From Candidatus Omnitrophota bacterium (GTDB lineage: Bacteria; Hinthialibacterota; Hinthialibacteria; Hinthialibacterales; JAKPRU01), in contig JAKQSI010000022.1 of the NCBI GenBank assembly GCA_029570205.1, positions 1 to 64,000 of the forward strand: DNA of 64,000 bases, read 5' to 3'. The notes beneath the pieces were generated by a model that worked only from the letters and a program-made list of their open reading frames with translations, searched no databases and was not told the origin of the DNA. Made by a program: the position numbers and the translations under genes. Position 1 is the stretch's first letter. Every line of letters begins with the position of its first letter. This document shows positions 1 through 64,000 of this stretch, piece after piece.

Positions 1-144
1 CGTGATCTGCTCGATTTCCTCATCGGTCAGGTTCCGGTAGACATCGGCGGCCACCTCCGGCCCCAGGGTCACCATGAGAATCGCCGCCTTCTTGCGACCG
101 GTTATTTTCGCTTTCTCTTGTGTGGCGCGGACCATGATCGCCAT
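1..144 (-). CDS. fliG: Flagellar motor switch protein FliG, N-terminal fragment (runs off the left edge)
   Basis: Only the first 48 codons lie in the window. The stretch KKAAILMVTLGPEVA followed by LTDEEIEQIT matches the conserved start of FliG_N, where most family members read K-A-A-I-L-hydrophobic-LG and EEIE. FliG sits in the cytoplasmic C-ring, binds FliF through this end and passes torque from the stator. The start taken is the ATG at 144; a second ATG three codons later is possible, and no strong ribosome-binding site precedes either. A terminator at 272-301 separates it from the gene upstream, so it probably starts its own transcript. The rest of the protein cannot be judged. Confidence 0.85.
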   Translation of the reverse strand, partial: MAIMVRATQEKAKITGRKKAAILMVTLGPEVAADVYRNLTDEEIEQIT

Positions 145-179
145 CCGATCTGCCGAATTGATCTGAAAAGCCAAATTTC

Positions 180-185
180 ATTCTA
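180..185 (-). promoter_or_regulatory. Possible -10 element for fliG
   Basis: On the minus strand TAGAAT lies 36 bases before the fliG ATG, just after the terminator of the preceding gene. A convincing -35 hexamer is not visible, so this is a weak call. Confidence 0.25.
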
Positions 186-271
186 CACCAAATTGAATGG
201 TGGAACACTGCCTTGAAGAAAAAATACTTTGAAAAAGTCGCGATCGTTTTCAGGTGAGTTATACTAAGAAA

Positions 272-301
272 CGGGCCGAGATCTTGTAAAACCTCGGCCC
301 G
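272..301 (-). terminator. Rho-independent terminator after the 325-1056 gene
   Basis: A 9-bp GC-rich perfect stem (CGGGCCGAG pairing with CTCGGCCCG) around a 12-base loop is followed on the minus strand by a short T-rich run. It lies 24 bases beyond the stop of the minus-strand gene at 325 and insulates it from fliG. Confidence 0.7.
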
Positions 302-324
302 GTGTTATCAGAACAGGACCATAC

Positions 325-1056
325 TTACGCGGTCACATCCAGAAGAGAGCTATCCGATTGCCCTTCGGTGGTTTCTTCGGAAGTAATCTCAGGGACGTCC
401 AGAGGCGGGAGCTCAATTGTTGCTTCCAGAGGGTCATTTTCCTCTTTTTCGGCTCCAAGCAGTTTCAGCTTGCTTTGGATGAATTCCTCCAGTCCCGCCA
501 TAACCTTGTCGTATGTTTCCCGGATGGTTTTGCCGATTTCCCCTAGTTGCTCGGTTCCACCGAGTGTTTTGATCGCCTCATCAAATCCCTTATCGATGGC
601 ATCCCGGATCAGCGCACCAAAACCTGTTACCTGTTCGGATTCACTTTCCTCGGCATGGTTCAACTGATAGGCCCCCAGAAACCCCGTTGTGAAACCGAGA
701 ATCCGTTGCGCGGTCTTCTCCGGGCTGAAATAGTCCTGAAGGTCCTCCATGGAAAAGTTTTCAATGTCTTCCGGGAGGCCGAGTTTTTGCCGCAGCTCCG
801 GATCATCCGGGAAGACCCGCATCATCTGCTGCGCCACTTTGTCCATAACAATGGATAACGAACTCTTCAGACTTTCTGCATCGACCTGGCTGGTGAGGTT
901 GATATTGACGGTATCGGAGGTCTTTCGAGCGCCTGATATAAGGGCAGATACGGTTTCGGGATCCCGCAATGTCCCCTTTACAGATTTTTTGTCTCGGTCT
1001 GTCTCTACCCCCTGGACAGACACCCGTGACGCGATGGGTGTGATTAACTGGCTCAT
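325..1056 (-). CDS. Uncharacterised protein with acidic C-terminus, resembling DUF5610-type proteins
   Basis: A 243-residue soluble protein without signal peptide or membrane segment. The middle (residues about 100-165) contains FPDDPELRQKLGLPED and FSPEKTAQRILGF, followed by an Ala/Gly-rich helical stretch. This PEKTA-RI-GF pattern recalls the DUF5610 region of proteobacterial proteins, from memory only. The last 45 residues are rich in Glu, Pro and Thr and look disordered. The start is well supported: GAGGAGGA lies just upstream of the ATG. It is followed by a clear terminator and then fliG, but a flagellar role is only suggested by position. Confidence 0.6.
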   Translation of the reverse strand: MSQLITPIASRVSVQGVETDRDKKSVKGTLRDPETVSALISGARKTSDTVNINLTSQVDAESLKSSLSIVMDKVAQQMMRVFPDDPELRQKLGLPEDIENFSMEDLQDYFSPEKTAQRILGFTTGFLGAYQLNHAEESESEQVTGFGALIRDAIDKGFDEAIKTLGGTEQLGEIGKTIRETYDKVMAGLEEFIQSKLKLLGAEKEENDPLEATIELPPLDVPEITSEETTEGQSDSSLLDVTA

Positions 1057-1498
1057 TTCTTGTTCCTCCTCAACGCCTTGTGTTGATATGTCGCCTGGTA
1101 TTCGATGCAGATATTCTCTCCGATACGGAATAGAATACCTCTATTCGTAAGTATCGGTAATCCCCCTGATTTCTTTAGCTTTTAAGAAGTCAGTCTCTTG
1201 TATGTTCTGAAATGAGACAGACCGGACATTTTCGGAACCTGGAAACCATGTCAAGGAACAGGTTGTAAGATTATGATAATAAACCAGATAGGGGAGATTA
1301 TTCATTGGTAATGGGCATAGTGGACATAGCGGATGGAGTGGACGGGGGGATGGGGTATGCAGAGGAGACATGGCAAGCCCGCTTTTCATTCTTCATCCTC
1401 TCTGATCGGGTACGGGTGCAGTAGAGACGGGATGGAATCTGTGGCAGGCTAACCGGAGCCGGCGTTGGGCCGACAATAAAACACACAGGGGGAAACCA
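1057..1498. other. Intergenic region between divergent genes
   Basis: About 440 bases separate the start of the minus-strand unknown from the start of the sugar isomerase gene. A small perfect hairpin sits at 1128-1146 (GAATAGA, loop ATACC, TCTATTC), close enough to the minus-strand gene to be a regulator site. No open frame with a good start, no RNA gene and no repeat family member was recognised. Confidence 0.4.
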
Positions 1499-2329
1499 AT
1501 GTCCAAAGGAAGAATCGGATTGATTGTATATCTCGGTGATGATCCACAGAAGATTCTGGATCATGCGAAGAATCTGGGATTTGACAACATTCAGGCCGGA
1601 CTGCCACATGAGCGCTTTTTTGAAGGCGTGGGACGGGAAGAACTGAAAGCAATCATCGAGCGTTCGGGATTGGAGATTACGACGCAGTTTATCGGATTTG
1701 AGGGGGAAGACTATTCGACGATTCAGAGAATCCATGAAACCGGCGGTTTTGTGCCGAAAAAGCAGCGCGAAAAACGAACCGCGTTGGCCCGACGGGTTGT
1801 AGATTTGGCGGCGTATTTGGGTATTCCTCAGGTCGCGGCGCATATCGGGTTTATTCCCCAGGATCGGCATGATCCCGACTATGCGGACCTGACGGTGCGG
1901 ATCCGCGAAATCGGCCAGTTATGCAAGAAGCATGGTATGACACTTGCTTTCGAGACCGGACAGGAGAAGGCAACCACGCTGGTCCAATTCATTCATGATG
2001 TCGGTCTGGAGAATATCCGTGTCAATTTCGATCCGGCGAACATGATTCTGTATGGTTCCGGAGATCCCCTGGAGGCGGTGGATGTGGTGGGCCAGTACGT
2101 CGGCGGGGTTCACGGAAAGGATGCCAGATGGGCCGAGCCTGGGAAACGCGGGAAGGAATGGGGCACGGAAGTTCCGTTGGGAGAGGGAGATGCCCATTGG
2201 CCTGAACTGATCGCGAAACTGAAGGCGCTCGGATACACGGGACCGATTACCATTGAGCGAGAAATCTCAGGGGACCAGCAGGTGGAGGATATCAAGCGAG
2301 CGCGTGCGTTCCTGGAGAAGTATTGGTGA
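1499..2329 (+). CDS. Sugar phosphate isomerase/epimerase family protein (TIM barrel)
   Basis: The 276-residue protein has the fold pattern of the AP-endonuclease-2/xylose-isomerase-like family. The usual metal ligands are visible in order: Glu in AFETGQE, Asp in NFDPANM, His in VHGKD and Glu in TIERE. Length is typical for hydroxypyruvate isomerase, tagatose epimerase or inosose dehydratase relatives, which cannot be separated by sequence alone. It probably acts on a small sugar or inositol derivative in the cytoplasm. AGGGGG lies 8 bases before the ATG. The next gene starts 4 bases after the stop, so the two are likely cotranscribed. Confidence 0.85.
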   Translation: MSKGRIGLIVYLGDDPQKILDHAKNLGFDNIQAGLPHERFFEGVGREELKAIIERSGLEITTQFIGFEGEDYSTIQRIHETGGFVPKKQREKRTALARRVVDLAAYLGIPQVAAHIGFIPQDRHDPDYADLTVRIREIGQLCKKHGMTLAFETGQEKATTLVQFIHDVGLENIRVNFDPANMILYGSGDPLEAVDVVGQYVGGVHGKDARWAEPGKRGKEWGTEVPLGEGDAHWPELIAKLKALGYTGPITIEREISGDQQVEDIKRARAFLEKYW

Positions 2330-2333
2330 GCCA

Positions 2334-4241
2334 GTGAGTGGAGACTTGGAACCTGCGGACAGACCGGAACGGAAATGGTACTGGAAAGAGAATCTCGATA
2401 CCCTTATGCAAATCAATCCGGGCCTGGTAAATCGATTGCGCTCGGATCCCGGTGGGGGTATCGGTTATGCAATCGCCCCGGCGCAGACGGGGCGGTATCT
2501 CTGCCGTACACAACAGGGCATCCCGACGGAACCTCTGTTCGAACACTGCCCCGTTGCATGGGGCATCCGGTCGGATCAGGAAGGTGAATGGATTCACCCC
2601 CCCTCGGGTCAACGGGATTGGTTGCCTGCTTTCTCCGACCGTGATTTGGCTCATCATGATCTTTTTGTCATTGTTCGAATGGGACTCGGCAATGAGGTGT
2701 TCGACTGCTATGAGCGGCTTTTGTGTGCCGAACTATTGCGGGAAGCCAATCGACGGATTATTGCGGTGGAGAGCCGGGTGGATTTGCTTCGCGCGGCGCT
2801 GACCTTATATGACTGGCGGGTGTTGCTGGAATCCACGCGGTTCCTTCTGATTTATGGGACAGATATTCGAGATATTCTGGCCGCTTTCTGGAAACGATAT
2901 GCCTTTTCCGCCCTGGATGATCCCCTTGTAATTGCAGGCTCCGGTCCCGAAAAAGAGACGGGCGAATTAACCGCCCTGGTGGATCGAGCGGTGCATCAAG
3001 CCTGCCAACGCCATCGGGCGCTTGCAGCCGAATGCCTTGCGCAGGAAACAAACCGTCGGGCAGCGCGAAGTCGCGGATATGCGCGGAAAGTCCTCTGGCT
3101 GGTTCCGGGGCATAACTATCTTCAGCGATGTTGCGTGAATGCGCTGAGAGAAATGGGGATCGGAGCGGATGTTCACTTGTGGGTCAGTTCCACATATCGG
3201 TTTGTGAAACGGTTTGAATGGGTCCGGCTGCTGGAGAAATACAATCCCGACTTGCTGATCCTGGTCAATGCGACTCCCTCGACCTTTTTCGGCGGGCCGG
3301 AGATTTCGCAGATTCCGGTGCGTGTTGCGTCTTGGTTTGTGGATAATCCCTGGCGCTTTGTGCGGTCTTCGTCCGACTTTGTCGGAGTGGATTTTGCAGC
3401 GTGCTTCGATGGATATTATGTGCCTTATCTGGAAGGGCTTGGCGTGAACGCGCTGGAGATCCGAACGGCAGCAGGATTGTTTCGACCCGGCTCGAGGGAG
3501 AAATCCTCCGAGGGACCGGCTGTTTCATTTGTCGGCGAGCTGGGAACCCGTGGATTCTGGGACCTGGATACCCTTGTGTGTCGAATTTCGCGGGAGCTGG
3601 GCCAGGCGGCGCGATATATTTCGGAAGAATATGCAAAACATCCGGACGGACCCGTCGAAGAGATTTATCGGCAATACGCGGTTGCCGAGCGGTTTCCGTT
3701 TCACGGGGCGATCGTGGAATTGGTGGAAAATCGGGCGGCCTATTTGCTGCGCAAGCGTATTCTCGAAAGTTGTTCGGATATCGGCCTCGTGACATTCGGC
3801 GACCGGGAATGGGGCGATCCGGAACGTGCCGGTGTGTCGGCAAAGTGCTGGTCGGGGAAACGGGTGGATTATTTTGAGGAAACTCCCGAAGTCTATGCGG
3901 GATCGCAGATCAATATCAACATTTTCCATCCCCAATGCAAATCGGCTCCCAATCCACGGGTGTACGATGTACTCGCCTGCGGCGGATTTCTGCTGACCAC
4001 GGAGAATCCGGGTCTTCGGGATGAATTCACCGATGGCGAGCATCTGGTGACTTTTCGAACAACGGAGGAGCTGCGGGAGTTGATCCGCTATTATCGCGAC
4101 CGACCGGACGAACGTCGGAGAATAGCGGAATCGGGTCGGGAACGTATTCTGGCGCTCTGTCGATACCATGATAGAATGCGAGTTTTTGTCGGTCTTTCGG
4201 ACCGGAAATCTGTGGGAGATCGATATGTCGATTCTTGTTGA
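2334..4241 (+). CDS. CgeB-family glycosyltransferase (DUF3880 plus GT-B C-terminal domain)
   Basis: About 635 residues. The second half carries CgeB-family marks: SWFVDNPW, then SFVGELG, then [23 protein letters not shown] split over a conserved nucleotide-sugar-binding stretch and ending DEHLVTF-like (DGEHLVTF) with an ELRELIRYY helix. Such enzymes often act in cell-surface or spore-coat glycan synthesis. The N-terminal 250 residues are not recognised. The likely start is GTG at 2334, with GGAGAAG 14 bases upstream; an ATG at 2406 is the alternative. It directly follows the isomerase gene and its last 17 bases overlap the start of sucD, suggesting translational coupling. Confidence 0.75.
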
Positions 4242-5097
4242 TCGGAATACGCGTGTTATTGTTCAGGGATTTACAGGGAAAGAAGGAACCTTTCACGCAC
4301 AGCAATGCCTGGAATACGGCACGAATCTTGTGGGGGGGGTTACACCCGGCAAGGGTGGAACCACTCATCTGGGCCGTCCCGTATTCAACACAGTGGCGGA
4401 TGCGGTGAGATTCACCGGAGCGAATACCTCGCTGATTTTTGTGCCGCCCGCGTTTGCCGCCGATGCGATTATGGAAGCGGCGGATCGTAAGCTGGCGGTC
4501 ATTGTCTGTATCACCGAAGGCATTCCGACCCTGGATATGGTGAAAGTCCGTCGATACTTGCAGGACAAGTCGTCCCGGCTGGTGGGACCGAACTGCCCCG
4601 GAGTAATTTCGCCGGGGAAGGCAAAGGTCGGCATCATGCCGGGTTTTGTACACCGTCCGGGCACTGTCGGAGTTGTCTCGCGAAGCGGGACGTTGACTTA
4701 TGAGGCAGTGGACCAGATCACTCGGAAGGGCCTCGGACAATCGACCTGCCTTGGGATCGGGGGGGACCCCATCATCGGAACGGACTTTGTGGATGTCTTG
4801 AGATTGTTCAACGATGATCCGGAGACCGAAGTCGTCGTGATGATCGGAGAAATCGGCGGCACAGCAGAGGAAGAGGCAGCAGAGTATATTCGGCGAGAGT
4901 TCAAGAAACCGGTGGTGGGATTTATCGCAGGACAGACTGCGCCACCGGGGAAGCGCATGGGACATGCCGGTGCGATCATTGCGGGCGGGAAAGGAACGGC
5001 GGCGGAGAAAACAGCGGTCTTGAAAGAGGCCGGTGTGTTTATTTGCCGAAGCCCGGCGGAAATCGGGGATCGCGTTCTGGAAGCGCTGGGGGGATAA
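4225..5097 (+). CDS. sucD: Succinate-CoA ligase, ADP/GDP-forming, alpha subunit
   Basis: The 290-residue product matches SucD in length. It has the CoA-binding N-terminus ([11 protein letters not shown]), [10 protein letters not shown], and the phosphohistidine motif MGHAGAII with His247, equivalent to the E. coli phosphorylated His. SucD binds CoA and carries the transient phosphate of the TCA-cycle ligase succinyl-CoA + NDP + Pi to succinate + CoA + NTP. The start at 4225 has GGGAG 6 bases upstream and leaves a 17-base overlap with the glycosyltransferase gene. The beta subunit gene sucC, usually immediately upstream, is absent from this window. Confidence 0.93.
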
Positions 5098-5186
5098 GCC
5101 TCAACGGGTACGAGATCTGTGACAGGCAGAGACGCTTGCTCAGCCGAGACCTCACGCCGACCCTGTCAAGCTGAAATTCAGGTCAT

Positions 5187-5229
5187 AAAAAAGGCCGGTT
5201 CCTCGACGAATTGAGGAACCGGCCTTTTG
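5187..5229. terminator. Bidirectional terminator between sucD and the hyperacidic protein gene
   Basis: A 14-bp perfect stem (AAGGCCGGTTCCTC and its complement) around an 8-base loop is flanked by A-rich sequence on the left and T-rich on the right. It can therefore end both the rightward sucD transcript and the leftward transcript of the 5258-5755 gene. Confidence 0.85.
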
Positions 5230-5257
5230 ATTAACCGGCATAAGCACTGATTCGGAA

Positions 5258-5755
5258 TCAGAATTCTTCGTCATCCTCCTCGTAATCGTCTTCATAATCC
5301 TCATCGAAATCTTCCTCGTCTTCCTCTTCGTCGTAATCATCCCCGAAGTCTTCCTCTTCGATCAACTCTTCTTCCTCCTCAAGGTCTTCCTCTTCCTCCT
5401 CCTCTTCCTCTTCCTCACCCTCCTCCTCTTCCTCCTCCTCACCCTCGTCTAAATCTTCATACTCCTCATAATCGTCTTCAAATTCCTCCTCCTCCTCTTC
5501 TTCCTCTTCCTCAAAGTTCCCGTAATCGTCCTCGTCTTCCAGCCCGCCATAGTCGTTGTATAGCTCTTCGGGGTTGTAAGACGGATCATCGTCATCTTCC
5601 CAACCACATTTGGGAACCGGCAGAGCGTCGATGGAGACACAAATCAGGATGGGAAGGCGATGGGGGACAGAACTCCCCAGGATGCCCGGTCCCCTGAGTT
5701 CGGCGACCAGAAATGACCAGACATTGTCGTTCTCTGCAGCATGGTTTACAAACAT
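5258..5755 (-). CDS. Small protein with a long hyperacidic low-complexity tail
   Basis: The 165-residue product has an ordinary N-terminal 50 residues with hydrophobic patches (WSFLVAEL, LPILICVSIDAL) and two cysteines. The remaining roughly 110 residues are mostly Glu and Asp with Tyr and Phe interspersed and several runs of 5-10 consecutive Glu. No catalytic motif is seen. A GGAG 8 bases before the ATG, a possible promoter at 5857-5884 and a good terminator at 5187-5229 argue that it is a real gene. The tail is expected to be disordered and strongly anionic; possible roles include ion or basic-protein binding, but none is shown. Confidence 0.65.
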   Translation of the reverse strand: MFVNHAAENDNVWSFLVAELRGPGILGSSVPHRLPILICVSIDALPVPKCGWEDDDDPSYNPEELYNDYGGLEDEDDYGNFEEEEEEEEEEFEDDYEEYEDLDEGEEEEEEEGEEEEEEEEEEDLEEEEELIEEEDFGDDYDEEEDEEDFDEDYEDDYEEDDEEF

Positions 5756-5856
5756 TGATTCAACTCCATTGGCTCCGTGAAGAATTGTATTTAAGCCGGA
5801 CAGGCCGAGACCCGATCCGGAATCTTCCTTATATCACATCGACTGAATGCGCCCAA

Positions 5857-5884
5857 ACTATATCGATTCGAACACCCGAAACAA
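5857..5884 (-). promoter_or_regulatory. Possible promoter for the hyperacidic protein gene
   Basis: On the minus strand TTGTTT (5879-5884) and TATAGT (5857-5862) are separated by 16 bases, about 100 bases before the ATG at 5755. Each hexamer resembles the sigma-70 consensus but neither is perfect. Confidence 0.35.
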
Positions 5885-5914
5885 TCCTAGTCCTGCCATA
5901 ATTTGAAAACAGAT

Positions 5915-6838
5915 TCAAGAGTAGATAATGCACAGCACAAAAGCCAGCCACAGAGCGAAATTAACCATCAGGGGCTTGTCACGCAAGAGCAGATCCGCGG
6001 GATTGCCACCTTCCTGTCTCCGGTAGACTAGAAATTGATACCGCAGCAGCCCATAAATGACAAATGGGATGGTCAATTTCAGTCCTCCGCCCAAGCGAAG
6101 CGGGGTGGTAACTTCCCGATCCAGCGTATAAAGCGAATAGCAAACAAGGGTGGCCGCTGTCAAGACAGAGATCAGCTGATCGAGAAACTCAATCGGGTAT
6201 TCCTCCAGAATGGCGCGATGGTTGGCGGCGGCATCTTGCAGCAGCGCCAGCTCATGACGTCGCTTGCAGAACGCCAGAAACAATGAGATGAGCAGGGCAC
6301 ATAAATACAACCAATCCGACATCATCGCGCCGATGGCAAACGCCCCGGCGAAGGTGCGAAGCACGAATCCGGCGGCAATCGACATTCCATCCAGCAAGAC
6401 AGCCGACTTCAACCAGAAGGAATAAGCCACATTGACCACAATATAAGTCAGTCCGATGGCCAGGAACCGAATATCGAACACCACCAGGGAGAGCAGAATC
6501 GCCAGGCAGAGAAGTACACAGGAGGCAACCAATGCCGCTCGGATGGAAAGCCGTCCCGACGGCAGAGGCCGGCGGCGCTTCTGGGGGTGGAGTCGATCCC
6601 GGTCGATGTCCACAACATCATTGAGGAAATAAACGCTGGAAGAGAAAAAGCAGAAGATAAAAAAGGCTGCCAACGTCCGAGAGAACGGCCCGACACTGAA
6701 CAGGCCATGCGAAAACACCAGCGGGGCGAACACAAAAAGATTTTTGATCCACTGCTTAATGCGGGCCGTTTCCAGCAGAGAGGCAAGCAAGACATTCCAA
6801 CCGGCAGCGTTATCGGATGAGTTCGGCATGTTCCTCAC
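5915..6838 (-). CDS. UbiA-family prenyltransferase, decaprenyl-phosphate phosphoribosyltransferase-like
   Basis: The 307-residue polytopic membrane protein begins with RIKQWIKNLFVFAPL and carries the Asp-rich motif NDVVDIDRD (residues 73-81) followed by HPQKRRRPLPSG. This combination is typical of the DPPR synthase branch of UbiA (Rv3806c relatives), which transfers 5-phosphoribose from PRPP to a polyprenyl phosphate as the first step toward lipid-linked pentoses. About eight hydrophobic segments follow. The start is GTG at 6838, overlapping the GNAT stop as GTGA; an ATG at 6829 is equally possible. Lipid-linked sugar use fits the other envelope glycan genes in the window. Confidence 0.8.
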   Translation of the reverse strand: MRNMPNSSDNAAGWNVLLASLLETARIKQWIKNLFVFAPLVFSHGLFSVGPFSRTLAAFFIFCFFSSSVYFLNDVVDIDRDRLHPQKRRRPLPSGRLSIRAALVASCVLLCLAILLSLVVFDIRFLAIGLTYIVVNVAYSFWLKSAVLLDGMSIAAGFVLRTFAGAFAIGAMMSDWLYLCALLISLFLAFCKRRHELALLQDAAANHRAILEEYPIEFLDQLISVLTAATLVCYSLYTLDREVTTPLRLGGGLKLTIPFVIYGLLRYQFLVYRRQEGGNPADLLLRDKPLMVNFALWLAFVLCIIYS

Positions 6839-7353
6839 GAGTCAATCGAACGGGGTATATCGTGCCACATGATAGTCAGGAATTCCCGACAGCCGACTTT
6901 CTTCCAGAAAGAATATCCCTTTTGATTTTGTGGAGAAACATTGAGCTGAATAACCTCAATGCCGCGCCGTTTGAACCAGCGCCGGGTATGCTCCCACATT
7001 TGTCGGCCAATTCCGCCTCGCTGACAGACTGCTTCGACCGCCATTTCGGAAATGAATCCGTACCGACCCAGCGCAAAAACCGGCGGATTATTGAGGATCA
7101 TGGCATTTGTGTACCCGACAATCCGTCCCTCTGTCTCGGCCACGAAGACTGCCATGTCGTAATTCTCCAGACTGGATCGGAGGTATTCTTCGTAAGCCGC
7201 ATCATTTCCAATCGCGAGTTCAAAGCGCGGGTCCAACGAGAGATGATACGCCATCATTTCCTGCCAGAGTTCCCGGACTCGCGGAACATCTTTCAGTTTC
7301 ATTCGACGAACAGAAACGAGGGGACTTGTTCCGGTCATAATGCTCGCGATCAT
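6835..7353 (-). CDS. GNAT-family N-acetyltransferase
   Basis: The 172-residue protein is a single GNAT domain. The acetyl-CoA pyrophosphate loop is QRGGIG at residues 111-116, preceded by the beta-4 strand ISEMAVEAVC and followed by a helix ending KRRGIEVIQLNVSPQN. Such enzymes move an acetyl group from acetyl-CoA to an amine; the acceptor is unknown. The ATG at 7353 has no clear ribosome-binding site; an ATG at 7338 would give a slightly shorter protein. The stop overlaps the start of the UbiA-family gene, so the two form an operon, although no functional link is obvious. Confidence 0.8.
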   Translation of the reverse strand: MIASIMTGTSPLVSVRRMKLKDVPRVRELWQEMMAYHLSLDPRFELAIGNDAAYEEYLRSSLENYDMAVFVAETEGRIVGYTNAMILNNPPVFALGRYGFISEMAVEAVCQRGGIGRQMWEHTRRWFKRRGIEVIQLNVSPQNQKGYSFWKKVGCREFLTIMWHDIPRSIDS

Positions 7354-7512
7354 ACGGAGACGGCTTTTCGCCTGTCAAGACTGCGAATCAGTTGATAAAC
7401 GCCGTTCGGAAACGAATCCTTGCCCAGGGGAACCGCATGAGGTAGAGTGAGGCCGACAGAAGGAAGGGTTTCCTGAAGTCGAGAACACGGACAGCATTTT
7501 GGGAGTGTGATT

Positions 7513-8193
7513 ATGAGAAGAGCAATGGTAAAGATCGGAATCGGGGCACTGGTGGCGGCGGCCGTAGCGATCTGTGCGCAGCCAAGCTCCGCGGAAGAGA
7601 AGGCCGAGCCGGCAGAGGAACCGGACGAAGTGGCGATTTTGGACACGACGATGGGGACGATTGTGCTGGAGTTTTTCCCGGACGTGGCTCCGAATCATGT
7701 AAAGAACTTCAAGAAGTTGGCCCGTGACAAGTTCTATGATGGGACAACCTTTCACCGTGTGATTCCGGAATTCATGATCCAGGGCGGGTGTCCGAAATCG
7801 AAGGATGACGACCCATCCAACGACGGGACCGGGGGACCGGGCTGGACAGTCAAGGCGGAATTCAACAGCCGTCCGCACGTGCGGGGCACGCTTTCAATGG
7901 CGAGGTCGGCGGACCCGGACAGCGCGGGAAGTCAGTTTTTTATCTGTGTGGCCCGTGCGCGACACTTGGATGGGCAGTACACCAATTTCGGTCGGGTTAT
8001 TGCCGGGATGGATGTGGTGGATAAGATTGTGAAAGTCGCGCGGGACTCCCGCGACCGGCCGCTGGAGAATGTCACCATTCGCTCGGTGAAAATTGTGCCG
8101 CGAGCAGAGTGGGAAGAGTCAAAGGAGAAAGAAGAAAAGAAGGAATCGGCTCCGTCCGAAAGTCAACGGAAAGAGGAGGGGGCAAAAGGATAA
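7513..8193 (+). CDS. Exported cyclophilin-type peptidyl-prolyl cis-trans isomerase
   Basis: The 226-residue protein has a signal peptide (residues 1-27, ending PSSAEE), then a cyclophilin domain. Diagnostic stretches are YDGTTFHRVIPEFMIQGG, the SMARS segment with GSQFFI, and YTNFGRVIAGMDVVD. These contribute the catalytic Arg and the proline-binding pocket. It should isomerise Xaa-Pro bonds in exported proteins. The C-terminal 30 residues are Lys/Glu-rich. ATG at 7513 is preferred because GGGAG lies 7 bases upstream; a GTG at 7507 would be too close. It lies just before the SRP RNA gene. Confidence 0.92.
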   Translation: MRRAMVKIGIGALVAAAVAICAQPSSAEEKAEPAEEPDEVAILDTTMGTIVLEFFPDVAPNHVKNFKKLARDKFYDGTTFHRVIPEFMIQGGCPKSKDDDPSNDGTGGPGWTVKAEFNSRPHVRGTLSMARSADPDSAGSQFFICVARARHLDGQYTNFGRVIAGMDVVDKIVKVARDSRDRPLENVTIRSVKIVPRAEWEESKEKEEKKESAPSESQRKEEGAKG

Positions 8194-8210
8194 ACCTGGA
8201 ACAGATTCGT

Positions 8211-8480
8211 GGGGTGTGCTAGGCGGGGAGGTAGCGGTGCCCTGTACCTGCAACCCGCTCCAGCAGGGCTGAATTCCTACCCTCGGAGTACGGCTGTGAG
8301 GCAGCACCGGGCAAGTGGCGTTGAGGGCTGGGTCCTGCGCAATGTCGGTTCGTGAACCCCGTCAGGTCCGAAAGGAAGCAGCGGTAAACGATCCCCGGCA
8401 TGTGCCGTGGGAGCGCCCGGCCTGAGTTAACTACCCGGTGACGCTCGGAGCTGTCACCCCAACGGCAGGTGCACACCCCC
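8211..8480 (+). ncRNA. ffs: Signal recognition particle RNA, large bacterial type
   Basis: Residues 8361-8381 read GTCAGGTCCGAAAGGAAGCAG, the universal Ffh-binding S-domain loop. Upstream, GGCGGGGAGGTAGCGG with GAATTCCTACC matches the Alu domain found in Bacillus-type large SRP RNAs. The ends are set by the pairing of GGGGTGTGC at 8211-8219 with GCACACCCC at 8471-8479, giving about 270 nt. The RNA forms the SRP with Ffh for cotranslational membrane targeting. Its position directly before dnaX reproduces the scr-dnaX order of Firmicutes. Confidence 0.93.
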
Positions 8481-8510
8481 GGAATGTTCCCGGCAAATAC
8501 TGTTATTTCA

Positions 8511-8566
8511 CCCATCGACAGGCACAGAGGCCTGTCCCACCAGTGGGCCGGGCGTTTCTGCCTGGC
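8511..8566. repeat. Two adjacent dispersed palindromic repeats
   Basis: The first unit is GACAGGC-ACAGAG-GCCTGTC followed by CCACCAGT, identical to the units of the array at 22417-23010. The second is GCCGGGC-GTTTCT-GCCTGGC. The same pair in the same order, with the second degenerate, closes the array near fmt, so the two move or spread as a composite. Confidence 0.8.
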
Positions 8567-8657
8567 AAAGAAGGGCGGGAGAGGAAAGAATGCTTTGTAA
8601 GGGCAATTCAATTTCAAGAGACCCGGTTATGCCCGGTCCATGAGGTCAGAATCGTTT

Positions 8658-10409
8658 ATGGCAGAACGACAGCAGTCAACCCCGTATATTGTCTCGGCGC
8701 TCCGTCACCGTCCCGCCACCTTTGCCGAGGTATTGGGACAGGAACATGTGACAACAACGCTGGTCCATAGCCTGGAACGAAATCGGATCGCCAATGCCTA
8801 TCTTTTCGCCGGTCCCCGCGGAACCGGTAAAACCTCTACAGCGCGAATTTTGGCGAAAGCGCTGAATTGCCCCAATCGCCAGGGAGCGGAACCCTGCAAT
8901 CGCTGTGAATCCTGCCGATCCATCACCAACGGAACGAATCTCGATGTGCTGGAAATCGATGCCGCCTCGAATCGCGGAATTGAGGAAATCCGCGACCTTC
9001 GTGAAAATGTCCGATTTGCCCCGACATTCGGGAAGTATCGGGTAGTGATTATCGACGAAGTGCACATGCTCACCAATGAGGCAAACAACGCGCTGCTGAA
9101 AACACTGGAAGAGCCGCCGAGACACGTGAAGTTTATTCTGGCCACCACCGAGATGCACAAAATGCCCGCGACCATTCTGTCGCGCTGTCAACGATTTCGG
9201 TTTCGGCGGATTCCGGTGAGCATTCTCATGGATAAGCTGCGGGCTGTGGCGGACGCCGAGCCGCATGTGGACCTGGGACCGGTGGCGGAGCGAGACGGTA
9301 TTCTGTACCATATTGCCCGCCTTTCCGATGGGGCGCTGCGGGATGCGCTGGTGTCCCTGGATCAATTGCTTTCTTTCTGTTCCGGCAAGGTCAGCCTTCC
9401 GGAAGCGGAGGAGATTCTGGGGGTGGTGGAGTTTGAGGCGCTGGAGAGTCTGATCCGGTTCATCCTTGCGGGAGACCTGAACGGAATCCTGATGGTGATC
9501 GACCAGCTGTCTACCCGTGGGAAAGAACCCGCCCAATTCCTGAAAGAAATCATGACCTACCTGCGTCATTTGCTCGTGTCGAAGGTCGCGCCGGATAAGC
9601 CGGAACTGGTGGAACTGCCCGATGAGTCTCGACAGGTATTGGCAACCCAGGCGCAAACCACAACGGTGGAAGCGATTTTGCAGGTGATGGACATCTTTGC
9701 GGAAGCGGAACGTCGGATGAGGTTTGCCTCGGAGGGACGGATGATTCTGGAAGTAGCTGCGATTAAGGCGGCGAAGGCAGGGGAAGCGGTTCAACTTCCC
9801 TCGATTCTGAAGTTTCTATCGGACTTGTCCGGGTCCGTGCCATCATCGGCTACCTCACAGAAACCTTCATCAGGACCTGCCCTCGTTTCCACAATCGCCC
9901 AGCCTCAACCGGCCAGGAAAATCCCGAAGAAGGAACCGGTTTCGGAACCGGAATCACCCGGTAATCCCATGGAAAAGGTGGTGACGGCCTGGAAAACCCT
10001 CTCAGAGGATTTGGAGCTGTCGGCTCCCACAATCAATTCGGCTCTTGTTCACAGCAGGCCGTTGCGATTCGAAGGCGACCTGCTGACCGTCGGGGTGCCG
10101 ACCAAAGCAGGTCTGACGCGACTTCAGGATTACCAGAGAACCATGCAGGACAAATTGGCCTCTCTGACGGGAAGTTCCATTCGTCTTGTTTTTGAAGTCA
10201 CAGAGAGAATGGAACCGCTTCCGGCAGGAATGCCGACACAAAACAGCGCCTGCGAGCCAAGAACGGGAGAATTGCTGACCCAAGCTCGTGAACACGCGGT
10301 GATTCGAAGCCTGATGGATTATGTCCCCGGCGCGGTGGAGGAGGTCCATCCCGAACCGCAGCGGACCAGAGGATCTTCATCCAAAAAAGAGAAAGAGGCG
10401 ACAGAATGA
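8658..10409 (+). CDS. dnaX: DNA polymerase III subunits gamma and tau
   Basis: The 583-residue protein has an AAA+ clamp-loader ATPase with Walker A at residues 52-60 (GPRGTGKTS), a four-cysteine zinc site (CPN, CNRC, ESC), Walker B VVIIDEVHML and sensor 1 LATTEMHKMPATILSRCQRF. The collar domain follows, then a Pro/Ser-rich linker and a tau-like C-terminal domain. It loads the sliding clamp and links polymerase core to helicase. ATG at 8658 gives the usual short N-terminus; an ATG at 8640 is possible. Its stop overlaps ybaB by four bases. Confidence 0.95.
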   Translation: MAERQQSTPYIVSALRHRPATFAEVLGQEHVTTTLVHSLERNRIANAYLFAGPRGTGKTSTARILAKALNCPNRQGAEPCNRCESCRSITNGTNLDVLEIDAASNRGIEEIRDLRENVRFAPTFGKYRVVIIDEVHMLTNEANNALLKTLEEPPRHVKFILATTEMHKMPATILSRCQRFRFRRIPVSILMDKLRAVADAEPHVDLGPVAERDGILYHIARLSDGALRDALVSLDQLLSFCSGKVSLPEAEEILGVVEFEALESLIRFILAGDLNGILMVIDQLSTRGKEPAQFLKEIMTYLRHLLVSKVAPDKPELVELPDESRQVLATQAQTTTVEAILQVMDIFAEAERRMRFASEGRMILEVAAIKAAKAGEAVQLPSILKFLSDLSGSVPSSATSQKPSSGPALVSTIAQPQPARKIPKKEPVSEPESPGNPMEKVVTAWKTLSEDLELSAPTINSALVHSRPLRFEGDLLTVGVPTKAGLTRLQDYQRTMQDKLASLTGSSIRLVFEVTERMEPLPAGMPTQNSACEPRTGELLTQAREHAVIRSLMDYVPGAVEEVHPEPQRTRGSSSKKEKEATE

Positions 10410-10741
10410 AAGGACTGGGTAATCTCGCGAACCTGGGCCAGATGCTCAAACAAGCCCAGGAGATGCAAAGTCATATCGCCGATCTTCAGCAGGAATTGGC
10501 CGGCACAAAGACGACGGGTTCGGCGGGTGGAGGGCTGGTCAGGGTCACGATGAACGGGCAGTTTCAAGTGACCGAGGTCAAGATCGACCCGGGAGTGGTG
10601 AATCCGGATGATCTCAGTCTCCTGGAAGATTTGCTGCTGGTGGCGTTCAATGAGGCGGCGGGTCGGACACAGGAATATGCGAAAAAACGCATGACAGAAA
10701 TCACGGGGGGTTTTCAAATCCCCGGACTTCTGGGCGGATGA
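10406..10741 (+). CDS. ybaB: YbaB/EbfC-family nucleoid-associated protein
   Basis: The 111-residue protein has the family's layout: an N-terminal helix with LGQMLKQAQEMQ, then GGLVRVTMNGQ, VTEVKIDP and a C-terminal helix ending MTEITGGFQIPGL. YbaB forms tweezer-like dimers that bind DNA. The ATGA overlap with dnaX shows coupling. In many bacteria recR follows, but here a glycosyltransferase gene does. Confidence 0.93.
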   Translation: MKGLGNLANLGQMLKQAQEMQSHIADLQQELAGTKTTGSAGGGLVRVTMNGQFQVTEVKIDPGVVNPDDLSLLEDLLLVAFNEAAGRTQEYAKKRMTEITGGFQIPGLLGG

Positions 10742-10767
10742 CCTTCTTGCCGAAATGAGTCAATTCC

Positions 10768-11895
10768 GTGGAAGCATCGAAGGGCACGATTCTCCTTTTC
10801 AATAAGGCGTATCCTCCCTGGCCGGGCGGGATCGAGCGGCATGTGGCGCTTCTTGCGGAGGGGCTATCGGCGCGGGGCTGGCGGGTGATTGTGCTGTGTG
10901 CCGGGAATCACCGTTTTCGATATGAAGAACGCCTGGAGCGGTTGTGTGTGCGTCGTGAGGCAAACTGGGGAACGGTCTGGTCGCAACCGATCTCACCGGG
11001 CCTCATTCGGGAGATCGGTCGAATCCAACCGGACCTGGTGCATATCCACACCCCATTTCCATTCGGGAATCTGGCACTCTTGATTCGACGCCCCCGATGT
11101 CCTCTGGTTGTGACCTGGCACAGCGATATTGTACGGCAAAGGGCCGCGCGGCCGCTTCTCGTTCCGCTGGAAACCTTTCTTCTTCGCCGCGCCGATGCGC
11201 TGATCGCCACCTCGCCTGCCCTCCTGGAGCAATCGTCTTCTCTTCCCCGATACCGGCAGAAATGCCATATCATCCCGCTGGGAATCGATCCGACGCCGTT
11301 TCTTTCAATGGAACCGCCAATCCTGGAGAAAGCCGAACATCTCAGGAAAAGTCTCCCACACCCGTTGGCTGTTTTTGTCGGCAGGCTTGTGGGATACAAA
11401 GGCCTGGATGTGCTTCTACGGGCACTCAAGAAGGCGGGGGATGTTTCATTGCTGATCGCAGGAGACGGCCCATTGCGAAGCGATTTGGAGAGACAGGCGG
11501 AGCGGATGGGATTGACGGATCGGGTTCGATTTGCGGGACACGTTTCGGATGAGGATTTGCCGGCGTATCTTCGCGCGGGGGATTTTTTTGTTCTTCCGTC
11601 CACATCGAGAAATGAGGCATTCGGGATGTGCCAGCTGGAGGCCATGGCGGCGAGGCTTGCCGTGATCTCCACGAATCTTCCCGGCGGGGTCGCATGGGTT
11701 AATCAACATGGAAGGACGGGCCTTGTGGTTCCGGCCGGAGATATCGACGCGCTGGCGGAGGCGATGCAGATCCTCGCGCGAAACCCGGATCTCTGCGAAC
11801 AATGGGGGATGTGCGGACAGGCCCGTGTATTGGAGCTGTTCACACAGGAAAAATCCGTTATTCTGCATGAAGAGGTTTATCGGAACCTGCTGTAG
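10768..11895 (+). CDS. GT4-family glycosyltransferase
   Basis: The 375-residue protein shows a GT-B fold. The N-terminus has PPWPGGIERHVALLAEGL, a typical acceptor-side glycine loop. The C-terminal half has FVGRLVGYKGLDVLLRA, IAGDGPLRSDLE and SRNEAFGMCQLEAMA, the E-x7-E nucleotide-sugar site of GT4 enzymes. It likely adds a hexose to a lipid or glycan acceptor at the cytoplasmic membrane face. The start is a GTG, 26 bases after ybaB, with no strong ribosome-binding site. Donor and acceptor cannot be read from the sequence. Confidence 0.87.
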   Translation: MEASKGTILLFNKAYPPWPGGIERHVALLAEGLSARGWRVIVLCAGNHRFRYEERLERLCVRREANWGTVWSQPISPGLIREIGRIQPDLVHIHTPFPFGNLALLIRRPRCPLVVTWHSDIVRQRAARPLLVPLETFLLRRADALIATSPALLEQSSSLPRYRQKCHIIPLGIDPTPFLSMEPPILEKAEHLRKSLPHPLAVFVGRLVGYKGLDVLLRALKKAGDVSLLIAGDGPLRSDLERQAERMGLTDRVRFAGHVSDEDLPAYLRAGDFFVLPSTSRNEAFGMCQLEAMAARLAVISTNLPGGVAWVNQHGRTGLVVPAGDIDALAEAMQILARNPDLCEQWGMCGQARVLELFTQEKSVILHEEVYRNLL

Positions 11896-11957
11896 ATTCG
11901 ACAAGGTCGGATTTTTTCAATACATTGTAGAGAGAGATTTTCTGCGAGAGGATGAGA

Positions 11958-12674
11958 ATGGCGCAAACCAATTCATCGGATCGAGAAATCGGGCTGGAAG
12001 AAGCGCTTGCGCTGATGATGCCGGACACACGGCTGAATCTCGAAATTTTCGAGGGACCGTTTCGCGGGATCGTGTCCGCGATTCTCCTGAAGAAGGAAAA
12101 AAGACGGATTCATGTCAGCTATCCGTGTTATATGGGGCATCCCATCCCGGTGCGTCGGGAGGCGGGTGTCAATATCACCGTGCGCACTAATAACCGATGT
12201 ATGGTGATTCGCGGGGAAATCGAAGGGATTGTGAAAGAGGACGCGCCGATTCTCGTGATTCGTCTTTCCAGCAAGGGTGGCCTCTGGACCCGCGAACGTC
12301 AATTTAAACGAATGCCAGCGGAGATCCCGTTTATCGCCCGGCGAATCGACCGGCGGGAGCGGCTTGCCTTCGCAGGGAAAACGGTGGATGTGAGCGGCAA
12401 TGGTTTTCTGTTCAAAACGCGCCGGACTCTGCCGGTCGGAACCCGCCTGCGTGTCGATCTGAAAATCCCGAAAGGGCCCGCTCCATTACCCAGCATTGTT
12501 CGCGTGACTCGGGTGACCGTCGATTCTACACGAGATCCGAAAATCAACCTGGTCGCGGTAGCTTTCGACGAGATCTCGCTGGAGGATCAGGACAGGCTGG
12601 TGCATCACATTTTCGAATTGGAGTGGAAAGACAGCGCGGAGAAGCGTCCTCCGGAATCATCGGGTGGTTCCTGA
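11958..12674 (+). CDS. PilZ-domain protein (c-di-GMP receptor, YcgR-like architecture)
   Basis: The 238-residue protein has a YcgR-type N-terminal beta domain (residues about 25-110) and a C-terminal PilZ domain. Both ligand motifs are intact: RQFKR at 114-118 (RxxxR) and DVSGNG at 144-149 (DxSxxG). Proteins of this form act as flagellar brakes or control surface motility and secretion when c-di-GMP rises. ATG at 11958 is chosen because GCGAGAGG ends 6 bases upstream; the ATG at 11952 is too close. Intact motifs and the presence of fliG support a motility role. Confidence 0.9.
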   Translation: MAQTNSSDREIGLEEALALMMPDTRLNLEIFEGPFRGIVSAILLKKEKRRIHVSYPCYMGHPIPVRREAGVNITVRTNNRCMVIRGEIEGIVKEDAPILVIRLSSKGGLWTRERQFKRMPAEIPFIARRIDRRERLAFAGKTVDVSGNGFLFKTRRTLPVGTRLRVDLKIPKGPAPLPSIVRVTRVTVDSTRDPKINLVAVAFDEISLEDQDRLVHHIFELEWKDSAEKRPPESSGGS

Positions 12675-12805
12675 CCGAATTGGAATTTTGATCCATCGAC
12701 CGCCTTTTTTCATTCCTCACATCTCCTTGACTCAGGATTTCCTTTTGGGGATTATGTTTCCAGATATCCAATTCGTTTCAAGAAAGAGGTGGATCTGACA
12801 CATTG

Positions 12806-13384
12806 GTGAAACGACAAGGGTTTACATTGATCGAGTTACTGATTGTTGTGGCGATTATCGGGATTCTGGCGGCGATTGCGGTTCCGAATTTTTTGAACGC
12901 ACAAATTCGCGCAAAGATCGCCAGGGTTCATGCGGACATGCGAGGCCTGGCGACCGCTATTGAATCGTATCGTATCGACAATAATAAGTATCCGTATTTT
13001 GATGAATACAACCTGGGGGGCAGTTACAATCCCATCACGTACCGCCTGATTCCCCTGACCACGCCCGTGGCCTATGTCAGCAGCCTGAGCCTGGAAGATC
13101 CGTTTCTGGAGGTTCAGGGTGGAGAGGGGTATGAGGACGATCTCCCCCGTTTTTCTTACAATTACCGCAGCTATGAAGGTGAAAAAATGGGAGGATGGAA
13201 GGTGTGGTGTCTGAACAGCCTGGGGCCGGACCGGACCAAGAACCAGGGACTGCAGGTCGAGAACTGGGCGCGGGGACTGGTGGCGGATGGGGTGGTTATC
13301 ATTTACGACGGCACAAACGGGTTGGTCACCGCAGGGGATATGCCCCACACCGGCGGTGAGACAAGATACCAGAATAATTTTTAA
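12806..13384 (+). CDS. Type IV pilin-like / major pseudopilin-like protein
   Basis: The 192-residue protein starts with a textbook class III signal: KRQG, then FTLIELLIVVAIIGILAAIAVPNF, with Glu at mature position 5. A prepilin peptidase would cut after Gly. The body has DMRGLATAIESYRIDNNKYP, as in GspG-type pseudopilins, followed by a longer unfamiliar C-terminal region with SLGPDR. The GTG at 12806 gives the usual short leader; a TTG at 12803 is the alternative. The T2SS cluster at 47-62 kb lacks gspG, so this solitary protein could fill that role, though such stand-alone genes are common in related phyla. Confidence 0.85.
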   Translation: MKRQGFTLIELLIVVAIIGILAAIAVPNFLNAQIRAKIARVHADMRGLATAIESYRIDNNKYPYFDEYNLGGSYNPITYRLIPLTTPVAYVSSLSLEDPFLEVQGGEGYEDDLPRFSYNYRSYEGEKMGGWKVWCLNSLGPDRTKNQGLQVENWARGLVADGVVIIYDGTNGLVTAGDMPHTGGETRYQNNF

Positions 13385-13398
13385 TGTCCGTATGCGGA

Positions 13399-13470
13399 GA
13401 CCCCACCCCGGCCGTGCTCGTGAACGCCAAGAACCCCACCCCGGCCCTCCCCGTAAACGGGGAGGGAGAA
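13399..13470. repeat. Dispersed GC-rich palindromic repeats
   Basis: Two copies of a CCCCACCCCGGCC unit lie in tandem. The second continues into CCTCCCCGTAAACGGGGAGG, a strong hairpin also found at about 55868-55908. They lie between the convergent pilin gene and the membrane protein gene and could stop transcription from either side. Confidence 0.75.
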
Positions 13471-13512
13471 ATCTGCCACTGTTTACGAGCGGATTGAGGG
13501 GGTATTCTCAAT

Positions 13513-14352
13513 TCACAGCCGATAAATCTCCCCGCGATGGAGGACCGCCTGAAGCGGCATGTCTCCGATCGGCGGCCAGCGGTCCAACAAATTTTTCGCA
13601 TTCTCAATGGCCTGCTCCATTTCCTCATCGCTGAATCCGTAATCCAGAGCGCGACCGACATTCGCGGACGGAAGCAGGCCAACCCCTGAAGACTCTCCGC
13701 AATTCACGAAGAGATAGCAATACAGGCGCTCTCGACCGATCTGGAACTCGCGGCTCTTGTGATCGACGGGGATATCGAGAACCATGTCAATTCCCGCTCG
13801 GGGCAGATCGGGAACCGGCAGGCGCTTGTGCAGAAGCAGGTGCGCCCGAGCCTCTCCCAACCGATTGATCCCGTAAACAATCCGAGCGGCATCCGGAAAC
13901 CGTTGCAGAAACCGGCCCGCCACGGGAGATATCTTGCCCCCCTGCCAGACCTCTTCCGGACTGATCACCGGCCTGGATTTCCACCAGCGGTTCAACACAA
14001 AAAAGAGGCTCGGAAGGAGCAGTCCGACTGTGACAGCAATGGCTCCAGCCCAAAAAGGCGGACCTCCATACCAGTACACAGGGAAAACAAACAGGATGGC
14101 GGTCACCAGAATCATCACAACAATGCGATCCTTCATGACAGACGAATCGGAGATCCGATCCCAATAAAGCAATACGTCCAGAAGCCACAACACGAGCGAT
14201 GCCAGATAGAGAGTCACAACAACCCGCAGTGAGTGTGGTGGAACATACTCTTTGAATTCCTCAACATTCGAAAGCCAGAAGGTAAATATAAGCAGGAGGG
14301 TCATCACGATCAGGAAGATCATGAAGACTTGGGGGGGTATTCTCGACCACAT
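13513..14352 (-). CDS. Membrane protein with four N-terminal TM segments, unknown function
   Basis: The 279-residue protein begins with four hydrophobic segments (FMIFLIVMTLLLIFTFWL, VVVTLYLASLVLWLLDVLL, IVVMILVTAILFVF and AIAVTVGLLLPSLFFVL). A soluble half of about 150 residues follows, with two lines of conserved-looking Gly, Arg and Glu and a final QAIENAKNLLDRWPP. No family is recognised. ATG at 14352 is preferred over one at 14424, because an element resembling the promoter of the divergent gene lies at 14381-14405 and would otherwise fall inside the coding region. GGAGG is present but 13 bases upstream. Confidence 0.65.
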   Translation of the reverse strand: MWSRIPPQVFMIFLIVMTLLLIFTFWLSNVEEFKEYVPPHSLRVVVTLYLASLVLWLLDVLLYWDRISDSSVMKDRIVVMILVTAILFVFPVYWYGGPPFWAGAIAVTVGLLLPSLFFVLNRWWKSRPVISPEEVWQGGKISPVAGRFLQRFPDAARIVYGINRLGEARAHLLLHKRLPVPDLPRAGIDMVLDIPVDHKSREFQIGRERLYCYLFVNCGESSGVGLLPSANVGRALDYGFSDEEMEQAIENAKNLLDRWPPIGDMPLQAVLHRGEIYRL

Positions 14353-14380
14353 CGGATGCCGCAATCCTCCGTCAGCCCGA

Positions 14381-14513
14381 CTTCGGTATAGAAAGAATAG
14401 CAGAAAAGGGAACTCGGTGTCCATCAGGGAATATGCCTGCGGATCCCTGCGACATGCCCGCCGAAGTCCTATATGCGGATTGAGAATACTGCTATTCTTT
14501 CCTTATACCGGAG
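14381..14513. promoter_or_regulatory. Matching divergent promoter-like elements
   Basis: The plus strand at 14487-14513 and the minus strand at 14405-14381 carry near-identical elements: CTGCTATTCTTTC, then TATACC and GAAG or GGAG. On the plus strand TTGAGA (14480-14485), a 17-base spacer and TTATAC (14503-14508) make a plausible sigma-70 promoter for the TPR gene. The mirror copy serves the membrane protein gene. Shared sequence beyond the hexamers suggests a common regulator. Confidence 0.5.
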
Positions 14514-14564
14514 CGCGCGGATTGATTTGCGCGCAGGTTTTCTCGGAAGGAGCACGAAAACAGG

Positions 14565-15605
14565 ATGCACCGTCCCATTCGGCGGCCCAAGTTTTCTTTC
14601 AATATTCCGGAGGATTATCTGGAAGGGGTCGATCTGTACAACCGCCGCCATTATGCGGAGGCCCTGCCGAAATTGCGCTCGGCATGCGAGCAGAAACCCC
14701 GGTATGCGGATTTCCACTATGCGATGGCACGCTGCCTGGTGATGCTGAAAGATGACGAGGCCGCTCTTCTCGAGCTCTCCGAGGCCCTGCAACTGAATCC
14801 GTTTTATGTGGATTGTCTTCTGGAGGTCGCTTTCATCATGGCCCGCCTGGGCGATATCGGGCAGGCGCGGGAGTATTTTGTGGAGGCCATTCGCTTCTTC
14901 CGTTATGGCGAATCCGACGAGAACAGTCCCGAGGACGTGCAGGAAACGTGCGCATCGCATTTTGAGAAGGGCCTTCAATTCTGCCGGGAAAACAATATCG
15001 AGGCGGCCAACCGGGAGTTTCTCAGGGCCTGCAACCTCAAGTCCGAGGAAATCCTCAATCAATACAACGAGGGCGTGTTCGCTTATGGGGAGGGCGATCT
15101 GGATCTGGCACGGTATCTGATGGAATCCGTACTGAAAGCGGATGCATACTTGCTGGACGCTTATCATCTTTTGGGGCAAATTCACCTTTCCCAAGGAAGA
15201 GAAAAGGAAGCGATGGAGGTATATCAGAAGGCACTGTCCATTCGGAGTGACTACCCGGATTTTTATGCCGGGCTGGGAGAAGCCTGCCTGGTCTCCGGGA
15301 AACCGGAAGAGGCGTTATCCTATCTGGAGAAAGCGGTTTCGCTGAATCCGCGTTATTCCGAAGCGTATTTCTACCTGGGGAGAGCTTATCTCGGCCAGAA
15401 CCGGCCGGCAGAGGCGAAGCTGGCCTTTGAGAATCTGCTGCGTCATCGGCCGCAGGATGGTCTGGCTCTTCTGTCATTGGGCGAGGTTCTGGAGGCTCTG
15501 GGCCAGTCTGCCGAGGCGTATGTCGCCTACGAGCGTGCGGCGGTCTGCCCGGAATCCATGGAATTGGCGAGGCAGAGGCTGGCGGAACTGGCTACCGAAG
15601 GATAA
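14565..15605 (+). CDS. Tetratricopeptide-repeat protein
   Basis: The 346-residue protein is almost wholly TPR-like helical repeats. Clear units include YNRRHYAEALPKLRSACEQ, AYHLLGQIHLSQGREKEAME, FYAGLGEACLVSGKPEEAL and AYFYLGRAYLGQNRPAEAK, each about 34 residues with the W/G/Y/A/P pattern. There is no signal peptide. TPR scaffolds mediate protein-protein contacts; the partner is unknown. AAGGAG lies 13 bases before the ATG. It is followed 38 bases later by the legB-like gene on the same strand and is divergent from the membrane protein gene. Confidence 0.88.
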   Translation: MHRPIRRPKFSFNIPEDYLEGVDLYNRRHYAEALPKLRSACEQKPRYADFHYAMARCLVMLKDDEAALLELSEALQLNPFYVDCLLEVAFIMARLGDIGQAREYFVEAIRFFRYGESDENSPEDVQETCASHFEKGLQFCRENNIEAANREFLRACNLKSEEILNQYNEGVFAYGEGDLDLARYLMESVLKADAYLLDAYHLLGQIHLSQGREKEAMEVYQKALSIRSDYPDFYAGLGEACLVSGKPEEALSYLEKAVSLNPRYSEAYFYLGRAYLGQNRPAEAKLAFENLLRHRPQDGLALLSLGEVLEALGQSAEAYVAYERAAVCPESMELARQRLAELATEG

Positions 15606-15643
15606 GATCGCAAATTCTTATAGTCGTGTGAGGTTTATTTCGG

Positions 15644-16639
15644 ATGCTGAATCTGAAAGATGCAAAGGTTTTCGTGACAGGAGCGGGCGGATTTATCGGC
15701 TCGCACCTGGTGGAGAGCCTGGTTCCGTTGTGTGGCCAGGTTGCGGCGCTGGTGCATTACGACTCCAGACCCGAGTGGAGCAATTTGGAGTTCCTGCCGG
15801 AGGAGATTCTGGATTCCATTATCGTTGTGCAGGGAGATATCACCGATCCGCATTTCATAACCCACGCCATTCGGGGAAGTGATGTCGTATTCCACCTGGC
15901 CGCACTGATCGCCATTCCATATTCGTACATGGCGCCGGAGGCGTTCTTCCGGACGAATGTGTTGGGAACCGTGCACGTGCTGGAAGGCGCCCGTGATGCA
16001 GAGGTGAGCCGTGTAGTCACTGTTTCTACCAGCGAGTGCTATGGAACAGCGCAATTCATACCGATGAACGAACAGCACCCGTTACAAGCCCAATCGCCGT
16101 ATTCGGCCTCGAAAATCGGGGCGGATAAGGTTGTGGAAAGTTATCATCGCGCTTTCGAGCTTCCCGCGGTGATTGTGCGACCGTTCAACACCTACGGCCC
16201 CCGTCAATCGGCCCGTGCTGTTGTGCCGACCATTATCAGCCAGGCCCTCTCCGATATGCCGAACATTCAACTGGGACTCTTGACCCCTGTGCGGGATTTG
16301 ACTTACGTGAGCGATACTGTTTCGGGATTGATCGCCGCGGCCCGCGCAGAAAATGTCGAGGGAGAGACAATCAACCTGGGAGTGGGAAAGGGGATCTCGA
16401 TTGAGGAACTGGCCCGGCGGATTCTCACGCTCCTGGGCAGCGAAAAGGAGATTCTCTCCGAGGAGTTACGTATTCGCCCGAAAAAAAGCGAGGTTCATCG
16501 GTTGGTGTGCGATAACACCAAAGCGCGCAATTTATTGGACTGGGAACCGATGGTGTCGCTGAACGAAGGGCTGAGACGAACCATCGAATTTGTTCAGGCG
16601 CATCCGGATTTCTACAAGCCGGAGAAGTACATTTTTTAA
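15644..16639 (+). CDS. legB: SDR-family NAD-dependent sugar 4,6-dehydratase, LegB-like
   Basis: The 331-residue extended SDR has the NAD-binding GAGGFIGSH near the N-terminus, FHLAALIAIPYSY, TNVLGT, STSECYGTA, catalytic Tyr153 and Lys157 in SPYSASK, and RPFNTYGPRQSARAV. These runs match LegB, which converts UDP-GlcNAc to the 4-keto-6-deoxy sugar at the start of legionaminic acid synthesis, a nonulosonate often placed on flagellins. The other leg/neu genes are not in the window, so the gene stands alone here. A related sugar dehydratase activity cannot be excluded. Confidence 0.8.
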   Translation: MLNLKDAKVFVTGAGGFIGSHLVESLVPLCGQVAALVHYDSRPEWSNLEFLPEEILDSIIVVQGDITDPHFITHAIRGSDVVFHLAALIAIPYSYMAPEAFFRTNVLGTVHVLEGARDAEVSRVVTVSTSECYGTAQFIPMNEQHPLQAQSPYSASKIGADKVVESYHRAFELPAVIVRPFNTYGPRQSARAVVPTIISQALSDMPNIQLGLLTPVRDLTYVSDTVSGLIAAARAENVEGETINLGVGKGISIEELARRILTLLGSEKEILSEELRIRPKKSEVHRLVCDNTKARNLLDWEPMVSLNEGLRRTIEFVQAHPDFYKPEKYIF

Positions 16640-16925
16640 GTGTTCCATGCCGATGCCGCGAGAAGGCCCTTACCCCAACCCTCTTCCGGGGGAAAGAGAC
16701 GAAGTGTGGAACGGCAATTTATGAATTGCCCCTGCTGTCATTTCTGAAAAAGCCGGAATCCGTCGCAGAAGCGCAAGCCCATAGCGTATAGCATGGCAAT
16801 ACAACGGACGAGAATTTCTGCGAAAATCCGCGAATTACGGGAGACAAGGATGTTCCCATCAGACTCCTCGACACTGAGGCAGGCTTCGCTACACTGTGTG
16901 GATCAACAGACAAGGAGAATAACTC
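16640..16925 (+). other. Intergenic region with two palindromic repeats and a likely promoter
   Basis: About 286 bases follow legB. A repeat of the CCCTCTTCC-GGGGGAAAGAG type lies at about 16669-16699. A perfect hairpin lies at 16713-16730 (GGCAATT, TATG, AATTGCC). A plausible promoter for the next gene is TCGACA (16868-16873), 16 bases, then TACACT (16890-16895), about 30 bases before the GTG start. No open frame of note is present. Confidence 0.5.
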
Positions 16926-17873
16926 GTGTATACAAGATTCTTCATTTCATTTCTCATCGGAGGATTTGTAATGGCTGCCGGAGCGGACACGCTTCAAGAA
17001 CGTCTGGGATATGGCCCTGATGCAAGGGTTCTGCTTATTCATGCGGACGATGCCGGAATGTGCCATTCGGAGAACATGGCGACTATTGAGGCCATGGAAA
17101 AAGGCGTAGTCAGCACAGCGAGCATTATGATGCCCTGCCCCTGGGTTCCGGAGATTGTGAAATACTGCCTGGACCACCCGGAGGCGGATTTCGGCCTGCA
17201 TTTGACATTAAACTGCGAATGGCACGGATACCGGTGGTCATCCGTGGCTCCCAAGAACCAGGTTCCGGGATTGCTGGACCCGACCGGGTATCTCTGGGGA
17301 CGTGTGGAAGAGGCGGCGACCCACTCAACACCCCAGGAAGTGGAATGCGAAATCCGTGCCCAGGTTGATAGCGCACTGAAAATGGGCTTGAAGCCAACCC
17401 ATATCGACACGCACATGGGAACGATCTATGCGCGGAAAGAGTTCCTGGAGGCCGCCATAAGAGTGGCGCAGGAATACGGCATTCCGTTCATGCTGTTGGA
17501 GCCGACGCCCCAAGTGATCGAACGATGGGGAGATCGGAACTTTCTGAAAGAAGAATTCATTCAAGAAGTGCGGGCAAGCGGAGCGCCTCTGCTGACCACC
17601 CTGTATTCATCTTACGAGCATAAGAGCATGGAGGAAACCCGCAAGGAGTACTGCGACATTATTCGAAACCTGCCGGTGGGGGTCTCTCAACTGATAGTGC
17701 ATGTTGGAAGGGAAGATGAGGAATTGAAAGCGGTCACGGGGAATTGGAAGATTCGATCCAACGATCTTGCCATCATGCTGGACCCGGAACTGCGTGGAGT
17801 GATTGATGAATCGGGCGTCAAGTTGATCGGATGGAGACCGCTGCAAGAGGCTTGGTTGAAGGGGAAGAAGTGA
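16926..17873 (+). CDS. YdjC/ChbG-family carbohydrate deacetylase, exported
   Basis: The 315-residue protein starts with a hydrophobic signal segment (FFISFLIGGFVMAAG). The YdjC fold follows with its metal motif HADDAGMCHSEN, FGLHLTLNCEW and HIDTHMG. Family members hydrolyse N-acetyl groups from chito-oligosaccharides or hopanoid-linked sugars through a TIM-barrel-like metal site. A signal peptide is less common in the family and suggests periplasmic action. The GTG start has AAGGAG 8 bases upstream. Confidence 0.88.
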   Translation: MYTRFFISFLIGGFVMAAGADTLQERLGYGPDARVLLIHADDAGMCHSENMATIEAMEKGVVSTASIMMPCPWVPEIVKYCLDHPEADFGLHLTLNCEWHGYRWSSVAPKNQVPGLLDPTGYLWGRVEEAATHSTPQEVECEIRAQVDSALKMGLKPTHIDTHMGTIYARKEFLEAAIRVAQEYGIPFMLLEPTPQVIERWGDRNFLKEEFIQEVRASGAPLLTTLYSSYEHKSMEETRKEYCDIIRNLPVGVSQLIVHVGREDEELKAVTGNWKIRSNDLAIMLDPELRGVIDESGVKLIGWRPLQEAWLKGKK

Positions 17874-17942
17874 GAATATCCGAGGCCTGCTGCGATTGGG
17901 GCGCCCCTGCGATTGTCTGCACAAGTTTTGCGGTAATTGCTC

Positions 17943-18743
17943 TTACAGCCCGACGTCCGCCTCGATCACGCGACCAAAACGCCGCTCTCTCCTCTGGAAA
18001 TCGAGAATCGCGCTAAACAATTGTTCCTTGCGGAAATCGGGCCAGAACACCGGGGTAATCCAGATTTCGGTGTAGGCGATTTGCCAAAGAAGAAAGTTAG
18101 AAACTCGAAGTTCGCCGCTGGTACGGATGAGGAGGTCCGGGTCGGGGATTCCGGCCGTGGTGAGGTAAGAGGAAAACAGCGTCTCGTTGATCTCATCGGT
18201 TGAAATGCGTCCATTCCGAACCTCTTCGGCGATTCGCCTTGCAGCGGAAACGATTTCCGTGCGTCCGCCGTAAGACAGGGCCAGGTTAAGTTGCATGGTC
18301 TTGCACTCGGCGGTCTCCGCCTGTGCCTGGTCCAGGGCACATCGAACACCGGCGGGCAGATCGTTTGTGCGTCCGATGGAGCGGAGGCGGATGTCGTTGT
18401 CCCGCATCTCGCGGATTTCCGAGAGAAGGAACGTATGCAGGAATCGCATTAACGCCTCAACTTCGAGGCGGGGACGGCTCCAGTTCTCGACGGAGAAGGC
18501 ATAAAGCGTCAGATAGGGGATTTCCAGTTCGCGGCAGGTTCGGACAGTCTCGCGGACGGATTTGATGCCGTTGCGGTGCCCCTCGATGCGCGGCATTCCG
18601 CGTGATTTGGCCCAGCGCCCGTTGCCGTCCATGATGATGGCGATATGGCGTGGAAGTCGCAGCAAATCGACGCCCCTGGCGCGTGCCTCTTCCAGGGTAG
18701 CCTCCTGAGTTTCCGTGGTTGTTTGTATGGCTTCGACAGACAT
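17943..18743 (-). CDS. uppS: Isoprenyl transferase (undecaprenyl diphosphate synthase)
   Basis: The 266-residue protein has all cis-prenyltransferase signatures: IIMDGNGRWA with catalytic Asp39, GHRNG, FSVENWSRP, and RTSGELRVSNFLLWQ followed by TPVFWPDF. It condenses isopentenyl diphosphate units onto farnesyl diphosphate to make the lipid carrier for peptidoglycan and surface glycans. The ATG at 18743 gives normal length plus a 25-residue N-terminal extension; longer upstream starts add unlikely sequence. The carrier it makes would be used by the WecA/TagO-like transferase at 33142-34263. Confidence 0.95.
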   Translation of the reverse strand: MSVEAIQTTTETQEATLEEARARGVDLLRLPRHIAIIMDGNGRWAKSRGMPRIEGHRNGIKSVRETVRTCRELEIPYLTLYAFSVENWSRPRLEVEALMRFLHTFLLSEIREMRDNDIRLRSIGRTNDLPAGVRCALDQAQAETAECKTMQLNLALSYGGRTEIVSAARRIAEEVRNGRISTDEINETLFSSYLTTAGIPDPDLLIRTSGELRVSNFLLWQIAYTEIWITPVFWPDFRKEQLFSAILDFQRRERRFGRVIEADVGL

Positions 18744-18942
18744 GACTTTGTATATTCCAGGAATGTTCGGGACCCGCTCGGCGGGCAGACTCCCGATAAC
18801 GAGCCGCCGAATTGAGAATATCGCTCCCGGACAATGGTTGCAACGGATCGCACGGGGCCAAAGGTAACGGAGGAGGTTGATTCTGTGTGGTGAATGCACC
18901 CCATCTTTTTTGGCGAAATGAGCAAGGGTACGATGGGAGATT

Positions 18943-20232
18943 ATGGATCATCCACGAATGTTGTTCTGTGATCGGTTCGGTCAGATTTATGACGAACCAC
19001 GACTTGCGGCAACTGCGCGATTGGGCGTGCATCCGATCGTGCCCGAACCGGAGGACTGGATACCGCTTCCGAAAGGAAGCGACATTTTTTCGCTGCCGGA
19101 TCGTACGCCGGTGGGATGGCTTGAGGGTCGGGGAAGATTCCGGGGCGGCTCCAGGGATACCTGGGCGGTCAGCGCATTCACCCCACCGGGCTATGTGCGT
19201 TCCCATCTGCCGAACGGACGCCCTCAGCCCTCGGCGGACCCGTTGCCGCTGTGGGCTTATTCCGCTGCCGGATGGCGAGACGAGGGGTTTTATGTCACGG
19301 CGTTTCCCATCGAGCAGAACCCGAAGGGCGATCTCGCCGAATTTGATGAGGAGACCATCCGCGAGCGGGTTCGACAAAAGCTGGATGAATCCCCCGAGAA
19401 CCGTCTGCTGAATCACCTGGCACATTGTGCGTTACAGAACAACTGCCTGGCAGCAAAAAACTATTTTCTTGGGAGGTGGGAAGCGGGGCTGCCGGTTTCA
19501 CGCGAGTGTCCGTCTTCCTGCGAAGGATGTATTTCGAACCAGCCTGCGGAGAGCCTCGTTCCGGCCTCCCACGCGCGGATTGCATTCCGACCCACTCTCG
19601 AAGAAGCGCTGGAGGTTATTGTGCCTCACCTGGAAGAGGCTCCTCTTGCGATGGTCAGTTTTGGTCAGGGATGCGAAGGGGAACCGCTTTGCGAGGATGA
19701 ATTCCTGGAAGAGCTGATTTGTGAGGTGCGTCGCCGGACTTCGCGCGGGACAATCCATCTCAACACAAACGGATATGCGCCCGCCAAACTGCAACGTCTG
19801 GCAAAAGCGGGACTGAATAGCGTGCGGATCAGCATCAACAGCGTTCGGAAGGATTATTACCACCGATACCACAAGCCACAGGGATACACCTTTGAGGATG
19901 TGGAAACCTCCGTGCGAGTGGGTGTGGCCGAAGGACTTTACGTGTCGATCAACTACCTGATTTTCCCCGGTTTAACGGACCACCAGGAGGAGATCGACGC
20001 ATTCACAAGGTTCTTGGAGAGAACGGGGACACACATGGTGCAATGGAAGAATCTCAATATCGATCCGGATATGTATATTTGCTGCCTGGAATTGGAGAGT
20101 CTTTCTCGGTCAGAAGGGATGCGGACAGCCGTGGACACCATCCGTCACAGGTTGCCGCAGGTGCGGTTCGGGTATTTTAATCCACCCCGTGAACAATTTG
20201 AGGAAAGCCTGAAAAATGGTGGGGCGAAGTAG
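18943..20232 (+). CDS. Radical SAM protein with a long N-terminal domain, unknown function
   Basis: The 429-residue protein has the [4Fe-4S]-binding triad CxxxCxxC at Cys189, Cys193 and Cys196. The radical SAM barrel follows: MVSFGQGCEGEPL (GGE-like SAM site), HLNTNGYAP, SVRISINSVRKDYYHRYH and INYLIFPGLTD. About 190 residues precede the cluster and resemble no domain known to me. GGGAG lies 5 bases before the ATG. It is divergent from uppS, 199 bases away. Substrate is unknown; the extra cysteine pair CC near residue 375 could belong to the active site. Confidence 0.82.
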   Translation: MDHPRMLFCDRFGQIYDEPRLAATARLGVHPIVPEPEDWIPLPKGSDIFSLPDRTPVGWLEGRGRFRGGSRDTWAVSAFTPPGYVRSHLPNGRPQPSADPLPLWAYSAAGWRDEGFYVTAFPIEQNPKGDLAEFDEETIRERVRQKLDESPENRLLNHLAHCALQNNCLAAKNYFLGRWEAGLPVSRECPSSCEGCISNQPAESLVPASHARIAFRPTLEEALEVIVPHLEEAPLAMVSFGQGCEGEPLCEDEFLEELICEVRRRTSRGTIHLNTNGYAPAKLQRLAKAGLNSVRISINSVRKDYYHRYHKPQGYTFEDVETSVRVGVAEGLYVSINYLIFPGLTDHQEEIDAFTRFLERTGTHMVQWKNLNIDPDMYICCLELESLSRSEGMRTAVDTIRHRLPQVRFGYFNPPREQFEESLKNGGAK

Positions 20233-20325
20233 ACCGTGCAGTTGACGTTTGCTGTTTCAAGTCTTAATGTGGTGAATAGAAAAGGGGAGTGGGCATGAGC
20301 CGGGAAATGGGGCTATCAGTCGGGA

Positions 20326-21432
20326 ATGCCGAATCCCGGGACAATAATCAGTCACGGATCTGCCATGCCTCCAGAAGATTCCATCAAGTCACCGGACCCC
20401 ATCCTGGCTGTCCTGTACGAAGTCCAGGTTCATAACTCATCCTTTCGGCAATTGACCGGTGTGGATGACCCGTGGCAGCTGAACCGGGCTCGGATTGAGC
20501 GAACCCGGGATCGGATGGCGCGAGAGGATCGGATTGCACGGGGGCAGTATCCGGGAAAAGACATTTCCTGTATTGCATGGACGGATGGGGCATTCTGGCT
20601 CCTGCCGGAAGGGGTGCAGAAATACGCGGAAACCATCGATCGCAACCGTTCCCTGGCAAACGGGAAGACTGTTCAACCGATTTGGAAAATGACTCTTCGG
20701 GAGTTGCTCTTGCAGCACACGGCAAATCTCCGCCAACTGGTGTTGTCGGTGGCGTATGACCTGGTGACCCTGGAGGCGTTGAAAGAGAAACTTCCCAGCG
20801 ACCATGCGATGCTGAAAAAGGAATTCGAGCGATGTGAGCAGATCGTGGGGGACTTGGTGGAGGAACTTCTCAAGGAGCGGGAACGTCTGGGCAAGGTTCT
20901 TACAGAGAATGTGGAGTTATATGAGCGGACACTTATTACGGAACAGATGCTGAGACGAGGGGATATCTCGGAAGAAGCGCTGGGGTACACCATGGAGGAT
21001 CTGCGTCGCGCCCAGGATCGTGTTCGCGATTTATGCCGGCAGGAACTGAATGTGTATCAACATGTTCTCAACGTGTCGAGGGGCAGAATGCAGGAGGGAT
21101 TGAGGACTGGGGAGCAAACGCAACTGACCCGTACCAGCCGATGGGATTATGCCTTCCACCAGTTTGAAGAACCACCGGAGGGTTTCGTGGGCTTTGCCAT
21201 GCTGGTTAACCATGAGAGCAAAAGACTTGCCGCGATTGTGGCATCCAGAGAAGAAGAACTGGGACCCTCTGAGGAAGGCAAGGAGCTGCTTGACCTGTCG
21301 AGAAAACTGGACGCTTCTCCCGAATCGAAAGAAGTTCCTGCAGAAGAAGAGCTTGCTCAAGGGACCTCACCGGGAGAGGTCAAAAAGAAGGTTGTGCATC
21401 GGATGGCAACAGCCGAACGGCATGAGCGATAG
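20326..21432 (+). CDS. Coiled-coil protein of unknown function
   Basis: The 368-residue soluble protein has no signal peptide. Its centre (about residues 120-265) is strongly helical and charged, typical of a coiled coil. An SCIAWTDGAFWLLPEGVQKY stretch precedes it, and a globular FHQFEEPPEGFVGFAMLVNHESKR segment follows before an acidic tail. Conserved enzyme motifs are not seen. The start may be 20326 or an ATG at 20365; neither has a strong ribosome-binding site. It converges on fmt with an 11-base gap. Confidence 0.6.
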   Translation: MPNPGTIISHGSAMPPEDSIKSPDPILAVLYEVQVHNSSFRQLTGVDDPWQLNRARIERTRDRMAREDRIARGQYPGKDISCIAWTDGAFWLLPEGVQKYAETIDRNRSLANGKTVQPIWKMTLRELLLQHTANLRQLVLSVAYDLVTLEALKEKLPSDHAMLKKEFERCEQIVGDLVEELLKERERLGKVLTENVELYERTLITEQMLRRGDISEEALGYTMEDLRRAQDRVRDLCRQELNVYQHVLNVSRGRMQEGLRTGEQTQLTRTSRWDYAFHQFEEPPEGFVGFAMLVNHESKRLAAIVASREEELGPSEEGKELLDLSRKLDASPESKEVPAEEELAQGTSPGEVKKKVVHRMATAERHER

Positions 21433-21443
21433 GTTACTCTCGT

Positions 21444-22394
21444 TTATCCGATTTCCCCCAACCGTGTTCCGCATTCCAATCGATGTCCGCGCAAAAAAAC
21501 ATCGACAGTCATGGCTTTCTTTCCGGCGGGCTGGAGTTCCAGGATTTCCAGGACACCGTTTCCGGTACTCACACGAATGGTGTTGAACGATGTATGCACG
21601 ACGGTTCCCGGAATTTCGTGGGAGATTGCATAAGGAACCTCGGTGCGCAGGATTTTCCAGATTGTTCCCTTGCAGAATGTGCGGGCACAGGGTTCCGGGG
21701 CGAGAGCGCGGACCTGATTATGGAGATCCGTTGCCGGTTTCGACCAGTCAAGGATTTCATGTTCGGGGCGAATCAGCCTGGCCCAAGTGACCTGACTCTC
21801 ATCCTGCGGATTTCGGGGAGCCGTGCCGGCGTGCACATCCAGAACGGATTGGAGCATGAGGTCCGCTCCCTTTCGGGCCAGCCGTTTGGAGAGGGAACCG
21901 TAGTTGTCATCCGGCCGAATCGGTTCGGATTCCTGGTAAATCAGGTCGCCCGCATCCCACTCTTCTGAAAGGTACATGGTGGAGTTGCCTGTTTCGGTTT
22001 CGCCGTTCATCAACGCCCATTGAATCGGAGCGGCCCCGCGATATCGCGGAAGAAGAGACGGGTGGAGATTGAGACCTCCTTTCGGAGGGAGTTTCAGCAT
22101 GTGGGAAGGGACTTTTCCCGCGTAGGCGACCACGACGATGATTTCGGGGGCCGCTTCCCGAATCCAGGGAAGAACCGCCGGTTCATCAAGAGACTCCGGC
22201 TGAAGGACCGGGACCCCGTGCTTTATTGCAAGCGCTTTCACAGGTGGAGGCAGAATCCTGTGCCCACGACCACGCGGGCGATCAGGTTGGGTTACAACGC
22301 CCCTGACCTCGACAGATGGACTCTCGATCAGCCTCTGAAGAGTCGGACAGGCAAACTCGGGTGTACCGAAGAAAATAATGGGAATCACGGACAC
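21444..22394 (-). CDS. fmt: Methionyl-tRNA formyltransferase
   Basis: The 316-residue protein begins VIPIIFFGTPEFACPTL and carries the catalytic and folate-binding stretch NLHPSLLPRYRGAAPIQWAL with EEWDAGDLIY; Asn, His and Asp are all present. A C-terminal OB-like domain follows. It formylates initiator Met-tRNA from 10-formyl-THF. The GTG at 22394 is chosen because AGGAG lies 5 bases upstream and the length is normal. The frame stays open upstream for another 242 codons through a 33-bp tandem array, but that part is not fmt. The usual partner def is absent here. Confidence 0.93.
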   Translation of the reverse strand: MSVIPIIFFGTPEFACPTLQRLIESPSVEVRGVVTQPDRPRGRGHRILPPPVKALAIKHGVPVLQPESLDEPAVLPWIREAAPEIIVVVAYAGKVPSHMLKLPPKGGLNLHPSLLPRYRGAAPIQWALMNGETETGNSTMYLSEEWDAGDLIYQESEPIRPDDNYGSLSKRLARKGADLMLQSVLDVHAGTAPRNPQDESQVTWARLIRPEHEILDWSKPATDLHNQVRALAPEPCARTFCKGTIWKILRTEVPYAISHEIPGTVVHTSFNTIRVSTGNGVLEILELQPAGKKAMTVDVFLRGHRLECGTRLGEIG

Positions 22395-22416
22395 AGCATC
22401 TCCTGAGAAAGTTCGC

Positions 22417-23010
22417 CCATCGACAGGCACAGAGGCCTGTCCCACCAGTACATCGACCGGCACAGAGGCCTGTCCCACCTGTACATCGACAGGCACAGAG
22501 GCCTGTCCCACCAGTACATCGACAGGCACGGAGACCTGTCCCACCAGTACATCGACAGGCACGGAGACCTGTCCCACCAGTACATCGACAGGCACAGAGG
22601 CCTGTCCCACCTGTACATCAACAGGCACAGAGGCCTGTCCCACCAGTCCATCGACAGGCACAGAGGCCTGTCCCACCAGTCCATCAACCGGCACAGAGGC
22701 CTGTCCCACCAGTCCATCAACAGGCACGGAGGCCTGTCCCACCAGTACATCGACAGGCACAGAGGCCTGTCCCACCAGTACATCAACCGGCACAGAGGCC
22801 TGTCCCACCAGTCCATCGACCGGCACAGAGGCCTGTCCCACCTGTACATCAACAGGCACAGAGGCCTGTCCCACCAGTCCATCGACCGGCACAGAGGCCT
22901 GTCCCACCAGTCCATCAACCGGCACAGAGGCCTGTCCCACCAGTACATCGACAGGCACAGAGGCCTGTCCCACCAGTACATCGACAGGCACAGAGGCCTG
23001 TCCCACCAGT
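22417..23010. repeat. Tandem array, 18 copies of a 33-bp palindrome-bearing unit
   Basis: Each unit contains GACAGGC-ACAGAG-GCCTGTC, a 7-bp inverted repeat, followed by CCACC(A/T)GT and a variable CATCGA, CATCAA or CATCGACC joint. Eighteen units fit 594 bases exactly, with substitutions scattered among copies but no length change. Read on the minus strand, each gives an 11-residue repeat VGQASVPVDVL or a close variant. There are no unique spacers. One isolated copy lies at 8511-8536. The array ends 22 bases before the fmt start. Confidence 0.95.
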
Positions 23011-23011
23011 A

Positions 23012-23076
23012 GGCCAGGCGGCTCTACCTGAAGGATGCTCGTGATCAGGAACCGGGGGCAAGATGCCCCCGCTCCC
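23012..23076. repeat. Two further dispersed palindromes after the array
   Basis: At 23012-23031 lies a degenerate CCAGGC-GGCTCT-ACCTG unit like that at 8547-8566. At 23054-23070 lies GGGGGCA-AGA-TGCCCCC followed by GCTCCC, the class also seen at 43595 with different stem bases. They fill the gap to the URO-D family gene. Confidence 0.65.
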
Positions 23077-24213
23077 TTATTTCCCTGCGCGCTCCAGCCC
23101 CGGTACGTCGATCGTCTCAATCCCGAATATTTCTTTTTTGCATTTCATATAATACAGGTAATTCTCATAATCGACATTGGCGGGGACTCGGTGGTCCACA
23201 TGCGGAATAAATCCGCCTTCGGCGACAACAGGTTCCAGGCGTTTCCATTCCGCCAGGGTCTCTGATTTGGATTCCAACTTGTGTTTGTTATATCCGCCGA
23301 TCAGCAGGAGGTCCTTGCCGTATTCTCGACGAAGCGCAACCGGGTCCGTACCGGCATGGACCTCCACAGGGAACATGCAGTTGTACCCCGCTTTCATCCA
23401 GATCGGCACGACCGGACAGATATTGCCGTCGCAATCCGTATAGATGACTGTAACCCCGTGTCTGCGGAGAAGGTTGGCGATGCGCCGATAGCGCGGGTCA
23501 AGAATCGAGCGGAAAACCTGCGGCGAGATCATCGGGCCGTGATTGAAACAGATATCCTCCCAGCCGCAGGCGACATCAATCTCAACTTCTTTCAGCAGAG
23601 GCTCGATGACCGAGATGATCAGGTTGCATAGATGTTCCACCATTTCCTCCACCAGATCGCGGTCGTCATAAATGAGATAGCAGATTTGTTCAAAGCCGGT
23701 CCAATTTCGAAGTACCCCGAATAAGGAGCCGATGTAGATAGCCACGGCTTCCTGCGAGGCACGTGCATCCGCTTTCACCCGATTGAGATCGTAGTCAAAT
23801 CGGCTTGGATCGCGGGGATCGAGACGTTCCTTGAAAGCCTGCCAAGTCCGGCGGTCCTTGATCGGGAATTCGATATAGTGCGGTATGGAGGACCCGCCGT
23901 CGGTATTGACCTCAGCGATCACGCCGTCCTCATATCGTACGATGCGGGTCCGTGGACGCTCTTCGAGGATTTCATAGGAGAAGGGCGGATAAGGGTCCAT
24001 CCGGTTCGGCAGACAATGAAAATGCTCACAGCCGAAGTACCGTTCGACCGAATCATTGTCATGCAAGTGTTTCGGCAGCCCCTGCTCATGCCATTTCGGA
24101 AAGCACTCACCCCAATAGCCGAACTCCAGGTGGGGAATGCGATCCACGCTCTGGTAGTGCATCCAGCGTCGAAACCGTTCCCGTGGAGTCATTAAAACAA
24201 CAGATTGGGACAT
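23077..24213 (-). CDS. Uroporphyrinogen decarboxylase family protein
   Basis: The 378-residue protein matches the URO-D superfamily. It opens with TPRERFRRWMHYQSVDRIPHLEFGYW, then shows IGSLFGVLRNWTGFEQICYLIYDD and WEDICFNHGPMISPQVFRSI, with YTDCDGNICPVVPIWMKAG and LLLIGGYNKHKL near the end. Several changes from HemE, including a His/Cys-rich C-terminal half, place it with the methyltransferase-like or uncharacterised branch rather than haem synthesis. The start at 24213 lacks a strong ribosome-binding site; an ATG at 24192 is possible. No partner corrinoid protein is adjacent. Confidence 0.8.
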   Translation of the reverse strand: MSQSVVLMTPRERFRRWMHYQSVDRIPHLEFGYWGECFPKWHEQGLPKHLHDNDSVERYFGCEHFHCLPNRMDPYPPFSYEILEERPRTRIVRYEDGVIAEVNTDGGSSIPHYIEFPIKDRRTWQAFKERLDPRDPSRFDYDLNRVKADARASQEAVAIYIGSLFGVLRNWTGFEQICYLIYDDRDLVEEMVEHLCNLIISVIEPLLKEVEIDVACGWEDICFNHGPMISPQVFRSILDPRYRRIANLLRRHGVTVIYTDCDGNICPVVPIWMKAGYNCMFPVEVHAGTDPVALRREYGKDLLLIGGYNKHKLESKSETLAEWKRLEPVVAEGGFIPHVDHRVPANVDYENYLYYMKCKKEIFGIETIDVPGLERAGK

Positions 24214-24347
24214 GGCGGAGGATTCTCACTTTCCATTGAACAGGATTGAAAATGAATGCTCAATTCAAACAGAATGCCGGGGAAGCACCAAGCTTCCTCG
24301 GCGTATTGCTCCGCCGGCAAGACGATTGAAAGATCGGGAAGAGGAGA

Positions 24348-24743
24348 TCAGCCTGGAAGTTTGTCCAGGTCGACACGGACTTTTGTCAGACCCTGGCGGA
24401 CAAATCCCAGCCGTTCCGCGGCGCGGTAAGAAACATCAATGACACGTCCGCGAACGAAGGGTCCCCGATCATTGATGCGGACTTTTTCGGTGCGACCGTT
24501 TTCCAGGTTGGTGACTCGTACCCTGGAACCGAACGGAAGTGTGGGATGGGCAGCAGTCATCGCGTTCATGTTGAACAGTTCACCGCTGGCGGTCTTGTGC
24601 CCGTGGTGTTCCTTCCCATACCAGGATGCGAGTCCGTACTCGGGGAATTTGGTCCCCGCAACACGCTTCGTGCTGCCGGCGCACGAAACCATAAGCAGGC
24701 CCAAACAGCAACATAGAACGGTTTTGGTAAACGAATACGACAT
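24348..24743 (-). CDS. rlpA: RlpA-like lipoprotein with double-psi beta-barrel
   Basis: The 131-residue protein has a lipoprotein signal with lipobox LMVSC, the lipidated Cys being residue 21. The RlpA double-psi beta-barrel follows: GLASWYGKEHHGHKTASGE, AAHPTLPFGSRVRVTN and RINDRGPFVRGRVIDVSYRAAERLG. The catalytic-type Asp of NDRGPF is present. RlpA proteins are septal lytic transglycosylases acting on denuded glycan. No SPOR domain is attached, so this is the short form. AGGAGG lies 8 bases before the ATG at 24743. Confidence 0.92.
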   Translation of the reverse strand: MSYSFTKTVLCCCLGLLMVSCAGSTKRVAGTKFPEYGLASWYGKEHHGHKTASGELFNMNAMTAAHPTLPFGSRVRVTNLENGRTEKVRINDRGPFVRGRVIDVSYRAAERLGFVRQGLTKVRVDLDKLPG

Positions 24744-24949
24744 GGTATGAACCTCCTGGTCCATCCCCATTGCCCGGTGAAGAAACATGACAGAAAACCG
24801 GCTGTTTACGGGACTCCGTCCCCGCAGTCGATCCGCAGACAGATATTATACTATCTGTAACTTGGAGATTTGTCAATATCGGAGGTGGGTTCTTCAGAGT
24901 CGCCCGCAGAGGATAATGAGACAAATAGGACCAACGGAGATGAATCGGA

Positions 24950-25258
24950 TTACGCTGAATTGGAATGCCCGTTGTGATGGACACTTGGGGATGCGGCAAG
25001 GACTTGGCGTAGGATTTCCAGCTTCTTGACCAAGTCCTCCCAGACGGCGGTTGTAATGGGATACCCGATCGGTCCTTTGCCCTGCTCGACTTCCTGAATC
25101 TCATTCCGCATGTTCTCCAGGAACCGTGGAAGGTTACTGACGGTCAGCCATGGGGAAAGTTTGATGGGGCCGGTAATGTTGCCTTTCTCCCGAAGCCCCC
25201 GCTCCACATCGATCAGGAGCTGATGGACTCGCCGGATTCCGTCGCTCTCAAAAGGCAT
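24950..25258 (-). CDS. Small protein of unknown function
   Basis: The 102-residue protein is mostly helical with a central GPIKLSPWLTVSNLPRFLENMRNEIQ split by a turn. It has no signal peptide, membrane segment or known motif. GGGAG lies 8 bases before the ATG, which supports translation. It sits between the membrane protein gene at 25304-26890 and rlpA on the same strand, 45 bases after the former. Confidence 0.55.
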   Translation of the reverse strand: MPFESDGIRRVHQLLIDVERGLREKGNITGPIKLSPWLTVSNLPRFLENMRNEIQEVEQGKGPIGYPITTAVWEDLVKKLEILRQVLAASPSVHHNGHSNSA

Positions 25259-25303
25259 TCGATACGCTCCCGCCTATGAATGGTGAATTCCCTTCCCCGT
25301 TTC

Positions 25304-26890
25304 TCAACTCGGCAAAGGCCACTCCGTGATACGAAGGAAATGATTGTATAAAGCCTGCAAAATCGCAAGCGAACCGGAAAACGAGATCAACGGGCGAAGA
25401 ACGGCCAGACGCTTGTCCCGATCCGACACGCAACACTCCAGCCAATCGCATAGAAAAAGGAGCGCCGGTACGGTAACACCGGAAAAGATGTCCCAATCGC
25501 CCGGGAACTTGCGGTCCGGTCTCCAGACAATGCTGTAGACGAAATAGGGGAGGAACAGCGATGCCAGAAACGCGGTTTTCCAATTCCAGGCGGGAAATCG
25601 ACGACTCCACAACAGAAATAAAGCCATACCGCAAGCAACCGGGGACAGGTAGAAATACATATTGAACAGGACATTGAGCATGTTCCATGAGAGAATCTCG
25701 GAGAGGGTGCGGAACATGGCGGCATCGGTTCCGACACGCATGACCTCCACTCCGCAGAAATGATCCCACATCGCTCCCGGATCGCCGCCAAAACCGTAGT
25801 ACATCAGCCACACGATGAAGATCGCTACGGGCAGGAAAGCCGACAGGCCAAGCACAACAGAATCCCACAGTGAAGGGATGCTACGGCCGGTTCTCCAGGC
25901 ACGCACAAGCGGAAGCACACAGAATGCGGGAATCCACCAAGTTGCCGACAGGTGCATCAGAAACAGGAAAGCGAACGCCAGGCCGGGCCAGGCGGGAGAA
26001 CCTCCAATGACTATGTATCGCAAGGCCACCCACAGAAACACCGTAAAAGAGGCTGTAAGCAAAGCATATATCTCGATATTCCCCAAGAACAGCTGCGTAA
26101 AACCGCACGAGGAAAGAATCGCGAGAAGCCACAGGAAGCGTTCTTCCTTTTCATCCTGAAGGAAACGCAGCGAAAAACAGAGAAACAAGACGGCTATGAT
26201 ACCGCTGAGGTAATTCAGAACGCCGATGCTGACCATGGAAGATGATTTGAACAACCATGTTCCCAGGAGCGTAGAACCGCGAAAAAATATCACCCCCAGC
26301 GGCTCGCGTAAGTACCTCACCCAATGCCCCGGATATACACTGTGCAAGAGCCAGTCATAGCCATCCGGGGAAAGATTGAGGCTGTGAACGGGCCAGAGAA
26401 ATAGAAGAATCGCGGAAATGGTGATCCAGATCTTCCTTCCGAAATAGCCCCGTGTTTCCAGAAAACGGACTGCGCTATGGAGCGCTTCAAAGAATCGACG
26501 TTCAACTTCCGGATGCAGCAACAAACCAAGCAGAACCGCCCAACCTGCTTTGACAGCGAGAGGAAAGGAGTTGGGGATGGTATATGCCCAGAGTTCGACA
26601 GGCAGTTGGTTCAAAAGACAAAGCAACGTGAAAAAAGAAACATACACAGCCGGAAGAAGCGCGACCCCCGGCGAATCCGGACAAGTCTGCCTTCTGGCAT
26701 CCAGAGACACCGCGTAGAGCAGGAACAAGGGAAGATAAAGCCAGGGCGGAAGCGGGATGAACGCCAGCGGCCCGGCAAACAGGACTCCCACCAAGACACA
26801 AACAGAGAAACAGGCGCCTAAGATGAAATCCCGCCGGTTCAAAGGCAATCTCCTCAACATTTCTGCAACATCCCTCATCCCGCCATTCAC
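25304..26890 (-). CDS. Polytopic membrane protein, possible glycosyltransferase-like
   Basis: The 528-residue protein has about 12-14 hydrophobic segments. A large loop between early helices holds NLSPDGYDWLLHSVYPGHWVRYLREP, resembling the first periplasmic loop of GT-C type lipid-sugar transferases, but the classic acidic pair is not certain. The last third has WRPDRKFPGDWDIFSG, suggestive of a conserved charged active-site loop. No family is named with confidence. The ATG at 26890 is preceded by GAGG only 3 bases away; an ATG at 26878 has better spacing. Confidence 0.65.
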   Translation of the reverse strand: MNGGMRDVAEMLRRLPLNRRDFILGACFSVCVLVGVLFAGPLAFIPLPPWLYLPLFLLYAVSLDARRQTCPDSPGVALLPAVYVSFFTLLCLLNQLPVELWAYTIPNSFPLAVKAGWAVLLGLLLHPEVERRFFEALHSAVRFLETRGYFGRKIWITISAILLFLWPVHSLNLSPDGYDWLLHSVYPGHWVRYLREPLGVIFFRGSTLLGTWLFKSSSMVSIGVLNYLSGIIAVLFLCFSLRFLQDEKEERFLWLLAILSSCGFTQLFLGNIEIYALLTASFTVFLWVALRYIVIGGSPAWPGLAFAFLFLMHLSATWWIPAFCVLPLVRAWRTGRSIPSLWDSVVLGLSAFLPVAIFIVWLMYYGFGGDPGAMWDHFCGVEVMRVGTDAAMFRTLSEILSWNMLNVLFNMYFYLSPVACGMALFLLWSRRFPAWNWKTAFLASLFLPYFVYSIVWRPDRKFPGDWDIFSGVTVPALLFLCDWLECCVSDRDKRLAVLRPLISFSGSLAILQALYNHFLRITEWPLPS

Positions 26891-27070
26891 CTCGCCTATC
26901 CGTTCAATGAAAAAGAAAAAGAGGACAATAGTGACGAATCACCATGTCCCCTTCTCAAAGGAGAATTTCTTTCCAAATGCGTAGCCTGCGGCGTGGCGGT
27001 TCACTCATCCTTGCATCGGGCCGACGATGCCTGATTCCCAACTGCAAAGAGAGATGAATCGTGCTCCCGA

Positions 27071-27382
27071 TTATTTCTTGGCTCCGAGAACGGCGTCTTT
27101 GCAAGCCTTGGCAATACGGAATTTCACGACGGTCTTCGCCGGAATCTTGACCGGCTCGCCGGTCTGCGGGTTCCGCCCCATGCGGGCTTTCCGCTTCACC
27201 AGGACCAACTTTCCGAATCCGGGAATGGTGAATCCCTTCTTCGCCTCTTTGTACCCGATCTGGGCCAGTTCATCCAGGACCTCGGCAGCCACCTTTTTCT
27301 GGATGCCCACTTTTTCCGCCAGTTGAGCAATCAGCTGGGCCTTCGTCATTGGTTTGGCGACTTTTTTCGGCACGGTTGCCAT
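27071..27382 (-). CDS. hup: HU/IHF-family DNA-binding protein
   Basis: The 103-residue protein has MTKAQLIAQLAEKVGI at the dimer core, GFTIPGFGKLVLVKRKARMGRNPQTGEPVKIPAKTV split by the beta-arm motif GRNPQTG, and KFRIAKACKDAV at the end. HU bends DNA and compacts the nucleoid. An 11-residue basic N-terminal extension is slightly longer than usual. GGAGG precedes the ATG by 10 bases. A perfect 12-bp palindrome GATCTTAAGATC at 27423-27434 lies in its upstream region. Confidence 0.95.
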   Translation of the reverse strand: MATVPKKVAKPMTKAQLIAQLAEKVGIQKKVAAEVLDELAQIGYKEAKKGFTIPGFGKLVLVKRKARMGRNPQTGEPVKIPAKTVVKFRIAKACKDAVLGAKK

Positions 27383-27554
27383 CTCTCTCGAACCTCCAAT
27401 AGCATGATGGGCCTCAATATCTGATCTTAAGATCGCGGTATCTTACTCCGAATCAGCATGAATTTCCACACAAAAATGCGATCCCACACTATTTTTTTCC
27501 CCGCAAACAAGAAAAATCCTTAGAGAAGGGCGAAAAAAAGGGTCTAAAAACATC

Positions 27555-28331
27555 TTATCGGTCGATTCCAAAGAGGTTGAGCGCATTCTGAAAGGTCGAA
27601 TCAGCAACCACGCATAATGGGTTCTGACGGATTGCGGCTACCGATTCTGCTGTGTGAATCAGGTATTGCGGCACACAGCGCTTGCCCCGATGCGGAGACG
27701 GCGCCAGATAAGGACAATCCGTTTCTATCAATAATCGATCGGTCGGTGTGTTCTCAACACATTGCCGGAGAGATTGATCCTTGGAGAAGGTGACTATTCC
27801 TGAGAAAGAGATGTGCAAACCCAGTTCGACGGCAATCCCCATGGTCTCCAGGGACCCGGTATAGCAATGAAGCACTCCCCGGCGTGGCTTCTGTTCTGTG
27901 AGAATGGCCACCAGATCGTTTTCGCATTCGCGTGAGTGGATAATGACGGGTAAATCCAACTCATTCGCCAAGGCGATTTGTTCCTGGAACAGTTTCCGTT
28001 GGATATCGTGCCGTCCGATGGGGTGATGATATTCCAGGCCAATTTCACCGACGGCAACAACGGCCGAATCCTGCGCAAGAGAACGAATCCGGTCCAGGTA
28101 ATCCGCCGGAGCTGTCACGGAATCATGCGGAGAGACACCGACAGCAGCATAAGTCCCGGCCAGCCGACGGCAGAGTTCAATCGCGCGCTCGCTGCTATCC
28201 AGGTCATAACCGACAACAATGGCCGATTCAACGCCGCTCTGCCGACTCTCCTCCCAAACCGTATCGCAATCCTTCTCAAAGACAGGCGAATTGAGATGGG
28301 TGTGGCTGTCGAAGAGTCTCAATGCTGCCAC
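27555..28331 (-). CDS. tatD: TatD-family metal-dependent DNase/hydrolase
   Basis: The 258-residue TIM-barrel hydrolase shows every TatD landmark: DSHTHLN, GVSPHD, GEIGLEYHH, IIHSRE, HCYTG and IETDCPYL. Family members are 3'-5' exonucleases or related hydrolases acting in DNA repair and turnover. The start is GTG at 28331, but a TTG at 28322 with GAGGGG about 8 bases upstream gives the common MRLFDSHTH start and may be the true one. The gene starts right after the lexA stop and is probably in the same transcript, placing it under SOS control. Confidence 0.92.
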   Translation of the reverse strand: MAALRLFDSHTHLNSPVFEKDCDTVWEESRQSGVESAIVVGYDLDSSERAIELCRRLAGTYAAVGVSPHDSVTAPADYLDRIRSLAQDSAVVAVGEIGLEYHHPIGRHDIQRKLFQEQIALANELDLPVIIHSRECENDLVAILTEQKPRRGVLHCYTGSLETMGIAVELGLHISFSGIVTFSKDQSLRQCVENTPTDRLLIETDCPYLAPSPHRGKRCVPQYLIHTAESVAAIRQNPLCVVADSTFQNALNLFGIDR

Positions 28332-28334
28332 CCC

Positions 28335-28976
28335 TCAGAACGCCCGGATCAAACCGACAACCACACCGACAACTTCAACATTTTCCCGGTCCGGATTGTC
28401 TGCGTTGATGACTATCGGTTGATAGGCCGGATTGGCGGGTTCGAGATAGATCTGATTCCCCCGTCGTCGGTAGGTCTTGACCGTGGCCTCATCCTCCATG
28501 CGAGCCACAACGACATCGCCATCATGGGCATCCGGCTGCGGATGGACAACAACCACATCTCCGCTGTGAATCCCGGCCTCGATCATACTGTCCCCTTTCA
28601 CGCGCAAACCGAACAGGTCCACCCCGGAACGCCGCCCGAAGAATTCCGGATCGACAATCACATCTCCTTCCCTGATATCGGGAGCGGCGTAATCCGTGGG
28701 ACCTGCCGGAACGCGGCCCAGGATGGGCATTCGGAACTGCGCGATTGCGGAATGCGACTCGCTGCCGCGTCGCGTCACTCCTCGCGAGGTGTAGCGGCTG
28801 ATTTTGAGATACCCCTTCTCGCCGAGCTTGTGCAAATGGTATCGCGCTCCATTGGTCGATGAGATACGGAACCGCCTGCAAATCTCCCGCAGAGTCGGGG
28901 GGAAGCCGTTCTTCTCCGTGAACTGATCGATATAACGCAGAATCCGTTCTTGTTTGGGTGAAAGGTCCTGCCCCAT
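28335..28976 (-). CDS. lexA: LexA repressor
   Basis: The 213-residue protein has an N-terminal winged helix (LSPKQERILRYIDQF, PPTLREICRRFRISS) and a C-terminal S24 latent protease. The self-cleavage site is Ala91-Gly92 in VPAGPT, with Ser130 in GDSMIEAGI and Lys167 in ATVKTY forming the catalytic dyad. RecA-ssDNA filaments trigger cleavage and derepress SOS genes. GGAGG lies 8 bases before the ATG. The promoter at 29103-29130 carries an inverted repeat likely to be its own operator. Confidence 0.96.
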   Translation of the reverse strand: MGQDLSPKQERILRYIDQFTEKNGFPPTLREICRRFRISSTNGARYHLHKLGEKGYLKISRYTSRGVTRRGSESHSAIAQFRMPILGRVPAGPTDYAAPDIREGDVIVDPEFFGRRSGVDLFGLRVKGDSMIEAGIHSGDVVVVHPQPDAHDGDVVVARMEDEATVKTYRRRGNQIYLEPANPAYQPIVINADNPDRENVEVVGVVVGLIRAF

Positions 28977-29102
28977 GGTTGTTTTCCTCCGTACCGGGAA
29001 TTTGTGCCTCCAGCTTGCGGAACAATTTCAGGAACGTCGCTCTCCCTGACTGAATCGGATGGACTTCAGATATTGAGGTTGGTGCACTTCTGTTCATTGC
29101 GT

Positions 29103-29130
29103 ATTTTACTGACCATCTGTTCAGTGTCAA
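29103..29130 (-). promoter_or_regulatory. lexA promoter with overlapping operator
   Basis: On the minus strand TTGACA (29125-29130), a 16-base spacer and TAAAAT (29103-29108) form a near-consensus promoter about 120 bases before lexA. Its spacer is the heart of an 18-bp inverted repeat (29108-29125) with half-sites ACTGA and TCAGT separated by 8 bases. That is the size and spacing of a LexA box, in the position for autorepression. Confidence 0.75.
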
Positions 29131-29149
29131 GATACATCCTTTGAATTTC

Positions 29150-29380
29150 GGGATTTTTTTTGAATGGCCGTATTGTGTTCGGTCACAGCCGCCACCCCGA
29201 GGGTCTTGCGAGATCTGGTCAACCCCCACTTGGCTTCCGACGAAATTCGGGGGAGGAATCTCTCCCACAAGCCTGGGAGAGACATAGAGGGCGGCCCGTC
29301 AACGTGGGTAGGAAGAAAAGCGGCTGCAAGGTACGCTTAGAGAACATTGAAATCGAGTTGCCGGAGGAACAGGACCCAAA
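29150..29380. repeat. Intergenic region with dispersed C/G palindrome repeats
   Basis: At about 29219-29291 lie two palindromic units of the class CCCCCACTT...GGGGGAGG and TCTCCCA...TGGGAGAG, degenerate relatives of those at 48873-48937 and 51537-51612. A ribosome-binding site for the next gene lies just before 29381. Nothing else is recognised in the gap. Confidence 0.6.
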
Positions 29381-30130
29381 ATGAAAGCAGTCGTTTTGGC
29401 GGCAGGAAAAGGAACTCGGATGGGCTATCTCACTGTGGATCGTCCCAAACCCATGATCGAAATCGGTAAGCGGAGGATTCTCGAACATATTCTGTTCGCC
29501 ATCCGGGACACAGGGATCCGTGAGTTCATCATTGTGACAGGGTATTTTGCCAACCTGATTGAGGACCATTTCGGCGACGGTCGGAGGTTCGACATGGAGA
29601 TGACATACGTGCGGCAAGCGAAAATTGACGGAACCGGCAGCGCGTTGCATCTGACAAAAGATTTTGTTGGAAACGAGGTATTTTTCATGTCATTCGGAGA
29701 CATTATCACCTCGATCGAGAACTATCCGCGTGTGATCGAGGCGTATCGAGCGCGTCCCTGCTCTGCTCTCTTGACCCTGGCAAACGTGGAAGACCCCTGC
29801 AATGGAGCGGCCGTGTATGTCGATGCCGATTTTCGGGTGCAGAAAATTATCGAAAAGCCTGTCCGAGGGACCTCCACAACGAATTGGAACAACGCGGGAA
29901 TCTTCGTTTTCGACCCGATTATTTTTGAATACACCGCAAAACTGACTCCTTCCCCCCGAGGCGAATACGAACTCACACAGGCGATCCATCAGATGCTGAT
30001 GGATGGAAAAGAGGTCTACGGATTTCCGTTGTCCGGGCATTGGGGAGATATCGGTACCCCGGAGGATATCGAGAGAATCACGCCGTTGCTTGACCGTCCG
30101 ACCGGTTTCAGTCCTCCTGGAGCAGATTGA
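29381..30130 (+). CDS. Sugar-1-phosphate nucleotidyltransferase family protein
   Basis: The 249-residue protein has the nucleotide-binding signature VVLAAGKGTRMG, DRPKPMIEIGKR, then SFGDIIT with the metal-binding Asp, IEKP and NNAGIFVFDP. It activates a sugar phosphate with an NTP for surface glycan synthesis. The sugar and base cannot be told, and it lacks the C-terminal extension of larger relatives. AGGAC lies 7 bases before the ATG. Its last 23 bases overlap the 3' end of the convergent secreted protein gene. Confidence 0.88.
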   Translation: MKAVVLAAGKGTRMGYLTVDRPKPMIEIGKRRILEHILFAIRDTGIREFIIVTGYFANLIEDHFGDGRRFDMEMTYVRQAKIDGTGSALHLTKDFVGNEVFFMSFGDIITSIENYPRVIEAYRARPCSALLTLANVEDPCNGAAVYVDADFRVQKIIEKPVRGTSTTNWNNAGIFVFDPIIFEYTAKLTPSPRGEYELTQAIHQMLMDGKEVYGFPLSGHWGDIGTPEDIERITPLLDRPTGFSPPGAD

Positions 30131-32117
30131 ATGTAATCCAGGCGGAGCCGAATGTCCCTTTTGCGCCGTAGATTTCCAGCCTGTAGGTTCCTGTTTCTGT
30201 AACGGTCAGAAAGGCATGGGCGTCATCTTCCGGCGCGGGAAAGCTATTGTCCGCATGGACCAGGGCATATCCTCCGGGAGAAAACACGCGAAATGCCGGA
30301 TCGAGCGACCCCAAGCGGTCGGTGACAAAGATGTACATGGAGCTTCCGGCGGTAGCGAAGAACTCAAAGGTTTCGGTTTCTTTGCTGAAGACATAGGCGG
30401 ACGTGATTCCCGGTTGAAGAATCGGAAAGATGTTTTGGCCTTCCTCCAGGTGGAGACGATAAGGACCTGTTGTCTGGAAAGGTCCTCCGGACACTTCGGC
30501 AACGCCCTCGGTCATCCGGGTCACCAGGATTGCATCATCGCCGATGCCGTTGTTGTTGTCCGATGCCACAAAGTTGCCGTTCATATCATACATTTTCAGA
30601 TAGGGATCCAGCTTTCCGTCGCCGCCCAGTTTCGGGTCGTAGTCGTCCAGGGTGAATCGAAAATACCGCGAGTCAGGATTCGTGAAAAAGTACCGAGCCA
30701 CATTGCCGGCGCGTGAGATCTCGCCGCTAACGGTTTGTCCCAGGGAGATCGGAAGTTCTTCCGCTTGCGCTTCGGCAAGAACAAGGCGGAAAAAGCCCTG
30801 CGTGGGGTTGCGGAATGAACTCATTACAAGAATGGTGTAGATTCCCGTGGAAGGCGCCTGGGGGACAATGATTTGGGCATCATCACCGGGGCCGCCGTCA
30901 TCGTCGAGAATGGATTCCTTCGTGATCGGTATTTGCAAAACCAGAAACGGATCATACGTGCCGCCGTCATCCGTCAAAAGAATCTTGATGGGCTGTCCTT
31001 CATGGGCAAAGAACGTAAACGTGCGCAGCTCGCTGCTGGAACTCAGTGTTCCGGTGATGGTTTGCCCGAACGCGATGGTCTGGTATCCCACCCCGCCTGC
31101 GGAATCTCCTGCATCCACCGCGATGACATAAGCGCCCAGGGTCCCGCCTGCCCCGCCGATTTCGAGCTGATATCTCCCTTCCGGGGCATTCGGAACAATA
31201 ATCAGAGCATCATCTCCATAGCCGCTGTCGTCGTCGGAGTACCGACGTCCATCGGGGACCACCAGAATTGCATACGGATCCAGGGAACCGCCGCGATCGG
31301 AGACGCCTATAGCCAGTTGGCTGGTTTGAGGCGCATTGAAATAGAAGACCGCTTTGGGATGAGCCTGGGTCAGCGTCCCTTCGATACCGAAAGGCGCTTC
31401 GTAGGTTTTCATGCCGCAGGGATCGAGAGGAATGCTTAACGCCGGAAGAGACCGATGGACAAGGAGGTCTTCCAGAAGCAGGTAGAACCAGATTCCATTG
31501 GGAGCCTTGATATCCGGGGAAGGCGCAAAAGCCAGACCCTCGTTTGATAGAACCGTTTGCATCGGCCCGATATCGCCCACATGAATAGTTTGATTGTGCA
31601 TATCGGATGGGAGTTGGGAGAGCATTTCCGGCGGAAGAATCAGTTGTCCCGTAACCAGGTTCGCGGTCTGTGTACCGAAATTGCTGACGTACAGACGCAC
31701 GGAAGCCCATTCGCCCGGGGAGATCATTCCATTGGCGTCGCCCGTTGGAGGAGGATCGGATATCTCGGCCCCCACAACCCGCAGGTCCACACCGGTTGGA
31801 ATCCCACCGATATTGAGCTCAAGCACCTCCGCGAATTTCTTGCCGTTCGGGGCGGTGGTTTCCACAAGAAGCAAGTGATGCCCCGGCACGGTGTAGCGAT
31901 GCTCCGCCATCGGGCCATACAGAACGGTTGTGTCATCAAATTCCCAACGGATGCTCGCGTATTGCTCACGTGATTGCCACGCATCAAACACAATGGGAGA
32001 GAAGATGGAAAGATAATCGGTTGGGGTCAGGACTCGGACGGCTGCCATACCCGAATGGATGCTGAAGAGGAAGAGCGCAACGCACCAAAGCGGACGGTTC
32101 GGACGATTGCCCGGCAT
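30108..32117 (-). CDS. Secreted protein with PPC-like domain repeats
   Basis: The 669-residue protein has a signal peptide (to about residue 25) and a PKD-like beta region. At least four beta-rich repeats of about 110 residues follow. Each contains a D/N-rich loop of the kind GSLDPY...DDDSGYGDDA; later copies vary as GTYDPF and GKLDPY. These resemble pre-peptidase C-terminal (PPC) domains and probably bind calcium. No catalytic domain is present, so it may be a surface or matrix protein, perhaps a T2SS substrate. It ends in convergent overlap with the nucleotidyltransferase gene. Confidence 0.8.
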   Translation of the reverse strand: MPGNRPNRPLWCVALFLFSIHSGMAAVRVLTPTDYLSIFSPIVFDAWQSREQYASIRWEFDDTTVLYGPMAEHRYTVPGHHLLLVETTAPNGKKFAEVLELNIGGIPTGVDLRVVGAEISDPPPTGDANGMISPGEWASVRLYVSNFGTQTANLVTGQLILPPEMLSQLPSDMHNQTIHVGDIGPMQTVLSNEGLAFAPSPDIKAPNGIWFYLLLEDLLVHRSLPALSIPLDPCGMKTYEAPFGIEGTLTQAHPKAVFYFNAPQTSQLAIGVSDRGGSLDPYAILVVPDGRRYSDDDSGYGDDALIIVPNAPEGRYQLEIGGAGGTLGAYVIAVDAGDSAGGVGYQTIAFGQTITGTLSSSSELRTFTFFAHEGQPIKILLTDDGGTYDPFLVLQIPITKESILDDDGGPGDDAQIIVPQAPSTGIYTILVMSSFRNPTQGFFRLVLAEAQAEELPISLGQTVSGEISRAGNVARYFFTNPDSRYFRFTLDDYDPKLGGDGKLDPYLKMYDMNGNFVASDNNNGIGDDAILVTRMTEGVAEVSGGPFQTTGPYRLHLEEGQNIFPILQPGITSAYVFSKETETFEFFATAGSSMYIFVTDRLGSLDPAFRVFSPGGYALVHADNSFPAPEDDAHAFLTVTETGTYRLEIYGAKGTFGSAWITFNLLQED

Positions 32118-32205
32118 GATGAGGTACCCCCGGATATCCGGATTTGTGATTGATCCCTCAACCGTCTCAAGCCAGGAATGGTGATTTCATCTGTCTATTC
32201 TTCGC

Positions 32206-32240
32206 TCACCCCAACCCTCTCCCGGAGGGAAAAGGGGAAC
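32206..32240. repeat. Dispersed CCCTCTCCC-GGAGGG palindrome
   Basis: A copy of the CCCAACCCTCTCCCGGAGGG class followed by AAAAGGGG lies between two minus-strand genes. Relatives occur at 16669, 48778, 51085 and 51645. Confidence 0.75.
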
Positions 32241-32290
32241 AGAAGACCACACAATATAGAATAGCGCGATTTTCTGTGAAACCAAAGAGC

Positions 32291-33145
32291 TTAACTCCAG
32301 TATTTACCGATCCATCGCACGGCGCGTTCGTATTCAGGGAAATCCCGTTCACGGCGTTTGAATTCATTGGTATGGATTTGCCGGCGTTTACCGCTTTTGT
32401 CTGCGGGACAGGCGATGTGCAGGAGTTCGTGATACATGATGTAGTCCAGGACAAAGACCGGGACCCGTTTGCTGTCGAGTCGCGAGCTGATTACAACGAT
32501 ATTGAATTCCTCATCGTAATATCCCATGGTGCGACGACTGTCACCCGGACTCCAGGTCAGCATGGGTTTCCGGAGACGCCCTCGGAAAAAGGAGCGGTTT
32601 ACGCGATTGAAAACCTCATCCAGGTCGCGGCACTTGCCCTGTGTGCCGACAATGATTTTCTTTCCGGCCATGCGCCGAAGCCGACGCATTCGTTCCTCGA
32701 CTTCCGGGTTTCGGCAGAACTCGTCGTAAGCCCTGCAGAGATCCCGTGGAACGGGAGAGCCATGGAACCGTGAAAGAAGGGTATGCAGCACGCCGCCGAG
32801 AACGTCTTCCGGGGCATCGAGAAGCAGATGGGAGATTCGTATCGAGACACCGGCCCGCTGTTCGCGGATTGTGCTCTTGAGAGAGTTATATCCATAAAAT
32901 GAAACCCGGTAGGGGCCGCGTTTCGAGGGAGGGTATCCCGCACACACTTTTCGCGCGACACGGAGGAGTTTTTTTCCGGCTTCTTCGATCAGCTCGGCGG
33001 AAGGTGCATTGTTGGATTGGATGTTTGCTTTTGGAGGCGCTTCCCGCTTGGATGTGTCCTCCGGTCGCACGGGACAATCTTCCTCCCACAGGAGGTCCTG
33101 ATAAAGGTCTTTTTCGATGCCTGACCGATGCGATACCGCCCTCAT
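32291..33145 (-). CDS. SprT-like zinc metalloprotease-fold protein
   Basis: The 284-residue protein has the zincin motif HELLH at residues 239-243 within YIMYHELLHI, and His258 in RQIHTNEF as the likely third zinc ligand, as in SprT and SPRTN relatives. A duplicated upstream segment (residues about 80-150, with SHLLLDAPEDVLGGVLHTLL) looks like a degenerate copy of the same fold without the motif. Function in bacteria is poorly known. The ATG at 33145 overlaps the stop of the WecA-like gene by four bases, so the two are translated together. Confidence 0.82.
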   Translation of the reverse strand: MRAVSHRSGIEKDLYQDLLWEEDCPVRPEDTSKREAPPKANIQSNNAPSAELIEEAGKKLLRVARKVCAGYPPSKRGPYRVSFYGYNSLKSTIREQRAGVSIRISHLLLDAPEDVLGGVLHTLLSRFHGSPVPRDLCRAYDEFCRNPEVEERMRRLRRMAGKKIIVGTQGKCRDLDEVFNRVNRSFFRGRLRKPMLTWSPGDSRRTMGYYDEEFNIVVISSRLDSKRVPVFVLDYIMYHELLHIACPADKSGKRRQIHTNEFKRRERDFPEYERAVRWIGKYWS

Positions 33146-34263
33146 GGCTTTTTGTGTTCCGCAGCCGATGATCCGTCGGAACCCGGAGATGATGAAAGTT
33201 GTGCAATTTTACGATTCAAATAAGAAAACACCCAGAATCCCCACATCACCGTTCCACCCAGCACAATCAGAAAAAGGATGGTGAGGTGGTTGGGCAAGCG
33301 CGACCCCAGATAGGCCGATACCGCCAGCAGAAAACACAAACCATGCAGCAACAGGACGGCGTGGCGATGGGACAAGCCCAGTTGAAGAAGACGATGATGG
33401 ATATGCTCGCGGTCGGGCGCAAAAGGATGCTGTCCTCGGCGGCTGCGTCGGATCACGGCCAGGCCGGTGTCCAGAATGGGAAGTAATAGAGCCACAAGCG
33501 GAAAAAGAAGGGACAGCACTGTCGTACTTTTTACACTGTTCTCGATCGCGCCGGCGCCGAGCAAAAAACCGAGATAAAGCGCTCCCGCATCCCCCATGAA
33601 TATTTTCGCCGGGTGGAAATTATAGGGAAGGAAACCCAATGTCGTTCCGATGAGAACCAGCGAAACCAGGCTGACAAATCCCTGCCAGGGGGAAAGGGCG
33701 ATAGCCAAGTTGGCGCAGGCGGCGAAAAAGACCACCCCGGCGGCAAGGCCGTCAAGGCCATCCACCAGGTTGATCGCGTTAGCAATCCCGACAATCCAGA
33801 AAACCGAGAGAATCCAGCCGGCGGCTCCCAGAGAAACCTGCCCGCCACCGAACGGATTTGTGACAAGTTCAAAACGAAAGCCGAAGGCAACCAGGAAAAA
33901 GGCCACAAGGACTTGAGCCAGCAGTTTCCATTTGGGAGCCATGCTACACAGATCATCGTAAATCCCCACCAGCAATATCATCGTAGCTCCCACAAACAGC
34001 ACAACCCACTTCTCCAGCCAGGCCGAGCTTTCAAGCAAAAAGGGACACCGATGAATCACATAAACGAAAACAGCGGCATAGGAGGCATGAAAAGCCAGTC
34101 CGCCCAAGTAGGGGATCGGGCGATCGTGTACTTTCCGACCGATCGGCCGGTCCACGGCTCCCAAAGCCTTTGCCAAAACAATCCACACCGGTGTGGTTAC
34201 AAGCGCCACCAGGAAAGAGAGAACCGCGATCTCCCAATAGGTCCGTGGAAGCCAGTGCATCAT
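33142..34263 (-). CDS. wecA: Undecaprenyl-phosphate glycosyl-1-phosphate transferase (WecA/TagO/Rfe family)
   Basis: The 373-residue membrane protein has about ten TM segments and the family's cytoplasmic motifs: DRPIGRKVHDRPIPYLGG, GIYDD, NAINLVDGLDGLA, FHPAKIFMGDAGAL and HPFAPDREHIHHRLL. It moves a sugar-1-phosphate, usually GlcNAc-1-P from UDP-GlcNAc, onto undecaprenyl phosphate to start surface polysaccharide synthesis. AGAGGA lies 11 bases before the start. The carrier comes from UppS at 17943-18743. Confidence 0.92.
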   Translation of the reverse strand: MMHWLPRTYWEIAVLSFLVALVTTPVWIVLAKALGAVDRPIGRKVHDRPIPYLGGLAFHASYAAVFVYVIHRCPFLLESSAWLEKWVVLFVGATMILLVGIYDDLCSMAPKWKLLAQVLVAFFLVAFGFRFELVTNPFGGGQVSLGAAGWILSVFWIVGIANAINLVDGLDGLAAGVVFFAACANLAIALSPWQGFVSLVSLVLIGTTLGFLPYNFHPAKIFMGDAGALYLGFLLGAGAIENSVKSTTVLSLLFPLVALLLPILDTGLAVIRRSRRGQHPFAPDREHIHHRLLQLGLSHRHAVLLLHGLCFLLAVSAYLGSRLPNHLTILFLIVLGGTVMWGFWVFSYLNRKIAQLSSSPGSDGSSAAEHKKP

Positions 34264-34424
34264 GGCAACAAGATCCTCTTCGGATCAGAATCATACTGTT
34301 CCTCGCAACGCAAGTTCAGTGCTGTAGGGAGAAACCGTGGTATCTTGCGCACCGGCGAATCGTCCGTTAGCCTGTGAATTGCGAAACAGCGCATGACCCA
34401 TTCATAGAATCGACAGAAAAAGCC

Positions 34425-35579
34425 ATGAAATCCCGAAACATTCTCCTGGGTTTGTTCCTGACACTGGTTGTTCTGGTGGCCATGGCGACCGTGGTCCTGG
34501 GGATACTGATTTCCATGTACAACGGGAGGGTTTCGACCCTTCTTGGTGGCGGGAATATCGCATTGGTTCGAATTGAGGGCGTGTTGTATGACGTGGAAGA
34601 CTGGCTGGAACAGATTGAGGAATACGGAAAGAACTCTTCTATTTCTGCGGTGGTTGTGCGGATCGACAGTCCGGGAGGAGCGATTGCCCCATCCCAGGAC
34701 CTGTACCGCGCGATTCTTGAATTGCGTGAGAAGCATCACAAGACAGTGGTGGCGTCATTCGGGTCCATTGCCGCATCGGGGGGGTATTACGCGGCCTGTG
34801 GGGCAAACTCCATTGTCAGTTCGGAGGGAACACTCACCGGGAGTGTGGGAGTGTATATGAAGCTCTGGCAAGCGCAGGATTTGTTGCAGAAAATCGGAAT
34901 CGGCGCGGAAACAATCAAAGCGGGACGGTTTAAGGACATTGGGGATTTCGATCGGGTACTCACTCCCGAAGAACGTCAGATGCTTCAAGAGACTGTGGAC
35001 GACATGTACGATCAGTTTGTCGAGGTGATCGAGAAAGGCAGGCGGAATTCATTTCTGAAATTGCTGCGTTCCGATCCGGTCGAGATGAGGCAATCTAAGA
35101 TCGGTGAAACGGGGGACTTAGAATATCCATATTCAGAGGAGATTCTGAGCCTGATTGAGGAATATCGTGAATCGATTCCGACGGAACGGGCATTTGTCGG
35201 TCCGAGACCTTCGGGAGAACCGGCAGCGGCAACAGAGACCCTTTCGGAAGCAACGGCGGCCTCGGCTAATGAATCAGCGGATATCCGTCGGCCCCCATCG
35301 GAAGTCGAAAAAAGACTATTGAAGGAATTTGCCCGGCAAGTAGCGGATGGGAAGATCTACACGGGTCGGCAGGCAAAAGAAATCGGCCTGGTAGATCACC
35401 TGGGAACGCTGGATGATGCGATCAAGCTCGCAGCGAAACTCGCCGGAATCCAGGGCGAACCTAATGTGATAGAGAAGAAACCGGGACGCCAGGGATTGAT
35501 CGACCTGCTGACAGAGGGACTAGCGAAGGTAATGAAGTCGCGCGTGTATTCGCCGTTCGAGTACAGATTTCCGTACTAA
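34425..35579 (+). CDS. sppA: Signal peptide peptidase SppA, with a linker insertion
   Basis: The 384-residue protein has an N-terminal TM anchor (residues 6-30) and an S49 ClpP-like domain. DSPGG, catalytic Ser118 in SIAASGGYY and the general-base Lys170 in GRFKDIG are present. It degrades cleaved signal peptides in the membrane. Between the usual helix VDDMYDQFVEVIEKGR and the C-terminal VADGKIYTGRQAKEIGLVD, about 85 extra residues rich in Glu, Ala and Ser are inserted, where short SppA proteins have almost none. The ATG at 34425 places the TM segment at the start. Confidence 0.9.
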   Translation: MKSRNILLGLFLTLVVLVAMATVVLGILISMYNGRVSTLLGGGNIALVRIEGVLYDVEDWLEQIEEYGKNSSISAVVVRIDSPGGAIAPSQDLYRAILELREKHHKTVVASFGSIAASGGYYAACGANSIVSSEGTLTGSVGVYMKLWQAQDLLQKIGIGAETIKAGRFKDIGDFDRVLTPEERQMLQETVDDMYDQFVEVIEKGRRNSFLKLLRSDPVEMRQSKIGETGDLEYPYSEEILSLIEEYRESIPTERAFVGPRPSGEPAAATETLSEATAASANESADIRRPPSEVEKRLLKEFARQVADGKIYTGRQAKEIGLVDHLGTLDDAIKLAAKLAGIQGEPNVIEKKPGRQGLIDLLTEGLAKVMKSRVYSPFEYRFPY

Positions 35580-35948
35580 TGTGAGGAATCTCGCCGTAGC
35601 AGCACGCGGACATGAGATCGCCACATCCCGGCCCTTCGCAGACTCAGGGGCCGGGATTCGCGATGACGGAATCGGGACTGCGCTTTCTTTTCCCAATCAC
35701 CGGCCCCGCTGGATTCGTGCTCGCGATGACGGGGCGGGCACAGGCTCGATAAACCATGCTTACTCTTATCCAATCACCCGTCCCGCCGGTGGGATTCGCG
35801 ATGACGGAACAGGGAACCACGGTTTCTTCATCAAATCATCGGCTTTGGCGATGCCATCCTCACAGAAATAAACCCCTGCCTTCGATCCGACCGGAATCAT
35901 CGGTACAATAGCTGTTTTGTATGCCGATCTCAGCATTGGGGTGTTCCA
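35580..35948. repeat. Intergenic region with degenerate tandem repeats
   Basis: The 369 bases between sppA and apgM contain at least three imperfect copies of a unit ending GGGATTCGCGATGACGG (near 35653, 35711 and 35793), each followed by a GC-rich palindromic stretch. The same CGCGATGACG core occurs at 49059-49068. No ORF with a credible start is seen. Confidence 0.65.
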
Positions 35949-37148
35949 GTGAAATATATCATTGTCGTTCCGGATGGAATGAGCGACCTGCCCGAAGAAT
36001 TCGAAGGCGGTCGGACACCTCTGTCCGAGGCAGAACATCCGGTCATGAATGATCTGGCTCGCCGGTCCGAAGTGGGCTGGGCCGAGACTGTTCCGCAAGG
36101 GATGGAGCCGGGCAGCGATGTCGCGGCGCTGTCGATATTTGGCCTCTCACCCACGCAGTACTACACGGGCCGCGCTCCACTGGAGGCGGCCAGCCTGGGA
36201 CTTGGAATCGGGGATGGAGTGGCATACCGCTGCAACCTGGTCACCATTCGAGACGAAGTCATGGCGGATTTCACGGCAGGGCATATTACTTCACCGGAAG
36301 CCGCCGAACTCATTCGGGCAGTGGATGCGGCCCTGGGGAAGAACGGCGTGTCGTTTCATCCGGGCGTCTCTTACCGTCATGCCATGCTTGCCCCGGCGGA
36401 ATACCTCGACGCGAAGTGCACTCCCCCGCACGATATTACGGATCGACCAATCGGTGAATACCTTCCAAAGGGAGCCATCGGTTCGGTTCTGCTGGAATTG
36501 ATGGAGAAATCACGCGACGTATTTGAGAATCATCCGGTTAATCTGAAGCGCATTTCCGACGGGAAAAAACCTGCAACCCAGATCTGGCTGTGGGGCCAGG
36601 GGAAGAAACCGGCCCTGCCGACCATGAAAGATCGGTTCGGTTTGACGGGCGCAGTTGTGACGGCGGTGGACCTGGTGAAAGGGATTGGCCTGTTACTTGG
36701 ACTCGAGGTCCCTGTTGTGGAAGGAGTTACAGGTTTTGTTGATACGAATTACGAAGGAAAAGCGGATGCCGTCCTGGAGGCTCTGCACCGCCTGGATTTC
36801 GCCTACGCCCACATTGAAGCGCCCGATGAAGCAGGACATATAGGCGACGGCGAACTGAAACGCCACGCCATCGAGGACGTGGACCGGCGATTCCTCAGAC
36901 GCCTGGTGGATGGGCTGAACGCGGACCCGGCTTTACAACCGTACCGTCTGCTTCTGTTGCCGGACCATCCGACCCCGATTTCGATCAAGACGCACATCCG
37001 CAAGGGTGTACCGTATTTTCTTTACGACAGTCGGAAGGATGTGCAGGGAACTTTGTCGGAGTTCAGCGAGTCGGCCATGCAAAGACATACAGGCAAACGG
37101 GTTCCCGGATTTCAATTGATGGATTTTCTGTTGGAAAGAAATGGGTGA
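35949..37148 (+). CDS. apgM: APGM-family protein: phosphoglycerate mutase, or proposed homoserine kinase
   Basis: The 399-residue protein belongs to the archaeal-type cofactor-independent phosphoglycerate mutase family. It has VVPDGM with metal-binding Asp9, PGSDVAAL with nucleophile Ser56, YRCNLVT and HIEAPDEAGHIGD. Members next to threonine-pathway genes have been proposed to act as homoserine kinases (the TIGR02535 type). Here lysC follows 36 bases downstream on the same strand, which favours the homoserine kinase reading. The start is a GTG. The primary activity remains open. Confidence 0.85.
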   Translation: MKYIIVVPDGMSDLPEEFEGGRTPLSEAEHPVMNDLARRSEVGWAETVPQGMEPGSDVAALSIFGLSPTQYYTGRAPLEAASLGLGIGDGVAYRCNLVTIRDEVMADFTAGHITSPEAAELIRAVDAALGKNGVSFHPGVSYRHAMLAPAEYLDAKCTPPHDITDRPIGEYLPKGAIGSVLLELMEKSRDVFENHPVNLKRISDGKKPATQIWLWGQGKKPALPTMKDRFGLTGAVVTAVDLVKGIGLLLGLEVPVVEGVTGFVDTNYEGKADAVLEALHRLDFAYAHIEAPDEAGHIGDGELKRHAIEDVDRRFLRRLVDGLNADPALQPYRLLLLPDHPTPISIKTHIRKGVPYFLYDSRKDVQGTLSEFSESAMQRHTGKRVPGFQLMDFLLERNG

Positions 37149-37184
37149 CCCGATTTTACGATATAAAGGAGTGAGAGTTATCCA

Positions 37185-38444
37185 ATGGCCCTGATCGTAC
37201 AGAAGTTCGGCGGCACGTCCATGGCCGATCCCAACCGGATTTGCGAGTCCGCGAAACGAGTGAAACGGGAATTGGATCGGGGCAACCAGGTGGTGGTTGC
37301 CGTATCCGCCATGAAAGGAGAAACGGACCGCCTGCTGAACCTGGGGATGGCGATCAATCCGCGCGCAGGCGCAGACTGCCCCCGCGAGATGGATATGCTG
37401 GCCTCCACGGGAGAACAGGTTTCCATTGCTCTCATGGCGATTGCCTTGAATTCCATGGGATACGATTCCATCTCCCTCACCGGCAGGCAGGTGGGTGTGT
37501 ACACAGACGGGGCGTTTATGAAGGCGAAGATCACCAACATCACAGCGGATCGGGTCAAGAGAGAACTGGCGGAGGGCAAGGTGGTTGTTGTGGCGGGCTT
37601 TCAAGGGATGGACCCGAACGATGATGTGACAACCATGGGCCGTGGGGCCTCGGACCTGACAGCGGTGGCGATTTCTGCGGCTCTGAAAGCGGATCGCTGC
37701 GATATCTACACCGACGTGGACGGGGTCTACGCAGCCGACCCGCGAATCGTGCCGCAGGCGAAGAAACTGCCGGTGATTTCTTATGAGGAGATGCTGGAAA
37801 TGGCTTCCGCGGGAGCGAAGGTGCTTCACACCCGCGCCGTGGAACTTGCCGCGAAATACAACGTGAAAGTGAAAGTTCTATCAAGTTTTGACGAATTACC
37901 GGAGGATATCACTGTGGACTTGCCCGGAACCATTATTACCTCGGAACCCGACAGCATTCGGGAAGATGTCTTGGTCAGTTCGATTCAGCGAACGACAAAC
38001 GAGGCGAAAGTGACATTGGTGGACGTGGCCGACAGGCCGGGAACCGCCGCGAAAATCTTTCAGCTGCTCGCCGACTATTCGGTGGTCGTTGACATGATTG
38101 TTCAAAATGTAGGAGCGGGAGGAAAAGCGGATCTTTCATTTACGGTGGAACGGCCGGACCTCGTTCGCATCAAGAAAATCGAAGATCAGATCAAGGAACT
38201 GGTCGGGGCGCAGGATGTCCTCTATGACGATAAAATTTCGAAAATCTCCGCAATCGGTGTCGGAATGCGGACACATGCCGGAGTTGCGGCACGGATGTTC
38301 GATGCGCTGGGAAAGCGCGGAATCAACATCATGATGATCAGCACATCCGAAATCAAAATCTCCGTGGTGATTGGAGAAGAATATACCGAACTGGCCGTTC
38401 GGACCTTGTGCGATGAATTTCATTTGACAGAAAGCACAAATTGA
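37185..38444 (+). CDS. lysC: Aspartate kinase
   Basis: The 419-residue protein starts VQKFGGTSMAD, carries STGEQ, GFQGMDPNDDVTTMGRGASDLTA and DVDGVYAADPRI, then two C-terminal ACT domains (one with DRPGTAAKIF, the second with VGMRTHAGVAARMF). It phosphorylates aspartate at the head of the Lys, Thr and Met pathway and the ACT pair indicates feedback control. AAGGAG lies 14 bases before the ATG. It forms an operon with the apgM-family gene. Confidence 0.95.
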   Translation: MALIVQKFGGTSMADPNRICESAKRVKRELDRGNQVVVAVSAMKGETDRLLNLGMAINPRAGADCPREMDMLASTGEQVSIALMAIALNSMGYDSISLTGRQVGVYTDGAFMKAKITNITADRVKRELAEGKVVVVAGFQGMDPNDDVTTMGRGASDLTAVAISAALKADRCDIYTDVDGVYAADPRIVPQAKKLPVISYEEMLEMASAGAKVLHTRAVELAAKYNVKVKVLSSFDELPEDITVDLPGTIITSEPDSIREDVLVSSIQRTTNEAKVTLVDVADRPGTAAKIFQLLADYSVVVDMIVQNVGAGGKADLSFTVERPDLVRIKKIEDQIKELVGAQDVLYDDKISKISAIGVGMRTHAGVAARMFDALGKRGINIMMISTSEIKISVVIGEEYTELAVRTLCDEFHLTESTN

Positions 38445-38724
38445 GATTCTTTTAAGGGGATGGGACGGATAGGACCGATGAGGCCAATCAACCCCACACT
38501 ACACCCTCCCCAATCTTGGGAAGGGAAATCAGGGGAGGTGGCACAGGTTTCCAGCCTGTGGTGCGGTGATAAGACAGGCAAATATGCTCCGCAAGAGCAT
38601 CTGAGTTGCGGGAAGCGAGGAAGATAGGTAAACCCAAAGGGGGATCGCTGCATACAATAAGGGAGAATCAATCGGATTGATTCTGCGAAAGGGCAGATAT
38701 TTTCATTTCGACTTTCCGGATGGG
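38445..38724. repeat. Intergenic region with three palindromic repeats
   Basis: In order: a CCCTCCCCAATCTTGGGAAGGG type at about 38503-38525, a GGCACAGG-TTTCC-AGCCTGTG type at 38540-38560, and a small ATGCTC-CGCAA-GAGCAT hairpin at 38584-38600. All precede the subtilase gene. None has a U-tract. Confidence 0.65.
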
Positions 38725-41700
38725 ATGAATATGCGCAAGTCATTGATTTTTCTTCTCTTGAGCTGCTTATGCTATACTGGAGTCTCTATTGCGCGAGTAT
38801 CGGAACACGGGCAGGAAAACCGGAACGTTATTGTTCTGCTGAAAGGATCTCCGGTAAGCGTTGTTGCTGTGGAAAAAGGCGCTGTCTCCGCCTACAAAGG
38901 ATTTCGAGCGAAGCGTGAACCGTCCCGGATTGTTCTGGAACACCGAAGCGCCCTTCAACGTCAACAGGCGGGTTTTATCAAAAAAGTTCAAGAGATTTCG
39001 GAAGACATTCGGGTAGAAAGACAGTTTACCGGTCTGATCAACGGACTGGCTATGGAGATTCCGAAAGGATTTGAAGAGCAGATCCGCAGCCACCCGGAAG
39101 TAGTGGCCGTTGTTCCGGTCCGACAGTATCGTCCGCTGCTTAATGTCAGCAACTCGCTTATGGACTGCGAACAGGCCTGGGTCGACAACGGCGGCGATTC
39201 CGTTGCAGGAGCCGGGATCAAGATCGGTGTGATCGACACAGGGATCGATAATACCCACCCCATGTTTGATGACACCGGGTATGTCATGCCCGACGGATAC
39301 CCGATGGGAACCCTGAGTTTCACCTCGAAAAAGATCCTTGTTGCCCGGTCGTTTCCCCGCACGGGTGATGGCGCTCTGGCATCCACTCCACGGGACCTGG
39401 ACGGTCACGGAACGCACTGTGCCTCTTGCGCGGCAGGGCGCCTGAATACGCTTTCCCCCCTGGGGCAGATTTCCGGCGTCGCGCCGAATGCATACCTGGG
39501 TAATTACAAAATCTTCACCGGCGAGTATGCATACACCGACCAGATCATTGCGGCGTTGGAAGCCTGTGTTGAGGATGGCATGGATATCATCAACATGAGC
39601 CTGGGGGATGAAGGATATATCGAGACAGCTCTCGACCCGGAGGCGATAGCTCTTCGAAACGCCATTGCTTGCGGCGTTGTTGTTGTGGCTGCCGCCGGAA
39701 ACTCAGGACGAGAGGAAAGCATCGGCAGTCCAGGCCAGATTCCGGAGGTTATTGCGGTCGGATCAGTCAACAATGCACATTCGGGGTCCGGACCATCGAA
39801 TCCCCTGGACGTGGATATGCATATTTACGCGGATGGCGTACGGATTCTGTCGTATGTGGAACTGACAGTCGGAGAGGATGCGGAGTATTTCGCGACCTAC
39901 GGTGTAGGAAGATACCCGCTCATTGATGCGGATTTGATCGATGGGGGTGGATACGGCGGGGCAACGGATGGAGCGGTCTGCAGCGATCTGCCGGCGGGTT
40001 CCGCCGAGGGGAAGTGGGTTTTGGCCGTTCGATACGATTGCACGTTTACGAGCAAGTTGAACCGCATTCAGGCGGCAGGGGGGCTGGGGGGACTGATCTA
40101 CAATTCGGCGAATCCCCCGGAGGGCGATGCAAACCTGCCGGTGGCCTATCCCTCCACACCTGGAGCGCACCTCCCGGCGTACTTTATCGGGCACAACGTC
40201 GGTCTTCAAATTAAGGAGGCCATCCGTACCCACAATCTTGTTGAGATCGAGATCATCGCCGCCCCGCCGACGGAAGGTCCCCAGACTCCTTACGAGCTCA
40301 GCAATTATTCCTCGCTTGGTCCGACGCTGGATTACACAGTCAAGCCGGATGTCGTATCGGTTGGGGGATACAGTTATGCGGCGGTTCAGAATGATGTGCC
40401 GGGTGGCGGTCCGAGCGGGAACCGTTTTCAGATATCGGGATTCGATTTTGTCAGCGGAACCAGTTTCTCCTGCCCGCGTGTTTCCGGGACAGCGGCCCTC
40501 CTAAAACAGGCTCACCCGGACTGGAGCCCGGAACAAATCAAGTCTGCGCTGGTGATTACGGCAGATCGTCCCAGCCCTCTCAACGGCCTCTCGCCGATGA
40601 AAAGAGGCGGCGGTTTTGTTTCTGCCGACCGAGCGGTGGATACGTCCATTCTGGTTAGTCCACCGACCCTGAGTGTGGGTCGTCAAATGTTGCGCAATTC
40701 TCGGACCGTAACACTGCCAATCGAACTGAGGAACATTTCCGACCAGGCAATCGAGCTTGATTTGAGCTTGCAATTTCGGTCCCGTGGGACGATGCAGTCC
40801 AGCTCTGTGTTCCCGTCAGAGATGACGATCCCATCCGGAGTTCAAAAACCGGCGACCGTAACGTTAACATTTACCGCCCCGGTTGCTCTCGGCGGAAGCC
40901 TGGATTTTGACGGGGATGTTGTGATTCAGGCGACTGGGACAGATGCCGCCTGGAAAGTCCCGGTTTGGGGCAGGGTTGTCTCTGCCCCGGAACCGACAGG
41001 ACCGGTTCTCCTGTTGGATGATGACCGAACCACCGACCCGGAAAGATGGTATCCGCTCGCTGTCGAGGAAGCAGGATATACCTATACGGAATGGAATATG
41101 GAGGTCATGGGGCAGTATCCTGATTCTCAATATCTCTCGAACTTTGAGACAGTGATGTGGTTTATGGGCGGTCGCTCACTCAATTCGTTGTCATCCTCCG
41201 AATTCCTGACGGAATTGAATAATCGTGTGCGTTTCAACAATGAGCTGACCGAATACCTGGCGCGGGGCGGGACGCTATTTCTTTCCGGGCAGGATTGGAG
41301 CGACCAGCAGGAGAGTTGCCCATTCGGCCAATACGCGCTTCATATCCGGGGTTTCCAGTGGGATCCGTTTTCCAGTCATAACCGGATAGACGGGCGTTAT
41401 ATTGAGGAGATGCGGGTTTACGGAGTATCCGGTAACCCGGTGGGCAATGGTCTTGAAGACACGCTGCTGTTCGATTCGTACCTGGAAAACTGCGCCGATC
41501 TGATTTATACCGACTCGAGCGAGTATGCTCAAGCGGCCATTCGAACGAGTGAATCTCCCAGTGGCGTGGTTGGGATCAATGTGGAAACACCGGCCTACCG
41601 CGCAATTTTCCTGGCCTTTCCAATGGAACGTCTGTCGGAAGAGGGCATGTTCCTTCTGATGAAGAACGGTCTGGATTGGCTGACTTCCTACGAACCGGTT

Positions 41701-42009
41701 CCGATTGCGATTGAGTCGATTGAACCCAAAAGTCAGCTGGACAAGACAAAGGATTTGACGGTGTTTGTCCATGTAAGGGGTCTCAGTTATGAAACCGGAA
41801 ACCTGCTGAGCCTGGATTCCTATAACATCCCTATTCTGGCTTACGATGGCTCTGGGAGTATGGAGGCGCTTGTGCCTGCGGGACTACCGGATGGTCTTTA
41901 CGATGTTGTCTGGCGGACCCCGGACGGTCAGGTGACGAAAGTCCCTGATATATTTAAGGTTGGGGTTGGTGACTTGCCAACAGCTATCAGTGATTGGGTC
42001 TCTCGATAA
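38725..42009 (+). CDS. Secreted subtilisin-like serine protease with PA insert
   Basis: The roughly 1094-residue protein has a signal peptide, an I9-like propeptide, and an S8 domain with Asp171 (VIDTGID), His228 (DGHGTH) and Ser580 (SGTSFSCP). Between His and Ser a protease-associated domain of about 150 residues is inserted (GGLGGLIYNSA and YFIGHNVG). After the catalytic domain come a fibronectin-like beta region and a roughly 300-residue domain containing GPVLLLDDD and GGTLFLSGQDW. It would digest extracellular protein and is a good candidate T2SS substrate. The start is 38725 or 38731. Confidence 0.92.
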   Translation: MNMRKSLIFLLLSCLCYTGVSIARVSEHGQENRNVIVLLKGSPVSVVAVEKGAVSAYKGFRAKREPSRIVLEHRSALQRQQAGFIKKVQEISEDIRVERQFTGLINGLAMEIPKGFEEQIRSHPEVVAVVPVRQYRPLLNVSNSLMDCEQAWVDNGGDSVAGAGIKIGVIDTGIDNTHPMFDDTGYVMPDGYPMGTLSFTSKKILVARSFPRTGDGALASTPRDLDGHGTHCASCAAGRLNTLSPLGQISGVAPNAYLGNYKIFTGEYAYTDQIIAALEACVEDGMDIINMSLGDEGYIETALDPEAIALRNAIACGVVVVAAAGNSGREESIGSPGQIPEVIAVGSVNNAHSGSGPSNPLDVDMHIYADGVRILSYVELTVGEDAEYFATYGVGRYPLIDADLIDGGGYGGATDGAVCSDLPAGSAEGKWVLAVRYDCTFTSKLNRIQAAGGLGGLIYNSANPPEGDANLPVAYPSTPGAHLPAYFIGHNVGLQIKEAIRTHNLVEIEIIAAPPTEGPQTPYELSNYSSLGPTLDYTVKPDVVSVGGYSYAAVQNDVPGGGPSGNRFQISGFDFVSGTSFSCPRVSGTAALLKQAHPDWSPEQIKSALVITADRPSPLNGLSPMKRGGGFVSADRAVDTSILVSPPTLSVGRQMLRNSRTVTLPIELRNISDQAIELDLSLQFRSRGTMQSSSVFPSEMTIPSGVQKPATVTLTFTAPVALGGSLDFDGDVVIQATGTDAAWKVPVWGRVVSAPEPTGPVLLLDDDRTTDPERWYPLAVEEAGYTYTEWNMEVMGQYPDSQYLSNFETVMWFMGGRSLNSLSSSEFLTELNNRVRFNNELTEYLARGGTLFLSGQDWSDQQESCPFGQYALHIRGFQWDPFSSHNRIDGRYIEEMRVYGVSGNPVGNGLEDTLLFDSYLENCADLIYTDSSEYAQAAIRTSESPSGVVGINVETPAYRAIFLAFPMERLSEEGMFLLMKNGLDWLTSYEPVPIAIESIEPKSQLDKTKDLTVFVHVRGLSYETGNLLSLDSYNIPILAYDGSGSMEALVPAGLPDGLYDVVWRTPDGQVTKVPDIFKVGVGDLPTAISDWVSR

Positions 42010-42190
42010 TCCGCCAATGAATCACCGAAAGATCGGATTGGCCACGGATTACACAGAAGAAGAACTCACCGGCGGATATGAACCATTGATTGCCTGCAGG
42101 AGAAGGCCGGGGGCATGGGCTGGAAAACTTCAGGGTTCGAGATTTTTCCCTGATTCCGGCTTGCGGTAATGTGAGGGTAAAGGGGCGCTG

Positions 42191-42560
42191 GATCACAGCA
42201 CGGCCGGGATGCATCTATCGGAGTCCCAAAGGCAGCGGGTGGGAATTGCCAAAGTTCCGTATTGGAAAGCGCGAATCCTGATCCTGGACGAGCCGACAGT
42301 GGTGGCGACTCCATACGAGAGCCGATTCCCTGTTGAAAATCCTGCAAGATTGAAAGAGTAGGTACTTGCGGTAGTTTTGACTGTACAGTGGATTTCCGAG
42401 ACCGTTTCGGTTTGAGATACTGACATTCGCGAATCGGGTCCCGGTGTTTTATGATGGGAGAGTTCGCGCGATCTATGGAACGAAAGAAGTTTCGGTAGAA
42501 CAGCTCGGTCGGGGCACGTATAAACTTAACCCCCTCTGTATCACCATCAAAAGGTCTTAA
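42191..42560 (+). pseudogene. Remnant of an ABC transporter ATPase gene
   Basis: Between the subtilase and DUF362 genes, pieces of an ABC ATPase can be read in changing frames. The signature and Walker B region starts near 42215: LSESQRQRVGIAKV, then ARILILDEPT. A shift near 42310 continues as TRADSLLKILQD, a return gives VLAVVLTVQWISETVSV after a stop, and the last frame reads FANRVPVFYDGRVRAIYGTKE to a stop at 42560. The order matches the C-terminal half of sugar-type ABC ATPases. At least two frameshifts and in-frame stops show it is dead; Walker A is missing. Confidence 0.8.
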
Positions 42561-42608
42561 CTTTATTTGCGTTGTTCAGACGGCAAATCCGGTGGCAGAG
42601 AAACGAAT

Positions 42609-43571
42609 ATGCCTGCGATTGTGGCTATTGAGCGTTGCGAAAGTTACCGATTGGAAACGGTCCGGGAATCCCTGCGGACTCTTATGTCGCACCTGGGAGG
42701 AATTGAGGCCTACGTAAAACAGGGTAACCGTGTCCTGCTGAAACCCAACATGCTGAGCGGAGACCGTCCGGAACGACTTGTATGCACACACCCGGCGTTG
42801 ATTGAAGCGGTGATCCTCCTGTGCAGGGAGGCAGGCGCAGAGCCGGTGGTGGGCGATAGTCCGGCGGTGGGAACAGCGAGAAGAACCGCTAAGGGAAGTG
42901 GAATCCTTGAAGTCTGCCGGCGGCACGATGTGTCGATTGTGGATTTGGGAAAATCGCTTCGCGGCAAGGCCGAGCCGCTGTTCGGGGCAAACCGCCCTCA
43001 GATCACAAACGGCCTGGACCAGTTCGATGCGATTCTGAATCTTCCGAAAGTAAAAGTGCATCAGCAAATCTACCTGACGCTCGCGGTGAAAAACCTGTAC
43101 GGCTGTGTTCCGGGGCGACGGAAAGCATTATGGCATTTTCTGCTTCGGAGAAGCGTGGATGAGTTTGCGCGGATGATCGTGGCAAATATGATGGCGATCC
43201 GTCCGACACTCAGCATTACCGACGGGATCATTGCGATGGAACGCACGGGACCACGGAAAGGAGATCCCGCTTCGGTCGGTTTGCTGGTCGCGGGTACGGA
43301 CTGCGTGGCAGTGGACCGGGTGTGGATGGAGTTGCTCGGAGCGAAAGTGGAAGATTATCCGATCCTTCGGGCGGCTCATGAGATGGGGATCGGCGAGACG
43401 GACCTTTCCGCGATTGAAACTCGGGGAGTTCCGCTTGCCGAGGCGCGAGCGAAGGATTTTCGGCTCCTGGAGGAGATGGAGCCGATCGGGTTCAGTCTGC
43501 CGCATATCGTTCGAGGGATATGGAAGCAGTTGCGCGGGAAGATGCTGCCGGCAAGGGATAAGGTGGAGTAA
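42609..43571 (+). CDS. DUF362-domain protein
   Basis: The 320-residue protein has the DUF362 pattern: RVLLKPNMLSGDRPE, then THPALIEAVILLCREAGAEPVVGDSP, FDAILNLPKVKVHQQIYLTLAVKNLYGCVPG, and TDCVAVDRVWMELLG. Family members are often linked to iron-sulfur or redox proteins, but here no ferredoxin domain or CxxC cluster is seen. The function is unknown. The ATG at 42609 is taken as start with only a weak ribosome-binding site. It lies just after the ABC pseudogene. Confidence 0.85.
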   Translation: MPAIVAIERCESYRLETVRESLRTLMSHLGGIEAYVKQGNRVLLKPNMLSGDRPERLVCTHPALIEAVILLCREAGAEPVVGDSPAVGTARRTAKGSGILEVCRRHDVSIVDLGKSLRGKAEPLFGANRPQITNGLDQFDAILNLPKVKVHQQIYLTLAVKNLYGCVPGRRKALWHFLLRRSVDEFARMIVANMMAIRPTLSITDGIIAMERTGPRKGDPASVGLLVAGTDCVAVDRVWMELLGAKVEDYPILRAAHEMGIGETDLSAIETRGVPLAEARAKDFRLLEEMEPIGFSLPHIVRGIWKQLRGKMLPARDKVE

Positions 43572-43678
43572 GGTAAAAATGTCTCACGGAATGTCCGCCG
43601 GCAAGATGCCGGCGCCACCCGGAGAGAGAGGCTCACGCCGATGGTTTCTCGAAGGAAGAAAGGGAAGAAACTCTCACA
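43572..43678. repeat. Dispersed palindromic repeat GCCGGC-AAGAT-GCCGGC
   Basis: At 43595-43620 GCCGGCAAGATGCCGGC is followed by GCCACCC. It has the same architecture as 23054-23076 with different stem bases. It lies between convergent genes, which is where a terminator would be useful. Confidence 0.75.
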
Positions 43679-45142
43679 TCAGGGTTTCAGGGCGGAGTCT
43701 ACCTCGGCGGCATAATCGCGTATCGTCATCTCGTGAACGGCGCCCAGATCCGATAAGGCTCCGTCGAAGTTCTCGGCATTTCCGACAATGACAATCCGCA
43801 AAGAATCGGGATGAAGCCATTTTTTTGCCACCCGAAGAATATCGTCCCGGGTCACTTTAGAGACCTTATCGCAGAACGTGTCGAGATAGTCTTCCGGAAG
43901 CCCTTCGTATTCGAGTTCCACTCGTTGTTCCACGATGTTTCGCGTTGTAGTGAAATGGAACACGAACTGATTTAGAAAGCTGTCTTTGGCCGTAGACAGT
44001 TCCTGTTCGCTGACAGGCTCCTCGCAGATGCGACGGATTTCGTTCTTCATCAGGGTTATGGCGCGAAGGGTCGATTCGCTTTTTGTTTCGGCGTGGGCGA
44101 TAAACAGCCCGCGATCCCGTTTCGGCTCGAACTGGCTGTAAACACTGTATGCCAACCCCTCATTGCTTCGGACACCGGACATCATGCGTGAGGAGAACGA
44201 ACCGCCGCCGAGGATGAAATTCATGATCCGCACCGGAATGTAATCCTCATCGGTGCGGCGAATCCCCAGGTGTCCCATTCGAATATTGCTCTGGGTAAGG
44301 TCTTTGGGGAAATAAAATACACCGCCTTCGGGGACACTTTCATCCGGCAGATCGGGAAGATCGGGGAATGGGACATCCCGGCGCTCCCAGCTACCGAATT
44401 TGTCTTTAAGACGCGCCGACATTTCCGTGGTGTCAAAATCTCCGGCGATGCCGAGAATGATGTTGTTGGGCACATAATAGCGCCGATGAAAATCAATCAG
44501 GTCCTGACGTTGGATGGCTACCACGGTGTTCGCTTCGCCTTCGACCGGACGAGCGTAAGGGTGATCGCCATAGACGATTCGTTGAAACTCGCGTTCGACG
44601 ATATCGCCGGGTTGATCGTTTCTGCGCCGGATACTTTCCAGGACTTCCTTTTTGCAAAGGTCAATTTTCTCCTGGCGGAATTCGGGCTGCATCAGGATTT
44701 CCGCGAAGATCGGCAGGACGGTATCGAGGTCCTTGCTGAGACATCCCATTCGGGCAATACCGCGTTCCTGTTCGATGGAGGATTCTACGGAAGCGCCGAT
44801 GAACTCCAGGATTTCATCGATCTGTTCGCCGGTCTGTTCGCGTGTGCCGCCCGTGCGCATCACCTCGCCGGTGAGACTCGCCAATCCCATTTTGTCGAGC
44901 GGATCATAGATGGCCCCCACTCGAATTATGGCGTAGAAATCCAGGACCGGCAGGTTGTGATCCTCACGGAAATAGATCAGCAGGCCGTTATCCAGCGCGG
45001 TTCGACTCACATCCGGCATAGTAAAAGATAATTCCGGGTAAGTGAGGTCGCGCGGATGCTCAGGAAGGTCCGCTGCAAATACAACAAAGGAGGGGATCAC
45101 GCAAACAAATAAGAGTCGAGACAATACGGATCGTTTCATCAT
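43679..45142 (-). CDS. M16-family peptidase-like protein, inactive partner
   Basis: The 487-residue protein has a signal peptide and two M16 domains. Where the zinc motif HxxEH should stand, it reads SLTGEVMRTGG, so it lacks the metal ligands. It keeps NNIILGIAGDFDT and the C-terminal LGGGSFSSRMMSGVRSNEGLAYSVYS, with the conserved Arg/Tyr pair that binds substrate. Such inactive subunits pair with an active M16 partner. The ATG at 45142 overlaps the stop of the active M16 gene, with GGAGGG 5 bases upstream. Confidence 0.92.
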   Translation of the reverse strand: MMKRSVLSRLLFVCVIPSFVVFAADLPEHPRDLTYPELSFTMPDVSRTALDNGLLIYFREDHNLPVLDFYAIIRVGAIYDPLDKMGLASLTGEVMRTGGTREQTGEQIDEILEFIGASVESSIEQERGIARMGCLSKDLDTVLPIFAEILMQPEFRQEKIDLCKKEVLESIRRRNDQPGDIVEREFQRIVYGDHPYARPVEGEANTVVAIQRQDLIDFHRRYYVPNNIILGIAGDFDTTEMSARLKDKFGSWERRDVPFPDLPDLPDESVPEGGVFYFPKDLTQSNIRMGHLGIRRTDEDYIPVRIMNFILGGGSFSSRMMSGVRSNEGLAYSVYSQFEPKRDRGLFIAHAETKSESTLRAITLMKNEIRRICEEPVSEQELSTAKDSFLNQFVFHFTTTRNIVEQRVELEYEGLPEDYLDTFCDKVSKVTRDDILRVAKKWLHPDSLRIVIVGNAENFDGALSDLGAVHEMTIRDYAAEVDSALKP

Positions 45143-46617
45143 TCTTTCCCTCCCTCCGGTTTGACCAGTTGCGCCACGGTTCTGTTGGAACGGAGAAAGT
45201 ACTTTGCGGCAACCCGCTGGACATCCGCCGGGGTAATTGCCTCCCAATTCTCCAGCAAGGTATTGACGTATTCCCATTGGTATAGCGCCTCATAGTAGGC
45301 GATCTTATCTGCGAGACCCTCGTTGGTTTCCAATCCACGAATGAAATCCACACGAAGGCGATTCTTCACTTTCTGTAATTCCTTCGCCTCAACGGGTTCG
45401 GTAATCATTTTCTCCATTTCAGCGTCGAATGCGGTGAGCAGTTCGGCGGCCGTATGGGGACTTCGGGGAACAAGGACAAAAATGAACAACCCGGGATATT
45501 TATCCGGACCGGCGTATGCCTTAGCCTGAACCGCAATCTGTTTTTCCAGGACAAGACTTTTATAGAGTCGGGAGGTCCGGCCCTCGGAAAGTAGAGATTG
45601 CAGAATATCCAGGACGTATTGATCCGGGTTATCAATGGCAGGCTTGTGATAGCCGAGAAAGACCATGGGTTCCGCATCGAATTCGACATCCACGCGACGT
45701 TCTCCCCGCTGTTCCGGTTCGACCGTTCTGACCCGTGCGGGTGGCGGTTGAGACGGAATCCCACCGAAATAGCGTTCGATCATCGGCAGCACCTGATCCG
45801 GATGAATATCTCCTACAAGAACCATGGTGCAGTTATCAGGGGCGTAATGGATTCGCCGGAATTGCTCGACTTCCTCCCGTCGGATGGCGCAGATATCGGA
45901 CATCCATCCGATCACAGGCCATTGGTAAGGATGCGCGGTAAAGGCCATGGCGGTGAGCTGCTCCCAGAGCGCACCCTGCGGGTTATTTTCAATACTGCGC
46001 CGACGTTCCTCGGTTACAACGTCCCTCTCCGAGTAGAACTCGCGGAAAACAGGGCTGCGCATCCGGTCCGACTCCAGCCAGCACCAGAGTTCCAGGCGGT
46101 TGGAGGGGATGGAGCAATAGTAGTGGGTATAATCCGAGCCGGTGGAGGCATTGAGACCCGCTGCGCCGTTTCTCAGGTAAATCTCCCATAATTCGTCTTT
46201 CACCACGAGTTTGCGATGTTCCGCTTGCAGCTCATTGAGCTTCTTTTGCAAATCGGCGATTTTCTCCTGATCCGCTTTCTCGCCTTTCGCCTTTTCCTCC
46301 GAGAGTGGGACAGCGACGGCCTCGATTTCTTTCAGGAGCGGAAGTTCCCGCTGATAATCCTTCGTGCCGATGATCTGGGTTCCTTTGAACATCATGTGTT
46401 CCAGGAGGTGAGCCACGCCGGTGATTCCGGGGCGCTCATCCACGGAGCCGACCTTGAAGACCATTTGGGCGGCAAAGGTCGGGGAATCGTGCCGTTCCAA
46501 AATCAGGATTTTCAGGCCGTTGCTCAACTCGAACTGCCGGACATCGAGGCGCAAAGATTCTGCCGCGAAAACAGGCAAGAGAGAAAACAGGGCGAAAAAA
46601 CAGACAAATGTTCTCAT
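45139..46617 (-). CDS. M16-family zinc metalloprotease, active subunit
   Basis: The 492-residue protein has a signal peptide, then the inverted zinc motif HLLEH at residues 70-74 and the downstream Glu in WCWLESDRM. SERDVVTEERRRSIENNPQG and the C-terminal LLSEGRTSRLYKSLV complete the M16 pattern. An insert of about 60 residues rich in Lys and Glu, a likely coiled coil, follows the zinc motif. With its inactive neighbour it should make a periplasmic heterodimer that cleaves small or unfolded peptides. The ATG at 46617 has TGAGG 9 bases upstream. Confidence 0.93.
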   Translation of the reverse strand: MRTFVCFFALFSLLPVFAAESLRLDVRQFELSNGLKILILERHDSPTFAAQMVFKVGSVDERPGITGVAHLLEHMMFKGTQIIGTKDYQRELPLLKEIEAVAVPLSEEKAKGEKADQEKIADLQKKLNELQAEHRKLVVKDELWEIYLRNGAAGLNASTGSDYTHYYCSIPSNRLELWCWLESDRMRSPVFREFYSERDVVTEERRRSIENNPQGALWEQLTAMAFTAHPYQWPVIGWMSDICAIRREEVEQFRRIHYAPDNCTMVLVGDIHPDQVLPMIERYFGGIPSQPPPARVRTVEPEQRGERRVDVEFDAEPMVFLGYHKPAIDNPDQYVLDILQSLLSEGRTSRLYKSLVLEKQIAVQAKAYAGPDKYPGLFIFVLVPRSPHTAAELLTAFDAEMEKMITEPVEAKELQKVKNRLRVDFIRGLETNEGLADKIAYYEALYQWEYVNTLLENWEAITPADVQRVAAKYFLRSNRTVAQLVKPEGGKE

Positions 46618-47030
46618 ACGGTAAACCTCAGATTGCTGCAAACTGTGAACTTTCCAAACTTGTAAATATACAAAATAATTATACAAAACCCGGACTCTTT
46701 CGGCTCGGGTTCCCAACATTATTCCCATGTACAGGAGAAAGTATAACTTATAGCACCTTGATTTTACTATAGATAGAGTGGTTTTTCAAGAAATATTCTA
46801 TTTATTTAAGTTGAGAGCATGACAGACAGTAACGATTGGAGATATACTCCATTCGGAGAAGATGAGAATCACTGAATTTGCATTCCTCGGTAATCCATAC
46901 GACCTGTTCAAACGTATTTACGTTTAATAGAGAGTTTGGGATCGAATAAAAACCCTATTTTCTGCGTATTAAGACATGAAAAGAAGTAAAACATTTTAAG
47001 CCGTCTGCGACAGGGAAGGCACAGAATCCA
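46618..47030. other. AT-rich divergent regulatory region before the T2SS cluster
   Basis: The 413 bases are clearly more AT-rich than the surroundings. A TATAAT-like stretch at about 46680 reads leftward for the M16 genes. A perfect palindrome AAACGTA-TT-TACGTTT at 46910-46925 lies about 105 bases before gspE and may be an operator. No coding frame is supported. Confidence 0.5.
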
Positions 47031-48701
47031 ATGGAACTTTTAATTGGAGACATACTCCTTCAGAACGGGGTGATTACCGAGGAGCAGCTCCAGGCGGCAC
47101 GGTCCGCGAAGGACGAGACCGGTGAGACCCTGGATGAGGTGTTGTTGCGTCAGGGAGCAATCCAGGAGAAGCAGCTTCTGGATATTTTGAGCGATGCCCT
47201 GGGAACCCGTTGGGTGCATATTCCCGAGCGGATTGATCCGCAGGTGACATCCCTGGTTCCGGCGGAGTTTGCATTCCGGCATGTCATTCTACCTATTTCC
47301 CGCGAGAACGGTGTGTTGACTGTGGCCACTCTGGACCCCACGCAATTGCATGTCAGCGATGATCTCAAGATGCTCACGGGTCTCGACATAGAGATGGTAT
47401 TAGCGCCCAGAAAGGAACTTCTGGAGAACGTTGAAACCTATTTCGGGACCACTGTGGAGAAAATGATTGCCGATCTCTCGGTAGGTGGAGACTCATCGAG
47501 GATGACAGAGGTTACGGAGGTCACGGATCTGCGCGACTTGGCCCGGGAACCGACGGTCATCAACCTGGTGAATCTGATTATTTTCCAGGCGGTGCAAGAG
47601 CGGGCAAGCGACATTCATATTGAGCCGTTCGAGAATATCCTGAAAGTCCGATACCGGATCGACGGGTTGTTGCGCGAAATGCCGCCGCCGCCGAAACACC
47701 TCCAGGCTGCGGTGGTATCCCGCGTAAAAATCATGGCGGACATGGACATTGCGGAGCGGTTTACCCCGCAGGATGGTCATATTCGTTTGCGCATGGGCGA
47801 TCGGGAATTGGACCTGCGCGTATCCACCGTCCCCACCGTGTTCGGCGAGAGCGTAGTTATGCGTATTCTGGACAAGACGAGCATTCTGCTCGGGGTGAAT
47901 GAGCTGGGACTGTTTGAGGATACGGAAAAGAAGTTCATCAAGTTGCTGCACCGATCCCATGGGATCATTCTGGTGACCGGACCGACAGGTTCAGGAAAAA
48001 CCACGACACTTTATGCAGCATTGAACTATATCAAATCCCCGACGCTGAAGATCATCACGATTGAGGAGCCGGTAGAATATAACCTGGAAGGGATCAACCA
48101 GATACAGGTGAATCCCAAGCGGGGATTGACGTTTGCCAACGGGCTTCGGTCCATCGTGCGCCAGGACCCGGATGTGATTATGGTAGGCGAGATTCGTGAT
48201 CCGGAGACGGCGGAGATTGCCATTCGTTCGGCGCTGACCGGACACCTGGTGTTCAGCACGCTGCACACAAATAATGCCGCTGGAGCCATTACCCGGTTGC
48301 TGGATATGGGAGTAGATGCCTACCTGTTGTCGTCCTCCATATCCGGCGTATTGGCACAGCGTCTGGTTCGAGTGATCTGTCCGAATTGCCGCGAACCCTA
48401 TCGTCCCCTGGATGAAACGCTGGCGATCTGCGGAATCACCGATCCCGAGAATTATTCGTTCATGCACGGGGCCGGATGTGAGGAATGCCGGGGTAGCGGT
48501 TACCATGGAAGAAGCGGTGTTTTTGAATTGCTTATCCTGACGGATGAAATCCGTGACCTGATACTGACGCGCCCCTCCACCAATCAGATCAACAATGCGG
48601 CCCATGCAATGTCTCTTCGGGAATACGGGCTGGAAAAAGTGCGGCATGGGGTGACAACCCTGGAGGAAGTCGCTCGGGTGACGGTGGATGATGAGATTTA
48701 G
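47031..48701 (+). CDS. gspE: Type II secretion system ATPase GspE
   Basis: The 556-residue protein has an N-terminal MshEN-like domain (LIGDILLQNGVITEEQL), then the GspE/PilB ATPase: VTGPTGSGKTTTLYAAL (Walker A), IITIEEPVEYNLEGINQIQVN (Asp box), VIMVGEIRDPETAEIAI (Walker B), STLHTNNAAGAI (His box) and a tetracysteine zinc site CPNC...CEEC. It powers pseudopilus growth at the inner membrane. The ATG is taken at 47031, although the ribosome-binding site is weak. It is the first gene of the cluster. Confidence 0.95.
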   Translation: MELLIGDILLQNGVITEEQLQAARSAKDETGETLDEVLLRQGAIQEKQLLDILSDALGTRWVHIPERIDPQVTSLVPAEFAFRHVILPISRENGVLTVATLDPTQLHVSDDLKMLTGLDIEMVLAPRKELLENVETYFGTTVEKMIADLSVGGDSSRMTEVTEVTDLRDLAREPTVINLVNLIIFQAVQERASDIHIEPFENILKVRYRIDGLLREMPPPPKHLQAAVVSRVKIMADMDIAERFTPQDGHIRLRMGDRELDLRVSTVPTVFGESVVMRILDKTSILLGVNELGLFEDTEKKFIKLLHRSHGIILVTGPTGSGKTTTLYAALNYIKSPTLKIITIEEPVEYNLEGINQIQVNPKRGLTFANGLRSIVRQDPDVIMVGEIRDPETAEIAIRSALTGHLVFSTLHTNNAAGAITRLLDMGVDAYLLSSSISGVLAQRLVRVICPNCREPYRPLDETLAICGITDPENYSFMHGAGCEECRGSGYHGRSGVFELLILTDEIRDLILTRPSTNQINNAAHAMSLREYGLEKVRHGVTTLEEVARVTVDDEI

Positions 48702-49164
48702 AGGGAACTGAAGCACAGAACTCACTGGCAAGATTCTCACCGGAAAGATGCTGGCGCCACCCTTTTTTTCTCGGCGACCTTTCTCCCGGAGGGAGAGTGT
48801 GAAGGGGGTGGCTCCGCTTAAGAGGGAGTATGAGAATTGGGGGGATAAGTGACGGAAGATCAACCGCCTCTTTATCTCTCCCAGACTTTGGGGGAGAGGT
48901 CCCTCCCCCGAAGATCGGGGGAGGTCAGGTGGGGGTTGACCGGATAGCACAAGACTCCTCGGCGTGACAGTTATGACCGAGCTTTCTTAGGAGCGAAGCG
49001 TGGCAATCTCGTTGTTGGCGCGTACAAACAGGGGATCGCCACGTCGCTTCGCTCCTCGCGATGACGTGACTTTGTAAAGGCAATTCAGTTACAGGACACC
49101 GGAGGGAATCGAGCGGCAATCGTATTGAAGAGACAACTATTCCAAGGATGATTCGGAATCGAAG
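48702..49164. repeat. Repeat-filled gap between gspE and gspF
   Basis: The 463 bases hold several dispersed repeats: a degenerate GGCAAGAT...GGCGCCACCC unit near 48727-48760, CTCCCGGAGGGAG near 48785, CCCAGACTTTGGGGGAGAGG with CCTCCCCCGAAGATCGGGGGAGG at 48878-48926, and an inverted pair of GGAGCGAAGCG (about 48991-49000 and 49042-49053) ending CGCGATGACG. No coding frame is supported. Confidence 0.75.
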
Positions 49165-50388
49165 ATGGGCGGATTCATTTATCGCGCGTTATCCCCGGAA
49201 GGCCGGGAAGTTTCCGGGAATCTGATTGCATCAACGCGATCCGAGGCGGTGATGCAATTGCGCAAGGATGGGTTTCTTCCGATTGAAATCGTTTCCAAGG
49301 AAGAACAGGTTGAAAAAACAGGGGAAGAGACGAAAAAGCGCGGTCGGGGTGGGGGCGGTCGGAGACGCGACCTTCCTGTATTTACCCGTCAGATGGCGGC
49401 GTTGTTAGCCGCGGGCATCCCGATGGTTCAAAGCCTGACGATCCTCCAAGAACAGACGGAAAATCCCGCGCTGGCAGAGGTCATTCGCAAAATTCGTAAG
49501 GATATCACAGAAGGCGCAAGTCTTTCCGAGGCGTTCTCTAAACATCCCCGATATTTCTCGAAGTTGTACTGCAACATGGTTCGGATCGGAGAGACCGGGG
49601 GCGTGTTGGACAGTGTGCTTCAGCAGTTGTCGGCGTTCATGGAAGCCGAGCAGGCTTTGCGTTCGAGCGTGATAACGGCATTGGCGTACCCGGCGATTGT
49701 GGTTGCGGTGGGCACGCTTTCGGTGAGCGTTCTGGTCTTCTTTGTGATTCCGCGACTCTCCTCTGTGTTTGCGGATTTCGGTGCGGACCTGCCGCTGCCG
49801 ACAAAGATTCTGATCGGGACCAGTCATTTCCTGGTAACCTGGTGGTGGCTGCTGCTGGGGATCGGAGTGATGGCATTCTGGGGATTCGACAAGTACAGAA
49901 AATCGCCGTCCGGCAAAAGGCAGATCGATATTTTTATTACCCGATTACCGATGATCGGTTCCATGCTGACCAAGGCGCATATTGCCCGGTTTTCGAGGAC
50001 CATGGGGACATTGACCTCCAGCGGAATCCCGGTACTCCAGGCGCTTTCGCTGGTGCAGGAAACCACGACAAATTATCTCCTGGCGGAGGCGCTTGAACAG
50101 ACGCGCGAGAAGGTCCAGCACGGGGAGGGCCTTTCCGGTCCACTTCGTCAAACCGGCAGGTTTCCGCCGATGGTAGTCAACCTGATCGCCGTAGGGGAGG
50201 AATCCGGGACATTGGACAAAATGCTGCTGGAAGTGGCGGAGAATTACGATCTGGAGGTCGATCACGCCATCAAGCGGTTTATTACGCTGTTTGAGCCGCT
50301 GGTGATTATCCTGATCGCCATCGGGGTGGGCGGGGTGATTGTCTCGTTCCTGTTGCCGATTCTCAGAATTGGAGAGGTTATCCAATGA
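49165..50388 (+). CDS. gspF: Type II secretion system inner membrane protein GspF
   Basis: The 407-residue protein has two GspF cytoplasmic helical domains, each followed by TM segments. Repeated motifs are FTRQMAALLAAGIPMVQSL with IGETGGVLD, and FSRTMGTLTSSGIPVLQAL with VGEESGTLD. Three TM segments are visible (at about 170-195, 220-240 and 380-400). It is the platform protein that couples ATPase motion to pseudopilin assembly. A basic Arg/Gly-rich linker at about residues 55-70 precedes the first domain. Its stop overlaps the gspH start by ATGA. Confidence 0.95.
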   Translation: MGGFIYRALSPEGREVSGNLIASTRSEAVMQLRKDGFLPIEIVSKEEQVEKTGEETKKRGRGGGGRRRDLPVFTRQMAALLAAGIPMVQSLTILQEQTENPALAEVIRKIRKDITEGASLSEAFSKHPRYFSKLYCNMVRIGETGGVLDSVLQQLSAFMEAEQALRSSVITALAYPAIVVAVGTLSVSVLVFFVIPRLSSVFADFGADLPLPTKILIGTSHFLVTWWWLLLGIGVMAFWGFDKYRKSPSGKRQIDIFITRLPMIGSMLTKAHIARFSRTMGTLTSSGIPVLQALSLVQETTTNYLLAEALEQTREKVQHGEGLSGPLRQTGRFPPMVVNLIAVGEESGTLDKMLLEVAENYDLEVDHAIKRFITLFEPLVIILIAIGVGGVIVSFLLPILRIGEVIQ

Positions 50389-50939
50389 AACCGGCGTTTC
50401 GACATAGTTTTACGCTGGTGGAGCTGATCCTGGTGTTGACCATCATGGGTCTGCTCAGCACGGCCATGGCGCCGGTGATGAAGAACTTACTGCGTGCGCA
50501 GAGATTGCCGAATGCGGCCGCCATGCTGGCATCCTCGATTCGCTATTGTCGGAGCACGGCAGTGCATCGGAGCGCATTGACACGGCTGATCTTCGACACG
50601 GAACAGGGACGGCTGCGGATTGAGACGGAATCCTCTCCCCTTTCTCAACCCGGAGTCTTTGAGGAAATTCCGCTGCCGACCGGCTTGCAAAAAGAGCTGG
50701 AGGAATGCGTATCCGAGATTCAGATCAAACAGATGGCGGAATACGGAACGGAGGATGTTGAGCAGCTGGAATTCCAACCGGACGGGGTAATTGTCGGGCC
50801 GACCGGCATGATCAGCGACACGTTTATCTATCTCAAAGGGAAGGATGAGTCGGAAGTTTACACGATCGCGGTGGTTGGGATCACCGGGCAGGTTTTGGTG
50901 ATGGATCATGAGGCGTCAACGTTTTACGATGAGTTGTAG
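50385..50939 (+). CDS. gspH: Minor pseudopilin GspH-like
   Basis: The 184-residue protein has a class III signal: KPAFRHS, then FTLVELILVLTIMGLLS with Glu5. The residue before the cleavage point is Ser, not the usual Gly, which could slow processing by prepilin peptidase. The body has the GspH/FimT pattern with MLASSIRYCRSTAVHRSALTRL. Minor pseudopilins prime and tip the pseudopilus. The ATG overlaps gspF. Confidence 0.87.
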   Translation: MKPAFRHSFTLVELILVLTIMGLLSTAMAPVMKNLLRAQRLPNAAAMLASSIRYCRSTAVHRSALTRLIFDTEQGRLRIETESSPLSQPGVFEEIPLPTGLQKELEECVSEIQIKQMAEYGTEDVEQLEFQPDGVIVGPTGMISDTFIYLKGKDESEVYTIAVVGITGQVLVMDHEASTFYDEL

Positions 50940-51126
50940 GCAGAAGCCCCCTCTCGGTGCGCCCGTGAACGGGTGGAAGAAGGTCCATTTCTGGGGGGAG
51001 GGCTGTGTTATGGGCCGGATCAAGTGGCTATTCGAGCGGTGGAAGAAGGTCCATTTCTGGGGGGAGGGCTGTGGGGCGGTGTCAAGACCCTCACTGCTCC
51101 GCTTGCCCGGAGGGAGAGGGAAAAGA
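50940..51126. repeat. Direct repeat and palindromic repeat before gspI
   Basis: A perfect 36-bp direct repeat occupies 50972-51007 and 51038-51073 (core GGTCCATTTCTGG). A GCTTGCCC-GGAGGGAGAGGG unit of the CTCCC-GGAGGG class follows at 51100-51119, and its GAGAGGG end is positioned as the ribosome-binding site of gspI. The frame is open through the region, but nothing in it looks like protein. Confidence 0.8.
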
Positions 51127-51498
51127 ATGGGATTTACGTTGGTGGAGGCGATTTTGGCGATGACTATTATGGCGATAGCGGTGGTGGGAATCATGGGAGC
51201 GTTTTCGGGAGCGTTGATGAACGGTTCCATGGCGGAGGATTACACGCTGGCATCCATGCGGGCGCAGCTGGTTATGGCGCAGATTCGTGCGGGAGCCATC
51301 ACACCGTATGACGTCAACCAGGGAACGTTCAGTGAAGATATAAAATTTCAATGGTCGGTCAATTTCACGGAAAGTGAGGCGGAGAACCTGTACGAGGTGG
51401 AAGTGATCATCGCCTGGATGCGATCCGGTCGAAAACGCGAGTTCAAAGTGACGACGTATCAATACTGCGATCCGTATGCAACGTCGGTTTCCATGTGA
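51127..51498 (+). CDS. gspI: Minor pseudopilin GspI-like
   Basis: The 123-residue protein begins MG, then FTLVEAILAMTIMAIAVVGIM, the shortest possible class III leader, with cleavage after Gly2. The rest is beta-rich with SEAENLYEVEVIIAW. ATG at 51127 is preferred because the upstream open frame is made of dispersed repeat. GAGAGGG lies 6 bases before it and is part of the repeat. The stop lies just before the GTG/ATG starts of gspJ. Confidence 0.85.
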   Translation: MGFTLVEAILAMTIMAIAVVGIMGAFSGALMNGSMAEDYTLASMRAQLVMAQIRAGAITPYDVNQGTFSEDIKFQWSVNFTESEAENLYEVEVIIAWMRSGRKREFKVTTYQYCDPYATSVSM

Positions 51499-51506
51499 GG
51501 AGTTGG

Positions 51507-52343
51507 ATGGAACGATACGGTGTTAAAAGAGTCAACCCCCACTTTATCTCCCCCAATCTTGGGGGAGAGGAGGCGATGTGCGTCTCTCCCGATGTTGAGG
51601 GAGAAGGCTGCGAGTTCGTGCCGGCAGCCATGGTGGGGGGAGGACGCTCCTCATCCCGACCTTCTGCCGGAGGGAAAGGGGGAGGTTTTACGCTGGTGGA
51701 ATTGCTGCTGGCGGCCACCCTGGGGGCGCTGGTAGTGACGGCTGCCTTTGCGTCCATCGCGCTCGTTCTGCGCGGGTACAAGCAGTACAAGAACCGTTCC
51801 GATGCTTATGAACCGGCCCGTGCGGCGCTGGCACGGATGAATCGTGAAATCTCTTCGGCTTTTCTTTCGCCGCATACCGGGGGAACACGGTTTGTCGGAG
51901 TACCTCAAATGGTAGAAGGGATCGAACTGGACCGATTGACTTTCATTTCTGTTGTGAACGATCCCCAGCGTTCCCTGGGAGGCGAAAGCGATTTGTGTGA
52001 GATCGAGTACTTTATCGATTCGGATACGGAGACCCCGGAACGCTGGCTGCAAGTGCGGTATGACCCGACACCGGATGAAGATCCATTCACCGGAGGTGTC
52101 TGCCATCTGCTTGGACCGAATGTTGTATCGATGACGCTGTATTATTTCGACGGCGAGTTCTGGCTGAACGAATGGGATTCCACGGAACAGATTCCGATGG
52201 CGGTCAATATCACCCTTGGCGTGCTGAAGCGCGATGCCAAGTCCTTGGAAGAATTGGAATTGTTCTCCACTATCGCGTATCCGATGGCTTATCGGGATGC
52301 CGGGTCGGAGGAAACAAATGTCGAAACGACGAGCCAAACATAA
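51507..52343 (+). CDS. gspJ: Minor pseudopilin GspJ-like with an exceptionally long leader
   Basis: The 278-residue protein has its pilin motif GGG, then FTLVELLLAATLGALVV, only after 60 residues. GAGGAG sits 4 bases before the ATG at 51507, giving this long leader. A GTG at 51495 would be longer still; an internal ATG at 51630 would give an 18-residue leader but has no ribosome-binding site. Most of the leader is encoded by palindromic dispersed repeats. The mature part looks like GspJ, with RAALARMNREISSAF. Pilin leaders are usually under about 30 residues. Confidence 0.8.
   Translation: MERYGVKRVNPHFISPNLGGEEAMCVSPDVEGEGCEFVPAAMVGGGRSSSRPSAGGKGGGFTLVELLLAATLGALVVTAAFASIALVLRGYKQYKNRSDAYEPARAALARMNREISSAFLSPHTGGTRFVGVPQMVEGIELDRLTFISVVNDPQRSLGGESDLCEIEYFIDSDTETPERWLQVRYDPTPDEDPFTGGVCHLLGPNVVSMTLYYFDGEFWLNEWDSTEQIPMAVNITLGVLKRDAKSLEELELFSTIAYPMAYRDAGSEETNVETTSQT
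51537..51690. repeat. Palindromic repeats inside the gspJ leader coding region
   Basis: CTCCCCCAATCTTGGGGGAG at about 51551-51570, TCTCCCGATGTTGAGGGAGA at about 51584-51603, and CTTCTGCCGGAGGGAAAGGG at about 51661-51680 belong to the classes seen in intergenic gaps. Here they lie in the reading frame between the start codon of gspJ and its pilin helix. Confidence 0.75.
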
Positions 52344-54228
52344 GCGCCGCTCCGGTGTTGTGCTGATCATCGTTCTCTGGGCGGTGATGTTGCTGGGTAC
52401 GCTGACTCTCGTGCTGGGCCGCCAGAATCGCACCGAGGTCAAGATCACCAAGAATGTGATTGAGAGCGCACAAACCCAGGGTCTGGCAGAGGCCGCCGTG
52501 TTTCGGGCGATGGCCGAGCTGGTCCGCGACCTGGAAGAAGACCCGGACGGGGCAGACGACTATCTTGATTACTGGTGCGACAATCCGGCTGCATTTGAGG
52601 AGGCGAAGCTGGGCAAGGGAGCGTACCGGGTGGTTCATCCCAATCCGGACAGCGATCTGGAAATGGGGTACGGTCTTCTGGATGAATGCTCGAAACTGAA
52701 TGTCAACACGGCGACTAAAGAGATGCTGATGACGCTGGAAGGAATGACCTCGGAGATTGCCGATGCCATTGTGGACTGGCGGGATGAGGACGACACACCG
52801 CTCGAAAACGGGGCCGAAAGCGAATATTACATGAGTCTTTTGGAGCCGTACCGGGCGAAGAACGGACCTTTCGACACGCTTGAGGAAATGCTTCTCGTGC
52901 GGGGTGTGACCCAGGATCTTTTCTATGGAGAAGATACAAACCAGAACGGGATGCTGGATGTGAATGAGAACGACGGCGATGAGAGTTATCCGCCGGATAA
53001 CGAGGACGGGAAGCTCCGTCGCGGCTGGTCAGCTTACCTGACCTGCTATTCCTGGGAGAAGAATGTCGATGCAAAAAACAACAACCGCGTGAATATCAAT
53101 ACGGCCACGGAAGAGGAACTGACACAGGCATTGGGGCAATTGCTGACCCCGGAAGAGATGAAGCGAATCATTGAGGCGCGTGGAGATCAGCAGAATGCGT
53201 ACAAGAGTGTCGGGGACCTTCTGGCGTCGGTAAGCGAGATCAAAGGTGCGACACAGGAAGGAGCATCGGGAGCCGGCGGAGGAGGAGGCGGCGCCGGGGC
53301 AGGAGGCAACATGCCGCCATCGAGCGGCAGGGGAGGCGGAACACAGGGAGGTGGTTCTCGGTCATCCGGTGGAGGGGGTGGATCGGGAGGCGGTTCTCGG
53401 CCATCGGGCGGAGGGGGTGGATCAGGAGGCGGTTCCAGTCCGAGAGGCATGGTGGATCGTCCAACGGGAGATGACCTGTTGTTTTCGGATGGGGGCAGAG
53501 TGTTGTATCAGCGTGTTCCCGGTGGTGGGGGACGGGGTGGCGGGGGCCGGTTCGAAGGAGGCGGGGGAGGACAGCGAGGAGGTGAAGGTCGCGGTGGCGG
53601 TTCACGCGGGGGTGGCGGACGAGGGGGACGAAGAGGCGGCCAGGATGGTGGCGGCCGGCGAGGCGGAGATAGAGGGGGAGACCAGGGCGGCCGACAGGGC
53701 GAACAAGGGCGAGAAGGTGGCGGCCAGAGACCCGGACAAGTTCCTGAACAACCCGGATTGAACGTAAGAGCCGGGCAAATCGGCACAATGGACGCGAGAC
53801 GACAACGGGAAAGTGGGGAGGGTGGCGAGCAGGGGCCGATTCTCACTGTCGAGAAGTTCCGCCAAGTCGTGGATAAAGTGACCGTAACTGCCGATCAGAA
53901 AATCCAGGGACGTGTGAATCTCAACACAGCATCGGAGACAGTCTTGAAAGCCGTGCTTCCGGACAAGACAGAATTGGCCGAAAGCATCCTGTCGTATCGG
54001 AACAGCGATAAGGCGCCATTTGATGATCTTGGGGAACTTCTGGATGTCCAGGGAGTCGACCAAGCCACATTCCGGCAAATTTGCGACCTGTTCTGTGTCC
54101 GATCAGGGTCCTTTTCCGGCGAGTTCATCGGTTACCTGCCGGATACGCAGGCATACAAGGAATTGAGAGTCGTGCTGGATCGGACAGGAACCAGCCCGCG
54201 TATCGCGTATTGGAAGGTGGTTCGGTAA
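52318..54228 (+). CDS. gspK: Minor pseudopilin GspK-like with a long Gly/Arg-rich insert
   Basis: The 636-residue protein has KRRSG, then VVLIIVLWAVMLLGTLTLVLG, a GspK-type N-terminus with no Glu5. Helix-hairpin-helix-like repeats follow: KLNVNTATKEMLMTLEGM, RVNINTATEEELTQ and, near the end, RVNLNTASETVLKAVLPD. Between the second and third, about 170 residues (53246-53755) are mostly Gly, Arg, Ser and Gln. Typical GspK has about 320 residues. GGAGG lies 7 bases before the ATG, and the start overlaps gspJ by 26 bases. GspK caps the pseudopilus tip. Confidence 0.87.
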   Translation: MSKRRAKHKRRSGVVLIIVLWAVMLLGTLTLVLGRQNRTEVKITKNVIESAQTQGLAEAAVFRAMAELVRDLEEDPDGADDYLDYWCDNPAAFEEAKLGKGAYRVVHPNPDSDLEMGYGLLDECSKLNVNTATKEMLMTLEGMTSEIADAIVDWRDEDDTPLENGAESEYYMSLLEPYRAKNGPFDTLEEMLLVRGVTQDLFYGEDTNQNGMLDVNENDGDESYPPDNEDGKLRRGWSAYLTCYSWEKNVDAKNNNRVNINTATEEELTQALGQLLTPEEMKRIIEARGDQQNAYKSVGDLLASVSEIKGATQEGASGAGGGGGGAGAGGNMPPSSGRGGGTQGGGSRSSGGGGGSGGGSRPSGGGGGSGGGSSPRGMVDRPTGDDLLFSDGGRVLYQRVPGGGGRGGGGRFEGGGGGQRGGEGRGGGSRGGGGRGGRRGGQDGGGRRGGDRGGDQGGRQGEQGREGGGQRPGQVPEQPGLNVRAGQIGTMDARRQRESGEGGEQGPILTVEKFRQVVDKVTVTADQKIQGRVNLNTASETVLKAVLPDKTELAESILSYRNSDKAPFDDLGELLDVQGVDQATFRQICDLFCVRSGSFSGEFIGYLPDTQAYKELRVVLDRTGTSPRIAYWKVVR

Positions 54229-54302
54229 TGTCGAGAATAAGACGAATGGGACGGAGGGAACCCATGAGAATTGTCCGGGAGAGAGGAAGAGAGAAAGCAT
54301 AA
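54228..54302 (+). CDS. Possible 24-residue basic peptide
   Basis: An ATG overlapping the gspK stop as TAATG opens a 24-codon frame ending at 54302, three bases before gspL. The product has nine Arg and would be strongly basic. It may be a chance frame or a coupling leader for gspL translation. There is no homology to claim. Confidence 0.25.
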   Translation: MSRIRRMGRREPMRIVRERGREKA

Positions 54303-54305
54303 GAA

Positions 54306-55772
54306 ATGGTAACGAATCGGGAACATCTCTTGGCCTTACAGATTCTGCCGAGCGCGGCGCTGTGGGTGGAATTGGAGTTACACGGTTCAAAGCCTTTGCT
54401 TCGGAACTGCGGCAAAGAGACTTTGCCGCAGGGTGAATCATCGGAGAATGGCGCGTGGAAAGAATCGTTGCGGGAAGCGATTTCGAATATCTGGGGCCAG
54501 GTAGCCCATTCCTGGATGGAGCAGCCGGAGATCCTGCTTTTGGTTCCCGACAGCCGGGTGACCTCTCGGTATTTGGAGATTCCATCGACCGATCCCGAAC
54601 GGGTAAAAAATGTCATTGCGTTTGAGGTTGGCGAAGAGATTCAACTGCCGCCCGAAGAGATTGTGTGGGATCATCTTCGATTTCGGGGCAAGACGGAGGT
54701 CACCCGCGTTTTATGGTTGGCGGCGAGGAGTACCTCCATTCATGAGATTCTGGAGGCATTACCATCGGGATTTCCCGTTCCGAATATCGTCACACCGGCG
54801 CTGGTCGGTTCGGCTGTTCTTGCAGATTTCACAACCAAAGAGAATCCCGGGGAGGCCGCAATCGTGCTCGATTTGCAGGAGCCGGGCGCGACACTCCTGG
54901 TGCAGGATGCCGACGGTCTCTACTACGCCCGATCGGTGGCCGCACCAAGCTCGGAGAAAGGGGAGGAGGGTTCCCCGGAGACAGACGGATTTGCGCAGGA
55001 CCTGTCTCGCGAGCTGGCACGGACGTTTTTCTATGCCCGCCAGCGGTTCAAGAACATCACCATGAAACAGGTCCTCGTTGCGGGGAAAGACCACGTGTCG
55101 ATGGCCCGGAAGTTGACACCGCCGCCGGGTTTGCGATTGAACGCGCTGAATATGGAAGGTGCACTTGGGGCGCTCGGATTCAGTGCAAAAGACATTGCGC
55201 GGATTCCGGTGGAAAGCACATCGGCAGCAGCCGCTGCTGCTCTCCATCTGACCCGACGGGGAGAGATTCCCAACCTGGCTCCAGCGGTTGCGACAGGAAC
55301 TTTCGCAGGAGGACTCGCCGGTCTGGCCGGAGTGGTAAGCGGACGATTTCTGGTGATGACGGCTCTCTTAATCGCCCTCTGCGCCGGAACGGCTGTCGGC
55401 TCCACTCTCTGGAAACAGCACGCCATTGAGGCTCGACAGGAAAAGACGGGCGAGCTGCTCAATAAGGTTAGAAAACTCGAACAGGAACAAAAGATACTTC
55501 GCGCCGTGCAAAAAGAGCGTGTGCCGTTCGCAAAGATGTTTGTGGAACTGGCCGACAAGATTCCACAGAACGTGACGATGACCGATCTCAATTTCGATCT
55601 GCGGACGAAATTCACCATGAAGGGCAGGGCCGGCTCCAACCGGGATGTCGAGAATATTGTGAATATACTCAAAGAGATGAAGTATTTCAAAGAGGTTCTT
55701 GTTGAAAAAACCGCCGTCGAGAAAGATGGATTTGTTTTTTATATCGAGGGAACGATGAGGCAGGGTGGGTAA
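54306..55772 (+). CDS. gspL: Type II secretion assembly protein GspL-like (PilM/PilN fusion form)
   Basis: The 488-residue protein has an N-terminal actin-like PilM/GspL cytoplasmic domain (RVKNVIAFEVGEEIQLP, then AAIVLDLQEPGATLLVQDADGLYYAR and LSRELARTFFYARQRF). One TM segment follows (VMTALLIALCAGTAVGSTLW, at about residue 350), then a coiled coil and a periplasmic ferredoxin-like PilN domain (VTMTDLNFDLRTKFTMKGRAGS). It links GspE to the platform. The layout equals PilM fused to PilN, as in T2SS GspL. Confidence 0.85.
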   Translation: MVTNREHLLALQILPSAALWVELELHGSKPLLRNCGKETLPQGESSENGAWKESLREAISNIWGQVAHSWMEQPEILLLVPDSRVTSRYLEIPSTDPERVKNVIAFEVGEEIQLPPEEIVWDHLRFRGKTEVTRVLWLAARSTSIHEILEALPSGFPVPNIVTPALVGSAVLADFTTKENPGEAAIVLDLQEPGATLLVQDADGLYYARSVAAPSSEKGEEGSPETDGFAQDLSRELARTFFYARQRFKNITMKQVLVAGKDHVSMARKLTPPPGLRLNALNMEGALGALGFSAKDIARIPVESTSAAAAAALHLTRRGEIPNLAPAVATGTFAGGLAGLAGVVSGRFLVMTALLIALCAGTAVGSTLWKQHAIEARQEKTGELLNKVRKLEQEQKILRAVQKERVPFAKMFVELADKIPQNVTMTDLNFDLRTKFTMKGRAGSNRDVENIVNILKEMKYFKEVLVEKTAVEKDGFVFYIEGTMRQGG

Positions 55773-56019
55773 GGTTGGCCTCCCCCCCCCAGCCCCCCTC
55801 TCCAAGAGTGGAGAAGAGGGAGGGGAGCCTCACCCCCGGCCTCCTCTCCAAGGATGGAGAGGGGGGAAGACCCCACCCCGGCCCTCCCCGTAAACGGGGA
55901 GGGAGAAGAGACCGCACTCCCTGAGCGCCTGTGCGAGAAAGGGGAGGAGCCTTACCCCGGGCCCCGTCTGCAAGCGTGGAGAGGGGGGGAGGGGAATAAT
56001 TACACGAAGGGACGTTGAG
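55773..56019. repeat. Repeat-filled gap between gspL and gspM
   Basis: About 247 bases hold consecutive C-run/G-run palindromes: CCTCTCCAAGAGTGGAGAAGAGG and CCTCTCCAAGGATGGAGAGG types at 55795-55863, the CCTCCCCGTAAACGGGGAGG hairpin at about 55879-55902, and a degenerate CGTCTGCAAGCGTGGAGAGGGG at 55968-55988. They would interrupt a single T2SS transcript. Confidence 0.75.
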
Positions 56020-56553
56020 ATGGCTTTATCATCGAGAGAAAGAACATTGGCCGCTGTGACGGCGCTGGTGGTGGTTGTGGTGGCGCTGATTACGGGGGTT
56101 CGGGGACTACTGTCCTGGGCGGAAGGCTCCGGCGCTCACGATCTGGCATTTGGAACGGAAGGCTTGGGAGAGTTACTCGCGACGCTGGATAGGATCGACA
56201 CCCTGGAAAAGACCAACCAGGAAATCAAGAAGAGCCTGGGAAATGAGAGAATAACCTGCATTGACGTGGGGAAGACGGCGGAGTTGCTGAGGATCATCAG
56301 CGAGGCAGGCGGGCGTTGCGGCATGAGAGTTACGAATTTCAATCCGACCCCCCGGCAGAAGTCCAAACCGTTTCCGTCGCTGGAAGTGCAGATTGCTTTT
56401 GAATGCCAATATGAACAGCTGGTGCGGTTTGTGGATCAGCTGGATCGGATCGAGATTCCGGTTTTCATCCAGGCTTTGCGTGTGAACTGCAAACAGCCGG
56501 GTCAACCCCAGTTAGCGGGAACGATGACAATCGTAACGTATGTGTATTCGTAA
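56020..56553 (+). CDS. gspM: Type II secretion protein GspM/PilO-like
   Basis: The 177-residue protein has one N-terminal TM segment (LAAVTALVVVVVALITGV), a coiled-coil stretch with LATLDRIDTLEKTNQEIKKSL, and a ferredoxin-like domain (KPFPSLEVQIAFECQYEQLVRFVDQLDRIEIPVFIQALRV split across strands). That order is PilO or GspM, which pairs with the GspL periplasmic domain. AAGGGACG lies before the ATG. It is the first gene after a repeat-filled gap. Confidence 0.82.
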   Translation: MALSSRERTLAAVTALVVVVVALITGVRGLLSWAEGSGAHDLAFGTEGLGELLATLDRIDTLEKTNQEIKKSLGNERITCIDVGKTAELLRIISEAGGRCGMRVTNFNPTPRQKSKPFPSLEVQIAFECQYEQLVRFVDQLDRIEIPVFIQALRVNCKQPGQPQLAGTMTIVTYVYS

Positions 56554-56563
56554 GGAAAAGCGA

Positions 56564-57391
56564 ATGGAATCTATTGTGCGGTTTTTCAAATCGTTTTGGC
56601 AGCCGGTGATCCTGGCGGCGCTTTCGCTGATCCTGATGGCTCAGCTGATCGGGTGGGGATACGCGGCGCTGCAGATGCGAGGGATTGATCGACTGATCGC
56701 CGCCGCACAGGAAGAAACGAAACCTGCCGAAACAAGCGTGGAGAATCCTCGGCAGGATGCCCAGGCAGGAGATCCTGCCAATCCCGGAAATCGCGGCGAT
56801 CCGGGCAATCGCGGAAGTCGCGGGAGTCGGGGAAATCCGGACGGTCCCGGAGGCCATGGAAATCCCGAACTCAAAGTCAGCGCAGATATTTTCTTTCGTC
56901 GGACAATCAACTATGAACTCTCGGCGATTTATAAAGACCAGGCGGTTATCAACGGTCAGGTAGTCAAAGCCGGGGAACGAATCGGGAATGCGACGCTGCA
57001 AGAAATCCGTCTGGCGAGCGTGCTGATCCATGAGGACGGCCAGCCGGCGCCCCGCGAGCTGGTCATGTTCCAGGGAGCCGGTGGAGGAGGTGGGCCGTCC
57101 ATGGGTGGGCCACCACCGGGACGGGGATCAGCGCCCGCCATGGCGAGTACAGCCGGCGGACAGGCCCAGACGGCGCCGCAGGGACCGGCCGGAATGCCGA
57201 TGCAAAGCGTGGGATCCCCGCAGAACCAGCGGAGGGAGTTCATTCAAAGTCTGCGAAACGGAACGTTCGATCCGGGTAATCTCACACCGGAACAGCGTCA
57301 ACGATTCGAAGAAATGAGGCAGCGCCGTTTGGAAAGAAGAGGACAAAGGGGCGGAGAACCCGGCGAAGGACCTCGCTCCAGACAGGAATAA
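56564..57391 (+). CDS. GspC/PilP-like periplasmic protein with low-complexity linkers
   Basis: The 275-residue protein has a TM segment (residues about 13-35), a Gly/Asn/Arg-rich linker with repeated NRGD and SRG units, and a compact domain reading NYELSAIYKDQAVINGQVVKAGE with a later LASVLI strand, as in GspC homology-region or PilP/GspB domains. A second Pro/Gly-rich stretch and a basic Arg-rich tail follow. Such proteins connect the inner-membrane platform to the secretin. AAGGAAAAG lies before the ATG at 56564. Confidence 0.75.
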   Translation: MESIVRFFKSFWQPVILAALSLILMAQLIGWGYAALQMRGIDRLIAAAQEETKPAETSVENPRQDAQAGDPANPGNRGDPGNRGSRGSRGNPDGPGGHGNPELKVSADIFFRRTINYELSAIYKDQAVINGQVVKAGERIGNATLQEIRLASVLIHEDGQPAPRELVMFQGAGGGGGPSMGGPPPGRGSAPAMASTAGGQAQTAPQGPAGMPMQSVGSPQNQRREFIQSLRNGTFDPGNLTPEQRQRFEEMRQRRLERRGQRGGEPGEGPRSRQE

Positions 57392-57413
57392 TCATCTGCA
57401 GGAGAAATGCAAC

Positions 57414-60326
57414 ATGAAACGCAAGTCCCAAATAACGACTATTTATTCCATTCTGTGTCTGATGTTTGCGGTAGCTGTGCCCGCATGGGCGCAGGAGGGT
57501 TCCGAGGCTGCGCCTGCGGAACAATCGTCGAAAGGCGGCGGGCTGGCCAGTTTTCTTGCTGAGAGCATGCCTTCGCTGCTGAAAGCCAATAACGTTTTCT
57601 TTCCGTCTAAACCGGCGGAAACAAGACCGCCCGCCGGAGCTGTGGCCGGTCAACCACAAGAAGCGACCGACAACCTGTTCACCCTCAATTTCAATAATGC
57701 CGGAATTGACATGGTTCTGAAGTTCCTGAGTGACATGACCGGCAAGGTGGTTATGCGGGACGACCAGGTGCAGGGACAGATCACGCTGATGGTTCCCGAC
57801 AAGATTTCCAAGGAAAAGGCGATGGAGTATATCGAGCAGGCGTTTGCTCTGAAAAAATTCACCATTGTGGAGACGGACAGCCTGCTTATTGTTCTGCCGA
57901 CCAATGTCGCCGTTCAAAAAGGATTGCAGGTGAAATTCGGCGCCCCGGAAGAAGGGGAGATTTCACCGCGAATGCGGACGCAGATTATTCCCTTGCAGCA
58001 CGCGAGCGCGGCCCAGCTGAAGGAAGATCTGAAGCCGCTCCTGTCGGACACCGCACAGGTAATCGCCGATACGCGAACGAATTCGCTCATTTTGACGGAA
58101 TCGGGAACGAATATCGCGCGCCTGATGACTATCATTAAGGAACTGGACCGCGCCGAGGAAGGAAGCAAGCTGGTGACGCGGATTTTGCCGCTGAAATACA
58201 CGGATGCGTCCCAGCTTTCCGTGGCCCTGGATCAGATGATGGCGCATCTCAATGCCAAACCGGCCCCACAAACTCCGGGCGCACCCCCCACTGCCACAGT
58301 CAGCCCAACCAAGATTCTGGCTGATCCGATCACAAACAGCCTGATCGTCTCCGGCCCGGAGAAGGATGTGGTCCAGATAGAAGATTTTGTCGCAAAGCTG
58401 GATGTCAGCGGAGCCAAGGGAATCGAGACGGCCACCATTCGGCTGAAACAGGCGCAAGCGCGGACTCTCGCGGACCAGATCATGCGAGTTCTGAAGCGGA
58501 GGAAAACATCGTTTCAGGAAACAATTGTGGTCGCCGACGACTGGACCAATTCGCTGATCGTGTCGGGGTACCCGGAAGATATCGAGACAGTCAAGCGCCT
58601 GGCGGCGCAACTGGATGAAACGAAGACAGCCGCAATGGAAACGCGAGTCTTCATGCTGAAAGAGTCGGATGCCACAGTCCTGTCGGAAAGCCTCAGCAGC
58701 ATCCTGACGCGGACTGGGACCGGTCGAGGACGATCCTACTACGATTATTTTTCTCGTGGTGGGGGGGAGCAGACAGATGAGCCGCAGATCACTGTCGATA
58801 CGCGGCTGAATGCGCTGATTATCAAGGCGAAAACGGAAGATTTTCCGATGATCGAACGACTGATTGAGGAACTTGACATCGCCTTGCCGGAATCCAAAGA
58901 GGAGCCGCGAATCTTCCCGCTGAAATATGCGGACGCGCGAGACGTTGCAGACCTGCTGAATGAGTTATTCAGCGACCGGGAGAGTTCCTACGGATTCTTT
59001 TTCTTCATGAGTCGCCAGCAGTCGATCAGCGGGCTGTCGGGTAAAGTGAAAGTGATCGCGGATCCGGGAACGAATTCGCTGGTGGTGATCGCCTCCAGTC
59101 CGAGGGGGTTCGATGTTGTGGAGAAAATGCTGGCGGACCTGGACCAGATCTCGCCCGAATTCGGATCGACGATTGTCATCCCGCTCAAACACGCCAACGC
59201 CGAAGAGCTGGCGACCAGCCTCACCAGCCTGTTCGAGGAAGACACTCGAAACCGGGGCGGCGATATTTACTGGTTCAAGACCGGAGGCGGTACGACGGAG
59301 CGCGAGATCAACAACATGATCGGGAATGTGCGGGTTATTGCGGATGTCCGCAGCAATTCGCTGATTGTGAGTACCCCCGTGCAAAACATGGACCCCATCC
59401 GACGGATTGTGGAAGAGTTGGATACTCCAACCTCTCAGGTCATGGTGGAGATTCTGATTGTGGAGTTGAGTTCCGACCAGGATCGGAACCTGGGGATTCA
59501 ATGGGGCGGCGAGTCTGGAAGTGTGGGGGGGTATGCGGATTTTCGGTTTCAGGACCCGTTTCTGGTTCAGGAACAGCAGGATACCGGACACACGTTCCGT
59601 TCCACGACCCTGACGGGTACGCAATTTGAGGCTGTGCTGAATTTCCTTTCGAAGACAAGCAATACGAATGTGGTGGCCCGCCCGAATATCCTGGCGGCAA
59701 ACAACAAAGAGGCCAGTGTGAATGTCGGAAAGGATATTCAGTATTTTACCTCGATTGAGGCCACCGAGACCGGCAGTCTGCAATCGACGGACTTTCGCTC
59801 GGTCGGCCTGACTCTGACCGTCAAACCGCAAGTGAATCAGAGTACTGTGAGCAATGCAACCGGGATTGTCACCATGGATATCACGGTGACAACGGGAGAT
59901 CAGGCTCTCGATGTGGCGGGTTTGGCTGCCGGGTTACAGGCATTCAACAAGCGCGAGGTAAAAACAAACGTAACGGTGGAAAACGGCATGACTGTGGTGC
60001 TGTCCGGGGTGATCGACGAGGCTTGGACCGATTCCGAGCAGGGTGTTCCGGGTTTGAAGCACATTCCATTGCTGGGAAGAGCGTTTAAGAACAAGCGGAA
60101 AATCCAGACCAAGACGGAGCTGATTACGTTTATTACTCCCTGGATTCTCGATACCCGCGAGCAATTGCAACAGGTCACGAGCGGTCAGATGGATACCGAG
60201 TCCTATCAGTATTGGCTGGAGCACAAAGAGAAAGAAGAAGCGATCCAGAAGGTGCGGGAAGAACTCCGGCAGAATTCGAAATTCCAAACGGATAAGAAAC
60301 GGCAGACCGAGGAGAAGGCGGAATGA
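57414..60326 (+). CDS. gspD: Type II secretion secretin GspD with six N1-type repeats
   Basis: The 970-residue protein has a signal peptide, an N0 domain (FTLNFNNAGIDMVLKFLSDMTGK) and then six N1-like repeats. Each has an IxPLKxADAxxL-type opening and a VIADxxTNSLIV-type close; they start near 57983, 58186, 58437, 58648, 58914 and 59178. The secretin core follows with VARPNILAANNKEASVNVG and VPGLKHIPLLGRAFKNK. A charged tail ends the protein. Typical GspD has N0 and three N-repeats. It forms the outer-membrane channel. No pilotin gene is nearby. Confidence 0.95.
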   Translation: MKRKSQITTIYSILCLMFAVAVPAWAQEGSEAAPAEQSSKGGGLASFLAESMPSLLKANNVFFPSKPAETRPPAGAVAGQPQEATDNLFTLNFNNAGIDMVLKFLSDMTGKVVMRDDQVQGQITLMVPDKISKEKAMEYIEQAFALKKFTIVETDSLLIVLPTNVAVQKGLQVKFGAPEEGEISPRMRTQIIPLQHASAAQLKEDLKPLLSDTAQVIADTRTNSLILTESGTNIARLMTIIKELDRAEEGSKLVTRILPLKYTDASQLSVALDQMMAHLNAKPAPQTPGAPPTATVSPTKILADPITNSLIVSGPEKDVVQIEDFVAKLDVSGAKGIETATIRLKQAQARTLADQIMRVLKRRKTSFQETIVVADDWTNSLIVSGYPEDIETVKRLAAQLDETKTAAMETRVFMLKESDATVLSESLSSILTRTGTGRGRSYYDYFSRGGGEQTDEPQITVDTRLNALIIKAKTEDFPMIERLIEELDIALPESKEEPRIFPLKYADARDVADLLNELFSDRESSYGFFFFMSRQQSISGLSGKVKVIADPGTNSLVVIASSPRGFDVVEKMLADLDQISPEFGSTIVIPLKHANAEELATSLTSLFEEDTRNRGGDIYWFKTGGGTTEREINNMIGNVRVIADVRSNSLIVSTPVQNMDPIRRIVEELDTPTSQVMVEILIVELSSDQDRNLGIQWGGESGSVGGYADFRFQDPFLVQEQQDTGHTFRSTTLTGTQFEAVLNFLSKTSNTNVVARPNILAANNKEASVNVGKDIQYFTSIEATETGSLQSTDFRSVGLTLTVKPQVNQSTVSNATGIVTMDITVTTGDQALDVAGLAAGLQAFNKREVKTNVTVENGMTVVLSGVIDEAWTDSEQGVPGLKHIPLLGRAFKNKRKIQTKTELITFITPWILDTREQLQQVTSGQMDTESYQYWLEHKEKEEAIQKVREELRQNSKFQTDKKRQTEEKAE

Positions 60327-62119
60327 GAAAGAGGATGACGGTGATACTCGCATTAGTCATGGGAGTGTTTCTCGGGTATGCAGCGCGCGATCTGCCGATT
60401 TCGGGGTATATTGCCCCGGGCGGAGACGGAAACGAGGTGGCTTCGGCAACCGCAACGGTTTCGGTATCCGGTCAACCGGCCGGTGTGGTGGGCGATGCGA
60501 CTCCGCCTGAACCGCTTCCCGAAGTACATCCCTTCCCTTCCGCCGACATGTATCTCGATTACGTGCTGCCGGAACGGGCATTGATGCAGTGGAAGATTTG
60601 CGCACGCGACATCCGAGATAATACCGGCGAGGACAGTTTGTCTTCCCTGGCGAAACGGGATGCGCTGCGGAACCTGTTCGCCTCGCTGTCGCAGGGACCG
60701 GGACCGTCATTCGCACCGTTTATCGGAGAACTGGCTGCGCAGGCCGATACGATTCAAATCTTCCTGATGCCGACCGACGGGCAGCTTCCGACGCTGACTT
60801 TTTTTCTGGCGGCGTCCTGGCCCGAAGTGACTTACGCCGATGTGCGGAAATATCTTCGCGAGCCGATTCGCGCAGGCCTGGAGAACGGAAATCCTTATGG
60901 GAAACCCGCCGGAGAATTCGTTGTGGAGGGTGTGAGTTCGAATACGGGAAATGTCAGCTATGCGGTAACAGAGGGAATGGTATGGGTCTGCAACAGCCCG
61001 ATTGTGCTGGAGCAGACGCTGACAACGCCCCCCCCGCCGAAACCGGAAACAGACCCGCCAACGAAGGAATTGCTGGGACACGTTCCGCAGGACGGGGTGA
61101 CCGCCGTATTCAATCTGCGGGACCAGGGCGGGTCGGCAGGACCGGCGGGATTCCTCGCCCTGCTGAAACAGTGGGGTGTCGAACAACTTGCGGTCGGCTG
61201 GGGCGGCGAGGAACCGAGCCTTGTGGCGTATGGCAGATTCGGCCGAGCGCCCGAGTGGATCAATTCCTGGCCGAGTCTTGATGCCACCGATGTGCAGGCT
61301 CCATCGGCGGGCACTTTGCTCACCCTGGACCTCTCACTGCCGACAATTCCCGCCGCAACAGAGGAATTTCGAGGCAGATCGGATCGGGGACCGGATCGAA
61401 TGCGGGAGGGCGGATTCGGCGATCGCCAGCAGATGGGAGGACGACACGGAGGATTTCGACCGGGAAGCCGGTTCGGACTTGACCGTCGCATTCCCATGAT
61501 GATGCGGATGCTCCCGCCGGCGGAACAGTTCTCCTTGCGCATCGCGGCAGGAGAACAAGAGCCGGTTCTGTGGGCGGCTGTCTTTCGGGGCGATCCGCTG
61601 GTCATGACGGCATGGCTCGATACGTTCCTGAACTCATCGGGAGCCGAGACGGAAGATCTCGGCGACGGCGCAATCCGGGTTGCGCTGGGAGACGGAATGT
61701 ACAGCAGGATTTGGGGGCTGAGCGAGGCCGTTCTGGTAGATAATGACGGGACATTGAATGTCTACTCGACCGAAGAAGCCTTGCGGTATCTCGCCGCGCC
61801 GACCGGAGGCAGCGGGCAGGTGGTTATGGAGACACAGTCCTCCGAGAGCAGCGATCCCCGACGGATGTGCATTCAGGTTTCGGCGGAGTTTCTGAAACGT
61901 TTAATTGAAGGGGAAATAGCAGATGTCGGCTCGGCTACTCCGAACGCAAAGGCAGTCGCCGACTTTCTCAGGATCCTGGCCGATTTGACGACGCCGGTCA
62001 CAGCCGATCTTCGGATTACGGAAGAGGGAATGGAGTTGCATGTCGAGGCAAAGAACCATCTGGCTGCGGTGATCGGCCCGGCGTTTATTGCCTCGTCGCT
62101 GATGCGGAGAGGGATATGA
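60323..62119 (+). CDS. T2SS-linked exported protein of unknown function
   Basis: The 598-residue protein starts with a TM or signal segment (MTVILALVMGVFLGYAA). Its layout of mixed alpha/beta regions recalls DUF3352-type proteins, but identity is not certain. Notable stretches are LGHVPQDGVTAVFNLRDQ, an Arg/Gly-rich loop at about residues 345-380 with GRSDRGPDRMREGG, and a C-terminal VTADLRITEEGMELHVEAKNH. The ATG overlaps the gspD stop as ATGA, so its translation is coupled. It may be an accessory to the secretin. Nothing in the sequence gives a reaction. Confidence 0.7.
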   Translation: MRKRMTVILALVMGVFLGYAARDLPISGYIAPGGDGNEVASATATVSVSGQPAGVVGDATPPEPLPEVHPFPSADMYLDYVLPERALMQWKICARDIRDNTGEDSLSSLAKRDALRNLFASLSQGPGPSFAPFIGELAAQADTIQIFLMPTDGQLPTLTFFLAASWPEVTYADVRKYLREPIRAGLENGNPYGKPAGEFVVEGVSSNTGNVSYAVTEGMVWVCNSPIVLEQTLTTPPPPKPETDPPTKELLGHVPQDGVTAVFNLRDQGGSAGPAGFLALLKQWGVEQLAVGWGGEEPSLVAYGRFGRAPEWINSWPSLDATDVQAPSAGTLLTLDLSLPTIPAATEEFRGRSDRGPDRMREGGFGDRQQMGGRHGGFRPGSRFGLDRRIPMMMRMLPPAEQFSLRIAAGEQEPVLWAAVFRGDPLVMTAWLDTFLNSSGAETEDLGDGAIRVALGDGMYSRIWGLSEAVLVDNDGTLNVYSTEEALRYLAAPTGGSGQVVMETQSSESSDPRRMCIQVSAEFLKRLIEGEIADVGSATPNAKAVADFLRILADLTTPVTADLRITEEGMELHVEAKNHLAAVIGPAFIASSLMRRGI

Positions 62120-62186
62120 GGTAGCGTCCAAACTGCCGACCATAGGGGGACACCCACGCCACAGCTACGCAACGCCTGATTGTCCG

Positions 62187-63263
62187 TCACGGGAGTTCCA
62201 GCATACGCGACAGGGCCAGGCGGGCATCGCGGACAATCACATCGGGAATTGTGATCGGTTTTCCATCGTCCAGATGTTCCAATGTACGCAGGAGATTCTT
62301 CGGACTGATCTTCCACATGTTCGGACAGACGGATCGTGCCAGAGGCAGGATTTCCTTATCGGGATACTCCTGCGCCAGCCGTCGCACCATGTTGATCTCG
62401 GTTCCGATAAAGATGATGCTGCCCGAAGGGGCCGCCCGGATATAGTGGATGATTTGTTCGGTTGAGCCGGTCGCATCGGAGAGAGCTACAGTTTCTTCCG
62501 GACATTCGGGATGCACGATGATTTTGCAGCCGGGTTTGGTCTGTCGCGCTCGTTGCACGAGGGGGGGCGTAAAATACGTGTGAACATGACAATAGCCGTT
62601 CCAGAGAATGACCCGCGAGTTTCGGATCTCCTCATCGGTATGATCCTTCCTCGGATCGGGGGCCAGCCAGTCCCAGAAGATGACCTGTTCGCGGGGGATG
62701 CCCAGCGCATTGGCGGTGTTCCGTCCGAGATGCCGGTCGGGGAAAAAGATCACTTTCTCCCGTCGCTCGAAAGCCCACTCGAATGCCTTGTCCGCATTGG
62801 ATGAAGTGCAGGCTAATCCACCATTCCGGCCGCACATTGCCTTGATATCGGCGTCCGAGTTGACATAAGTAACCGGCGTGATCCGCCCCGGTCCCACGAT
62901 GGCGGTGAGGTCCTCCCAGGCACGTTCCACCGTGTCGATATCGGCCATGTCTGCCATGGGGCAACCGGCCCGTCGATCCGGCAGATAGACTTTCTGATGC
63001 GGCTGCGCCAGAATTCTGGCGCTTTCCGCCATGAAATGCACACCGCAGAATACGATATACTCCGCCTCTTTCTGCTCGGAGGCCCGTTTGGATAGAAGGA
63101 AAGAGTCTCCCCGGAAGTCGGCCAATTCGACAATTTCATCGCGTTGATAGTGATGCCCCAGGATCACCAGGCGGTTGCCCAATTCCCGTTTGATCTCTCT
63201 GATTCGATCCAGGCACTGCTGCAAATCCGGATCTTCGGTGTGAATGGACTTCGACGATATCAT
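62187..63263 (-). CDS. nadA: Quinolinate synthase
   Basis: The 358-residue protein has LGHHYQRDEIVELADFRGDS, the three [4Fe-4S] cysteines Cys101 (AGCPMAD), Cys225 (NGYCHVH) and Cys313 (SVCPNMWK), plus HPECPEE and GSTEQIIHYI. It condenses iminoaspartate with dihydroxyacetone phosphate to quinolinate in NAD synthesis. The ATG at 63263 is taken. The partners nadB and nadC are not in the window. It diverges from the Tat-exported protein. Confidence 0.95.
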   Translation of the reverse strand: MISSKSIHTEDPDLQQCLDRIREIKRELGNRLVILGHHYQRDEIVELADFRGDSFLLSKRASEQKEAEYIVFCGVHFMAESARILAQPHQKVYLPDRRAGCPMADMADIDTVERAWEDLTAIVGPGRITPVTYVNSDADIKAMCGRNGGLACTSSNADKAFEWAFERREKVIFFPDRHLGRNTANALGIPREQVIFWDWLAPDPRKDHTDEEIRNSRVILWNGYCHVHTYFTPPLVQRARQTKPGCKIIVHPECPEETVALSDATGSTEQIIHYIRAAPSGSIIFIGTEINMVRRLAQEYPDKEILPLARSVCPNMWKISPKNLLRTLEHLDDGKPITIPDVIVRDARLALSRMLELP

Positions 63264-63485
63264 GGATTACTCATTCCATTTCCACGGGACAGTTTATCAC
63301 GGCAAGTGAATTCCGCTTATCACCGCAATTGTGTCAAGATCGGGACAGAGGATCAACCGCGAGGTCAATTTTCTATCGTTCCAGGCGTGGACGAATTGAC
63401 CTGTTTTCGGGTATTCTATGCTGAATCGACGGATTCCCGATTAAGGACAAAGATACACGAAAACCGAATTTCGGAGGATACCTTC

Positions 63486-64000
63486 ATGAACGAGCAAACC
63501 CAATCGATCTGCAATCATCTGTGTCGCTGCTGTATGACCACAGCCTGCCCGGATCGTGAGACGGACGGGTTTACACGGCGGGAGTTTCTGGCGGGCGTGG
63601 GCGTTGTGACTGCCGGAACGCTGGCCTTTTCCGCCATGCAGGCCCATGCGGGAACCGGAAAAGACCCGGAATGGACTCCGGCGATTATCGACCGGCCGCT
63701 GAAAGTGCAACCTTTATTGCTGAACGAGATTCCGAAACGTCGAGAGGCCACCAGCTGGCGTAACTGGGGGGGGCTACACACGGCGCAGGACGAGGCACAG
63801 GAAAAGGAACGCATCAGACAGGAATTGGACAAGATGGTTACGGAGGCCGATTTCCCGATTGAGATGCTCCCCCTGGAGACAGCCTCCAATCCCGAACAGG
63901 CGGCGAACGTGGCGAAAGGCGACCACGATGTGATGCTGATCTACGGAGCCAGTTGCGGAACCAATACAATGGAGGCCGCCGCAAATCCCGACAAATGGAC
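63486..64000 (+). CDS. Tat-exported protein of unknown function, N-terminal fragment
   Basis: The frame runs off the right edge after 171 codons. An N-terminal Cys-rich stretch (CNHLCRCC) precedes a twin-arginine signal TRREFLAGVGVVTAGTLAFS with cleavage likely after AHAG. The mature part has a Pro-rich start and then VMLIYGASCGTNTMEAA, a nucleotide- or sugar-isomerase-like beginning I cannot assign. Tat export suggests a cofactor folded in the cytoplasm. GGAGG lies before the ATG. Confidence 0.75.
   Translation, partial: MNEQTQSICNHLCRCCMTTACPDRETDGFTRREFLAGVGVVTAGTLAFSAMQAHAGTGKDPEWTPAIIDRPLKVQPLLLNEIPKRREATSWRNWGGLHTAQDEAQEKERIRQELDKMVTEADFPIEMLPLETASNPEQAANVAKGDHDVMLIYGASCGTNTMEAAANPDKW

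Follow-up and report, generated by a model that had tools for sequence, protein, structure and literature searches.

A tandem array before fmt in a Candidatus Omnitrophota bacterium as a probable one-arm expansion of a REP element from a RAYT-associated family

The fmt gene of a Candidatus Omnitrophota bacterium (GenBank assembly GCA_029570205.1) lies downstream of a URO-D-like gene oriented in the same direction, and most of the gap between the two is taken up by a tandem array of short palindromes. The locus was analysed within a stretch of 64,000 nucleotides (contig JAKQSI010000022.1, positions 1 to 64,000), hereafter the window. The host genome (G000) was compared with those of two congeners, G001 and G002. 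The features concerned are the following:

21444..22388, minus strand: fmt, methionyl-tRNA formyltransferase, 314 aa, GTG at 22388 (PF00551, E 1e-37; PF02911, E 1.5e-24)
22400..22421, minus strand: element flank of 22 bp, GATGGGCGAACTTTCTCAGGAG, which carries the fmt Shine-Dalgarno sequence AGGAG
22418..23011, minus strand: array of 18 A-type REP copies, head to tail (TRF, unit alignment, REP scan)
23009..23032, plus strand: one C-type REP arm, GTAGGCCAGGCGGCTCTACCTGAA, opposed to the first array unit; together they form an intact C/A pair, with the array continuing from it (REP scan)
23053..23075, minus strand: second dispersed palindrome, unrelated, GGAGCGGGGGCATCTTGCCCCCG, where the URO-D-like gene ends (copies: 7 in G000, 37 in G001, 2 in G002)
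23077..24213, minus strand: URO-D-like gene, 378 aa, upstream of fmt (PF01208, 24.8 bits against a cut-off of 23.9)
8517..8566: C/A REP pair belonging to the same family, not amplified, 50 bp, between ORFs ending at 8193 and starting at 8640

TRF reports a period of 33, 18.0 copies, 93% matches and 0 indels at 22418-23011, which is exactly the 594 bp (18 units of 33 bp) given in the original prediction; the copy number is that of one assembly, a 131-contig draft, with one assembly per species throughout. On the minus strand the unit reads TACTG, the tag GTGG, the palindrome GACAGGC-CTCTGT-GCCTGTC and GATG. Its core 22-mer is matched 19 times, against 0 in shuffled windows. The unit alignment contains only six variable positions, each with two states, so the copies do differ by point changes only, as had been proposed, and the tag is GTGG in 18 units out of 18. 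All the arms have one orientation apart from the terminal C arm at 23009-23032. The REP element itself measures 24 nt, with a 7-bp stem and a 6-nt loop, within the 20 to 40 bp expected of the imperfect palindrome of a REP, and a single unit is predicted to fold, as single-stranded DNA, into a 7-bp hairpin. The original prediction had credited every unit with such a hairpin. This holds for the seven units whose stem is complete and, with wobble pairs, for five more; in the remaining six a stem pair is broken, without compensation. A CRISPR-like reading of the array was rejected, variable spacers being absent.

The array ends in, or beside, the 5' leader of fmt. The ribosome-binding site (AGGAG, 22404-22400) and the GTG codon at 22388 come just past the last unit, where they had been placed, and give fmt a good start with a Shine-Dalgarno sequence of its own. 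The AGGAG lies inside GATGGGCGAACTTTCTCAGGAG, and this 22-bp stretch also follows the A arm in 18 further clusters of the sample (up to 5 mismatches), so that in this species the ribosome-binding site of fmt stands in sequence shared with the element. A comparable CTTTCT-GGAGG stretch precedes fmt in the congeners too, so this takeover may have gone in either direction. A search of the fmt strand around the array for sigma-70-like promoters, a consensus that may not be the host's, gave none; the fmt transcript therefore probably starts within the array or upstream of it. A search of Rfam up to E 0.1 gave no match to a known RNA regulatory family in 20000-25000.

The unit is not confined to this locus. 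Allowing up to three mismatches, its core 22-mer has 293 copies in the host genome, and 225 with up to two, while reversed-pattern controls gave 0 matches; the dispersal announced in the original prediction is thus real. The single copy cited there as an example does exist, at slightly different coordinates (8517-8538 rather than 8511-8536), and it is one half of the 50-bp pair at 8517-8566. Both loci of the window are extragenic. Two types of REP make up the family: type A, with the stem GACAGGC/GCCTGTC, and type C, with the stem GCCAGGC/GCCTGGC. A-type copies (up to two mismatches) number 225 in the host, 61 in G002 and 26 in G001, and C-type copies 501, 165 and 43, respectively, so that each type exceeds in the host the 100 copies per genome used to define REPs. 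Among 275 tagged palindromes the tag is GTAG in 184 and GTGG in 73, in keeping with the GTAG-like tag of known REPs. The outer stem pair covaries between the types (C-G in 139, A-T in 128, T-A in 4, unpaired in 4). Changes that preserve the palindrome are thus the rule family-wide (271/275), but not inside the fmt array with its six broken stems. The A type has 0 copies in the 38 other relatives searched, which range from members of the same order to more distant ones, and the C type is absent from both of the two other relatives searched. When about 85,000 species genomes were scanned, the exact 25-mer turned up at only four loci outside the genus, two of which are near a RAYT homologue (68% or 48% identity).

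The arrangement of the REPs was examined in 64 sampled stretches of the host genome, which contain 387 REPs in 61 clusters; these were picked through a search for the A core, and the proportions that follow are accordingly biased rather than those of a random sample. A bare C/A pair with its tags inward makes up 23 of the 61 clusters, and 15 of these 23 have the same 26-bp offset. An inverted REP pair is thus the dispersed unit, as in REPINs and BIMEs, with arms of different types. Among the 29 clusters with at least four REPs, 15 are head-to-tail arrays of one arm that end, on one side, in an intact pair, which is the architecture found at fmt. The dominant periods of the arrays range from 25 to 40 bp and are divisible by three in 10 cases out of 22. 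C-arm arrays at unlinked loci have common spacers (AGCTACCCA, AGCTAA, A), while the spacers of A-arm arrays, that of fmt included, are mostly private. Many C/A pairs in the sampled flanks also share longer flanking sequences, CCGGTGATTGGGTGAAGAAAGCGTGCTTCCCGCCCTTCTTT on the left and GATGGGCGAGCTTTCTTAGGAGGAGCCGCCCGGAGTCTGCGAAGGGC on the right, which suggests that a larger dispersed repeat, perhaps an older one, often encloses the REP pair.

Three Y1_Tnp genes were found in the host genome, and one of them, on contig C89 (46017-46526), is adjoined by A- and C-type REPs. Its product, of 170 aa, scores 86.6 bits against a cut-off of 80 with NF047646, 'REP-associated tyrosine transposase' (RAYT), and 33.8 bits against a cut-off of 23 with Y1_Tnp. 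The HUH motif (H81-V-H83) is nearly invariant among its homologues, and the tyrosine of YISKNP is aligned in most of them; the sole match in the PDB is a weak one to the E. coli TnpA_REP, 4er8 (E 0.033). The gene is surrounded by 20 A-type and 2 C-type REPs, 12 A and 1 C on one side and 8 A and 1 C on the other, where uniform scatter would put about 0.07 REPs in the 1.4 kb concerned. The arms beside the gene are tagged GTAG. G002 has a RAYT that is 90% identical, apparently in the same gene neighbourhood, and more distant RAYT homologues from other genomes have different tagged palindromes of their own on their flanks, for example GTGGGACCGGCGCCCTCGCCGGTC. Judged from its sequence, the C89 RAYT with its cognate REPs fits the association that defines REPtrons (PMC2817692). 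The original prediction had not recognised the units as REPs with a transposase of their own.

The two other Y1 transposase genes have repeats of different kinds around them. A second REPtron (C48, 79988-83266) encodes a RAYT scoring 96.4 bits with NF047646, with arrays of another palindrome, GCGGGAGCGTCAGCTCCCGC, around it; the third transposase (C51, 62120-65452) is of the IS200 type (NF033573, 67 bits), and the tandem repeats adjoining it carry GTCCGAAGGACGGAC palindromes. Outside the host, RAYT-like sequence was seen in frame within a long ORF in a Syntrophaceae MAG (5230-7998), where the ORF has DUF1156 and D12-methylase matches and the REPs are read as protein, and on contig C679 of G002, where the ORF has a D12-methylase match. 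In a Latescibacterota MAG (5968-6801), a RAYT is followed downstream by protein sequence similar to these two cases. This looks like a recurrent in-frame insertion of REPtrons into a DNA methylase gene across phyla.

The history of the fmt site can be followed in the congeners. In G002 the gene order is the same and Fmt is 94% identical, and the gap holds two tandem full elements of 118 bp, each made of left flank, C arm, A arm and right flank. In G001 (Fmt 82% identical) the gap contains no REP; it holds an apparent left flank and a different dispersed repeat. Copy number, which it had been suggested to compare among relatives, thus differs in all three species: 18 units, two full elements and none. 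The junction between successive fmt units occurs 17 times in this array, that is at every junction, and nowhere else in the host genome, with 0 occurrences in G001 and 0 in G002. Since the junction is private to the locus, the array grew in place, which agrees with the growth by unit duplication originally proposed. A further dispersed repeat (GTCAACCCCCACTT...CCCCCAATCTTGGGGG) lies in the window at 29203-29270, 48888-48955 and 51531-51565, and similar sequence is present in the fmt leader of G001.

A REP family with a linked RAYT, the C/A pair as its dispersed unit, the expansion of one arm at fmt and the absence of the expanded unit from G002 are directly supported by these observations. With high confidence, the array arose when one arm of a REP element was expanded in tandem, the element belonging to a family associated with a RAYT that the same genome encodes. 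A pair of REPs, made of a C and an A arm with tags inward, 2 bp apart and within longer flanks, would have been present at the site before the split from G002. The A arm would then have been duplicated head to tail, up to 18 copies, in the present lineage, each unit also taking in 5 bp from the centre of the pair and 4 bp from the right flank. The RAYT presumably disperses the family by cleaving and joining the hairpin as single-stranded DNA, as suggested by its physical link to the REPs and by the known behaviour of TnpA_REP. Growth in place could be due either to the RAYT or to slippage or unequal exchange between hairpin-forming direct repeats. The latter is slightly favoured, because GTGG is the tag of all 18 fmt units, against GTAG in the arms next to the RAYT gene. 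The uniform GTGG also counts against the expansion of a RAYT-associated element as a whole, given the requirement for GTAG in E. coli, where any change in this tetranucleotide abolished cleavage (PMC8266576). With the Marinomonas TnpA_REP, GTGG variants are still cut, at altered sites (PMC8266576).

Among the competing explanations, the one that survives best sees the array as a cis-regulatory leader of fmt, in which 18 hairpins in the 5' untranslated region tune the stability or the translation of the transcript and the copy number is under selection. Nothing stands between the array and the fmt ribosome-binding site, itself in element-derived sequence, the fmt strand yielded no sigma-70-like promoter in the interval from array to gene, and the leader folds more stably than its shuffled versions (-335 against -309 kcal/mol, z -4.1). 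Stable folding is, however, expected of any palindromic array, whatever its role. Moreover, the same site carries two full elements or none in the congeners, the stem pairs broken in a third of the units are uncompensated, and similar arrays occur at many unrelated loci. Selection for such a role is therefore improbable, and any effect of the array on fmt, which is possible, would be incidental to the expansion of the REP element. We regard with equal reserve a broader scheme in which the RAYT, or replication past its substrate, would preferentially amplify one arm of an asymmetric heteropair and so produce anchored one-arm arrays. One of these would have taken over the fmt leader together with an element-borne Shine-Dalgarno sequence, making fmt expression dependent on array length.

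It is quite unlikely that the copy number is an artefact of assembly. The genome is a draft of many contigs, a number of which end inside such arrays (C14, C19, C23, C79 and C99, for example). Yet at fmt the states of the six variable sites are combined in various ways from one end of the array to the other, both flanks are unique, and arrays of similar size are present at many other loci.

The original prediction had also considered that the array might be translated, as an 11-residue repeat (VLVGQASVPVD) fused to the N-terminus of Fmt or forming a separate peptide. The minus-strand frame is indeed open from 23120 into fmt, as stated there, REPs are read in frame within the methylase ORF of the Syntrophaceae MAG, and REP-encoded segments within proteins have been described (PMC3733652). 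The open frame is nevertheless uninformative, as five of the six frames are open through the array, and the periods of 12 of the 22 arrays are not divisible by three. Variation in the fmt frame, with 3 synonymous and 3 nonsynonymous changes (P 0.26), is as expected by chance and gives no coding signal. The only long start is a TTG that overlaps the URO-D-like gene, with no start signal evident, whereas Fmt has a good start and Shine-Dalgarno sequence of its own. The upstream open frame runs to about 250 codons in the host, against 65 in G002 and 25 in G001, and is not a conserved extension. The array as protein was thus rejected by the frame, period and substitution tests, and we give this reading almost no credence. 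An ordinary short tandem repeat, born of replication slippage with no tie to a transposase, would agree with a unit private to the locus whose copies differ by point changes only; as a full account it is refuted, and hardly credible, since the core recurs hundreds of times elsewhere, paired with the C arm and flanking the RAYT, and slippage may account for the growth of the array but not for the origin of the unit.

As an expanded arm of a REP element, the array can be set beside known systems. GTAG-tagged REPs with their RAYT/TnpA_REP, or REPtrons (Nunvar et al. 2010, PMC2817692; Di Nocera et al. 2013, PMC3733652), have in common with the present family a tetranucleotide tag followed by a short palindrome, hundreds of copies, inverted pairs, clusters, a RAYT flanked by the same REPs and a cognate palindrome for each RAYT. 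GTGG in place of GTAG is itself on record, in the GTAG-20 family of Opitutus terrae (PMC2817692, PMC3733652). What differs here is that two REP types form a fixed heteropair and that the host is a genus of MAGs. In Pseudomonas fluorescens SBW25 (PMC3116915), inverted REP pairs are likewise dispersed as REPINs, and there are ordered tandem arrays, including some of a single REP type; the pairs are spaced 71 or 110 bp and the largest tandem arrays have 12 REPs, whereas the arms described here are 2 bp apart, of two types, and only one of them is amplified. Enterobacterial BIMEs are also REP clusters, in this case mosaics with opposite orientations, in contrast to the fmt array, which has one orientation except for the terminal C arm. 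RPE and other REP-decorated genes (PMC3733652) contain palindromic repeats that can be read as protein in frame, while the fmt array is without sign of translation.

Tagged REPs, GTGG variants, linkage to a RAYT, REP pairs and tandem clusters have thus all been described before (PMC2817692, PMC3733652, PMC3116915, PMC8266576). The REP family, its host lineage, the fixed heteropair and the regular long one-arm arrays are new, the last standing in contrast to the reported scarcity of head-to-tail dimers. Among the papers searched there was no study of RAYT in Omnitrophota, and RAYT/REP systems are hereby extended to a poorly studied MAG lineage. The natural series at one orthologous site, from no REP through two full elements to an 18-unit one-arm array, is informative about the growth of REP clusters. 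In this species, moreover, the ribosome-binding site of a housekeeping gene stands in sequence shared with a mobile repeat. There is also a warning for annotation, as a REP array whose period is a multiple of three looks like a repeat protein or an N-terminal extension. Two other repeats of the window may be mentioned: an exact 38-bp repeat, ACCCCACCCCGGCCCTCCCCGTAAACGGGGAGGGAGAA, at 13433-13470 and 55870-55907, probably represents another dispersed family, and a low-complexity tandem repeat of the TCTTCC/TCCTCA type at 5265-5513 would, if translated from the minus strand, give an acidic stretch.
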